From: a virus
Direction: 5' to 3' (one strand)
DNA: 36,589 nucleotides
IMG/VR virus record: IMGVR_UViG_3300009183_000027
Span: 1-36,589 of that record
Under the pieces are notes generated by a model. That model was not told the origin of the DNA. It ran no database searches and was given only the letters and a program-made list of their open reading frames with translations. The position numbers and the translations under genes were made by a program. Of this stretch, positions 1-36,589 are shown one piece after another (position 1 is the stretch's first letter; each line of letters opens with the position of its first letter).

Positions 1-123
1 AGCCGCCGATTTTGTAGGAATGCTATTCCTCGCCCGTGATGTGGCGCATAGCGTCCATCTGAACACGCGCAGCTACTCCAAGCACGTTGCGTTAAACACC
101 TTTTACGACAGCATCATTGACCA
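1..123. repeat. Direct terminal repeat, left copy
   Basis: Bases 1-123 are identical to bases 36467-36589. A reading frame continues smoothly from the right end into the left end, so the repeat is best read as the overlap of a circularly assembled or circularly permuted genome with a unit length of 36,466 bp. A short exact overlap like this is often an assembly artefact, so it does not prove physical terminal repeats. Confidence 0.95.
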
Positions 124-358
124 TGCTGATGCGTTTGCCGAAGCCTACCAAGGTCGGCATGGCCTAATGGGGCCGATCACGCTGCACTCAGCTACCAAGA
201 CAGCCAACATCATTGATTTTCTGCAAGGGCAACTGGATGACATTGAAAAATGCCGCTACGAAGTGGTAGACAAGTCCGATTCCTCTCTCCAGCAGTTGAT
301 TGACAACATTGTCGAGTTGTATCTATCAACCTTGTATAAACTGCGCTTCTTGGCATGA
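2..358 (+). CDS. Small helical phage protein, 3' part (gene crosses the contig joint)
   Basis: This is the C-terminal 118 residues of a 122-residue protein whose start lies at 36456 across the joint, with an AGGA ribosome site 8 bases upstream. The full protein begins MMYKAADFVG and is predicted helical, with His/Asp/Glu-rich segments (LARDVAHSVHL, FYDSIIDHADAFAEAY) that look like a small four-helix bundle of ferritin/Dps type. I associate it, from memory and with low certainty, with the DUF5856-type phage proteins. It sits directly after the portal gene and overlaps the next fibre gene by 4 bases (ATGA), so it is expressed with the late structural genes. The role is unknown. An internal ATG at 20 would give a shorter version, but reading through the joint is better supported. 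Confidence 0.8.
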   Translation, partial: AADFVGMLFLARDVAHSVHLNTRSYSKHVALNTFYDSIIDHADAFAEAYQGRHGLMGPITLHSATKTANIIDFLQGQLDDIEKCRYEVVDKSDSSLQQLIDNIVELYLSTLYKLRFLA

Positions 359-2004
359 CCATTACCGTAACGCACTCAACAGCCGCCGACGCTTCGTTCA
401 GCGCGACAGGTGCGGCTGCTTGGGACGCTACGCATTCATTTGCGGGCATTTTGGATGTCGCCAATGGTGGCACGGGGACAGCTACTCCAAGTTTGGTGGC
501 GGGGACAAATGTTACAGTTACTGGGACTTGGCCTAACCAAACCATTGCCGCTTCCGGTGGCGGGTCTGGCACAGTCACATCAGTGTCTGTTGTTTCTGCT
601 AATGGGTTTGCGGGCACTGTAGCCAATGCAACCACAACGCCAGCCGTCACCCTATCGACTAGCATTACCGGCGTTTTGAAAGGCAACGGCACTGCAATTT
701 CTGCCGCGTCTGCTGGAACTGACTACCAAGCACCAATCACGCTAACAACTACAGGAACATCAGGCGCGGCTACGTTTGTAAGCAATACATTGAACATCCC
801 GCAGTATTCTGGCGGCGGCTCAGGTACGGTTACGTCGGTAGCAGCTACTGTTCCGTCTTTTCTTTCCGTTACCGGCAGCCCAATTACCACCAGCGGAACG
901 CTTGCAATTAGCTATTCCGGCACGGCGCTTCCGATTGCCAATGGTGGCACTGGGCAGACTACAGCTGCCGCCGCCATTACTGCGCTTACGGGCACACAAA
1001 CTTCGGGTTACTACCTACGTTCTGACGGCACAAATGCCACTTTGTCAGCGATTCAAGTTGCGGATGTACCAACGCTAAACCAAAACACCACAGGCACTGC
1101 CGCTAACGTCACAGGAACTGTGGCTGTTGCTAATGGCGGGACTGGTACAACTACACCCGCGTTGGTAGCGGGAACCAATGTCACAATTACTGGAACTTGG
1201 CCCAATCAAACCATTGCCGCTTCTGGTGGCGGCGGTTCAGGAACAGTTACATCTGTAGCGGCTACTGTCCCCGCGTTTCTGTCTATAACCGGCAGCCCAA
1301 TTACCACTAGCGGAACACTGGCTATTGCCTATTCGGGAACAGCGCTTCCAATTGCTAATGGCGGCACAGGTCAGACTACAGCATCCGCTGGTTTTAATGC
1401 GCTGTCTCCCATAACCACTACCGGAGACTTAATTCTTGGCAATGGAACAAACAGCGCAACTCGGTTGCCAATTGGCACAAATGGGCAAGTTTTGTTTTCT
1501 GATGGTTCTACTGCGGCTTGGGTATCAAAAATCACCAATGGAACAGCGGTCACGCTGACAAACCAAACAACTGTAGATTTTACAAGTTTGCCAAGTTGGG
1601 TAAAGCGTATAACAGTAACTTTTGCTGGTGTTTCTCTATCTGGAACAGATGGGCCACTTATCCAACTTGGATATGGAGCAACTCCAACTTATGTTACTTC
1701 TGGGTATTCTGGTGGTTCACAAAGCCTTACGACTACCCCAACATCTGCTTCTTCACAGCCAGGAACAGGTATACCAATACAAAATTTTACTGCTTCAAAT
1801 GCCCTTGTTGGTATTATGACTATTGTTCTTTTAGACTCTACTACTAATACTTGGATAGCTACATATACTGGATATAACGCAACGACTGTTAGTTCTTTTT
1901 CAAATTCATCAATTGCATTATCTGGTACGTTAACCGCAGTGCGTTTGACACGAACTGGGACAAACACTTTTGACGCTGGTAAAGTAAATATCCTGTACGA
2001 GTAA
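355..2004 (+). CDS. Gly/Thr-rich tail fibre with duplicated repeats
   Basis: A 549-residue protein almost entirely of short beta-prone repeats rich in Gly, Thr, Ser and Ala. ANGGTG motifs recur at least four times. A block of about 45 residues (SVAATVPSFLSVTGSPITTSG and what follows, to IANGGTGQTT) occurs twice, and the same block appears in the fibre at 8463. This composition is typical of trimeric phage fibre shafts. The last 155 residues or so differ: they contain SLPSWVKRITVTF and end FDAGKVNILYE, closely resembling the end of the fibre at 16283, and are probably the receptor-binding tip. The DNA of this tip is visibly richer in A+T than the shaft. The start ATG overlaps the previous stop. 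Its position between portal and scaffold is unusual for P22-like gene order. Confidence 0.8.
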   Translation: MTITVTHSTAADASFSATGAAAWDATHSFAGILDVANGGTGTATPSLVAGTNVTVTGTWPNQTIAASGGGSGTVTSVSVVSANGFAGTVANATTTPAVTLSTSITGVLKGNGTAISAASAGTDYQAPITLTTTGTSGAATFVSNTLNIPQYSGGGSGTVTSVAATVPSFLSVTGSPITTSGTLAISYSGTALPIANGGTGQTTAAAAITALTGTQTSGYYLRSDGTNATLSAIQVADVPTLNQNTTGTAANVTGTVAVANGGTGTTTPALVAGTNVTITGTWPNQTIAASGGGGSGTVTSVAATVPAFLSITGSPITTSGTLAIAYSGTALPIANGGTGQTTASAGFNALSPITTTGDLILGNGTNSATRLPIGTNGQVLFSDGSTAAWVSKITNGTAVTLTNQTTVDFTSLPSWVKRITVTFAGVSLSGTDGPLIQLGYGATPTYVTSGYSGGSQSLTTTPTSASSQPGTGIPIQNFTASNALVGIMTIVLLDSTTNTWIATYTGYNATTVSSFSNSSIALSGTLTAVRLTRTGTNTFDAGKVNILYE

Positions 2005-2008
2005 CACT

Positions 2009-2137
2009 ATGACTACACCTACACGAATTGAAGTCAACGTCCAAACCGGCGAGGTCAAGGAAATTGAACTGGAAGGAGAAGAGCTTGCTGCTTACGAAGC
2101 AGCAATAGCCGATCAAGCCGAAAGGCAAGCAAGTTGA
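2009..2137 (+). CDS. Small acidic protein (42 aa) after the tail fibre
   Basis: The peptide starts MTTPTRIEVNVQTGEVKEIE and continues through a Glu/Ala-rich helix to QAERQAS. It begins 4 bases after the fibre stop. The layout (short beta hairpin, then an acidic helix) and the place directly after a fibre gene are like small phage proteins of unknown role often found next to fibres. There is no strong ribosome site, so it is probably translated by coupling to the fibre. The next gene starts within its stop codon (TTGA). Function unknown. Confidence 0.6.
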   Translation: MTTPTRIEVNVQTGEVKEIELEGEELAAYEAAIADQAERQAS

Positions 2138-2304
2138 ATTTCTTTGGCGGCACATTTTTTGCCGGTGATTTTTTCAGCGGGGTTAACAGCGATTTTTTCT
2201 TTGGTGCGTTTTTTGGCGGCGTATTTTTTGAAAATGCCCCAAATTCTGCTATTCTTCAACTGTTCATTGAAATTCGCTCTTTTACCGAGCGTAGGAGATT
2301 CTAG
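2134..2304 (+). CDS. Phe/Gly-rich 56-residue peptide, TTG start
   Basis: The reading frame opens with TTG at 2134, overlapping the previous TGA, and an AAAGG ribosome-like site lies about 8 bases upstream. The first 33 residues consist largely of FF doublets alternating with Gly, Ala, Asp or Ser (NFFGGTFFAGDFFSG, then DFFFGAFFGG). The remaining 23 residues are more ordinary and end in ERRRF. The frame stops at TAG immediately before the ATG of the next gene, filling the gap between neighbours exactly, which argues that it is real. Periodic FF doublets could form a stacked beta structure or a membrane-active peptide; the function is unknown. Confidence 0.6.
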   Translation: MNFFGGTFFAGDFFSGVNSDFFFGAFFGGVFFENAPNSAILQLFIEIRSFTERRRF

Positions 2305-2610
2305 ATGTCACTTAATTTGAAAGCTATCACCAGCCGTTTGGGGTATCAGCAGATCACTTCTTTAAGTTCTGCAACAAGCCTAACAGTCCCTACCACGGAC
2401 GTAAACGGGTTGAATTGCCGTCCAGCAATTGCTATTATTACGCCCGAAACTCAAGCTGTACGGTGGCGTGATGATGGAGTAGCGCCCACCGCGTCTGTAG
2501 GAATGCCGCTTGCGGCTGGCGTAACGCTTCAATATGATGGCGATTTGACAGCCATAAAATTTATTGAACAGTCGGCCAGTTCCAAGTTGAACATTACCTA
2601 CTACACCTAA
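2305..2610 (+). CDS. Small beta-rich structural protein (101 aa)
   Basis: The start ATG follows a TAGGAG ribosome site and directly abuts the stop of the preceding peptide. The protein (SLNLKAITSR at the N terminus, then alternating hydrophobic/polar strands and a C-terminal SSKLNITYYT) looks like a single small beta-sandwich. Proteins of this size and composition near capsid genes are often decoration or fibre-accessory proteins, but no diagnostic motif is visible. Its place between the fibre and the scaffold/coat genes supports a virion role. Confidence 0.65.
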   Translation: MSLNLKAITSRLGYQQITSLSSATSLTVPTTDVNGLNCRPAIAIITPETQAVRWRDDGVAPTASVGMPLAAGVTLQYDGDLTAIKFIEQSASSKLNITYYT

Positions 2611-2621
2611 AGGATTGCATC

Positions 2622-3119
2622 ATGGACTTTCACGGTGACGGTGGTTCTATGAACCACACTAATTTAATTGACTACATCAAGAATCAATTGCCTAATGAGT
2701 TGACTACGCTAGTCAATTTGCAAGCTGAATTGGCTCAACGTCAAGGCGCGCTAAATGCAGTAGCAGAAACGCTTGCCGCCCGTGATGAAGCCAAAATTGC
2801 GTTGGAAAAAGCAAAATCTCAAGCTGATGATATGTTGGCGCAAGCCAAAGACAAGCTGGCAACAGCCAAAACCAAAGCTGATGCAGCCGAAACAAAAAAT
2901 GCTGAAACAACCAAAGCAGCGGCTGATTTTGCCGCCGATTTTGCCGCCAAAACTGTTGAATTGGCGGCTTGGGAAAAGAAGCTAACAGACAAAGAAGCAA
3001 ATATTGCGGTTCGTCAAGACAAACTTGCCGCTGCGGAAACCGCAGTAGCACAAGACCGCGCCGCTTTGGAAGCACGAATTAAAGCATTTCAGGACAAGGT
3101 GGCAGCACTAAGTCCTTAA
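2622..3119 (+). CDS. Coiled-coil protein (165 aa), Ala/Lys/Glu-rich
   Basis: After a short N-terminal segment (about residues 1-30), nearly the whole protein is a heptad-like run of Ala, Lys, Glu, Asp and Gln (EKAKSQADDMLAQAKDKLA and similar), predicted as one long coiled coil. The start at 2622 has an AAGGA ribosome site 8 bases upstream; an internal ATG at 2649 is less well supported. It lies directly before the scaffold gene. It could be a scaffold-assisting or tail-length type protein. Low-complexity coiled coils cannot be assigned from sequence alone. Confidence 0.75.
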   Translation: MDFHGDGGSMNHTNLIDYIKNQLPNELTTLVNLQAELAQRQGALNAVAETLAARDEAKIALEKAKSQADDMLAQAKDKLATAKTKADAAETKNAETTKAAADFAADFAAKTVELAAWEKKLTDKEANIAVRQDKLAAAETAVAQDRAALEARIKAFQDKVAALSP

Positions 3120-3126
3120 CCCCGTA

Positions 3127-3142
3127 CTGGTGCGATCACCAG
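3127..3142 (+). promoter_or_regulatory. Hairpin overlapping the scaffold ribosome site
   Basis: CTGGTG and CACCAG form a 6-base stem around a CGAT loop. The right arm runs into AGGGA, the probable ribosome site of the scaffold gene at 3150. There is no T-run, so it is not a terminator. It may tune scaffold translation, which in P22 is known to be post-transcriptionally controlled. The link is inference. Confidence 0.45.
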
Positions 3143-3149
3143 GGATTCT

Positions 3150-3935
3150 ATGGAATCAAAAATGTCAGAAGAAAACCTAGCGGTAGTTGACCCCGCGCCG
3201 GAACCGATTGCAACGGCTGTATCGGAACCCGAAGTTAGTGCGCCGGAAGTAGCTGATGAACAGCAATCTAAAACTTTCACACAGGAAGAATTGGACGCTG
3301 CAATTGGCAAACGCCTTGCAAGAGAGCAAAGGAAATGGGAACGGGAACAAGCGCAACGCGTTGCGGAAACGCAAACGTTAAGAGCCGCGCCGGTTCAGTC
3401 TGTTGATCAATTTGAAAGCACGGAGGCTTACGCCGACGCGCTGGCCTATCAAAAGGCCGAACAGTTGATTGCACAGCGTGAAGCAGCAAAGCAGCAGTCG
3501 CAAGTTCTTGAAAGCTACCACGAGAAGGAAGAGGAAGCGCGGAGCAAATACGAGGACTTTGAACAAGTTGCGTATAACCCCAAACTTCCGATCACCAACG
3601 TGATGGCAGAAGCGATCCAATCCTCGGATATTGGGCCTGAGTTGGCTTACCACCTCGGCATAAACCCCAAGGAAGCAGACCGCATTTCCAAACTGTCGCC
3701 ACTTGCCCAGGCTAAAGAGATTGGGCGGATTGAAGCCAAATTGGCCGCAGACCCGCCCGTGAAACGTACATCGTCAGCGCCAGCACCTATTTCGCCTGTT
3801 TCTGCCCGATCCACTGGATCACCGGCCTATGACACTACGGATCCACGGTCTATCAAGACCATGACTGATTCGCAGTGGATTGAAGCCGAACGGGCACGAC
3901 AAATGAAAAAGTGGCAGGCGCAGGCTAACCGCTAA
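3150..3935 (+). CDS. Capsid scaffolding protein
   Basis: A 261-residue, highly charged protein located directly upstream of the coat gene. It has an acidic Pro/Glu-rich N terminus (residues 1-45), a long charged helix (about 46-145, with QEELDAAIGKRLAREQRKWE), a Pro/Ser-rich linker near residue 205, and a basic C-terminal helix ending RARQMKKWQAQANR. A basic C-terminal helix is the coat-binding element in P22-type scaffolds. Size, charge pattern and position all agree. The start ATG has AGGGA 5 bases upstream; ATG 3162 is an alternative. Sequence similarity to P22 gp8 itself is not obvious. Confidence 0.85.
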   Translation: MESKMSEENLAVVDPAPEPIATAVSEPEVSAPEVADEQQSKTFTQEELDAAIGKRLAREQRKWEREQAQRVAETQTLRAAPVQSVDQFESTEAYADALAYQKAEQLIAQREAAKQQSQVLESYHEKEEEARSKYEDFEQVAYNPKLPITNVMAEAIQSSDIGPELAYHLGINPKEADRISKLSPLAQAKEIGRIEAKLAADPPVKRTSSAPAPISPVSARSTGSPAYDTTDPRSIKTMTDSQWIEAERARQMKKWQAQANR

Positions 3936-3955
3936 TTTTTTTAAGGATATTTTTT

Positions 3956-5155
3956 ATGGCTAATAGCATTCTTACCATTGACATGATTACTCGGAAGGCG
4001 CTTGAAATTCTTGAGAACAACCTAGTAATCACCCGTAATGTAAACCGTCAGTACGACGACAGCTTTGCTGTTGAAGGTGCGAAGATTGGTTCCACTCTGC
4101 GTATTCGTCTGCCTGACCGCGCCCTGGTCACCGACGGCGCTGCCTTGCAAGTGCAGGACGATAACGAGCAGTTTACAACCCTGTCCGTTGCCAGCCAAAA
4201 GCACATCGGCGTGAACTTTACGTCTGCTGAATTGACCATGCAATTGGACGACTTTGCAGAGCGTGTTCTCAAGCCGCGTATCTCTCAGTTGGCCTCCAGC
4301 ATTGATGCTGATGTTGCCAACGCTTACAAAACCATCGGCCAATCGGTTGGCAGCCCTGGCACTACCCCGTCCACTTCGTTGGTGCTGTTGCAAGCCCAGC
4401 AGAAGCTGAACGAAGCTGCTGCCGTGATGTCGCCACGTTACGCAACGGTTAACCCCGCTGCCAACGCTGGTTTGGTTGAAGGCATGAAAGGTTTGTTTAA
4501 CCCCACCGACACTATCAGCCGACAATTTAAGAACGGCATGATGGGTGTTGGCGTGTTGGGCTATGAAGAGATCAATATGTCTCAATCTATCAAGCAACAC
4601 ACCACCGGCACTCGCGCTGCTACCGGTAACACTACCGGCGCTGCTGTGACAACTGAAGGTTCATCTACCTTGACCTTGACCGTTGGCTCTGGTGAATTGA
4701 TTGCTGTTGGTGACGTGTTTACGATTGCTGATTGCTACGCTGTGAACCCACAAACCCGTGAATCTACCGGTTCGTTGTTCCAGTTTGTGGCCTTGGCATC
4801 TTCAACCAGCACCACCACTGCTACTGTGACCGTGGCGCCTATGTACTCCGCTGCTCACGCACTGGCGACCATGCTGACTTTGCCTGCTACCAGCAAAGCC
4901 GTCGTGTTCATAGGTACTGCAAGCACTCAGTACCCACAGAACTTGATCTATCACAAAGACGCGATCACTTTTGCGACTGCTGACCTGTTGCTGCCCCAAG
5001 GCGTTGACATGGCCGCACGTTCCGTCCACAACGGTATCAGCTTGCGCGTTGTTCGTCAGTACGACATCAACAATGACCGTATGCCTTGCCGTATTGACGT
5101 ACTGTATGGCTTCAGCACCATTCGTCCACAAATGGCCTGCCGTATGTGGGGCTAA
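3956..5155 (+). CDS. Major coat protein, P22 gp5 type
   Basis: A 399-residue protein beginning MANSILTIDMITRKALEIL, typical of the P22-type coat family, with N-terminal features INxxLxxxxNVNRQYDDSF, GSTLRIRLP and later FTSAELTMQLDDF and LKPRISQLASSIDADV. A central Thr/Gly/Ser-rich section (about residues 220-310) would correspond to the inserted domain of HK97-fold coats of this family. The C terminus, DVLYGFSTIRPQMACRMWG, matches the conserved end with a Met/Arg-rich tail. It is preceded by a T-rich leader and a strong AAGGA site, and followed by a hairpin, consistent with very high expression. Confidence 0.93.
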   Translation: MANSILTIDMITRKALEILENNLVITRNVNRQYDDSFAVEGAKIGSTLRIRLPDRALVTDGAALQVQDDNEQFTTLSVASQKHIGVNFTSAELTMQLDDFAERVLKPRISQLASSIDADVANAYKTIGQSVGSPGTTPSTSLVLLQAQQKLNEAAAVMSPRYATVNPAANAGLVEGMKGLFNPTDTISRQFKNGMMGVGVLGYEEINMSQSIKQHTTGTRAATGNTTGAAVTTEGSSTLTLTVGSGELIAVGDVFTIADCYAVNPQTRESTGSLFQFVALASSTSTTTATVTVAPMYSAAHALATMLTLPATSKAVVFIGTASTQYPQNLIYHKDAITFATADLLLPQGVDMAARSVHNGISLRVVRQYDINNDRMPCRIDVLYGFSTIRPQMACRMWG

Positions 5156-5162
5156 ATTGAAC

Positions 5163-5176
5163 GCCCCCTCGGGGGC
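5163..5176 (+). terminator. Hairpin after coat gene
   Basis: GCCCC and GGGGC pair around a CTCG loop 8 bases after the coat stop codon. The T-run (5190-5196) lies 13 bases downstream rather than adjacent, so this is probably a weak or partial terminator, or a stem that protects the coat mRNA 3' end. Confidence 0.55.
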
Positions 5177-5209
5177 TTCATTCCGTAACTTTTTTTAAGG
5201 AAAATTATC

Positions 5210-5632
5210 ATGGCTATTCCTAACTCTGGTGGTGGGTATCAATTCACCGACGGCAACACCAATGAAATCGTTATGGGCGTTCAAGCAGCGCCTAATACGG
5301 CAACTGCTACGGCCACTCTGACCGTTGCACAAACCACTGGCGGCATCTTGGTTGGCAACCCGTCGACTACTGCGGCGACTTACACGCTTCCAACTGCTAC
5401 GGCAATTGACGCGGTGTTTACCAACGCAAAAGTCAACAGTACGTTTGAACTGACCGTCATTAACTTGGGCACTTCAACTGGCCTGATTACGATGGCCGTT
5501 GGAACCGGCATCACTGCGGTTGGTAACTTGGTTGTCGCAATTACTGGTAGCGCGGCAGGCGTTGGCGGCGCGGGGCAATTCTTGTTCCGCAAGACCGGCG
5601 ATGCCGCATACACTGTGTACCGTATTGCCTAA
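5210..5632 (+). CDS. Probable capsid decoration protein (140 aa)
   Basis: Starts MAIPNSGGGYQFTDGNTNEI and is rich in Thr, Ala, Val and Gly in a beta-strand pattern, ending GDAAYTVYRIA. The gene has the same T-run plus AAGGA leader as the coat gene and is flanked by hairpins on both sides, so it forms its own strongly translated unit next to the coat. Proteins of this kind are usually capsid decoration or stabilising proteins. No specific domain can be named with certainty. Confidence 0.75.
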   Translation: MAIPNSGGGYQFTDGNTNEIVMGVQAAPNTATATATLTVAQTTGGILVGNPSTTAATYTLPTATAIDAVFTNAKVNSTFELTVINLGTSTGLITMAVGTGITAVGNLVVAITGSAAGVGGAGQFLFRKTGDAAYTVYRIA

Positions 5633-5640
5633 ACCTAACG

Positions 5641-5662
5641 GGGGCTTCGGCCCCTGTTTTTT
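5641..5662 (+). terminator. Rho-independent terminator
   Basis: GGGGC, TTCG loop, GCCCC, then TG and six T. The UUCG-type tetraloop and U-run make this the clearest intrinsic terminator in the coat region. It lies 9 bases after the stop at 5632 and its T-run forms the leader of the next gene. Confidence 0.8.
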
Positions 5663-5673
5663 AAGGAAACATC

Positions 5674-6090
5674 ATGCCAAATACCCAAGCAGTAGGTGTT
5701 GCGTATAGCGACCCCGAATTTACTACCTGCTATGCAAGCCAAGAACTTGGCTACAGCGCAGCAGCCCAAGGTGCGGTAACGCAAGCCACAAGCAAATCCA
5801 CGGGCGTGACGCTGAATAACAGCGCTGGCCGCATCACGATGAACAATGCAGCGTTGGCCGGAGCCACCGCAGTGTCGTTCATTTTGACCAACAGCTTGAT
5901 TTCCATCAATGACACAATCATTGTGTGTGTTTCCAGTAATACGACTGGTAGCGCTGCGGGGGCTTACACCACTTACGTTTCGTATTTGGCTGCTGGCTCT
6001 GCCTTGATCACGTTGCGAAATTTGACTGCTGCTACTTCATATTCTGAAGCAGTGATTATCAATTTTTCTATCATCCACGCCGCATCTTAA
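5674..6090 (+). CDS. Second probable capsid decoration or virion protein (138 aa)
   Basis: Starts MPNTQAVGVAYSDPEFTTCY and is Ala/Ser/Thr/Val-rich throughout, with beta-strand periodicity (VSFILTNSLISINDTIIVCV). Like the two genes before it, it has a TTTTTTAAGGA leader and is bounded by terminators. It is similar in size and composition to the protein at 5210 but not obviously homologous in sequence. Most likely an abundant virion surface protein. Confidence 0.72.
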   Translation: MPNTQAVGVAYSDPEFTTCYASQELGYSAAAQGAVTQATSKSTGVTLNNSAGRITMNNAALAGATAVSFILTNSLISINDTIIVCVSSNTTGSAAGAYTTYVSYLAAGSALITLRNLTAATSYSEAVIINFSIIHAAS

Positions 6091-6094
6091 AAAG

Positions 6095-6116
6095 AAGGGG
6101 GCCACAAGCCCCCTTT
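6095..6116 (+). terminator. Hairpin terminator after decoration genes
   Basis: AAGGGGGC and GCCCCCTT form an 8-base stem around a CACAA loop, followed by TTTCT. The A-run before and T-run after suggest it can work in both directions. It is the third GC-rich hairpin within 1 kb, separating highly expressed capsid genes from the neck genes. Confidence 0.75.
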
Positions 6117-6123
6117 CTCACCT

Positions 6124-6309
6124 ATGGTCATATATCTAAAGCATCCCATCCACGGCGCTAAAGTGGCGACTATGGAACTTGAGGCAGAAGCCGACGAGAA
6201 AAACGGCTGGGTAAGATATACTTTGGATACGCCCGATTTTGAGTTGGCGGCTCCCGTGAACGTCCTGGAAGTAAAGCGACGTAGAAAAGTTGAACTAGAA
6301 GGAGTCTAG
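6124..6309 (+). CDS. Small hypothetical protein (61 aa)
   Basis: Starts MVIYLKHPIHGAKVATMELE and ends in a basic KRRRKVELEGV. A strand-rich N-terminal half with alternating hydrophobics suggests a small beta barrel or hairpin. It precedes the gp4-like gene by 2 bases and its last codons (GAAGGAG) supply that gene's ribosome site. Role unknown; its position suggests a head-completion accessory. Confidence 0.65.
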   Translation: MVIYLKHPIHGAKVATMELEAEADEKNGWVRYTLDTPDFELAAPVNVLEVKRRRKVELEGV

Positions 6310-6311
6310 CT

Positions 6312-7028
6312 ATGGCGACCTATACAGCGGGTGACCAGATTAATAGGGCACTGCGGTTGCTTGGCGTTCTTGCCGAGGGCGAGACTACTTCCGCATCAGT
6401 GTCGCAAGATTCACTGATGGCAATGAATCAGATGATTGATTCATGGAACACCGAGCGTTTGGCGGTGTTCAGCACCCAAGATCAGATTTTCACTTGGCCC
6501 GCTGGCTTTATCAACCGCACGCTTGGCCCAACCGGTGATTTTTCTGGCAATCGGCCCATTCTGTTGGATGACGCAACTTACTACCGCGACCCAGGAACCA
6601 ATGTCAGCTTTGGCATAAAAATGATCAACCAACAGCAGTACGATGGTATTGCTGTAAAGACGGTTACATCTACCTACCCGCAAGTGCTTTTTATCAACAT
6701 GACATATCCTGATGTGGATATGTACATCTACCCCAAGCCTACGCGGGATTTGGAGTGGCACTTTATCAGCGTTGAAGAACTGACCCAACCCGCTACATTA
6801 ACTACCGTGCTGGCTTTTCCGCCAGGCTATTTGCGGGCGTTTACTTACAACTTGGCGATGGAGATTGCGCCTGAATTTGGCGTTGAGCCCAGTCCACAAG
6901 TGACCCGCATTGCCATGACTAGCAAACGCAATCTGAAGCGCATCAACAACCCTGATGATGTGATGTCAATGCCTTACGCGATTGTGGCAAGCCGCCAGCG
7001 GTTCAACATCTACGCAGGAAACTACTGA
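6312..7028 (+). CDS. P22 gp4-like tail accessory (head-tail adaptor) protein
   Basis: A 238-residue protein starting MATYTAGDQINRALRLLGVL. The early QDSLMAMNQMIDSWNTERLAVF helix, the mid-protein YPKPTRDLEWHF strand and the C-terminal PPGYLRAFTYNLAMEIAPEFG match the tail accessory factor family, which forms the first ring below the portal and helps seal DNA inside the head. P22 gp4 is about 166 residues, so this is a longer version. It overlaps the next gene by one base (TGATG), keeping the two neck proteins coupled. Confidence 0.85.
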   Translation: MATYTAGDQINRALRLLGVLAEGETTSASVSQDSLMAMNQMIDSWNTERLAVFSTQDQIFTWPAGFINRTLGPTGDFSGNRPILLDDATYYRDPGTNVSFGIKMINQQQYDGIAVKTVTSTYPQVLFINMTYPDVDMYIYPKPTRDLEWHFISVEELTQPATLTTVLAFPPGYLRAFTYNLAMEIAPEFGVEPSPQVTRIAMTSKRNLKRINNPDDVMSMPYAIVASRQRFNIYAGNY

Positions 7029-8470
7029 TGCAGACCCCGATACTCGGCGCGTCCTATGTCGCCCGCAGTATCAATGCTGCGGACAACCGAATGGTAAATC
7101 TGTTTCCGGAGATGACTCCAGACAACGGACAAACCGCCGCGTTTCTTAACCGAGCGCCAGGGCTTGAATTCCTACAGACTGTGGGTACAGGCCCAATCCG
7201 CGCTCTGTGGGCGCACCAGACCAACGGCAGCGACTTCTATGTGGTGTCTGGCGGTGAAGTGTACAAATTGAACAGCATGACCGGAGCGCCTACCTTGCTG
7301 GGCACGGTGTCTGGCACAGGGCCGGTGTCCATTGCGGACAACGGCACGCAAATATTTTTTGCTTGCAACCCAGACGGATTTATCTACAACGAAGTCACCA
7401 ACGTCTTTGCTCAAATCACCGATCCTGACTTTCCAGGCGCGGTGACGGTTGGGTATTTGGATGGGTACTTTGTTTTTAACGAGCCAAACAGTCAGCGCGT
7501 ATGGGTCACAGCTTTGCTGGATGGCCTATCGGTTGACCCGCTGGATTTTGCCAGCGCAGAAGGTTCACCAGACGGATTGGTGGGTTTGATTGTTGACCAC
7601 CGTGAAGCATGGTTGTTTGGCACTGACTCGGTAGAGGTTTGGTATGACGCTGGGTTGCCTGATTTCCCATTAACCCGCATCCAAGGCGCGTTCAATGAGA
7701 TTGGTTGCGTTGCGGCATTTTCTATTGCCAAGCTGGACAATGGACTGTTTTGGCTAGGAACCGATGCTCGCGGGCAGGGCATTGTCTATCGCGCCAACGG
7801 CTACACCGGCCAACGCATCTCTACGCACGCCATTGAGTATGCAATTGCCCAATACGGCAACATCTCAGACGCTATTGCTTACACCTATCAACAGGAAGGC
7901 CACGCCTTTTATGTGCTGACATTTCCTACCGGCGACGCAACATGGGTCTATGATGTGTCCACGCAAGCATGGCATGAGCGTGCCGGTTGGGATAATGGAG
8001 TATTTGTTCGCCACCGCAGCAATTGCCAGTGCAATTTTGGCGGCAATACCATTGTTGGCGACTATGAAAACGGAAATATCTACCAGTTCAGCCTAGACAT
8101 TTACGCGGACAATGGGGGCATCCAAAAATGGTTGCGTTCATGGCGGGCGTTGCCAACAGGGCAAAATAATCTAAAACGCACCGCACACCACAGCTTGCAA
8201 TTGAATTGCGAGTCTGGCGTTGGCCTTATTGACGGCCAAGGCTCAGATCCACAGGCTATGCTGCGTTGGTCGGATGACGGCGGCCATACTTGGAGTAGTG
8301 AGCATTGGTCACCAATGGGTAAGATAGGAGCGTACTACCAACGCGTATTTTGGCGGCGGTTGGGCATGACATTAAAGCTGCGGGATAGAGTTTACGAAGT
8401 GTCCGGTACTGACCCCGTAAAGATTGCCGTTATGGGCGCTGAATTGATATTGAGTCCGACAAATGCCTAG
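7028..8470 (+). CDS. P22 gp10-like packaged-DNA stabilisation protein
   Basis: A 480-residue protein starting MQTPILGASYVARSINAADNRMVNLFPEM, the characteristic opening of the gp10 family (SYVxRSxNAxxQRxINLxPE). The body contains repeated beta blades (GYLDGYFVFNEPNSQRVWVT; FGTDSVEVWYDAG), consistent with the beta-propeller that forms the tail hub below gp4. Length is close to P22 gp10 (472). It follows gp4 as in P22. The last 8 bases overlap the fibre gene, as expected for a coupled late operon. Confidence 0.9.
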   Translation: MQTPILGASYVARSINAADNRMVNLFPEMTPDNGQTAAFLNRAPGLEFLQTVGTGPIRALWAHQTNGSDFYVVSGGEVYKLNSMTGAPTLLGTVSGTGPVSIADNGTQIFFACNPDGFIYNEVTNVFAQITDPDFPGAVTVGYLDGYFVFNEPNSQRVWVTALLDGLSVDPLDFASAEGSPDGLVGLIVDHREAWLFGTDSVEVWYDAGLPDFPLTRIQGAFNEIGCVAAFSIAKLDNGLFWLGTDARGQGIVYRANGYTGQRISTHAIEYAIAQYGNISDAIAYTYQQEGHAFYVLTFPTGDATWVYDVSTQAWHERAGWDNGVFVRHRSNCQCNFGGNTIVGDYENGNIYQFSLDIYADNGGIQKWLRSWRALPTGQNNLKRTAHHSLQLNCESGVGLIDGQGSDPQAMLRWSDDGGHTWSSEHWSPMGKIGAYYQRVFWRRLGMTLKLRDRVYEVSGTDPVKIAVMGAELILSPTNA

Positions 8471-10199
8471 TCCAATGAACGTCACCAATATCCCATCCTC
8501 GCGGGTGGATTTTATTGACCCCCGCACGGGGTTAATGTCCCGTGAATGGTATCGGTTTTTTCTTAATTTGTTTACTTTAACGGGCAGCGGCAACAATCAA
8601 ACTTCATTGGATGAATTGCAACTTTCACCGCCTGCCGTTAACACTACCGGCGGCACAGTCACTAGTGTTGCGGCGCTTACGCTAGGAACATCTGGCACGG
8701 ATGTTTCATCCACAGTTGCAAATTCCACTACCACGCCAGTTATTACACTAAATTTGCCTACCGCATCGGCAACCAATCGAGGTGCGTTAAGCGCAACGGA
8801 TTGGACTACTTTTAACAACAAAGGCACTGGCTCAGTCACTTCTGTTTCAGGCACTACAGACCGTGTTACTAGCACTGGCGGCGCTACCCCTGTTATTGAT
8901 TTGGCAAGTGGCATAGCAACGCCAGGAACTACGGGTTCTGCAACGCTAGTGCCAGTAGTCACTATTGACACTTATGGGCGTGTTACTAGCATCACCACGG
9001 CGGCTAATCCGCAAGGAACCGTGACTAGTGTTACTGGAACTGCGCCAGTTGTTTCATCTGGAGGCGCAACACCCGCCATTTCAATGGCGGCAGCAAATAC
9101 CACCACTAGTGGTTATTTGACTAGCACCGATTGGAATACCTTTAACAGCAAAGGCTCAGGAACCGTGACTAGTGTTACAGGCACTGCCCCTGTTGTATCG
9201 TCTGGTGGTGCTACCCCTGCCATCAGCATGGCAGCCGCTACTTCATCTGTAAACGGCTATTTGACCTCCACAGATTGGTCTACTTTCAATAGCAAAGGCT
9301 CAGGTTCTGTCACCAGTGTGGCGGCAACTGTTCCTAGCTTTTTGTCGGTAGCTGGCAGCCCTATTACCACTTCAGGCACATTGGCATTGACCTATTCAGG
9401 TACTGCTTTGCCGGTTGCAAATGGCGGTACTGGTGTAACCACATCAACAGGCACAACCAATGTGGTGTTGTCTAACAGCCCTACAATTGTCACGCCGACT
9501 ATTAACGCCATTACATCGGCTTCTGCTACAGCACTCACATTGCAAAGTGCAGGAGCCACAGCAATCACCGCAAACACAAGTCAAAATGTAGGAGTTGGAA
9601 CTTCCGCTATTACGGCAAAATTACACGCATATGCAACAAGTGGAACAACACTAACAATAGGAAGATTTGAAGCGGCAATTGGTTCTTACACGGGAACATC
9701 TTTAATTGCCGCCAATACGCTAGGCCCATCTTCTGCATACAACTTGTTTTCGTGTCTTGCCGACTCAGATGGCGATGCCGGTGGGCCTTTTACTGAATTT
9801 TTAGTGCGTGGTGATGGCATCGTTTCTATGCCAGCTTATGGTGCTGGCGCGGCAACATTTTCAGCCGCTGGCGTTATATCTTCTGTTTCTGATGAAACAT
9901 GGAAAATTAAAGATGGTGTACCCGTTGATACCGATTCCATGCTTAAAAAGTTGGAACCTGGATATTGGTATTACAACGATGAAAAGAAAGAAACTTTTGG
10001 CGCTGATAGACAGTTAGGTTTTTACGCTCAAAACGTAAATGCTGCTATAGGGCCAGAAGCAGCGCCAATTCCCGAAAAAGGAAAACCGTGGGGTTACCAT
10101 GACCGTTCTGTTTTGGCGGTTACTGTGATGTCTTTACAAAAAGCACTTGCAACCATTGAATCCCTAACCGCCCGTATTGCGGCACTTGAATCTAAGTAA
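8463..10199 (+). CDS. Tail fibre with C-terminal S74 intramolecular chaperone
   Basis: A 578-residue protein in three parts. Residues 1-50 (IPSSRVDFIDPRTGLMSREWYRFF) form a conserved virion-anchor segment. A Gly/Thr/Ser shaft follows, with repeated VTGTAPVVSSGGATPAISMA units (two nearly identical copies) and one copy of the block shared with the fibre at 355. The last 110 residues or so start VSDETWKIKDG and end in a helical LQKALATIESLTARIAALESK, typical of peptidase S74 chaperones that trimerise the fibre and then cut themselves off. The expected Ser and Lys of the self-cleavage site (S..DETWK) are present. An ATG at 8478 (MNVTNIP) is an alternative start. Confidence 0.88.
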   Translation: MPSPMNVTNIPSSRVDFIDPRTGLMSREWYRFFLNLFTLTGSGNNQTSLDELQLSPPAVNTTGGTVTSVAALTLGTSGTDVSSTVANSTTTPVITLNLPTASATNRGALSATDWTTFNNKGTGSVTSVSGTTDRVTSTGGATPVIDLASGIATPGTTGSATLVPVVTIDTYGRVTSITTAANPQGTVTSVTGTAPVVSSGGATPAISMAAANTTTSGYLTSTDWNTFNSKGSGTVTSVTGTAPVVSSGGATPAISMAAATSSVNGYLTSTDWSTFNSKGSGSVTSVAATVPSFLSVAGSPITTSGTLALTYSGTALPVANGGTGVTTSTGTTNVVLSNSPTIVTPTINAITSASATALTLQSAGATAITANTSQNVGVGTSAITAKLHAYATSGTTLTIGRFEAAIGSYTGTSLIAANTLGPSSAYNLFSCLADSDGDAGGPFTEFLVRGDGIVSMPAYGAGAATFSAAGVISSVSDETWKIKDGVPVDTDSMLKKLEPGYWYYNDEKKETFGADRQLGFYAQNVNAAIGPEAAPIPEKGKPWGYHDRSVLAVTVMSLQKALATIESLTARIAALESK

Positions 10200-10207
10200 A
10201 GTTCACC

Positions 10208-10504
10208 ATGACTACAACTTGGAATATCGTACAAACAGACTACTTGATAGCAGATGGTTTTATCACTACCGCACACTGGAGAGTAGATGCTGTTGATGAA
10301 AATTATTCTGCTGGCGCTTATGGTACTTGCAACTTTGCTGCTGCCACACCATCCATCCCCTATGCCAGCGTGACTAAGCAGGAAGTGCTGAACTGGTGCT
10401 GGGCTAACGGCGTTGACAAAAGTGCTATTGAGGCCAATCTTGCCGAACAAATTGCCGAATTGAAAAACCCTGTAAGTGCCATTGGTCTACCTTGGAGCGC
10501 CTAA
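10208..10504 (+). CDS. Small conserved phage protein (98 aa), DUF7936-like
   Basis: Starts MTTTWNIVQTDYLIADGFITTAHWRVDAVDENYSAGAYGT in a beta pattern, followed by a helical half, YASVTKQEVLNWCWANGVDKSAIEANLAEQIAELKNPV. The TTAHWR and AEQIAxxKNP signatures match a family of small proteins found next to fibre genes in many phages (I believe DUF7936; recalled, not checked). It lies 8 bases after the fibre stop. Function unknown, possibly fibre assembly. Confidence 0.7.
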   Translation: MTTTWNIVQTDYLIADGFITTAHWRVDAVDENYSAGAYGTCNFAAATPSIPYASVTKQEVLNWCWANGVDKSAIEANLAEQIAELKNPVSAIGLPWSA

Positions 10505-10549
10505 ATGAATAAAATTGTGGCTACGCAAAATTTGCCCTTAGTAGCATAA
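10505..10549 (+). CDS. Possible 14-residue leader peptide
   Basis: An ATG directly after the stop codon at 10504 opens MNKIVATQNLPLVA and closes at TAA 10549, 19 bases before the next gene. It is too short to judge by composition. It would be translated by re-initiation, and could carry ribosomes to the AAGGAG site of the next gene. Confidence 0.2.
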   Translation: MNKIVATQNLPLVA

Positions 10550-10568
10550 TGGGTAAAAGGAGCGCTTT

Positions 10569-10904
10569 ATGACCGTAACTGCCAAAACGCTAGTTCCAGC
10601 CAAGTTTGTTGACGTGGCTCAAACCACGCAATACACGGCCAATGGGGTTACGACCATCATTGACAAGTTTACGGCTACCAATGTCAGCGGAAGCACGGCG
10701 ACCATCAGCATCAACTTGGTGACCGAAACGTACACTCCAGCCGATAGCAATCTGATTGTGAAAAATAAGTCACTAGCGGCCAGCGAAACTTACATCTTTC
10801 CCGAGTTGGTAGGCCAAATCTTGCAAGCTGGCGCGTTTATCTCAACTATTGCCAGTGCGGGCAGCGCCATCAATATGCGCGTCAGCGGAAGGGAAGTGAC
10901 ATGA
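10569..10904 (+). CDS. Small beta-sandwich virion protein (111 aa)
   Basis: Starts MTVTAKTLVPAKFVDVAQTTQYTANGV and shows a regular strand pattern (FTATNVSGSTATISINLV; NLIVKNKSLAASETYIFPEL). This resembles a compact immunoglobulin-like or decoration domain; similar small proteins occur in late operons of many podoviruses. A strong AAGGAG site precedes the ATG. Its stop overlaps the next start by 4 bases (ATGA). Exact role unknown. Confidence 0.7.
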   Translation: MTVTAKTLVPAKFVDVAQTTQYTANGVTTIIDKFTATNVSGSTATISINLVTETYTPADSNLIVKNKSLAASETYIFPELVGQILQAGAFISTIASAGSAINMRVSGREVT

Positions 10905-11245
10905 TCAAACATCATTTTTCCAGCGGCGTATATGCCAAGGAAACCCGCATTCCCGCTAATAGCTGGCTGGTTCAACATATCCACAAACACAGCCACTTAT
11001 CCATCTTGGCCAGCGGCTCGATTGAATTGGTGGTCGACGGTGAAAAATCTGTTTTGCACGCCCCCGCGTGCCTTAGTATTGCCGCAGGCAAGCATCACGG
11101 CGTAAAATCGCTCACAGACGTAGTTTGGTATTGCATCCACGCAACGGATTGCACGGATGAAGACGAAGTAGATGAAGTTCTTATAGTGCCTGCAAATGGC
11201 GCTCAGATCCAAAATATTGCTCAAATTATGAGCGAAGGAGTTTGA
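10901..11245 (+). CDS. Cupin-fold protein (114 aa) in the virion gene cluster
   Basis: Residues 25-60 read QHIHKHSHLSILASGSIELV then VDGE and APACLSIAAG, followed by KHHGVKSLTDVVWYCIHATD. The alternating His run (H26, H28, H30, H32) and later H65/H66 fit the two metal-binding motifs of a single-domain cupin. The rest is a classic small beta-barrel pattern. Cupins bind metals, sugars or small molecules; in a late operon this could be a tail component or a metabolic accessory. It overlaps the upstream gene by 4 bases and ends 1 base before the ejection gene. Confidence 0.72.
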   Translation: MIKHHFSSGVYAKETRIPANSWLVQHIHKHSHLSILASGSIELVVDGEKSVLHAPACLSIAAGKHHGVKSLTDVVWYCIHATDCTDEDEVDEVLIVPANGAQIQNIAQIMSEGV

Positions 11246-11246
11246 T

Positions 11247-12011
11247 ATGCCATGGGTAGCAGCAGCCATTGGAGGAAGCGCGTTACTTGGCGCGTACTCA
11301 GCGGATAGAGCCGCAAACACACAAGCTGCCGCAGCCGAACGCGCCGCTCAAGCTCAATTAGAGGCATCTAGATACGCTTCCGATTTGCAGCAGCAGCAAT
11401 ACAGAGAAAATGTCCAACGGCAGCAGCCGTTCTATCAAGCTGGCGTCAACGCCTTGCCCGAGTTGGTGGCAGCATCTAAATACACGCCGTTTGGTCAAGA
11501 ACAATTCCAAGCTGACCCAGGCTACGCTTTCCGGTTGTCGGAAGGCCAAAAAGCATTGGATCGGTCTGCTGCTGCACGCGGTGGGTTAATCTCTGGCGGC
11601 GCATTGAAGGCTGCTACACGCTTTGGTCAGGACATGGGTTCGCAAGAGTACACCAACGCATTCAACCGCTACCAAGCTGAACGCCAAGCGCGTCTTGGCC
11701 CGCTGCAATCGTTGACCGGTATGGGACAAAGCACCGCCAACACCATAGGCGCAGCAGGGCAAAACATGGCGTCTAATGTAGGCAACTACGGAATGCAAGG
11801 CGCAAACGCCACAGGCGAAGGCTATATGGGTGCGGCCAACGCCCGCGCGTCGGGCTACATGGGAACGTCTAACGCGCTCACCAGTGGTTTGGGTTCGTAT
11901 TTGAACTACAGCAACCAGCAAAATTTACTAGCCGCGCTTAAAGGCAACACTGGAGCGGTTCCAACGGGGTATATTGGCGCGCCAACAGCCGCCCCTGCTT
12001 TCTACGGATAA
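11247..12011 (+). CDS. DNA ejection (transfer) protein, P22 gp7 position
   Basis: A 254-residue protein starting MPWVAAAIGGSALLGAYSADRAA: a hydrophobic Gly/Ala segment, then a Gln/Ala/Arg-rich helical region (ASRYASDLQQQQYRENVQRQQPFYQAG) and a C-terminal Gly/Asn/Ala-rich section with YMGAANARASGYMG repeats. This combination of an N-terminal membrane-active stretch followed by helix and low-complexity Gly is typical of phage internal DNA-transfer proteins. It is the first of three consecutive ejection-type genes, as in P22 (gp7, gp20, gp16). Confidence 0.75.
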   Translation: MPWVAAAIGGSALLGAYSADRAANTQAAAAERAAQAQLEASRYASDLQQQQYRENVQRQQPFYQAGVNALPELVAASKYTPFGQEQFQADPGYAFRLSEGQKALDRSAAARGGLISGGALKAATRFGQDMGSQEYTNAFNRYQAERQARLGPLQSLTGMGQSTANTIGAAGQNMASNVGNYGMQGANATGEGYMGAANARASGYMGTSNALTSGLGSYLNYSNQQNLLAALKGNTGAVPTGYIGAPTAAPAFYG

Positions 12012-12023
12012 ATCGGAGACACC

Positions 12024-14150
12024 ATGCCCCTCGATACACGGATCGCGTTAGGCGCGCAACCTCTCCAGATTGAAAGCCCATTGGCCCAATACGGCCAAGC
12101 TGTCGGCATTCAGAACGCCATGCAGCAAAACCAGCTTGGGCAAATGCAGATGTCTGCCGCCCAGCGGGCTATGCAAGAGGAAGAAGGCGCTAAGAATTTT
12201 CTGTCTGGCAACCCCGACTTGAATGATGTTGCAAATCAGCGCCGGTTGTTGGCGTTTGGTAAGACAGGTCTGGGCTACGCCAAATTAATTGCCGAGCAGA
12301 AAAAAGCCGGAATGGAAGGCGACAAATTAGCCGCTGAAATTTTGGGTGCAAATCAAAAGAATTTCACCGCCCTTAATTCACCTATGGACGCAGCCGCGCG
12401 CGGCCCAGCCGGAATTACCGACTATGTTGAAGCGCTGTATAAAGATCCCGTTTTGGGGCCGTTGGCTGCGCGGGTTAAATCAAAAGAACAAGCGCTTGCA
12501 GAAAATCAACTTTTGTACCAGAAAAGCCCAGAACAATGGATTATGGCGCACGCCAATTTGGATGGCCAACATTTGCTTGACGCATTGAAAACAAGTGCGG
12601 AAAAAGAAGCTGAGCGCGCGCGGATTGCGTCGTTGCCGCCGCTTCCTACGGTTGCTGGCGCAGTTGGAATGCCTAACGCCACCGGCGCGGGGCTGGTTAC
12701 GCCTGGGGCACAACCAGTCGCAGAGGGAGTGCAAGCTAGACCCGTTGCTTCTGCCGCCAATTTGACCCCCGTTGCTCTTAACACTTTGGTTCCCGCCGCT
12801 GCTGCCCCAGTTAACGCTTTGGCAGGCAACGAGGCTACGCTTCAAGCAATAAGTGTTGAGAGTAAGCGGCTAAATGATCGTCTAGATGTCTTGGACAGAA
12901 TGCCGTTCTCAAAAGGCAAAGAAGACGAAACAAAACGGATTGAAGCACGTCTAAAAGAACTTAACGCGCCTATCAATCTGCGCGCCGATGGTACATCTAT
13001 TATTCCTGGCAAGGGCACACTCACCGCCGCCGCCGCGCCGTCTGACATCTTAAGATTGCAGCGCGAAGAAGCCGCCTTGCGCGCAGCAGGAAATACAAAA
13101 GAAGCTGACGTTATTGCCGATCAAATTAAGGTTAAGAATCAGTTGCGCGACGACCGCGCTGAGATGGAAAAATTAGTGGATGCGGAAATTGCTGCACGTA
13201 AAAAAGGAGAGTTACGAAAAGCTGCCGACCTTGCCGAGCAAATTGCGGTCAAGAACCAACAGCGCGATGACCGCACTGCGTCGCAAAAAGAACAAGCCGT
13301 TCTTGATGACCCAAGAGCAACCGAAACGCAAAAAACAAACGCTAGGCTGCAACTTGCAAAGTTGAACCACATCCCCGAAAAAGCTATGAGCGATTTTGAA
13401 AGAGGATTGGCCGCGTCGAATTTGCCCGAAACAGAGAAAAGCAAGCTAAGAAACGCTTGGCTGAAGTCGCATTCCGAACACGCACCGCCAACACAAATCA
13501 GCCTTACGCAAAATGCCGAAAAATCTTACGGCACAGCGTTTGGCAACAAGATTGCGGACTTGGATGTGGCGAAATACGACGCGGCTGGCAGAGCGCCTGA
13601 ATTGGCTGCTAACGCTAACCGCGTGCTGTCCATCTTGGACCAAGGCGATGTGTTTGTAGGCCCAGCCGCTACCATTAAGTTGAATCTTGCCCGCGTCCTT
13701 AACGCCGCTGGCGCAAGCAACGATGAAAAGATAGCCAATACGGAGACCCTTATTTCCGGATTGGGTCGAAATACGCTAGGAATGATTAAAGGCTCCGGTC
13801 TTGGGACGGCTCAAGGATTTACGGATAAGGACTTGCAGTTCTTGGAGCGCGTTGCAGGCGGCTCAATCGACTACAACGCACAAACACTACGCACTTTGAC
13901 CGATCTTTCGCACAAGGCTGCAACGGCGAGCGCAGAGACATGGAACAAACGCGCCAAAGAAATTCCCGCGTCGGCGCTGGGCGGCACGGGCATTTCTGTC
14001 GAACCAATTGTTGTTCCCGCCCGCGTGACAAAAGCGGCGGCAGCAACTAGACCGGCGGGCGTGCCTGCTGAATGGACATTACAGATTGACGCAAACGGCA
14101 AGAAAGCATACGTCAGCCCAGACGGAAAATCTTTCAAAGAGGTGCCATGA
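12024..14150 (+). CDS. Large internal virion / DNA ejection protein, gp20 position
   Basis: A 708-residue protein, mostly alpha-helical, rich in Ala, Lys, Glu and Gln. Repeated helix units (EEAALRAAGNTKEADVIADQ; AARKKGELRKAADLAEQIAV) near residues 345-420 look like an internal duplication, each ending VKNQxRDDR. The N terminus (IALGAQPLQIESPLAQYGQA) is a common opening of phage internal virion proteins. It is expected to be carried inside the head and to leave with the DNA. It overlaps the next gene by 4 bases. Assignment rests on composition, size and position. Confidence 0.7.
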   Translation: MPLDTRIALGAQPLQIESPLAQYGQAVGIQNAMQQNQLGQMQMSAAQRAMQEEEGAKNFLSGNPDLNDVANQRRLLAFGKTGLGYAKLIAEQKKAGMEGDKLAAEILGANQKNFTALNSPMDAAARGPAGITDYVEALYKDPVLGPLAARVKSKEQALAENQLLYQKSPEQWIMAHANLDGQHLLDALKTSAEKEAERARIASLPPLPTVAGAVGMPNATGAGLVTPGAQPVAEGVQARPVASAANLTPVALNTLVPAAAAPVNALAGNEATLQAISVESKRLNDRLDVLDRMPFSKGKEDETKRIEARLKELNAPINLRADGTSIIPGKGTLTAAAAPSDILRLQREEAALRAAGNTKEADVIADQIKVKNQLRDDRAEMEKLVDAEIAARKKGELRKAADLAEQIAVKNQQRDDRTASQKEQAVLDDPRATETQKTNARLQLAKLNHIPEKAMSDFERGLAASNLPETEKSKLRNAWLKSHSEHAPPTQISLTQNAEKSYGTAFGNKIADLDVAKYDAAGRAPELAANANRVLSILDQGDVFVGPAATIKLNLARVLNAAGASNDEKIANTETLISGLGRNTLGMIKGSGLGTAQGFTDKDLQFLERVAGGSIDYNAQTLRTLTDLSHKAATASAETWNKRAKEIPASALGGTGISVEPIVVPARVTKAAAATRPAGVPAEWTLQIDANGKKAYVSPDGKSFKEVP

Positions 14151-16057
14151 TGGCGGGCTTTGACCTATCCACAGCCAAACCTGTAACCGGGTTTGACTTA
14201 TCAACCGCGCGGCCTGCTAGTGAGGGTATGCCTGCACCTCGCCGAAGCTGGAGCGATGTGGGCGGCGAAGCCTTGGCCAACGTGCCCCAAAGCGCAGGTA
14301 AATTTGTAAGTGGAATTGTCCAAAGCCTAGCGCATCCAATTGACACTCTGACCAGCATATCGGACTTGGCTGCGGGTGGCTTTTACAATGCCATGCCCAA
14401 AGCTGTGCAGTCAGCCATCAACGCAATTGAGGTCAATCCAGAAGCCCAGCAACGCGCAATCAAGACTGCAAATGCTGTGGGCGGCGAGTACAAGCAAAGA
14501 TACGGCGATATGGACAAGATCAAAGCCACGCTGGCTACTGATCCTGTAGGGGCTGCGGCGGATTTATCCATGATATTTTCGGGCGGCGCATCGGCTACTG
14601 CCCGCGTCGCCCCAGCCGTATCCAAAGCGCTGACTACGGCGGCGACGGTCACAAATCCCATGGCGCCTGTGGTTGGTGCGGCCAATTTAGGCCTCAAAGC
14701 TACCGGTGTAGGCGGCAAAGCGGTGTTCAACGCGCTAGACCCTAAGTCCAAAGCCTACACGACCGCTGCGGAAGGGCGCACGCCTGAAATTCTCAACGCG
14801 CTGCTAAACGCGCCTGAGTTAGTTCCAGGCTCGCTTCCTACCGCCGCACAAGCCGCCACGCCTGCGGGCGCTACGCGGTTTGCGGCGCTTGGCAAACAAG
14901 CAGCAGAAAAACTGCCCAGCGATTATCTGGCCCGCGAAGCGGCGCAAAAGGAAGCCCAACTTGCAGCCATACGCGGCGTCGGCAAAACTGAGGCAGACAT
15001 CAACGCCGCTGAAGCTGCAAGAACAAGCGTATCCGATCCGCTATACAAAATTGCAGATCAAGCTGTTGTCCCTGCTGATGCGGCGTTTGCCGTTCTTACG
15101 GCGCGCCCATCAATGGATAAAGTATTGGCCCGGGCTAAACAGCTTGCGGAAGAAAAAGGCCAGACATTTCAAATTGGTCAAAATGCGCCCGCGCAGACTA
15201 TACCGTCGCCTATCTTGGGGCCAAACGGTCTTCCAGTGGGCAGCACGACTATTCCCGCTCAAGTGGCCAGCTACCCTGGTTCCAGCTTGCATTTTATGAA
15301 GCTGGCGTTTGATGACTTGATTCGCGACCCCGCCACATTTGGCATTGGTAAAAACGAAGTCAACGCAATTTCCAATACGCGCGGCCAATTTATGAATTGG
15401 TTTGAAAACAAAGTGCCCGAGTACGGTCAAGCGCGGACGTTGTTTTCTGCGGGCAGCAAGCCTATCAATCAAATGCAAATTGGGCAGTTCTTGGAAGGCA
15501 AACTCACACCTATTTTGGGTGAAGAAACAGGTCGCCTACGCGCAGCTGGATTTGCTACCGCTGTGGAAAACGCGCCCGGCACCATACAAAAAGCAACCAC
15601 AGGTTTGCCTCGTTACAATAACTTGGCCAAGATCATGTCGCCAGAACAAATGGCAGTCATTGACGGCATCAAGGATGACTTATCGAGAATCGCCGCCGCA
15701 GAATACCAAGGGCGCAAAGGCGCTAAAGCTGGCCCTGATCTTCTTACCGTTGGCTCGGAAGCATTGGCAGGGTTGCAATCCCCAAGTTTTCTGAACCGCG
15801 CCGCTACGTTGGCCAATGAGATTGTCCGCCGTCTAAAAGGCGGCGTAAACGAAAAGATGGCCATTGAGATCGCCACAGAAATGCTTGATCCACAAGCCGC
15901 TGCTACCGCGCTGATGAAAGCAAAAGCTCGGCAAGTGAAAGGCGAAAAGATGTTTGACCCGTTCTCACAAAAAGTGAGCGCGGAAAAAGTTAGAAATATT
16001 GGCGTAGCACAAAACGCCCTTGCCCCCGAAAACCAAAACGCTTTGAATGCCCAATAA
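14147..16057 (+). CDS. Third ejection-type internal virion protein, gp16 position
   Basis: A 636-residue Ala-rich helical protein. The N terminus carries a tandem repeat (MAGFDLSTAKPVTGFDLSTA). There are hydrophobic Ala/Gly-rich stretches around residues 130-200 (DPVGAAADLSMIFSGGASAT) that could insert in membranes. The C-terminal part is charged and helical. By order it matches P22 gp16, although similarity to gp16 is not visible by eye. The start at 14147 overlaps the previous stop (ATGATG); 14150 is equally possible. Ends one base into the start of the next gene. Confidence 0.68.
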   Translation: MMAGFDLSTAKPVTGFDLSTARPASEGMPAPRRSWSDVGGEALANVPQSAGKFVSGIVQSLAHPIDTLTSISDLAAGGFYNAMPKAVQSAINAIEVNPEAQQRAIKTANAVGGEYKQRYGDMDKIKATLATDPVGAAADLSMIFSGGASATARVAPAVSKALTTAATVTNPMAPVVGAANLGLKATGVGGKAVFNALDPKSKAYTTAAEGRTPEILNALLNAPELVPGSLPTAAQAATPAGATRFAALGKQAAEKLPSDYLAREAAQKEAQLAAIRGVGKTEADINAAEAARTSVSDPLYKIADQAVVPADAAFAVLTARPSMDKVLARAKQLAEEKGQTFQIGQNAPAQTIPSPILGPNGLPVGSTTIPAQVASYPGSSLHFMKLAFDDLIRDPATFGIGKNEVNAISNTRGQFMNWFENKVPEYGQARTLFSAGSKPINQMQIGQFLEGKLTPILGEETGRLRAAGFATAVENAPGTIQKATTGLPRYNNLAKIMSPEQMAVIDGIKDDLSRIAAAEYQGRKGAKAGPDLLTVGSEALAGLQSPSFLNRAATLANEIVRRLKGGVNEKMAIEIATEMLDPQAAATALMKAKARQVKGEKMFDPFSQKVSAEKVRNIGVAQNALAPENQNALNAQ

Positions 16058-16281
16058 TGGATCAGCATCTACTCAACATCCTATTCGGCGCTGCTTTGAC
16101 GGTGGCCGGATGGTTCGCCCGTGAACTGTGGTCGGCGGTGCAGGAACTGAAAACGGATCTCAGTAAACTACCCTTGGTCTACGTTGCGCGGCAGGACTAC
16201 CGCGACGACATGAAAGAGATCAAAGAAATGCTCAGTAAGATTTTTGACCGTTTGGAAAACAAACAAGACAAGGACAAATGA
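16057..16281 (+). CDS. Small membrane-anchored coiled-coil protein (74 aa)
   Basis: Residues 4-22 (HLLNILFGAALTVAGWFAR) form one membrane segment, followed by a charged helix to the C terminus (DDMKEIKEMLSKIFDRLENKQDKDK). The ATG overlaps the preceding stop by one base (TAATG). Similar N-anchored small phage proteins occur both in ejection and in lysis modules, so it may be a tail or lysis accessory. No firm family can be named. Confidence 0.65.
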   Translation: MDQHLLNILFGAALTVAGWFARELWSAVQELKTDLSKLPLVYVARQDYRDDMKEIKEMLSKIFDRLENKQDKDK

Positions 16282-16282
16282 T

Positions 16283-17425
16283 ATGGCCGGACTATCACCT
16301 ACACCCAAGCAGCAAATCTTTGGCTCTGACGGCGCTCCGCTAGTTGGAGGGAAGATTTACACCTACGCTGCTGGCACAACGACACCGGTTGCCACCTACA
16401 CTGACTATTCGGCTGGCACGGCAAACACCAACCCTATCATTTTGGACTCTTACGGCCAAGCCAATATCTGGCTTTTGTCCACCGTAAGCTACAAGTTTGT
16501 GGTTAAAACTGCAACTGATGTGCTGCTGTACACGGTGGATAACATTGCAGCGGCGTTAGACGTTAGCGCGTTGGCAGCCCCGCCGCCAATTGGAAGCACC
16601 ACACCTAACACCGGCGCGTTTACTACGCTAACAGCATCTGGCGCGTTTACGTTGACCGGAAACGGCGCAATGAAATTAAACGCTGGTACTACCGCAGAGC
16701 GTCCTACGCCGTCCAACGGCATGATCCGTTACAACACTAGCACACCAGGCGTTGAAGGCTACATCAATGGCGCTTGGACAAGTATTTTTTCTGGAACGCC
16801 TGTCACATCTGTTGCATCAGGAACCGGCCTTACTGGTGGCCCCATTACTTCTACCGGAACACTTTCTATTGACAGCACTGTTGCAACATTGACAGGTTCG
16901 CAAACACTGACAAATAAAACGCTTGGATCTGGCCTTGTAGCTGGCGCAAGCTATTTGACATTGGGCACTTCTGTTGCGTCTACAAGTGGAACAAGTATTT
17001 CATTTAGTTCAATACCAAGTTGGGTTAGACGAATTACCATACTTTTAAATGCCGTTAGTACAAATGGCGGCAGCAATCTTGCACTTCAAATTGGCCCTGT
17101 TTCTGGTGTTGAAACATCTGGTTATAACGGTGGCGCTTTTACTCCATCAACATGGGTTACATATTCAACTGAATGGGCAATAACTGGCACAAATTCAGCC
17201 GCAAATTTCCATTATGGAACTATCTTTCTTACTTTGCAAGATAGTGCAAGCAATACTTGGGTAATGTCTTCAACAGGCGTTGGTGTAAGTGTTAATGTTT
17301 CTTCAGTTGCTAACGGCGCAAAAGCAATAACAGGAGTGTTGTCAACATTAAGAATTATTGGCAGCAATACAGGATCCCCTGTCGATACATTTGACAGTGG
17401 TTCCATTAACATTGTGTACGAATAA
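16283..17425 (+). CDS. Second tail fibre/spike with C-terminal domain paralogous to the first
   Basis: A 380-residue protein starting MAGLSPTPKQQIFGSDGAPLVGGKIYTYAAGTTTPVATYTDYSAG, the typical N-terminal head-binding segment of many phage tail fibres. A short Thr/Gly shaft follows (TTPNTGAFTTLTASGAFTL; TGLTGGPITSTGTL). The C-terminal 155 residues or so contain SIPSWVRRITILL and end FDSGSINIVYE, aligning with the end of the fibre at 355 (SLPSWVKRITVTF ... FDAGKVNILYE). The tip DNA is A+T-rich relative to neighbours. ATG 16283 is chosen over an upstream in-frame codon because of the AAGGAC site and the conserved MAG start. Confidence 0.82.
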   Translation: MAGLSPTPKQQIFGSDGAPLVGGKIYTYAAGTTTPVATYTDYSAGTANTNPIILDSYGQANIWLLSTVSYKFVVKTATDVLLYTVDNIAAALDVSALAAPPPIGSTTPNTGAFTTLTASGAFTLTGNGAMKLNAGTTAERPTPSNGMIRYNTSTPGVEGYINGAWTSIFSGTPVTSVASGTGLTGGPITSTGTLSIDSTVATLTGSQTLTNKTLGSGLVAGASYLTLGTSVASTSGTSISFSSIPSWVRRITILLNAVSTNGGSNLALQIGPVSGVETSGYNGGAFTPSTWVTYSTEWAITGTNSAANFHYGTIFLTLQDSASNTWVMSSTGVGVSVNVSSVANGAKAITGVLSTLRIIGSNTGSPVDTFDSGSINIVYE

Positions 17426-17431
17426 ACCAAT

Positions 17432-17707
17432 GTGCGTTGGCTTGTACCAATCGTCTTGCTGTCGTTCGTCTACGGCGCGACAGTCAAGCGCGAGTGCAGC
17501 GTCAGCGACTTTGTAAACATTGCGTACAGCAACCACAACCCAAAGGAACGCCATGATCGAATTGTTGAATGGTTGGATGACTCGGGCCAAGTCTGCACTA
17601 AAGAGCAGTTGGTACTCATTTACACAAATCTGGCGCAAGTCTTAGGCGCAACGGATACCATGAGCGTCAGAACAAAGATTGAGAAACTCTATGAACGAGC
17701 AAAATGA
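17432..17707 (+). CDS. Small secreted or membrane-anchored protein (91 aa), GTG start
   Basis: Begins with GTG 6 bases after the fibre stop. Residues 1-16 (MRWLVPIVLLSFVYGA) form a signal peptide or N-terminal anchor. The rest is hydrophilic and helical with two Cys (KRECSV, GQVCTK) that could form a disulfide in the periplasm. Position at the head of the lysis cassette suggests an accessory role at the envelope. The ribosome site is poor. Family not recognised. Confidence 0.6.
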   Translation: MRWLVPIVLLSFVYGATVKRECSVSDFVNIAYSNHNPKERHDRIVEWLDDSGQVCTKEQLVLIYTNLAQVLGATDTMSVRTKIEKLYERAK

Positions 17708-17930
17708 ATCTTGGTTAGCTAAGAACATCCAGCCAGTCACGGTTGCGTTCTTGCTGTTCTCCTACTTTTTCTTTGCGTTGCTATCGGTCTTCAATTTAGA
17801 GACACGAGGCGCGTATGTGGATTTGCTGGGTCAGGCCATGATCATTGTGATCACCGCTATCTTTGCGGGCAAGACCGCAGAGAAAATCGTAGACATCCGC
17901 ACCAACAAAGGAACACCCAATGGCACTTGA
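17691..17930 (+). CDS. Two-helix membrane protein (79 aa), possible holin
   Basis: From ATG 17691 the protein reads MNEQNESWLAKNIQPVTVAFLLFSYFFFALLSVF, then a short loop, then GQAMIIVITAIFAGKTAEKIVD. Two membrane helices and a charged tail fit a class II holin or antiholin-like protein. It overlaps the previous gene by 17 bases and the 3TM holin by 11. An in-frame TTG at 17679 is less likely. Whether this or one of the next two genes is the lysis timer cannot be told from sequence. Confidence 0.65.
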   Translation: MNEQNESWLAKNIQPVTVAFLLFSYFFFALLSVFNLETRGAYVDLLGQAMIIVITAIFAGKTAEKIVDIRTNKGTPNGT

Positions 17931-18327
17931 TCCTGTTTCCGCGCTTCTAGACATCGGCGGCAAGGTCATGGATCGGCTCTGGCCGGATCCAGCGCAAGCT
18001 GCTGCTGCCAAGCTAGAACTGTTAAAACTACAGCAGTCTGGCGAACTGGCAATGATTGCCGGTCAGCTTGACATCAACAAGGCCGAAGCCGCCAACCCAT
18101 CGGTGTTTGTCAGCGGTTGGCGACCAGGCATTGGCTGGGTGTGCGGCGCAGGCTTTGCCGTGCAGTTTGTTGTTGGCCCGTTGGCTGAATGGGGCGCAGC
18201 GGTCTACGGCCATCCAATCAAGTTTCCGCAGATGGACATGGGCACAATGATGCCTTTGCTTTTGGGAATGCTTGGCCTAGGCGGTATGCGTACCGCTGAG
18301 AAAATCAACGGAGTGGCCGCCAAATGA
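17920..18327 (+). CDS. Holin, 3TM GTA-holin type
   Basis: A 135-residue protein: amphipathic N-terminal helix (ALDPVSALLDIGGKVMDRLWPD), Ala/Gln/Leu helix, then VFVSGWRPGIGWVCGAGFAVQF, a second hydrophobic stretch and a C-terminal MMPLLLGMLGLGGMRTAEKI. SGWRPxIGW and LLGLGGMRTxEK are the hallmark of the holin family (GTA_holin_3TM) first described for gene-transfer-agent release. It would form the inner-membrane lesion that frees the endolysin. It lies in the chain of small membrane genes upstream of the endolysin. Confidence 0.88.
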   Translation: MALDPVSALLDIGGKVMDRLWPDPAQAAAAKLELLKLQQSGELAMIAGQLDINKAEAANPSVFVSGWRPGIGWVCGAGFAVQFVVGPLAEWGAAVYGHPIKFPQMDMGTMMPLLLGMLGLGGMRTAEKINGVAAK

Positions 18328-18554
18328 AAGCCAAGCTGACGTTTCTTGTGACCCTCATGGTCAGCTTCACCCTGTGCGTTGTGGTGATTGGCATGGTTGG
18401 GGTTTTGATGGCGGGGCTGTTTAACCCAGTCGTGGACAACGCCGAAATTTTCAAACTCATCTCGCCCGCGTTTCAAACCATTGTCGGTGGCTTCATTGGC
18501 CTGCTGGCTGGTGTGAAGCTGTCTCATGGTGAAACAAATGAGGAGCCAAAATGA
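18324..18554 (+). CDS. Two-helix membrane protein (76 aa)
   Basis: MKAKLTFLVTLMVSFTLCVVVIGMVGVLMAGLF forms a first long membrane segment; FQTIVGGFIGLLAGVKL forms a second, followed by a short charged tail. Overlaps the previous and following genes by 4 bases each. A holin-like or antiholin role is plausible from its location; the second segment with GGFIGLLAGV resembles small phage membrane proteins of unknown role. Confidence 0.65.
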   Translation: MKAKLTFLVTLMVSFTLCVVVIGMVGVLMAGLFNPVVDNAEIFKLISPAFQTIVGGFIGLLAGVKLSHGETNEEPK

Positions 18555-18757
18555 TCTGGGTTCCCGTCATGTACATCTGCGTGCTGGAGAAGTGCGAATT
18601 CCTCCAGCAACAGACCATCTACACCGACCGGGCGCTTTGCGTTAAAACCATCAACGAGAAAGTAAATTGGTACTTGCAAAACACGCACGCCCGCGCTGAA
18701 GGGACTTGCATTGATGTTTATGTGGAATTAAAAAGTGATCAACTCAAGAAGTCTTGA
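18551..18757 (+). CDS. Small Cys-containing protein of the lysis cassette (68 aa)
   Basis: MIWVPVMYICVLEKCEFLQ at the N terminus is weakly hydrophobic, followed by Cys at about residues 10, 15, 30 and 53. It lies between membrane proteins and the endolysin and overlaps both. The Cys pattern and short hydrophobic start could suit a secreted or spanin-like protein, but there is no lipobox and I do not recognise the family. Confidence 0.55.
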   Translation: MIWVPVMYICVLEKCEFLQQQTIYTDRALCVKTINEKVNWYLQNTHARAEGTCIDVYVELKSDQLKKS

Positions 18758-19151
18758 TGACCTAGCCCCGCCCGTAAAGAAACGGGCACAAGCGTTTGTG
18801 GACGCTGCCAAAGCCAAAGGCATTGACTTGCTGGTAACGTCCACCTACCGCGACAACGAGAGCCAAGCCGCGCTCTATGCACAAGGCCGCACAACCCCTG
18901 GCAACATTGTGACCAGAGCCAAGGCCGGTCAGTCATGGCACAACCACCGCTGCGCCCTAGATGTTGTGCCGCTGGTCAACGGCAAGGCCATATGGGATGA
19001 CCAGGCTATGTGGAAACAGGTCGGCGAGATTGGCAAGGCTTGCGGCCTAGAGTGGGCTGGCGATTGGAAGACGTTCAAAGAGTACCCGCACTTTCAATAC
19101 GCCGGCGGCTTAACGATTGCCCAACTCCAAGCTGGCGCAGTGATCGTTTAG
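18735..19151 (+). CDS. Endolysin, M15-type L-Ala-D-Glu peptidase
   Basis: A 138-residue single-domain protein starting with GTG (MINSRSLDDLAPPVKKRAQAF). The motifs TSTYRDNESQAALYAQGR, SWHNHRCALDVVP and EYPHFQY are those of the VanY/Ply500-like M15 peptidases, which cut the peptide stem of peptidoglycan. Predicted zinc ligands are H69, D76 and H119. The catalytic acidic residue expected just before the last His is not certain by eye. No signal peptide or SAR anchor is visible, so it depends on the holin. Its 3' end overlaps a convergent minus-strand gene. Confidence 0.9.
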   Translation: MINSRSLDDLAPPVKKRAQAFVDAAKAKGIDLLVTSTYRDNESQAALYAQGRTTPGNIVTRAKAGQSWHNHRCALDVVPLVNGKAIWDDQAMWKQVGEIGKACGLEWAGDWKTFKEYPHFQYAGGLTIAQLQAGAVIV

Positions 19152-19289
19152 CTTGCGTAGTTCGACCATCGCGTCTTTGAAGTTGGCGGTGGCCTGCTCC
19201 AGCGCATCCTGTTGCTCCCTTAGTCGGACGTAGGATTCTTCTGCAAACTTGGCAAGGTTTTCGTGGCTCCACGCGGCGAAGTTGGGCAT
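19110..19289 (-). CDS. Small helical protein (59 aa), convergent with the endolysin
   Basis: From the ATG at 19289: MPNFAAWSHENLAKFAEESY, then a charged coiled-coil-like helix (REQQDALEQATANFKDAMVEL) and CASLELGNR. It is the last gene of the minus-strand block; its 3' 42 bases are antisense to the endolysin. An upstream in-frame ATG at 19334 would add 15 residues and a larger overlap with the preceding gene; 19289 has a GGAA-type site. Function unknown. Confidence 0.6.
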   Translation of the reverse strand: MPNFAAWSHENLAKFAEESYVRLREQQDALEQATANFKDAMVELRKLNDHCASLELGNR

Positions 19290-19417
19290 AGTTTGACTGA
19301 TTCCATAGTTGAAAAACGGTGCGTATTGGCGCACTCATAGCGCCGATAGACTTGATTGTCGTATTTGTGCCTGGTCTCCAGCACGCGAGTCCACGCGTTG
19401 CATTGTGGGCAGATCAA
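19220..19417 (-). CDS. NrdR-like zinc-ribbon protein (65 aa)
   Basis: Starts MICPQCNAWTRVLETRHKYD, then YRRYECANTHRFSTMESV. The first Cys pair (CPQC) and the R-x-YEC...H-RFST motif match the zinc ribbon at the N terminus of the NrdR repressor of ribonucleotide reductase genes, but the usual second strand Cys is partly replaced (ECANTH) and the ATP-cone domain is absent. This makes it a stand-alone DNA-binding zinc ribbon, possibly a transcription modulator. Overlaps the previous gene by 4 bases and the next by 70. Confidence 0.65.
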   Translation of the reverse strand: MICPQCNAWTRVLETRHKYDNQVYRRYECANTHRFSTMESVKLCPTSPRGATKTLPSLQKNPTSD

Positions 19418-19773
19418 GAATTCTTCTCCTTTAATGCGGCTTCATGGGCGCGGGCAAATTCCATCCAATCAAGCGATTCCTTGTACCAAAGGTCAGCCAG
19501 TTCATCATCCGTCAGCCCTACCCATTCGCGCTCCTGCGCTGGCTGTGCCAAGGCTATTTGCCCTGTTCCGTCACATGGCTTGCAAATTGATGTAGGTGCT
19601 TCGTCAATCCCTGTCCAGCGCTCACCAGTTCCACCACAACTTCTGCATGGGCGCGTAGCACTAGGCTCCTGCAACTTGTCCGCAGCCATATTGCGCTTGG
19701 CTTGATAGCCACCGCCCCACGCACCTTGCTTGCGGGCAAGTTCGTCAAACGCTTCGTCTTCAGGTGTTTTCAT
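19414..19773 (-). CDS. DnaJ-like zinc-finger protein (119 aa)
   Basis: From the ATG at 19773 (ATGA overlap with the upstream gene): MKTPEDEAFDELARKQGAWG, then CRSCGGTGERW and CKPCDGTGQI, two CxxCxGxG units as in the DnaJ cysteine-rich domain, which together bind one zinc. The C-terminal half (GLTDDELADLWYKESLDWMEFARAHEAAL) is a helical, acidic domain common in small phage proteins. It probably binds nucleic acid or a protein partner; there is no J domain. Confidence 0.65.
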   Translation of the reverse strand: MKTPEDEAFDELARKQGAWGGGYQAKRNMAADKLQEPSATRPCRSCGGTGERWTGIDEAPTSICKPCDGTGQIALAQPAQEREWVGLTDDELADLWYKESLDWMEFARAHEAALKEKNS

Positions 19774-19898
19774 GCTACGAACTCCCAAATGGCCGCGCCA
19801 ACGGTAACCACAAGCAATGCAACAAAGCCCACGCCGATGATGGTCTTCACTGCGTCAACAAAGAAGTCCCCACCGCTATCGGTATCGTCGTCGTTCAT
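19770..19898 (-). CDS. Single-span membrane peptide (42 aa)
   Basis: MNDDDTDSGGDFFVDAVKTI followed by IGVGFVALLVVTVGAAIWEF and VA. An acidic N-terminal tail and one clear membrane helix. The ATG overlaps the previous stop (ATGA) and its TGA overlaps the next start, so it sits exactly in the translation-coupled chain; this supports a real gene despite its size. Function unknown; could be a superinfection-exclusion or membrane-modulating peptide (speculation). Confidence 0.6.
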   Translation of the reverse strand: MNDDDTDSGGDFFVDAVKTIIGVGFVALLVVTVGAAIWEFVA

Positions 19899-20092
19899 GC
19901 TGTTTCTCCTTTCAATTCGTTCAACCGCCCCTGCAACCGCGCAATGCGGTCGTCGTTGTAGTTGACCATGTGGTAGGCATACTCGCGCGCGCTCTCAGCT
20001 TCCAGCTTGGCCCGCTGCGCCTGCACCAATTCGCGTGCAGCTAGTTCAAGTGGCGATGGAGTAGCAAACAGTCGCTTAAGCGTAATGATCAT
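19895..20092 (-). CDS. Small helical protein (65 aa)
   Basis: MIITLKRLFATPSPLELAARELVQAQRAKLEAESAREYAYHMVNYNDDRIARLQGRLNEL. It has a short hydrophobic/basic start, then a continuous amphipathic helix with coiled-coil tendency. The LELAARELVQAQRAKL stretch with REYAxxMVxYNxxRIxRL is a pattern I have seen in small phage early proteins, without known function. Overlaps both neighbours by 4 bases. Confidence 0.65.
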   Translation of the reverse strand: MIITLKRLFATPSPLELAARELVQAQRAKLEAESAREYAYHMVNYNDDRIARLQGRLNELKGETA

Positions 20093-20250
20093 GCTTTCAT
20101 CTCCAAAACGCGCAGCCCTGACACATACTTAATTTCCACGTCCATCGGCGTTGTAAAAGTCTTATCCCCATAACGCCACACCAAACTGGTTAGCGCAACA
20201 CTGTAGACAAGGATTGCATATCCTGCGCCATAGAATTCCTGTGATGTCAT
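20089..20250 (-). CDS. Small membrane protein (53 aa)
   Basis: From the ATG at 20250: MTSQEFYGAGYAILVYSVAL, then TSLVWRYGDKTF and a hydrophilic tail ending VLEMKA. One membrane segment near residues 8-25. ATGA overlaps on both sides place it in the coupled operon. The longer upstream extension of this frame overlaps the preceding gene and is not supported. Function unknown. Confidence 0.6.
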   Translation of the reverse strand: MTSQEFYGAGYAILVYSVALTSLVWRYGDKTFTTPMDVEIKYVSGLRVLEMKA

Positions 20251-20384
20251 TTGCAAGTCTCCGTGAACACCGCCAGCACACTGTCGCACGGCGGGCAATA
20301 GGTGGCGTAACCAACCCAAAAGAACGCGGCCATCATCACAGACCACGCGCCGATCAGGGCAAAAATGGTTTCGATCAGTCTCAT
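20247..20384 (-). CDS. Small membrane protein (45 aa) with CPPC motif
   Basis: MRLIETIFALIGAWSVMMAA then FFWVGYATYCPPCDSVLAVF and TETCK. An N-terminal membrane helix (about residues 4-24) is followed by a CPPC pair and a third Cys near the end. A CPPC on one side of the membrane suggests metal binding or a disulfide. Upstream of the ATG is an AGGAG site (reverse of GCTCCT at 20391-20396). Overlaps the neighbours by 4 bases. Confidence 0.6.
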   Translation of the reverse strand: MRLIETIFALIGAWSVMMAAFFWVGYATYCPPCDSVLAVFTETCK

Positions 20385-20593
20385 TTGAATGCTCCTGGTT
20401 TATAGCGTTGCACGTAGGACTTGTGGGGTGCGCCAATCGGCTCATGGTAGAACCGGCGCTGTTTTAACTCGGATTCACGCCAGAAGGCGTCGGGGTTTTC
20501 CCTTTGAAGTGAATCAACTACGTTGTGGACGTAATCGCCACCAAATATGGCCGCAGAGCGTAGCTGGCGGCGCTGGCTGTCTGTGAGTTTCAT
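20381..20593 (-). CDS. Hypothetical protein (70 aa)
   Basis: MKLTDSQRRQLRSAAIFGGDYVHNVVDSLQRENPDAFWRESELKQRRFYHEPIGAPHKSY: hydrophilic, with helical first half and a basic, aromatic C terminus (VQRYKPGAFK). Its start overlaps the preceding stop by 4 bases. No recognised domain; an ordinary soluble early protein by composition. Confidence 0.65.
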   Translation of the reverse strand: MKLTDSQRRQLRSAAIFGGDYVHNVVDSLQRENPDAFWRESELKQRRFYHEPIGAPHKSYVQRYKPGAFK

Positions 20594-20823
20594 ACCTGTC
20601 GTGCCTCTCGTAAAATTTCAATTCGTTCCCGCGTAGTCCGCAGGCTGCTGTACCGCTGGTGCAGACGCTCCAGCATGGATACCCGTTTATGCGTAGAGCG
20701 TTCCTCGTCTAGCATCCGCAGCACCTCATCCTCGGACAAGGTGTGCAGGTAGTCATTTACGCTTCGCCATGTAGATTTCAATTCTGTTCTCCAGTTTGGT
20801 GATGAGATCGCAGCAGCGGTCAT
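20590..20823 (-). CDS. Small helical protein (up to 77 aa)
   Basis: The well-formed part is VNDYLHTLSEDEVLRMLDEERS then HKRVSMLERLHQRYSSLRTTRERIEILREA, a compact three-helix pattern. The first ATG (20823) makes a 71-base overlap with the gene at 20753-20911. A TTG at 20781 preceded by GGAGA at 6 bases gives 63 residues and only 29 bases of overlap, and may be the true start. Its stop overlaps the following gene by 4 bases. Function unknown. Confidence 0.6.
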   Translation of the reverse strand: MTAAAISSPNWRTELKSTWRSVNDYLHTLSEDEVLRMLDEERSTHKRVSMLERLHQRYSSLRTTRERIEILREARQV

Positions 20824-20911
20824 ACGCCTTGTAGGCGGCGTTGACGTTGCGCGCGCGGACTTTCAGTTCGGCCTTGGCCGCCTTGAGTTGGGCTTTGAGT
20901 TTTTCTAGCAT
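20753..20911 (-). CDS. Coiled-coil peptide (52 aa) after the helicase
   Basis: MLEKLKAQLKAAKAELKVRA then RNVNAAYKAYDRCCDLITKL and ENRIEIYMAKRK. The start overlaps the helicase stop by 7 bases. Charged residue spacing indicates one long helix. The codon pattern and overlap fit the operon, but it shares bases with the next gene in another frame, so either could be spurious near the junction. Confidence 0.5.
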   Translation of the reverse strand: MLEKLKAQLKAAKAELKVRARNVNAAYKAYDRCCDLITKLENRIEIYMAKRK

Positions 20912-22215
20912 TTCAGTTCATCCATAGCAATATCAGAGATCGAGCGCTTGTCGTGCAGCGCGGCCCAGATGCGCTCGTCCACGGTCTTGTTACTTAACAT
21001 AACGTAGCACCACACGTCATGCCGCTGGCCGCTACGGTGCAGCCGCCCGATGGTCTGCTCGTACAGTTCAAGCGACCAGGGCAAGGACAAGAATACGATC
21101 CGGCAGCCGCCGTGCTGGAGGTTAAGGCCGTGGCCCGCCGACTTCGGATGGACAAGTAGCAGTTCAATATGACCTGCGTTCCAACGCTCAATGGCGCGGT
21201 CGTCATCCAGTGTTTGCGCGTGAGGGTATCGCCGTCTGAGTTCGGCAAGTTCCTCTTGGTAGTTGTAGGCAATGATCGTGTTGGCACGCTGGTTCTCCTC
21301 TAACAATTCATGCAGCCGGTCAAACTTGGCCGTGTCAAACCACACTGGCGTCTGGACTGTGATCCACTTGCCCGGTATGTGCGATGGCGTCTGCGTTGTG
21401 TTGTACGCAAATCCGCTGGCCAACTGTTGCAGCTTGCCGGTGGCCACTGCGGCGTTAACCGCCGTAATGTCCTTCAGCACAAAGTCTTTCTTCATGGTCT
21501 CGTAGGGCTTGCGGTCGTACAGGTCGCAGCGCACCTCAACGGTGTGCAGCGGCGGGAGCCGGTCGCTATACTCACCAGCGTCCAAGACGAAAGTGGCGGG
21601 CTTTATCACGGCCATGACTTTCTCCAGACTGCCCTTGCGCGGCATCCACTCGCCAAAGTCAGGGTTAATCAAGACGAAATACTGCTGCATGAACGCGCCC
21701 TTGCTGCGCCCCAGCAACGCCTGGTCGACAACTTTGCACTGACCGAACACGTCCTCTAGGCCGTTGCTGGTGAATGAGCCGGTCAGCCCCCACCGGATGG
21801 TGATGGGCGTGAGGAATTTCAGCAGTTCTTTAAAGCGCTTGCCGCTAGGGTTCTTGAGCCGCGTCAGTTCGTCGAACACCACCGCGTCGAAGTCGCCCTT
21901 GGGCAGGTTCTCGTAGTTGGTCACCACCACCTGGGCATCAGATGCAAACGCCGCCTTGCGTTGCTTGGCTGTGCCCACGGCTGCGGCCAACGTGACGCCA
22001 GGTGCCCACTTGGGCTGCTCGACCGGCCAGACGCTGGCGGCCACCCGCTTGGGGGCCAGCACGAGGAAGCGCTTGGCGTGGCCAGCTTGCAGCATATCCT
22101 GCATGGCCGTGAGCGTGATGGCTGTTTTGCCCGCGCCCACAGGGGCGAGGATCATCGCCCTGTCGCGCTCGAACAGGAAGTCAGCCGCCTGCTCTTGGTA
22201 GGGTCTAAGTTTCAC
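20905..22215 (-). CDS. SNF2-type DEAD-like helicase/ATPase
   Basis: A 436-residue two-lobe ATPase. MKLRPYQEQAADFLFERDRA is the Q-like motif; APVGAGKTA is motif I (K30); VVFDELTRLKN is motif II (D115, E116); GLTGSF is motif III; the second lobe has IIAYNYQEEL, HPKSAGHGLNL (motif V) and QTIGRLHRSGQ (motif VI, from residue 387). This is the small phage SNF2-like helicase family often found with a VRR-NUC nuclease, as here. Proposed role: recombination or replication-fork remodelling. The start overlaps the upstream gene by 4 bases. Confidence 0.9.
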   Translation of the reverse strand: MKLRPYQEQAADFLFERDRAMILAPVGAGKTAITLTAMQDMLQAGHAKRFLVLAPKRVAASVWPVEQPKWAPGVTLAAAVGTAKQRKAAFASDAQVVVTNYENLPKGDFDAVVFDELTRLKNPSGKRFKELLKFLTPITIRWGLTGSFTSNGLEDVFGQCKVVDQALLGRSKGAFMQQYFVLINPDFGEWMPRKGSLEKVMAVIKPATFVLDAGEYSDRLPPLHTVEVRCDLYDRKPYETMKKDFVLKDITAVNAAVATGKLQQLASGFAYNTTQTPSHIPGKWITVQTPVWFDTAKFDRLHELLEENQRANTIIAYNYQEELAELRRRYPHAQTLDDDRAIERWNAGHIELLLVHPKSAGHGLNLQHGGCRIVFLSLPWSLELYEQTIGRLHRSGQRHDVWCYVMLSNKTVDERIWAALHDKRSISDIAMDELKC

Positions 22216-22421
22216 TTCACTGCGCTCTCAATGTATTGGGCCAATGCCCAAAGGTCAAATTTGGCAACGCCAGCCTGAATGCCTGCCGCGTTGTGTCTGA
22301 TTTCACGCACAACAATCGCGCGGTCAAGCCGCACCGCCGCCAACGCCAATTCAATCTCGGCCTCGCTAGGATGCCGCTTAAACTGATCCCACGCCAGCTT
22401 TCTAATTTCGTTGCCAGTCAT
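22212..22421 (-). CDS. Small protein between nuclease and helicase (69 aa)
   Basis: The ATG at 22421 has AAGGAG upstream and gives MTGNEIRKLAWDQFKRHPSEAEIELALAAVRLDRAIVVREIRHN and a C-terminal helix. A start 10 codons earlier lacks this support. It overlaps the VRR-NUC gene by 20 bases and the helicase by 4, so the three are one expression unit. It is a small helical protein without a recognised family; it could be a helicase or nuclease partner. Confidence 0.68.
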   Translation of the reverse strand: MTGNEIRKLAWDQFKRHPSEAEIELALAAVRLDRAIVVREIRHNAAGIQAGVAKFDLWALAQYIESAVK

Positions 22422-22671
22422 CAATCTGCTCCTTAGTCCACAAACACGCATACTTTTGGTTTACTAAAGTTATCTGTTCAGCGAATAACATCTGTAGCTT
22501 TGACAGCCGCCCGCCTTTGGTCTTGAGTTCCACGAACCACGTCGAGCCGTCCGGCAGGCAGGCGATCCGGTCGGCCACGCCCTTACGTCCGGGGCTGGTG
22601 AACTTGTAGGTGATGCCACCCATACGCTCTACCGTCCAGACGAAGTGCCGTTCGATTTCTGATTCTCTCAT
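22402..22671 (-). CDS. VRR-NUC domain nuclease (89 aa)
   Basis: MRESEIERHFVWTVERMGGITYKFTSPGRKGVADRIACLPDGSTWFVELKTKGGRLSKLQ. This is a minimal PD-(D/E)XK nuclease: E5 in the first helix, GVADRI (D34), FVELK (E48, K50) and the conserved Q60 of the VRR-NUC family. Stand-alone phage VRR-NUC proteins act as structure-specific (Holliday-junction-like) resolvases or helicase partners. It is the first gene of the minus-strand block and lies divergent to the replication module. Confidence 0.92.
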   Translation of the reverse strand: MRESEIERHFVWTVERMGGITYKFTSPGRKGVADRIACLPDGSTWFVELKTKGGRLSKLQMLFAEQITLVNQKYACLWTKEQIDDWQRN

Positions 22672-22698
22672 GCCGCAAATGTAACACTAAAAAAGTTC

Positions 22699-22725
22699 TT
22701 GACAGAAAAATATTTGTGCTACACT
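22699..22725 (+). promoter_or_regulatory. Sigma70-like promoter for the replication module
   Basis: TTGACA at 22699-22704, spacer of 15, then TGC-TACACT at 22717/22720-22725 (an extended -10 with TG one base before). The -35 is perfect; the spacer is shorter than the ideal 17, which the extended -10 may compensate. It lies in the 83-base divergent region, 30 bases before the first plus-strand gene, and is the best host-type promoter in the window. No equally good promoter is visible for the divergent minus-strand block. Confidence 0.72.
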
Positions 22726-22754
22726 GAACGCCTCATCAACTACAGGAGAGTCAA

Positions 22755-22913
22755 ATGGAACTGAAAATTACACTACCCGAGGCCGAGCGCCTCCTCTTGG
22801 AATGGGCGCAAGCCAAGTTCCCAGATATGTTCGATCAGGTAGAAACAGACCGATACAGCTACACCAAAACATTCACTTTCACTAAAGAGGAGCCAAAAGA
22901 TGAATCACAGTAA
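22755..22913 (+). CDS. Small acidic protein (52 aa), first gene of replication module
   Basis: MELKITLPEAERLLLEWAQAKFPDMFDQVE then TDRYSYTKTFTFTKEEPKDESQ. AGGAGA lies 7 bases upstream of the ATG and the promoter at 22699 is directly before it. Its last 14 bases overlap the nuclease gene start in another frame. Composition and signals support a real gene; no family recognised. Perhaps a regulator or a small DNA-metabolism partner. Confidence 0.65.
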   Translation: MELKITLPEAERLLLEWAQAKFPDMFDQVETDRYSYTKTFTFTKEEPKDESQ

Positions 22914-24024
22914 TATCGTCGGCGGTAGCACCGCCAAGCGCGTCATCAACTGCCCAGGCAGTGTGGCGCTGGTGGCCAAGATGCCGCCGAAGCCCAGCAG
23001 CAAGTACGCCGATGAGGGTACGCTGCTGCACAACGTCATCGCCGAGATCGTCATGTCGGGCCAGCCGCCGGAGCATTACCTTGGAACCAAGTACGAAGAC
23101 CAGACGCTCACGCAGGAATTGATCGACGACAAACTCAAGCCCGCGCTGGCGGCGCTAGATCAGATCGACCCCAAGCAGGAGATGGAAATTGAAGCTGAGA
23201 CAAGCGTGGACTTTGGTGATCTACTTCCCGGTGTTTTTGGCTCTACTGACCTTATTGGTCGTTTGGGCAGCCGCGCTGTTGTTCTTGATTGGAAGTTCGG
23301 TGATGGTGTCGCTGTGGAAGTCGAGGAAAACCCGCAACTGATGTTCTACGCCGCTGCGGCCATGCGGACACCCGCCGCCCAGTGGGCGTTTGAAGGCGTG
23401 ACCGAGATTGAGATGGTCATTGTCCAGCCGCCCGCTGTCAAACGATGGGTTACGACACCCGAGCGCATCGCAACGTTTGAGTTGCAACTGGTGCAGGCCG
23501 TCAAGGCGTCCGAGAAGCCCAATGCCAAGCTGGAAGTGGGCGATCACTGCCGCTGGTGCGCCGCCAAGCCGGTGTGCCCACAGATGACCGGCGCGGTCGA
23601 CCGTACCTTAAAAATGCAGATCGAAGCCATCGACACCCAGATGCTGGGGTCGTACTTGGCCAACGCCGATATGCTGGAGCAGTGGATCACCGATCTGCGC
23701 GCTTTGGCGTTCGCTATGCTGGAGTCGGGTGCGCCCGTGCCAGGGTACAAATTGGTGGCCAAACGGGCCACACGTTCATGGACTGATGAGACCAAGGCCA
23801 AAGCCGAACTGCTCAAAAGTCTGCCAGAATCTGAAGTGATGGAGGTGTCCGTAATCTCTCCGGCCAAGGCTGAAAAGGCGCTCAAAAAGCGCAAGATCGG
23901 CCTGCCGGACGATTTGGTCGTCGCCATCTCGTCAGGTAACACCTTGGCCAGCGTGGATGATCCACGCCCCGAGGTGATCTTGTTGGGCAAGCAATTAACG
24001 TCTGCCCTTTCTAAACTGCAATAA
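22900..24024 (+). CDS. Cas4/RecB-like PD-(D/E)XK nuclease (DUF2800 type)
   Basis: A 374-residue protein starting MNHSNIVGGSTAKRVINCPGSVALV. The nuclease core reads ADEGTLLHNVIAEIV (helix with His), GSTDLIG...AVVLDWKFGDG (D, then D-x-K) and QLMFYAAAAM (Q..Y). A C-terminal Cys group (CRWCAAKPVCPQ, paired with an N-terminal Cys at INCPG) is as in Fe-S Cas4/AddB nucleases. The family is standard in phage replication modules directly upstream of polymerase A; it probably processes DNA ends for recombination. The gene is in one operon with the next three. Confidence 0.85.
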   Translation: MNHSNIVGGSTAKRVINCPGSVALVAKMPPKPSSKYADEGTLLHNVIAEIVMSGQPPEHYLGTKYEDQTLTQELIDDKLKPALAALDQIDPKQEMEIEAETSVDFGDLLPGVFGSTDLIGRLGSRAVVLDWKFGDGVAVEVEENPQLMFYAAAAMRTPAAQWAFEGVTEIEMVIVQPPAVKRWVTTPERIATFELQLVQAVKASEKPNAKLEVGDHCRWCAAKPVCPQMTGAVDRTLKMQIEAIDTQMLGSYLANADMLEQWITDLRALAFAMLESGAPVPGYKLVAKRATRSWTDETKAKAELLKSLPESEVMEVSVISPAKAEKALKKRKIGLPDDLVVAISSGNTLASVDDPRPEVILLGKQLTSALSKLQ

Positions 24025-24032
24025 GGACAATC

Positions 24033-24662
24033 ATGTCAAATCTAGTAGCGTTCTCTCAAGCGGGCTTGCCCGCAGTCTCCACCCTCGCAACTTCCCTGCG
24101 GGCAATCCAATCCGATGTAGGCCCAGCCGGTAATGTCATCCTCAAGATGGACAAAACCGGGCACTGGGTGTTCGGCGCGGATCAGACCGAAGTGGAAGAT
24201 GACAGCACTTGGGCGGTCAATCCTTTCAGCTTTGTCCACGGCTTTATTGCTTGGGGCGACGGCGAAGTGTTGGGCGAAAAAATGGTGCCTGTATCTCAAC
24301 CCCTGCCGGAACTGGACGGTGCGCCGCCAGCCGCCAAAAAGGGCTGGGAGACACAGGTGGGTATGTCGCTGAAGTGCATCAGCGGCGAAGACAAGGGCAT
24401 GGAAGCCCGCTTTACGACCACCTCGGTGGGCGGCAAGCGCAGCGTTCAGGCTCTTGCGGTGGCTTTGGCAGATCAGGTCGATAAAGACCAATCCAAACCC
24501 GTGCCGGTCGTGCGCCTCAAAAAGGAGCATTACCAGCACAAGTCGTATGGCCGGATTTTTACCCCGGTCTTCGAGGTCGTGGATTGGGTCTCTCTTGATG
24601 GTGAGCCAGAGCCACCGAAGGTAGAAGCAGCCCCAAGTCGTCGTCGTCGCGTAGCGGCCTGA
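24033..24662 (+). CDS. Probable single-stranded-DNA-binding protein
   Basis: A 209-residue protein: SDVGPAGNVILKMDKTGHWV at the N-terminal region, an OB-fold-like strand pattern (GMEARFTTTSVGGKRSVQAL; GRIFTPVFEVVDWV) and a basic, Arg-rich C terminus (APSRRRRVAA). It sits between the nuclease and DNA polymerase, 8 bases after the first and overlapping the start of the second by one. Position, size and the basic tail suggest DNA binding, but no signature fixes the family; a different processivity or annealing role is possible. Confidence 0.6.
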   Translation: MSNLVAFSQAGLPAVSTLATSLRAIQSDVGPAGNVILKMDKTGHWVFGADQTEVEDDSTWAVNPFSFVHGFIAWGDGEVLGEKMVPVSQPLPELDGAPPAAKKGWETQVGMSLKCISGEDKGMEARFTTTSVGGKRSVQALAVALADQVDKDQSKPVPVVRLKKEHYQHKSYGRIFTPVFEVVDWVSLDGEPEPPKVEAAPSRRRRVAA

Positions 24663-26554
24663 TGACTCTTTGGGTTGATTTTGAAACCCGTAGCGCCTGC
24701 GACCTAAAAATCGCAGGCGTTTACAACTACGCGCAGCACGGCACGACCGAGGTGCTGTGTATGTCGTACGCTTTCGACGACGAGGGCGTGCAGACATGGT
24801 TGCCCGGCCAGCCGTTCCCGCATCGGGTGCGAGATTGGTATGGGTTTATTTACGCCCATAACGCAGCGTTTGAACGCCTAATTTTTTGGTACGTGTTGCA
24901 GATTAACTTCCACCTAGAGCAGTTTGTCTGCACCGCAGCAACGGCTCGCGCCAACTGCGCCCCTGGCTCGCTTGAGGACGTGGGCCGCTTTGCTGGCGCG
25001 TCGATGAAGAAAGACCATCGCGGCGCTCAACTAATCCGCAAGATGAGCGTGCCGCCCTACGAAGAATCGCCCGAGTTGACCGCCGAGATGGTGGCCTACT
25101 GTGAGCAGGACGTGCGGGCCATGCGCGCCATCTGCAAAGCGATGCGCCAATTGTCTCAGCAGGAATTGACCGACTACCATGTCAACGAGCGCATCAACGA
25201 CCGGGGCGTCCTGGTCGACGTGGAACTATGCCGCGCTGCGGTCAAGTACGCCAGCACCGAACTGGTCGAGATCCAAGACATTGTGGCCGAGGTCACCGAG
25301 GGCGCGATCACCAGCGTGCGCTCACCGAAGATGCGCGACTGGGTGTTCGAGCGTGTGGACGACGAGGCCCGCAAGCTGATGCAGAAAGACGGCAAAGTCA
25401 GCATTGACAAGACCGTCCGGTTCAACCTACTCAATTGTGATGGAGTGCCCCCCGATGTACAAGAAGTCATCCAATGCGCCGACGACCTATGGGCGTCCTC
25501 GGTTGCGAAGTTCAGCCGCTTGGCACAGCTATCAGATGAAGAGGATCGACGAGTTCGCGGCGCTTTTGTGTTCGCAGGGGGTTCCGCAACAGGCCGTGCA
25601 TCAAGTTACGGCGCTCAAGTCCACAACTTCACCCGAAAATGTGCTGAGGCTCCTGAAGATGTGCGCCGTTCAATGGTTCGTGGCCATGCAATCGTTCCCC
25701 GATACGGCAAACGAGTCACCGACGTTCTCAAAGGAATGCTCCGTCCTGCACTGATACCGGCCAAGGGTAAACACCTAGTCGTCGCCGATTGGGCTGCCAT
25801 CGAAGCTAGGGTAAACCCTTGGTTGTCCGGCAAGGGCGACGCCAAGCTGGCGCTCTTCGCGTCCGGCGAGGATGTCTACAAAGTCAACGCCGCCGCGACG
25901 TTCGGCGTGGCCGTGGCCGCAGTGACCAAAGACCAGCGCCAGATTGGCAAGGTGCAGGAGTTAGCCTGCGGCTTTGCCGGCGGCGTCGGGGCGTTTGCCG
26001 CGATGGGCCGCATCTACGGGATTACCCTACCCGAGTCCGACGCCCGCCGGATGGTGGACGGGTGGCGTAGGGCAAACCCTTGGTCTGTACCGTACTGGCA
26101 AGACCTAGAATCCGCGTACACCCGCGCCATGCGGAATAAGGGCAAAGAATTCGGCGCAGGCCGCGTCACCTATATGTATGACGGCCAGCACCTGTGGTAC
26201 GCCCTCCCGTCTGGCCGCGTTTTGTGCTACCCCTACGCCCGTCTCGAATCAGAAGGTATCACCTATGCCAAGGCTGCATGGAAGCCCGCCGCTGACGCTA
26301 CCGAATGGCCCCGCGCCCGCTTGTGGAAGGGGCTTGCCTGTGAGAACATCACCCAGGCCGTGGCCAATGACTTGCTGCGCCATTCGCTGCGCCAGCTTGA
26401 GGATGTGGTTCTCCACGTCCACGATGAAATCGTGATCGAGACCGCGACGCCCGACCCTGATGCGCTGCGCTCGATCATGTGTACCCCGCCCGACTGGGCC
26501 AAGGGTTTACCCCTAGACGCTGAAGTCTCAATCATGGAGCGATACGGAAAATGA
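24662..26554 (+). CDS. DNA polymerase, family A, with 3'-5' exonuclease
   Basis: 630 residues. Exonuclease motifs: VDFETRS (D6, E8), AHNAAFE (N67; the usual Asp is Glu E71, as in many phage relatives) and YCEQD (Y146, D150). Polymerase motif A is VVADWAAIEARV (D376), motif B spans KDQRQIGKVQEL to GFAGGVGAF, and motif C is HVHDEIVI (H587, D588, E589). There is no 5' nuclease domain. It would be the replicative polymerase of the phage. The start overlaps the previous stop (TGATG) and its stop overlaps the primase start by 4 bases. Confidence 0.93.
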   Translation: MTLWVDFETRSACDLKIAGVYNYAQHGTTEVLCMSYAFDDEGVQTWLPGQPFPHRVRDWYGFIYAHNAAFERLIFWYVLQINFHLEQFVCTAATARANCAPGSLEDVGRFAGASMKKDHRGAQLIRKMSVPPYEESPELTAEMVAYCEQDVRAMRAICKAMRQLSQQELTDYHVNERINDRGVLVDVELCRAAVKYASTELVEIQDIVAEVTEGAITSVRSPKMRDWVFERVDDEARKLMQKDGKVSIDKTVRFNLLNCDGVPPDVQEVIQCADDLWASSVAKFSRLAQLSDEEDRRVRGAFVFAGGSATGRASSYGAQVHNFTRKCAEAPEDVRRSMVRGHAIVPRYGKRVTDVLKGMLRPALIPAKGKHLVVADWAAIEARVNPWLSGKGDAKLALFASGEDVYKVNAAATFGVAVAAVTKDQRQIGKVQELACGFAGGVGAFAAMGRIYGITLPESDARRMVDGWRRANPWSVPYWQDLESAYTRAMRNKGKEFGAGRVTYMYDGQHLWYALPSGRVLCYPYARLESEGITYAKAAWKPAADATEWPRARLWKGLACENITQAVANDLLRHSLRQLEDVVLHVHDEIVIETATPDPDALRSIMCTPPDWAKGLPLDAEVSIMERYGK

Positions 26555-28839
26555 ATTTTCTAGACTACTTGGCCAACATAGCGCCCGAAGGCGAGACCAT
26601 CCTATTCGTGCGGCAGAAGCCCGCCAAGCCCGAGCAGTTCCACGCCGACGGCGCGATCAAGTGCTCATGGCCCGCGTACCTGCCCGACAAGTGGAAAGCC
26701 GACCAAGCGTGGTACTGCAACACCGGCTGTTTCATCATTGACCGATTCGAGGCTGGCCGCCCGTCGGCCCGCGCCGACAATTGCGAGCGGGTGGCGTTCC
26801 TTGTATTGGACGACGTGGGCACGAAGGCCAAAGTGCCGCCTATCGCCCCGACGTGGATCATGGAGACCAGCCCCGACAATTTCCAATACGGCTACACCTT
26901 TGCCCTAGACGACCAGCCCATGAAAGGCGACTTCGCCGCAGCCATCGTGGCCATCGCCGACGCGGGCTACACCGACGGCGGGGCCATCAACCCCGTGCGT
27001 AACTTCAGACTGCCCGGCTCGCTCAACCTCAAGCCTGGGCGTGACCGCTTTGCGTCCCGTCTGGTTGAGTTCCACGCCGACCGCGAGTTCTCCCTCGATG
27101 CCATCTGCACCGCCTTGGGCGTGACCCCAAACCCCGCCGACACCGCGACCGTGCGCCCGATCCGGCTTACCGACGATGGTGGCGACGACGTGCTGGCGTG
27201 GGTCGCGGCGCGTGGCGATCTGCTGGAGCGCGGTAACGCCGCTGGCTGGTGGGGCGTCGTGTGCCCCAACAGTGGCGAGCATTCCGACGGTAACCCGATG
27301 GGCCGCTACAACCCACTCAACAGGGCGTACTGCTGCCTGCATGAGCATTGCTCCGAGTGGGACAGCGAGGCGTACCTCGATTGGGTCGAGCAGCAGGGCG
27401 GGCCGTCGCGCGCGCATGGCCTGCGGGACGAGTTGCTGGCCGCAGTGATGGATGGCGCGCTGTCCAAGCTGGCCCCAACGCCCGACTATCCGGACGCCGC
27501 CGCCGAGGTCATTGCCGCCGTGGAGCAGCGCGAGCTTGGTCGAATTGAAAAGTCGCAGTGGTACGAGCGTTTTGCGTACATCCAAGACGACGACGCCTAT
27601 TTCGACATGACTGACCGCCGCGAGTTGTCCCGTGGCACGTTCAACGCCCTGTTCCGCCACATCCGCTGCGTGTCCACCCGCGACCAGGGCGGTAAGCGTA
27701 TGGTCGAGGCGTCGGTCTCGTTCGACGAGAACCGGCAAGCCAAAGGCGCCAAAGCGCTGGTCGGCATCACCTTTGCCGCAGGCGGCTCGGTGCTGGTGGC
27801 CCGTGAGGGGCTGGTCTACGGCAACCGCTGGCGTGACGCCCGCCCCGAACCCGTGCCGGGTGATGTGTCCCCGTGGATGCGCCACCTTGAGCGCATGGTC
27901 CCGATAGCGTTCGAGCGTGAACACTTGTTAAACGCCCTTGCCCATAAGGTGCAGTTCCCCGGCCATAAGATCAATCACGCCATCCTGATGGGCGGCGCGC
28001 CTGGCTCCGGCAAGGACACCCTATTCGCCCCGTTCTTTTGGTCGATAGGCGGCAAGGGCAAGGCGAATTGTTCCCTCGTGAAGTCCGAAGACCTAAGCTC
28101 CCAATGGGGCTACGCCCTCGAATGCGAAGTGATGGAGATCGCCGAATTGCGCCAGACCGAGGCCCGTGACCGCCGCGCACTGGAGAATGTCCTCAAGCCC
28201 ATCATCGCCGCCCCGCCCGAATTGCTCCCCGTGAACCGCAAGGGCTTGCATCCGTATATGGCGCTCAATCGCGTGTTCGTGGTGGCATTTTCAAACGAGC
28301 GTGCGGCCATCAGCATCCCCAGCGAGGACCGCCGTTGGTTTTGCCTATGGGCTGAGGCCGACCGCCTGCCAGAAGCGGAGGCCGTGGCCCTTTGGAACTG
28401 GTACGAGCACCGTGGCGGCTTTGCTGCTGTAGCCGCGTATTTGGCATCGCGTGACGTGTCAGCGTGGAACCCGTCCGCCCCGCCGCCTATGACTGAAGCG
28501 AAGGCCATCATGGTTGAGCATGGCATGAGCGGCGCGGAATCGTTCCTCGTGAACATGATCCGGGGCCGCGCCCGTGCGTTCGCTGGCGGCGTGATAGGCG
28601 CGCCATTCTTCGCAGTCTGCGACGAACTACAGCACTTTGCGCCCCCTGGCGTGAAGGTGGTGCCTGCTGCGCTTATGCACGCCTTGAAGGAAGCGGGCTG
28701 GATTGACATGGGCCGCCTCGCGTCCCGTGAATACCAAACGAAAAAGCATATCTTCTGCGCGCCGGAGATGGCCGACAGAATGACCCGTTCAGACCTGCGT
28801 AGGGCCATAGAAAAAGCCCCCGAAGGGGCTGAATCATAG
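26551..28839 (+). CDS. Primase-helicase (DUF5906-type ATPase)
   Basis: 762 residues. The N-terminal third is a primase-like region (LDDVGTKAKVPPIAPTWIMETSPDNFQYGY; PVRNFRLPGSLNLK) similar to RepB/archaeo-eukaryotic primase-like domains. A Cys/His-rich stretch (CPNSGEH ... CCLHEHC) near residue 236-270 looks like a zinc ribbon. The C-terminal ATPase has GGAPGSGKDTLF (K488), GYALECEVMEIAELRQ and VFVVAFSNERAA, typical of DUF5906/D5-like superfamily 3 helicases. It is the last gene of the replication operon. The DNA is clearly more G+C-rich than the structural region. Confidence 0.85.
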   Translation: MNFLDYLANIAPEGETILFVRQKPAKPEQFHADGAIKCSWPAYLPDKWKADQAWYCNTGCFIIDRFEAGRPSARADNCERVAFLVLDDVGTKAKVPPIAPTWIMETSPDNFQYGYTFALDDQPMKGDFAAAIVAIADAGYTDGGAINPVRNFRLPGSLNLKPGRDRFASRLVEFHADREFSLDAICTALGVTPNPADTATVRPIRLTDDGGDDVLAWVAARGDLLERGNAAGWWGVVCPNSGEHSDGNPMGRYNPLNRAYCCLHEHCSEWDSEAYLDWVEQQGGPSRAHGLRDELLAAVMDGALSKLAPTPDYPDAAAEVIAAVEQRELGRIEKSQWYERFAYIQDDDAYFDMTDRRELSRGTFNALFRHIRCVSTRDQGGKRMVEASVSFDENRQAKGAKALVGITFAAGGSVLVAREGLVYGNRWRDARPEPVPGDVSPWMRHLERMVPIAFEREHLLNALAHKVQFPGHKINHAILMGGAPGSGKDTLFAPFFWSIGGKGKANCSLVKSEDLSSQWGYALECEVMEIAELRQTEARDRRALENVLKPIIAAPPELLPVNRKGLHPYMALNRVFVVAFSNERAAISIPSEDRRWFCLWAEADRLPEAEAVALWNWYEHRGGFAAVAAYLASRDVSAWNPSAPPPMTEAKAIMVEHGMSGAESFLVNMIRGRARAFAGGVIGAPFFAVCDELQHFAPPGVKVVPAALMHALKEAGWIDMGRLASREYQTKKHIFCAPEMADRMTRSDLRRAIEKAPEGAES
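28811..28830 (-). terminator. Intrinsic terminator of the second minus-strand block, inside the primase gene
   Basis: Reading on the minus strand: AGCCCC, TTCG loop, GGGGCT, TTTTT. The UUCG tetraloop and U-run make a classical terminator for the minus-strand genes ending at 28834. It is coded within the last 10 codons of the plus-strand primase gene, so the protein sequence (KAPEGAES) and the terminator share bases. On the plus strand there is no T-run after the stem. Confidence 0.8.
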
Positions 28840-28893
28840 GTTAAGAAGGATCGCCAGCAGCGCGGCCACTAAGGCCGCAAATAATGCGATCAT
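28834..28893 (-). CDS. 19-residue hydrophobic peptide
   Basis: MIALFAALVAALLAILLNL, a nearly pure membrane helix. The ATG overlaps the previous stop by 4 bases (ATGA) and the stop lies 4 bases before the terminator. It is too short for statistical support; the case rests on the coupling and on its perfect membrane-helix composition. A longer frame reading upstream through this region has an unlikely Cys/Arg-rich N terminus and is not favoured. Confidence 0.35.
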   Translation of the reverse strand: MIALFAALVAALLAILLNL

Positions 28894-28979
28894 GGTGGCG
28901 TCATGTTGTAAAAGTAGATCGCCCACGGGATAGACAACACTGTCGCCACCGCGAGCGCTTCGAGCGCGCGCCGGATCAC
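28890..28979 (-). CDS. 29-residue membrane peptide, GTG start
   Basis: GTG overlaps the previous stop (GTGA) and gives MIRRALEALAVATVLSIPWA then IYFYNMTPP. Two N-terminal Arg and one hydrophobic helix suggest an inner-membrane peptide with N-terminus inside. It is followed by the 19-residue peptide with another 4-base overlap. Function unknown. Confidence 0.4.
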   Translation of the reverse strand: MIRRALEALAVATVLSIPWAIYFYNMTPP

Positions 28980-29194
28980 AACATCCCCCGCAGTGTAGTT
29001 TCGGCCTCGACGCCCTGTTCACTGTCCAAACCGTAGGTTTCGATAGCGTGCAGGAATACCCCGGCGGCGTCCTCGAGCGCCTCCAGGCGCGCGAGTAGCA
29101 TTTGCGTGGTGCGGTCGTCGCTTAGGTAGGCGGCGCGTTCATTTTCTGAGTGTGGCATATATGGGCGCAGCGCTGCTGCAATAGTTGGATGCAT
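28976..29194 (-). CDS. Small helical protein (72 aa)
   Basis: MHPTIAAALRPYMPHSENERAAYLSDDRTTQMLLARLEALEDAAGVFLHAIETYGLDSEQGVEAETTLRGML. Helical, acidic, with a TGGAGT ribosome site 8 bases upstream. The repeated Leu/Ala heptads in the middle may allow dimerisation. It overlaps the next peptide start by 4 bases. No recognised domain. Confidence 0.65.
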   Translation of the reverse strand: MHPTIAAALRPYMPHSENERAAYLSDDRTTQMLLARLEALEDAAGVFLHAIETYGLDSEQGVEAETTLRGML

Positions 29195-29238
29195 GGTAGG
29201 GTACTCCAGTAGATTATGGTTTGCAATAGTACAAACCC

Positions 29239-29263
29239 CTAAGCGCTGGCGCGCAGCGCTTAG
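29239..29263 (-). promoter_or_regulatory. Strong intergenic hairpin between clamp-like gene and the 72-aa gene
   Basis: CTAAGCGCT and AGCGCTTAG pair over 9 bases around a 7-base loop, just after the stop of the clamp-like gene on the minus strand. A weaker inverted repeat GGTTTG/CAAACC (29218-29237) adjoins it. There is no long U-run, so it may be an attenuator, an mRNA-end protector or an operator. A hairpin of matching shape occurs at 29886. Confidence 0.55.
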
Positions 29264-29271
29264 AGGGTGAA

Positions 29272-29844
29272 CTAGCAGGTGGCCACCCAGGGCGCGACGC
29301 GGGGCCGGTCCGCACCACGCACGGGCATTACGAACACCTGTAGGTCGTCGTCGATATCACAATGCCCGACGCTGTTACCGTTTTGCGTGACGTGGTATAG
29401 CGTGCCCTTGTTCCCGTGGTATTCCCCGGCTGCTTTTTGGACCGTGGCCAGATATTCCGGGTTAAAGTACGCCTGTTCGCCGGTTTGCGGAGCGCGGATC
29501 ACCCGACGCCAATCTGGGTATTGTGCTTCGACCGCGTCGGCCGTCGTTTCCCCGGCCGTCGTTGTGATCGTCACTCTAGCCCCGTCATATTGTTCGATCA
29601 TGGCCGCGCCTTTCGCGCCTTTAATCGCAGCGGCCAGCCGGTCCGATCCGACGATCACGCTGGCCGGGGTTTGCGCCTGGGTATCTACCCGCGCGATCGC
29701 GATAAAATGGCCGTTAGTGGCCACCGCATAAGTACCGGTCGGGCCTTGTTCGATATGCACGCCCTGTAGGTAATAGCGGATATCTTTTTTGGCCGTGAAA
29801 TGTAACAGCGCTTTGATCGTTTTGATCTGAATTGTGGTTTGCAT
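29272..29844 (-). CDS. Short DnaN-like sliding-clamp protein (190 aa)
   Basis: The sequence has several hallmarks of the beta clamp: ATNGHFIAIARV (residues 42-53; DnaN has ATDGHRLA), YPDWRRVI (109-116; DnaN has FPDYRRV), YFNPEYLATVQKA (126-138) and VFVMPVR (170-176; DnaN ends VMPMR). A full clamp has three domains and about 366 residues; this has room for only about one and a half, so it may form a larger oligomer or be a decoy. A clamp for the phage's own polymerase, or interference with the host clamp, are both possible. GGAG lies upstream of the ATG. Confidence 0.65.
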   Translation of the reverse strand: MQTTIQIKTIKALLHFTAKKDIRYYLQGVHIEQGPTGTYAVATNGHFIAIARVDTQAQTPASVIVGSDRLAAAIKGAKGAAMIEQYDGARVTITTTAGETTADAVEAQYPDWRRVIRAPQTGEQAYFNPEYLATVQKAAGEYHGNKGTLYHVTQNGNSVGHCDIDDDLQVFVMPVRGADRPRVAPWVATC

Positions 29845-29885
29845 GGTGTTTACTCCAGTTTAGGTTAGTGGCCAGGAATAGCCCC

Positions 29886-29909
29886 TAATCGGCCAGCGAC
29901 GGCCGATTA
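29886..29909 (-). promoter_or_regulatory. Strong intergenic hairpin upstream of the clamp-like gene
   Basis: TAATCGGCC and GGCCGATTA pair over 9 bases around a 6-base loop, located between the stop at 29919 and the start at 29844. Both this hairpin and that at 29239 are followed, in the minus direction, by TTAGGGG. The shared layout suggests a common role such as partial termination or RNA processing between operon genes. Confidence 0.55.
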
Positions 29910-29918
29910 AAGATAGTC

Positions 29919-30149
29919 CTATATGGTGCAGCATCCGCAACATGGGGCGTCTTCGCACCGGCCTTTTTTGTTGCGATAGTATTCGCGGCCGTCGCCAAAA
30001 TCGATTACGTGGCTAACGTAATTATTGGCCACCGGGGCCAGCGTCGCGCGCCGGGCGGCCGTGTCATAGTAGATCAAAGCGCCGGGCCGTATGGCCGCGC
30101 CGGTGGCCGCGCACCGGCCGGGATATCGTGCGCGCATGGTGCGGATCAT
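29919..30149 (-). CDS. Small Cys-rich protein (76 aa)
   Basis: MIRTMRARYPGRCAATGAAIRPGALIYYDT: the RYPGRCAATGAxIRPG motif is common in short phage and bacterial proteins where Cys and nearby residues bind a zinc. The C terminus CEDAPCCGCCTI holds five Cys in 12 residues, likely completing a metal site. The ATG overlaps the upstream stop by 4 bases. A start 4 codons later (MRARYPG) is possible. Confidence 0.65.
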   Translation of the reverse strand: MIRTMRARYPGRCAATGAAIRPGALIYYDTAARRATLAPVANNYVSHVIDFGDGREYYRNKKGRCEDAPCCGCCTI

Positions 30150-30316
30150 GGCGCGGTCCGATCAAAAAAAGTATGCATATCGCACGTTTTGCAATAAGCG
30201 CGCCATTGGCCGCGCGCTTGAGTGGCGTCGTATTCCGGCGCGGCCATGATCGGCCGATCACAGTTAAAGCATGGCACGGCCGCGCTGGCCGGTATGGTCG
30301 GGAATTGTTTATCCAT
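30146..30316 (-). CDS. Small zinc-ribbon protein (56 aa)
   Basis: MDKQFPTIPASAAVPCFNCD then RPIMAAPEYDATQARGQWRA and YCKTCDMHTFFDRTAP. Two CxxC pairs (16/19 and 42/45) 22 residues apart make a typical zinc ribbon. AAGGGG lies 7 bases before the ATG and the stop overlaps the next gene by 4 bases. It probably binds nucleic acid or a polymerase subunit. Confidence 0.65.
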   Translation of the reverse strand: MDKQFPTIPASAAVPCFNCDRPIMAAPEYDATQARGQWRAYCKTCDMHTFFDRTAP

Positions 30317-30326
30317 GGTTTGCCCC

Positions 30327-30986
30327 TTATGCTGCTAATTTGATATCAATAACCCGGCGGCGCGTACCGTGAGCGGGAAATCCCACAATAGCCGCGCGCT
30401 GGCGCTGGCACAGCTGGCACGTCGCGCAGCTGACGTCGTCGCGCTGGGTGGCCGGGCACACTATGACCGCGCGGCCGCGTGGCGTCGTGGTGTTGCTGGT
30501 TTGCGTTGACGGGAGCACGACAACGACCGGGCCCGCATCGGCATCGGCAAGGGCATCGGCATCGGCCAGGTCGTTGGCGCTCAGATTGACAGTGAAACCC
30601 CATTGGTTCGCATGGCGGATCCAGTTTATAGATTCTGCATCCCTGTGGTGGCTGTATGTGAACCCGCGCTTGCCAATATTGGCGGCCACCAGATCACCCA
30701 GCAGCGCCGCGTCGATCGTACCGTTTGCTTGGGGCAGATCGCCCGCTTGATTGTGCCGCCACAGCTGGCCGTCGGGCAGCGCTGCGATCGCTTGGGTGAA
30801 TTCGGGCCAGCTGGTGCCGCGCGCGCCATTGGACACGGCCGCCCAATGCAGCGCGAGCGGCCCGCTGGCCGCGTAGCATTCGGCTTTCATTTTGCAATCT
30901 GCGGGGCAGCTGGCGCGCTCAGTCGTGCTAACGGGAATGGGGCCGGTTTTCACATTGGCGCTTTTTGGGGTGAGATGTACTTGCAT
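30327..30986 (-). CDS. Cys-containing conserved phage protein (219 aa), possible metal/Fe-S protein
   Basis: The ATG at 30986 with AGGAAA upstream gives MQVHLTPKSANVKTGPIPVS; an earlier in-frame ATG at 31058 lies beyond the operator-like repeat and is less likely. Cys groups: CPADCKMKAECYA (near residue 28-40) and VCPATQRDDVSCATCQLC near the C terminus. Conserved-looking blocks RHNQAGDLP, FTYSHHR and NLSANDLADAD alternate as in a TIM-barrel-like fold. I associate it with the phage family DUF7227 (recalled). The CYA-ending Cys motif recalls radical-SAM-related phage proteins, but the spacing is not canonical. First gene of this block. Confidence 0.68.
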   Translation of the reverse strand: MQVHLTPKSANVKTGPIPVSTTERASCPADCKMKAECYAASGPLALHWAAVSNGARGTSWPEFTQAIAALPDGQLWRHNQAGDLPQANGTIDAALLGDLVAANIGKRGFTYSHHRDAESINWIRHANQWGFTVNLSANDLADADALADADAGPVVVVLPSTQTSNTTTPRGRAVIVCPATQRDDVSCATCQLCQRQRAAIVGFPAHGTRRRVIDIKLAA

Positions 30987-31028
30987 AGTGTAGTTTCCTG
31001 TACTGTATGCCGACGCTGGCATGATGCT

Positions 31029-31051
31029 ATTGTAAGGGATTGTTTTACAAT
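31029..31051. promoter_or_regulatory. Inverted repeat, candidate operator for the minus-strand block
   Basis: ATTGTAA (31029-31035) and TTACAAT (31045-31051) are exact inverted arms with a 9-base spacer, about 45 bases upstream of the first minus-strand gene. On the minus strand the left arm also gives TACAAT, a possible -10 element, so a repressor bound here could block the promoter. A second small inverted repeat, ATGCC/GGCAT, lies at 31007-31022. Confidence 0.5.
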
Positions 31052-31083
31052 TATTCATTCTTTAGTTGCGATTTTCATCTTTT

Positions 31084-31543
31084 TTGTTGGCTATGCATAG
31101 CCAACAATAGCCAACAAATGCGCCTTGGTAGCTAACATGGCCAGCGCGCCAGTGAATTGTTGGCTAATTTGTTGGCGTTGTTGGCAGTTCTGTTGGCAGC
31201 ATTGTTGGCAGCACCGAAAATGCATCCCGCCATTGGGAAAGTACCCGGCGGTTGGCTATATTGTCATTTATTTGTTAGTTTATGAAAAATCTAATATATA
31301 CTGTATAGATATACAGGTAAATAGTTGTATAGGCCACCACCTGCTGTTGGCATAGCCAACATGCCAACACAACTAAAATTGTATGCACTATGCCCCGATG
31401 CCAACATGGCCGCGCGCACCAGGCGCGCAGCGCTGGCGTCAATGTTGGCTATGTTGGCTATCAAAAAACAATAGCCAACAATGCCAACATGGTGACAGCT
31501 CGCGGCTCGATGTTGTTGGCATAGCCAACAATGCCAACATGGT
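31084..31543. repeat. GTTGGC/GCCAAC iteron-like array
   Basis: Twenty exact copies of GTTGGC or its complement occur in about 450 bases (first bases at 31086, 31100, 31110, 31159, 31171, 31180, 31192, 31204, 31251, 31346, 31355, 31363, 31400, 31444, 31453, 31474, 31483, 31515, 31524, 31533); fewer than one is expected by chance. Most carry flanking T/A (TGTTGGC). Common spacing is 8-12 bases, about one helical turn. Positions 31084-31107 form a 24-base perfect palindrome; TGTTGGCATAGCCAACA occurs at 31345 and 31514; 31471-31493 and 31521-31543 are a 23-base exact direct repeat. No gene is apparent here. Candidate origin, pac site or regulator array. Confidence 0.9.
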
Positions 31544-31551
31544 TTGTTGCT

Positions 31552-31590
31552 TGCACGAACTAACTATAGTTAGTTTGCTGCACGAACTAA
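31552..31590. promoter_or_regulatory. Palindrome with flanking direct repeats
   Basis: AACTAACTATAGTTAGTT (31558-31575) is an 18-base perfect palindrome. TGCACGAACTAA occurs at 31552-31563 and again at 31579-31590, so the palindrome overlaps one copy and a second follows 27 bases on. The motif is unrelated to the GTTGGC array beside it. It suggests binding of a second dimeric protein between the array and the terminase promoter. A G-rich run (31619-31635) follows. Confidence 0.7.
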
Positions 31591-31665
31591 GCATGGGGCC
31601 GGGTGGCCAGGTAGCCGAGGGGTGGGGGGGGGAGGGCCATGGCCAGGGGCCAACGGTAGCGGAGC

Positions 31666-31693
31666 CTTCACGAACAAATTTTTTTAATATAAA
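31666..31693 (+). promoter_or_regulatory. Candidate promoter of the late (terminase) operon
   Basis: TTCACG (31666-31671), 16-base spacer, TATAAA (31688-31693) inside an A/T-rich patch that stands out from the G-rich sequence before it; TAAAAT at 31690 with an 18-base spacer is an alternative -10. The small terminase ATG lies 33 bases downstream after AGGAGA. It would drive the long late block. The -35 is a moderate match, so an activator may be needed. Confidence 0.5.
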
Positions 31694-31726
31694 ATTCCAG
31701 CACACGCCCCCGGCGCAGGAGAACCA

Positions 31727-32137
31727 ATGTTCCAGTCACTGCCACTGACCATACGCAAAGTCGAAGCAACTGAGTCGCGCTTGCAGTCAATCTACGACGC
31801 CGCCAAGCTAGGTCTCAAAGGCGACACGCTTGCCCTGGCGTCAGGAATGCGACCCGATGAGTACCGCCAACTATGCCAACTTGACCCACTGGCCGAGATG
31901 GCCGCAATCAAAGGCAAAGCCGACGGCGAACGCGAGATGGCCAACATCTTGCACAACGCTGCGCGCGAAGGCGACGCTAAGGCAGCGCTGGAAATCCTCA
32001 AGCATCAGCACGGTTGGGTGGCCAAGCAGTCCATCTCGGTTGACATCGACCAACGTATATCCATCACGCAAGCGCTGCATGAAGCCGAGTTGCGTGTCAT
32101 AGAGGTCATTGATGCAGTCGACCAAATACAGCGCTGA
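31727..32137 (+). CDS. Terminase small subunit
   Basis: A 136-residue protein starting MFQSLPLTIRKVEATESRLQ. The N-terminal half carries a helix-turn-helix-like segment (IYDAAKLGLKGDTLALASGM then RPDEYRQLCQLDP), followed by a helical oligomerisation region (AREGDAKAALEILKHQHGW) and a C-terminal tail. This matches small phage terminases that recognise the packaging site. It is directly upstream of, and overlaps by 26 bases, the large subunit. The repeat array begins about 640 bases upstream and ends 183 bases upstream, a reasonable place for its binding site. Confidence 0.8.
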   Translation: MFQSLPLTIRKVEATESRLQSIYDAAKLGLKGDTLALASGMRPDEYRQLCQLDPLAEMAAIKGKADGEREMANILHNAAREGDAKAALEILKHQHGWVAKQSISVDIDQRISITQALHEAELRVIEVIDAVDQIQR

Positions 32138-33635
32138 AGACGAACAAGAATTGATGGCGCGTCTGTGGACGCCGCGCATCAAGGACGACCCCCTCAATTT
32201 CGTAATGCTCACGTTTCCGTGGGGTGTCAAGGGCACGCCGTTGGAAAACTTCAAAGGGCCGCGCAAGTGGCAGCGCGATGTGCTGCAAGACATCGCCGAA
32301 CACATCAAGGCCAACAAGGGCCAAGTGGACTACGCGGTGCTGCAAGAGGCCATCTCGTCCGGGCGCGGTATTGGCAAGTCGGCCTTAGTAAGTTGGATCA
32401 CAATTTGGATGTTGTCCACGCGGATCGGCTCGACGACCATCATCTCGGCTAACTCAGAAAGCCAACTCAGGTCAATCACCTGGGCCGAAATTACCAAGTG
32501 GCTGGCGATGGCGCTCAACAGTCACTGGTTTGAGGTCTCGGCCACCCGGCTGATGCCCGCCAAGTGGCTAACCGAACTGGTCGAGCGCGATTTGAAAAAG
32601 GGCACGCGCTACTGGGGCGTCGAAGGGCGGCTCTGGTCAGCGGAAAATCCTGACGCTTACGCGGGTGTGCATAACTTTGACGGGGTGCTGGTGGTGTTCG
32701 ACGAAGCCAGCGGTATTGACGACAGCATCTGGGCGGTGACCAGCGGGTTTTTCACGGAAAACACGCCCAACCGGTTTTGGCTGGCGTTCAGCAACCCGCG
32801 CCGCAACACGGGGTACTTCTACGAGGCGTTCAACAGCAAACGGGATTTTTGGAAGACCAAGGTGGTGGACGCGCGCACGGTTGAGGGTACGGACAAGCAG
32901 GTGTACGAACGGATCATCCAAGAGTACGGGCCGGAGTCGGCGCAGGCGCACGTCGAGGTGTACGGTATGTTCCCCAACGCGGGGGATGACCAGTTCATAC
33001 CAGCAGATGTGGTAGACGCGGCCATGAAGCGAGAGAAGTACAAGGACTTGAGCGCACCCATCATCATCGGCGTTGACCCGGCGCGGTTCGGCGCGGACGC
33101 AACGGTCATCGCCGTGCGGCAGGGGCGGGATATTGTCAACATAGCGCGGTATCGGGGCGACGACACTATGACGGTGGTCGGGCACGTCATTGAAGCGATA
33201 GAAGAGTACAAGCCAACGCTGGTAGTCATCGACGAAGGCGGGCTGGGCGCGGGGATTGTTGACCGGCTCAAAGAACAGAGGTACAAGATCAAGGGGGTCA
33301 ATTTTGGCAACAAGGCCAAGAACCCCATCATGTACGGCAATATGCGGGCGCAGATGTGGGGTGAGATGAGGGAGTGGCTGAAATCTGCTAGTATCCCAAG
33401 CGACAGGTTCTTGAAGACGGACTTGATTTCGCCTATGATGAAGCCTGATTCACGTGGAACTATTTTCTTGGAGAGCAAGAAAGAAATGAAATCTCGCGGT
33501 CTTGCATCGCCCGACGCAGCGGACGCTATATGCGTGACGTTTGCGTTTCCCGTGGCCCACCGCGAGTATACTGAGCCTGTACGGCGCATAAACTTGCAGG
33601 GCAACAGCGTCTCAACTTCATGGATGGGGTCTTAA
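32112..33635 (+). CDS. Terminase large subunit
   Basis: A packaging motor of 507 residues from ATG 32112 (GAGG 6 bases upstream; a TTG one codon earlier is less likely). ATPase: ISSGRGIGKSALVSW is Walker A (K89), VLVVFDEASGIDD is Walker B plus the catalytic Glu. Nuclease (RNase H fold): IIGVDPARFGADATVIA, LVVIDEGGLGAGI and SPDAADAICVTFAF hold the acidic residues. Cuts and pumps DNA through the portal. Which packaging mode (pac headful or cos) applies cannot be read from the protein alone; relation to headful types is plausible given the P22-like head. Confidence 0.93.
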   Translation: MQSTKYSAEDEQELMARLWTPRIKDDPLNFVMLTFPWGVKGTPLENFKGPRKWQRDVLQDIAEHIKANKGQVDYAVLQEAISSGRGIGKSALVSWITIWMLSTRIGSTTIISANSESQLRSITWAEITKWLAMALNSHWFEVSATRLMPAKWLTELVERDLKKGTRYWGVEGRLWSAENPDAYAGVHNFDGVLVVFDEASGIDDSIWAVTSGFFTENTPNRFWLAFSNPRRNTGYFYEAFNSKRDFWKTKVVDARTVEGTDKQVYERIIQEYGPESAQAHVEVYGMFPNAGDDQFIPADVVDAAMKREKYKDLSAPIIIGVDPARFGADATVIAVRQGRDIVNIARYRGDDTMTVVGHVIEAIEEYKPTLVVIDEGGLGAGIVDRLKEQRYKIKGVNFGNKAKNPIMYGNMRAQMWGEMREWLKSASIPSDRFLKTDLISPMMKPDSRGTIFLESKKEMKSRGLASPDAADAICVTFAFPVAHREYTEPVRRINLQGNSVSTSWMGS

Positions 33636-33636
33636 A

Positions 33637-33789
33637 ATGGCTACTAAACCAGGGCTTTATGCCAACATTCACGCCAAGCAAGCACGCATTAAAGCTGGCT
33701 CTGGCGAGAAAATGAACAAAGTTGGCAGCAAAAACGCGCCTACCGCCAAAGATTTTAAAGATTCTGCCAAGACCGCGAAGAAGAAGTAA
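33637..33789 (+). CDS. Small basic protein (50 aa)
   Basis: MATKPGLYANIHAKQARIKAGSGEKMNKVGSKNAPTAKDFKDSAKTAKKK. A Lys-rich disordered peptide starting 1 base after the terminase stop. The GLYANIHAKQxRIxAGSGEKM motif recurs in small proteins between terminase and portal in many aquatic phages. Its high positive charge suggests DNA or RNA contact during packaging. Function unknown. Confidence 0.75.
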   Translation: MATKPGLYANIHAKQARIKAGSGEKMNKVGSKNAPTAKDFKDSAKTAKKK

Positions 33790-34130
33790 TGCCCGCTTTA
33801 GAGCTTCCCAACATTGATAAATTCTCGCCGGAAGAACAAGCCGCGTTGAATTATCATCGGCAAAATTTGCTAACGGGAAGCGCTTTAAAACATGATGATG
33901 GCGGCATGACCACTTTTATGGGTTCTGTTGTTGACACCGACAATGGGGCTATGATATTACCTACATATTGGGGTGGATCGGTAAGAGAAGTGCCTGATGC
34001 AATGCGTTTTGCCATACGTTCTGGAATTAAGTTTCCAACGTATAAATCTGTGCCAGAAGCATTGGAAGCAGAAAAGCGAATGCATGATGTAATGGAACAA
34101 GATCTTAAAGCCTACATGAGAGGTAAGTAA
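33789..34130 (+). CDS. Hypothetical protein (113 aa)
   Basis: MPALELPNIDKFSPEEQAALNYHRQNLLTG, then a compact domain (GGMTTFMGSVVDTDNGAMIL; YWGGSVREVPDAMRFAIRSG) and a C-terminal helix with many acidic residues. The middle part is found in small proteins in other phages next to terminase and portal genes. Overlaps both neighbours by one base (TAATG). Not assigned. Confidence 0.72.
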   Translation: MPALELPNIDKFSPEEQAALNYHRQNLLTGSALKHDDGGMTTFMGSVVDTDNGAMILPTYWGGSVREVPDAMRFAIRSGIKFPTYKSVPEALEAEKRMHDVMEQDLKAYMRGK

Positions 34131-34279
34131 TGCCACTTGTCAAATCCAAAACACCCGAGGCTTTCCGTAAAAACGTGAAGGCTGAAGTTGCCGCCGGTAA
34201 GCCGGTGAAGCAGGCAGTTGCAATTGCATATTCGGTTAAGCGCGAAGCGCAAAAGCCTATGCCAAAAGGTAAGAAATAA
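34130..34279 (+). CDS. Small basic protein (49 aa), DUF6496-like
   Basis: MPLVKSKTPEAFRKNVKAEVAAGKPVKQAVAIAYSVKREAQKPMPKGKK. The pattern F-(R/K)xNV...G.xxKQAVAIAYSVKREA is a widespread short phage motif (DUF6496-like; recalled). Its helix plus Lys-rich tail fits a nucleic-acid contact or a capsid accessory. Starts and ends with one-base overlaps with its neighbours. Confidence 0.75.
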   Translation: MPLVKSKTPEAFRKNVKAEVAAGKPVKQAVAIAYSVKREAQKPMPKGKK

Positions 34280-36459
34280 TGGCTGATTACACCGGCATGG
34301 TAGCAGTAGGCAATGTCGCCAACGGTGGTGGCAAGAAGAACGACAGTTCCGATATCTTGGCGACTGCCCGCAGCCGTCTGGATATGGCTATCGGGGCGCT
34401 GTCTGAGTCCCGCGAGGATGAGATTGACGATCTGAAGTTCTACGCTGGCAGCCCAGACAACCACTGGCAGTGGCCTGCCGATGTGCTGGCGACTCGCGGC
34501 GCGGTGCAGGGCCAGACAATTAACGCTCGCCCGTGCCTGACAATCAACAAATTGCCGCAGCACGTGCGGCAAGTAACCAATGACCAACGCCAAAACCGCC
34601 CAAGTGGCAAGGTTATTCCTGCCGACGACAAGGCCGACATTGCAGTCGCCGAAATTTTCAATGGCATGGTCAGGCACATTGAGTACATCTCCGACGCAGA
34701 TGTCGCTTACGACACCGCTTGCGAAAACCAGGTCTCCTACGGCGAAGGTTACATCCGCATCCTGACGGAATACTGCGACGACGATACCTTTGACCAGGAT
34801 ATCAAGATAGGGCGCATCCGTAACAGTTTTAGCGTCTATATGGATCCGACAATCCAAGACCCGTGCGGGTCTGATGCCAAGTGGTGTTTCATCACCGAAG
34901 ACATTACGAAAGCCGACTATGAGCGTATGTATCCTGATTCGGCGCCTATCACGACCTTGCAGTCGCTGGGCGTCGGTGACCAGAATCTGTCTCAATGGCT
35001 CAACGAAGATACGATCCGCATTGCGGACTACTACTACGTTGACTATGACCGCGAAACGTTGAATTTGTACCCAGGGAACATCACGGCGTTTGCCGATACA
35101 CCCGAAGACAAGATGCTGAAAAGCCAGTTTGGCAAGCCGACCAAATCACGAGAGTCTGACCGTTGCCGGATCAAGTATTGCAAGATCAACGGGTACGAAA
35201 TACTGGAAGAACGCGAGTGGGCGGGAAAGTACATTCCCGTTGTCCGCATTGTTGGCAATGAATTTGAGGTTGACGGGCGTCTGTATGTGTCTGGAATTGT
35301 GCGAAATGCCAAAGACGCGCAACGAATGTACAACTATTGGGTGTCACAAGAGGCAGAAATGCTGGCTTTGGCTCCAAAAGCGCCATTTATTGGCTATGGC
35401 GGTCAGTTTGAGGGCTACGAGACCCAGTGGAAGACCGCAAACACGACCAACTGGCCGTATTTAGAGGTCAATCCTGACGTTACAGACGGTTCTGGCAGCA
35501 TTCTGCCCCTACCGCAGCGCGCCCAGCCGCCGATGGCCTCCAGCGGGCTGCTGCAAGCCAAGGCTGGCGCGTCCGAGGACATAAAATCGTCAACAGGTCA
35601 ATACAACGCCAGTTTGGGCATGAGTTCCAACGAACGCTCAGGAAAGGCGATTCTTGCGCGTCAGCGTGAGGGCGATGTAGGTACTTACCACTACGGCGGC
35701 AACCTAGCGCGCGGCGTGCGTCACATTACCCGCCAATTGGTTGACCTGATCCCCAAGATTTACGACACTCAGCGGGTGGCGCGGATTATTGGCGAGGACG
35801 GTGAAACCGATATGGTCAAGATTGACCCGATGCAAGCCGAGCCGGTCAAGAAGATTGTCAACCAAGAAGGCATTGTGATTGACAAGATTTACAACCCTAG
35901 CGTCGGTAAGTACGACGTTGTGGTGACCACCGGCCCAGGCTACGCAACCAAGCGCCAAGAGGCACTGGAAGCGATGGCGCAGTTGCTGCAAGGCAACCCG
36001 CAATTGTGGCAAGTGGCCGGTGATCTGTTTGTGAAGAACATGGACTGGCCGGGCGCTCAAGAAATGGCGAAGCGTTTTGCAAAGACTATTGATCCCAAGC
36101 TGATGCAGGACGGCGACAAGCCGCCTGAGTTGCAGCAGGCCGAGCAGCAGATCCAAGCGATGGGCCAAGAGATGGAGCAGATGCACCAGATGATTATTAA
36201 TGCGGGCAAATCCATTGAGATGCAGGATATGCACCGCAAGGACTTTGAGGCGCAAGTGAAGGCGTACCAGGCTGAGACTCAGCGAATTGCTGCGGTGCAA
36301 GCCGGTATGACGTTTGAACAGATTCAAGACGTTGTGCTGGGAACGGTGCATGGCATGATTACATCTGGCGACCTAGTTAACGAGATGCCTGGGCGCGACA
36401 TGGATACCGGCCCTGAGATGCCAATGGAAGGCATGGAACAACAAGGAATGCCCCAATGA
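34279..36459 (+). CDS. Portal protein, P22 gp1 type
   Basis: 726 residues, the size of P22 portal (725). The core includes RSRLDMAIGALSESREDEI, RPCLTINKLPQHVRQVTNDQ and VSYGEGYIRILTEY, characteristic of P22-type portals, then a wing and stem, QYNASLGMSSNERSGKAIL and the long C-terminal helix (QQIQAMGQEMEQMHQMIINAGKSIEM) which in P22 forms the barrel extending into the head. The end is Met/Gly-rich (MPMEGMEQQGMPQ). Its stop overlaps the next ATG by 4 bases at the joint of the contig. Confidence 0.93.
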   Translation: MADYTGMVAVGNVANGGGKKNDSSDILATARSRLDMAIGALSESREDEIDDLKFYAGSPDNHWQWPADVLATRGAVQGQTINARPCLTINKLPQHVRQVTNDQRQNRPSGKVIPADDKADIAVAEIFNGMVRHIEYISDADVAYDTACENQVSYGEGYIRILTEYCDDDTFDQDIKIGRIRNSFSVYMDPTIQDPCGSDAKWCFITEDITKADYERMYPDSAPITTLQSLGVGDQNLSQWLNEDTIRIADYYYVDYDRETLNLYPGNITAFADTPEDKMLKSQFGKPTKSRESDRCRIKYCKINGYEILEEREWAGKYIPVVRIVGNEFEVDGRLYVSGIVRNAKDAQRMYNYWVSQEAEMLALAPKAPFIGYGGQFEGYETQWKTANTTNWPYLEVNPDVTDGSGSILPLPQRAQPPMASSGLLQAKAGASEDIKSSTGQYNASLGMSSNERSGKAILARQREGDVGTYHYGGNLARGVRHITRQLVDLIPKIYDTQRVARIIGEDGETDMVKIDPMQAEPVKKIVNQEGIVIDKIYNPSVGKYDVVVTTGPGYATKRQEALEAMAQLLQGNPQLWQVAGDLFVKNMDWPGAQEMAKRFAKTIDPKLMQDGDKPPELQQAEQQIQAMGQEMEQMHQMIINAGKSIEMQDMHRKDFEAQVKAYQAETQRIAAVQAGMTFEQIQDVVLGTVHGMITSGDLVNEMPGRDMDTGPEMPMEGMEQQGMPQ

Positions 36460-36589
36460 TGTACAAAGCCGCCGATTTTGTAGGAATGCTATTCCTCGCC
36501 CGTGATGTGGCGCATAGCGTCCATCTGAACACGCGCAGCTACTCCAAGCACGTTGCGTTAAACACCTTTTACGACAGCATCATTGACCA
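36456..36589 (+). CDS. 5' part of the joint-spanning small helical protein
   Basis: The start region, MMYKAADFVGMLFLARDVAH and onward, of the protein described at 2-358. ATG 36456 has AGGA at 8 bases; ATG 36459 is one codon later in the same frame. The remainder of this copy lies in the terminal repeat, after which the window ends. Confidence 0.8.
   Translation, partial: MMYKAADFVGMLFLARDVAHSVHLNTRSYSKHVALNTFYDSIID
36467..36589. repeat. Direct terminal repeat, right copy
   Basis: Exact 123-base copy of the first 123 bases. It closes the genome into a circle and restores the joint-spanning gene. Confidence 0.95.

Follow-up and report, generated by a model that had tools for sequence, protein, structure and literature searches.

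A repeat array upstream of the small terminase gene of an uncultured phage is a probable iteron origin whose boxes covary with the wing of the phage primase-helicase

What reads a dense cluster of short repeats in the non-coding DNA between two phage operons, and what would it be for? The window analysed here, the whole stretch of 36,589 nucleotides in IMG/VR record IMGVR_UViG_3300009183_000027, is a circular phage genome (36.5-kb, with a 123-bp end overlap) that encodes, among others, a P22-like portal (PF16510), a family A DNA polymerase and a PD-(D/E)XK exonuclease. The first minus-strand early operon ends with a 65-aa NrdR-type zinc ribbon (19220-19417, minus strand; PF22811, 34.9 bits over 27.2), and in relatives an RHH or HTH protein takes this place. 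A 190-aa protein encoded at 29272-29844 (minus strand) matches a sliding clamp weakly (DNA_pol3_beta_2, 27.2 bits over 27.0) and a RusA-like PHROG more strongly. The repeat cluster itself sits between a divergent minus-strand early operon, headed by a DUF7227 gene (30327-31058, minus strand; PF23872, 281.7 bits), and the small terminase gene (TerS; 31727-32137, plus strand), which was assigned by position and by the annotation of relatives. A first-pass annotation had offered three candidate functions: an origin, a pac site or a silencing array. Our preferred reading, to which we give a probability of roughly 0.83, is that the array is an iteron origin of replication and that the phage's own primase-helicase binds it through a C-terminal domain predicted to be a winged helix.

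The array spans 31084-31543, with no strand assigned. A direct count in the window returned 20 exact GTTGGC/GCCAAC hexamers at 31086-31538, in agreement with the number first reported. Dinucleotide shuffles of the stretch held 0.61 hexamers on average and 5 at most (2000 shuffles); the second-densest 455-base stretch of the window contains 6, so the hexamer is not equally dense elsewhere, an outcome that had been named as one that would speak against the array. The box is better written as the 9-mer TGTNGGYNN (19 exact TGTTGGC and one GGTTGGC), with TGTTGGCTA or TGTTGGCAT as the unit in both orientations. The sequence TGTTGGC is followed by TA, AT, AG or GT, i.e. the boxes end as in TGTTGGCTA or in -CAT, -CAG and -CGT, and they occur on both strands as direct and inverted pairs, frequently 9 bp apart. 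Successive hexamers are spaced by 8-12 bases in 11 of 19 cases, with clusters at 9 and 12; these spacings do not warrant the earlier proposal that the hexamers share one helical face.

The boxes fall into two half-arrays. The left one (31085-31258) has 9-bp boxes at 31085+, 31098-, 31108-, 31158+, 31170+, 31179+, 31191+, 31203+ and 31250+, while the right one (31345-31539) has boxes at 31345+, 31353-, 31361-, 31398-, 31443+, 31452+, 31472-, 31481-, 31514+, 31522- and 31531-. Between them lies an A+T-rich gap (31257-31340; 75% A+T) containing the palindromic inverted repeat CTGTATAGATATACAG, a candidate DNA-unwinding element; A+T-rich stretches in the arrays of relatives reach 70-81% A+T. Beside the gap is an anchor pair on the plus strand (31250-31268), consisting of box GGTTGGCTA followed by ATTGTCATT and established by direct reading and alignment. 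A box pair at this position is found in nearly all relatives. The 24-base perfect palindrome (TTGTTGGCTATG/CATAGCCAACAA; 31084-31107), made of two divergent boxes, and the 23-base direct repeat (31471-31493 and 31521-31543) described in the first-pass annotation are both real.

Coding does not account for the repeats, in line with the first-pass annotation: no protein family was found in the array frames, and the two longest of the spurious ORFs measure 76 and 121 aa. The array DNA strand folds strongly (z -8.4), as expected given the inverted copies, and an Rfam search for RNA structure matched no family. Hairpins as the function of the array are disfavoured by the one-directional arrays of relatives. 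A second short repeat pair with a palindrome, GCACGAACTAACTATAGTTAGTTTGCTGCACGAACTAA, adjoins the array at 31557-31590 and is present in two relatives (L012 and L013) too. The TerS leader (31620-31700) has a GGGTAGGGCC...CGGAG...CACGAACAAATTTTTTT pattern common to many relatives, which may be a packaging, terminator or late leader signal, and its folding was not better than that of shuffles.

About 150 related loci were gathered by TerS and TerL searches. In each clear relative an array occupies this position, just upstream of TerS, and is built from a word specific to each phage (TGTNGG, TGTGGAC, TTTGGGTC, TGTGTGCC and TGTGAGTC). Relatives with the same gene order that lack repeats, which would have weakened the case, were not encountered, as same-order relatives all have arrays. 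In 15 of 16 genomes (the window plus 15 relatives) the 600-bp stretch richest in the phage's own word starts 0.36-0.78 kb upstream of TerS; the exception, G007, gave no clear peak for the word tried. An exact 18-base tandem, TAGCCAACATAGCCAACA, was found in 50 stretches among 2.9 million viral contigs, 48 of them with genes of this phage family. These matches adjoin TerS wherever TerS is present, and many belong to lineages only 57-68% identical in TerS. The array of one relative, L043, contains eight tandem 9-mers in a single direction. The most remote relative (L167, MW202483.1) has the wing GMCFAPELSTKRH and the array word GTTTACA/GTAAACA, and encodes a DnaA domain IV-like protein. A further array upstream of TerS, that of L302, is a hybrid of 9 TGTGGAC and 8 TTTGGGTC, though the wing is of the TTTGGGTC type; this phage is possibly a recombinant in transition.

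Conservation is concentrated within the boxes. Among 1306 aligned boxes of close relatives, mismatch at positions 1-9 was 4, 2, 2, 31, 1, 1, 21, 30 and 28%, against a background of 18%. Hence TGT-N-GG is held, and base 4 and bases 7-9 are free or fast-changing. Between the window and L014 there are 3 substitutions in 133 box bases (2.3%), compared with 71 in 338 between boxes (21%). These comparisons indicate that the boxes are under selection. Base 4 is homogeneous within many single arrays, and our guess is that this uniformity comes from local duplication.

The putative initiator is a 762-aa primase-helicase (26551-28839, plus strand), whose match to PF19263 (38.6 bits) exceeds the curated cut-off of 27.6 and places it among the DUF5906/NrS-1-like phage primase-helicases. 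Its gene lies 2.2 kb from the array, which is next to the late operon. An AlphaFold model of residues 676-762 (28576-28836, plus strand) with 38 relatives has a helix-helix-strand-turn-strand arrangement with a mean pLDDT of 85.7, and the domain is predicted to be a winged helix. The wing, GRLASREYQTKKH, corresponds to residues 721-733 (28711-28749, plus strand). Residues 722, 724, 726 and 729 covary with the box; the model places 722 and 724 on the first hairpin strand, with 726 and 729 in the turn. Foldseek of the domain model against the PDB gave no significant match, P4 alpha being absent among the listed matches, and a PDB sequence search gave no match to P4 alpha. The best viral structure matches to the domain are other phage primase-helicases, the top one being a relative annotated 'NrS-1 polymerase-like helicase'.

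The primase-helicase had at first been dismissed as the reader, since phages that differ in word are still highly identical over the protein as a whole. This was reversed by the C-terminal segment, which over ~100 phages reveals covariation: the words track the wing, and neither TerS nor any variable early gene. Arg722 goes with G at base 5 (G5), Arg726 with G2, and Lys724 plus an acidic residue at 729 with A6 (Fisher 4e-10 to 4e-19). In the first set of 104 non-redundant phages, the fourfold counts were 16/1/0/87 for Lys724 plus Asp/Glu729 with TGTGGA boxes (P 6e-18), 7/1/0/96 for non-R726 with TTTRGGTC (4e-10) and 16/0/0/88 for non-R722 with TGTGTG/TGTGAG (4e-19), the word classes and thresholds of this set having been drawn up post hoc. 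The single exception to both the 724/729 and the 726 rules is L096, whose own word is TATGGACAA by top 7-mers. In spirit this phage is consistent with both rules, having A6 and lacking G2, with Ser in place of Arg726. Base 4 is, on the sequence comparison, not read by the wing, since it is T, mixed, or A/G among phages whose wings are identical. Among phages with the wing GRLASRAHSTRKH, both G and A occur at base 5.

Shared ancestry was considered with two trees. On a tree of the domain minus the wing, the word class changes ~10 times, with A6 and Lys724 each changing 6 times. On the TerL tree, residue 729 alone among 1004 primase-helicase and TerL columns separates all 24 non-overlapping contrast pairs for A6. 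For the T2/TTTGGGTC class, residue 726 separates 15 of 15 pairs, columns 454 and 729 being the only others to do so. The class lacking G5 gave only 6 contrast pairs, which 24 columns separate, and the Arg722 link thus relies mainly on the raw association. A near-zero TerL distance within contrast pairs implies that TerL and the initiator have recombined; the contrasts are cleaner for it, but this tree then does not stand for the history of all genes.

The rules were fixed before being applied to a held-out set of 67 loci, taken from two further scans and with arrays outside the first set; this set alone is free of post hoc choice. Where A6 was predicted, TGTGGAC was enriched in 20/20 loci (19 as the top 9-mer class, and L357 by the TGTGGAC 7-mer). 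Where a base other than G2 was predicted together with G6, TTTGGGTC came out on top in 29/30, most of these being near relatives of the training set, and the remaining one is the L302 hybrid. A phage with Val at 726 (L391) has the word ATGGTCA, likewise without G2. For the 10 loci predicted to have G2, G5 and G6, GGG was on top in 6, GAG in 3, and the signal was weak in 1. The remote held-out phages L416, L425, L427 and L431 (A6), along with L391 and L392, count most. A lineage with a GRINTRE wing (L421, L422, L428, L429 and L430) has repeated TGACGTG/CACGTCA, a word that the simple code does not explain.

Taken together, the data suggest an origin of the following kind. Some 20 iterons of 9 bp (TGTNGGYNN, both orientations) flank the A+T-rich stretch and would be bound by the predicted C-terminal winged helix of the primase-helicase, which would assemble on both half-arrays. 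The wing would contact box bases 2, 5 and 6 via residues 726, 722 and 724/729, respectively. The bound protein could then melt the A+T-rich gap, prime, and load a replication fork with the phage PolA and SSB; binding, melting and initiation are steps that we infer from sequence. Lineages appear to have switched the wing and all boxes together many times. The locus has the repeats of one sequence clustered at a fixed place, and the adjoining A+T-rich region, of an iteron origin, while covariation and held-out prediction indicate that the initiator determines repeat specificity. The GC-skew switch that the first-pass annotation expected at 31.0-31.6 kb is absent from the array, which counts against the origin reading.

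Other readers of the array must be weighed against the primase-helicase. The position directly upstream of TerS in all relatives would suit a packaging site (pac or cosB-like) that the small terminase reads. However, L151, L154 and L155 have identical TerS N-terminal 60 residues and different words, and nearly identical TerS proteins accompany different arrays in L072, L081 and L083. As its DNA-binding region does not vary with the site, TerS was rejected as the reader, and we consider a packaging site very improbable. We place equally little weight on a host factor or on one of the variable early regulators (RHH, HTH or zinc-ribbon) encoded where the first minus-strand operon ends, given that in held-out genomes the word can already be predicted from a phage protein. 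Such regulators do exist in the window and its relatives, and an RHH protein was a promising candidate for short tandem boxes, yet RHH DNA-binding regions are identical between L207/G023, with the word TGTGGAC, and G012, with TTTGGGTC. The HTH and early zinc-ribbon proteins, the latter suggested for a binding test by the first-pass annotation, are not common to phages with the same word. A host-wide factor was discarded on the absence of the tandem word from unrelated phages. A search of the second early operon for gene content associated with the word returned only shadow ORFs of the primase gene and the array itself.

The primase-helicase might bind the array mainly as an operator, so that divergent promoters in the A+T-rich gap would tie replication to transcription of the late genes (from TerS on) and of the early genes (from DUF7227 on). 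The array does lie between divergent operons, its place beside the late operon and 2.2 kb from the initiator gene would allow a part in transcription, and 6 promoter-like sites were found in 30950-31800 against 1.3 expected, some within the gap; but the promoter matches score weakly (9 of 12), helicases known to carry a C-terminal origin-binding domain work at origins, and a gap flanked by iterons is origin anatomy. We regard the operator as unlikely, though it is the least improbable of these alternatives. The least credible is that the array arose by chance or as a neutral minisatellite from replication slippage. This would fit the one-directional tandem arrays such as that of L043, and the homogeneity of base 4 within arrays without a known reader, but not the presence of both orientations or the diverged spacers around conserved boxes, and it is refuted by the covariation with a protein. 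An oriC-type origin with TTATNCACA DnaA boxes was rejected, as the window has no Bac_DnaA_C and base 4, free here, is fixed in DnaA boxes. No ParA/ParB of a parS-like system was seen among the proteins scanned, a subset of the ORFs. Of the functions first proposed, the iteron origin is thus favoured by the arrays of relatives and the wing covariation, the small terminase is opposed by the comparisons above, and the silencing array is not supported.

No published origin was found in the literature for this phage group, for which the data suggest a putative iteron origin with its initiator and a partial residue-to-base code. If the wing sets specificity, the C-terminal domain of the window protein (676-762) would prefer TGTTGGCTA over TGTGGACAA or TTTGGGTCA, and changing the wing to KSREFD would shift preference toward TGTGGACAA. 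Origins of uncultured tailed phages are rarely known, and in this case reader, site and partial code come from metagenomic data alone and predict unseen genomes. We tentatively propose, at a little under even odds, that origin and reader in this large freshwater phage family make up an evolvable lock and key. The word would be set by a few wing residues, protein and all ~10-20 boxes would switch together repeatedly, probably escaping origin exploiters (satellites, rival phages, origin-directed nucleases), and the code would predict origins of uncultured phages. The family would then be a natural experiment over many lineages, in which a DNA-binding wing and a multi-copy site change specificity jointly with function kept. 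It would offer a direct test of why origins diversify, as well as initiator-origin pairs, each distinct from the others, that could be compared.

The proposed arrangement resembles that of P4, where origin repeats lie in both orientations beside an A+T-rich region. P4 alpha is a multifunctional primase-helicase with a TOPRIM-type primase; its winged helix binds the origin repeats, and the protein goes on to unwind and prime (PMC4234260). The likeness, by sequence, is in a single primase-helicase with a predicted C-terminal winged helix plus origin repeats. In contrast to the TOPRIM primase of P4, the N-terminus here resembles RepB/PrimPol weakly at best, and the helicase is of the DUF5906 type. 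The array lies away from the initiator gene, and there is no significant structural match. By analogy, the window protein would work like P4 alpha without belonging to its family, given no sequence match and its absence among the listed fold matches. The NrS-1 primase-polymerase-like proteins share PF19263 and provide the top viral structure match, but the window phage has a separate family A polymerase. To our knowledge, no origin or iteron code has been reported for NrS-1-like phage proteins.

The C-terminal domain of the SCCmec helicase Cch2 binds putative origin repeats, and SaPI Rep and SCCmec Cch/Cch2 likewise place a C-terminal domain on short repeats at a (putative) origin (PMC7581432). 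They differ in belonging to satellite or cassette elements, with origins directly downstream of the helicase gene and few iterons (three in SCCmec). In the PLE RepA_N initiator of Vibrio, the DNA-binding domain covaries with origin iterons, and an origin-directed nuclease may drive the switching (PMC8263062); this involves whole-domain swaps between two known specificities, whereas the window family has point changes in the wing and five or more. Geminivirus Rep belongs to single-stranded DNA plant viruses and is an unrelated rolling-circle protein, but its iterons also vary among close relatives and covary with a short segment, the iteron-related domain, for which diversifying selection has been proposed (PMC12548392). 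The PLE and geminivirus cases (PMC8263062; PMC12548392) show initiator domains covarying with iterons, and conflict as something that can drive this covariation.
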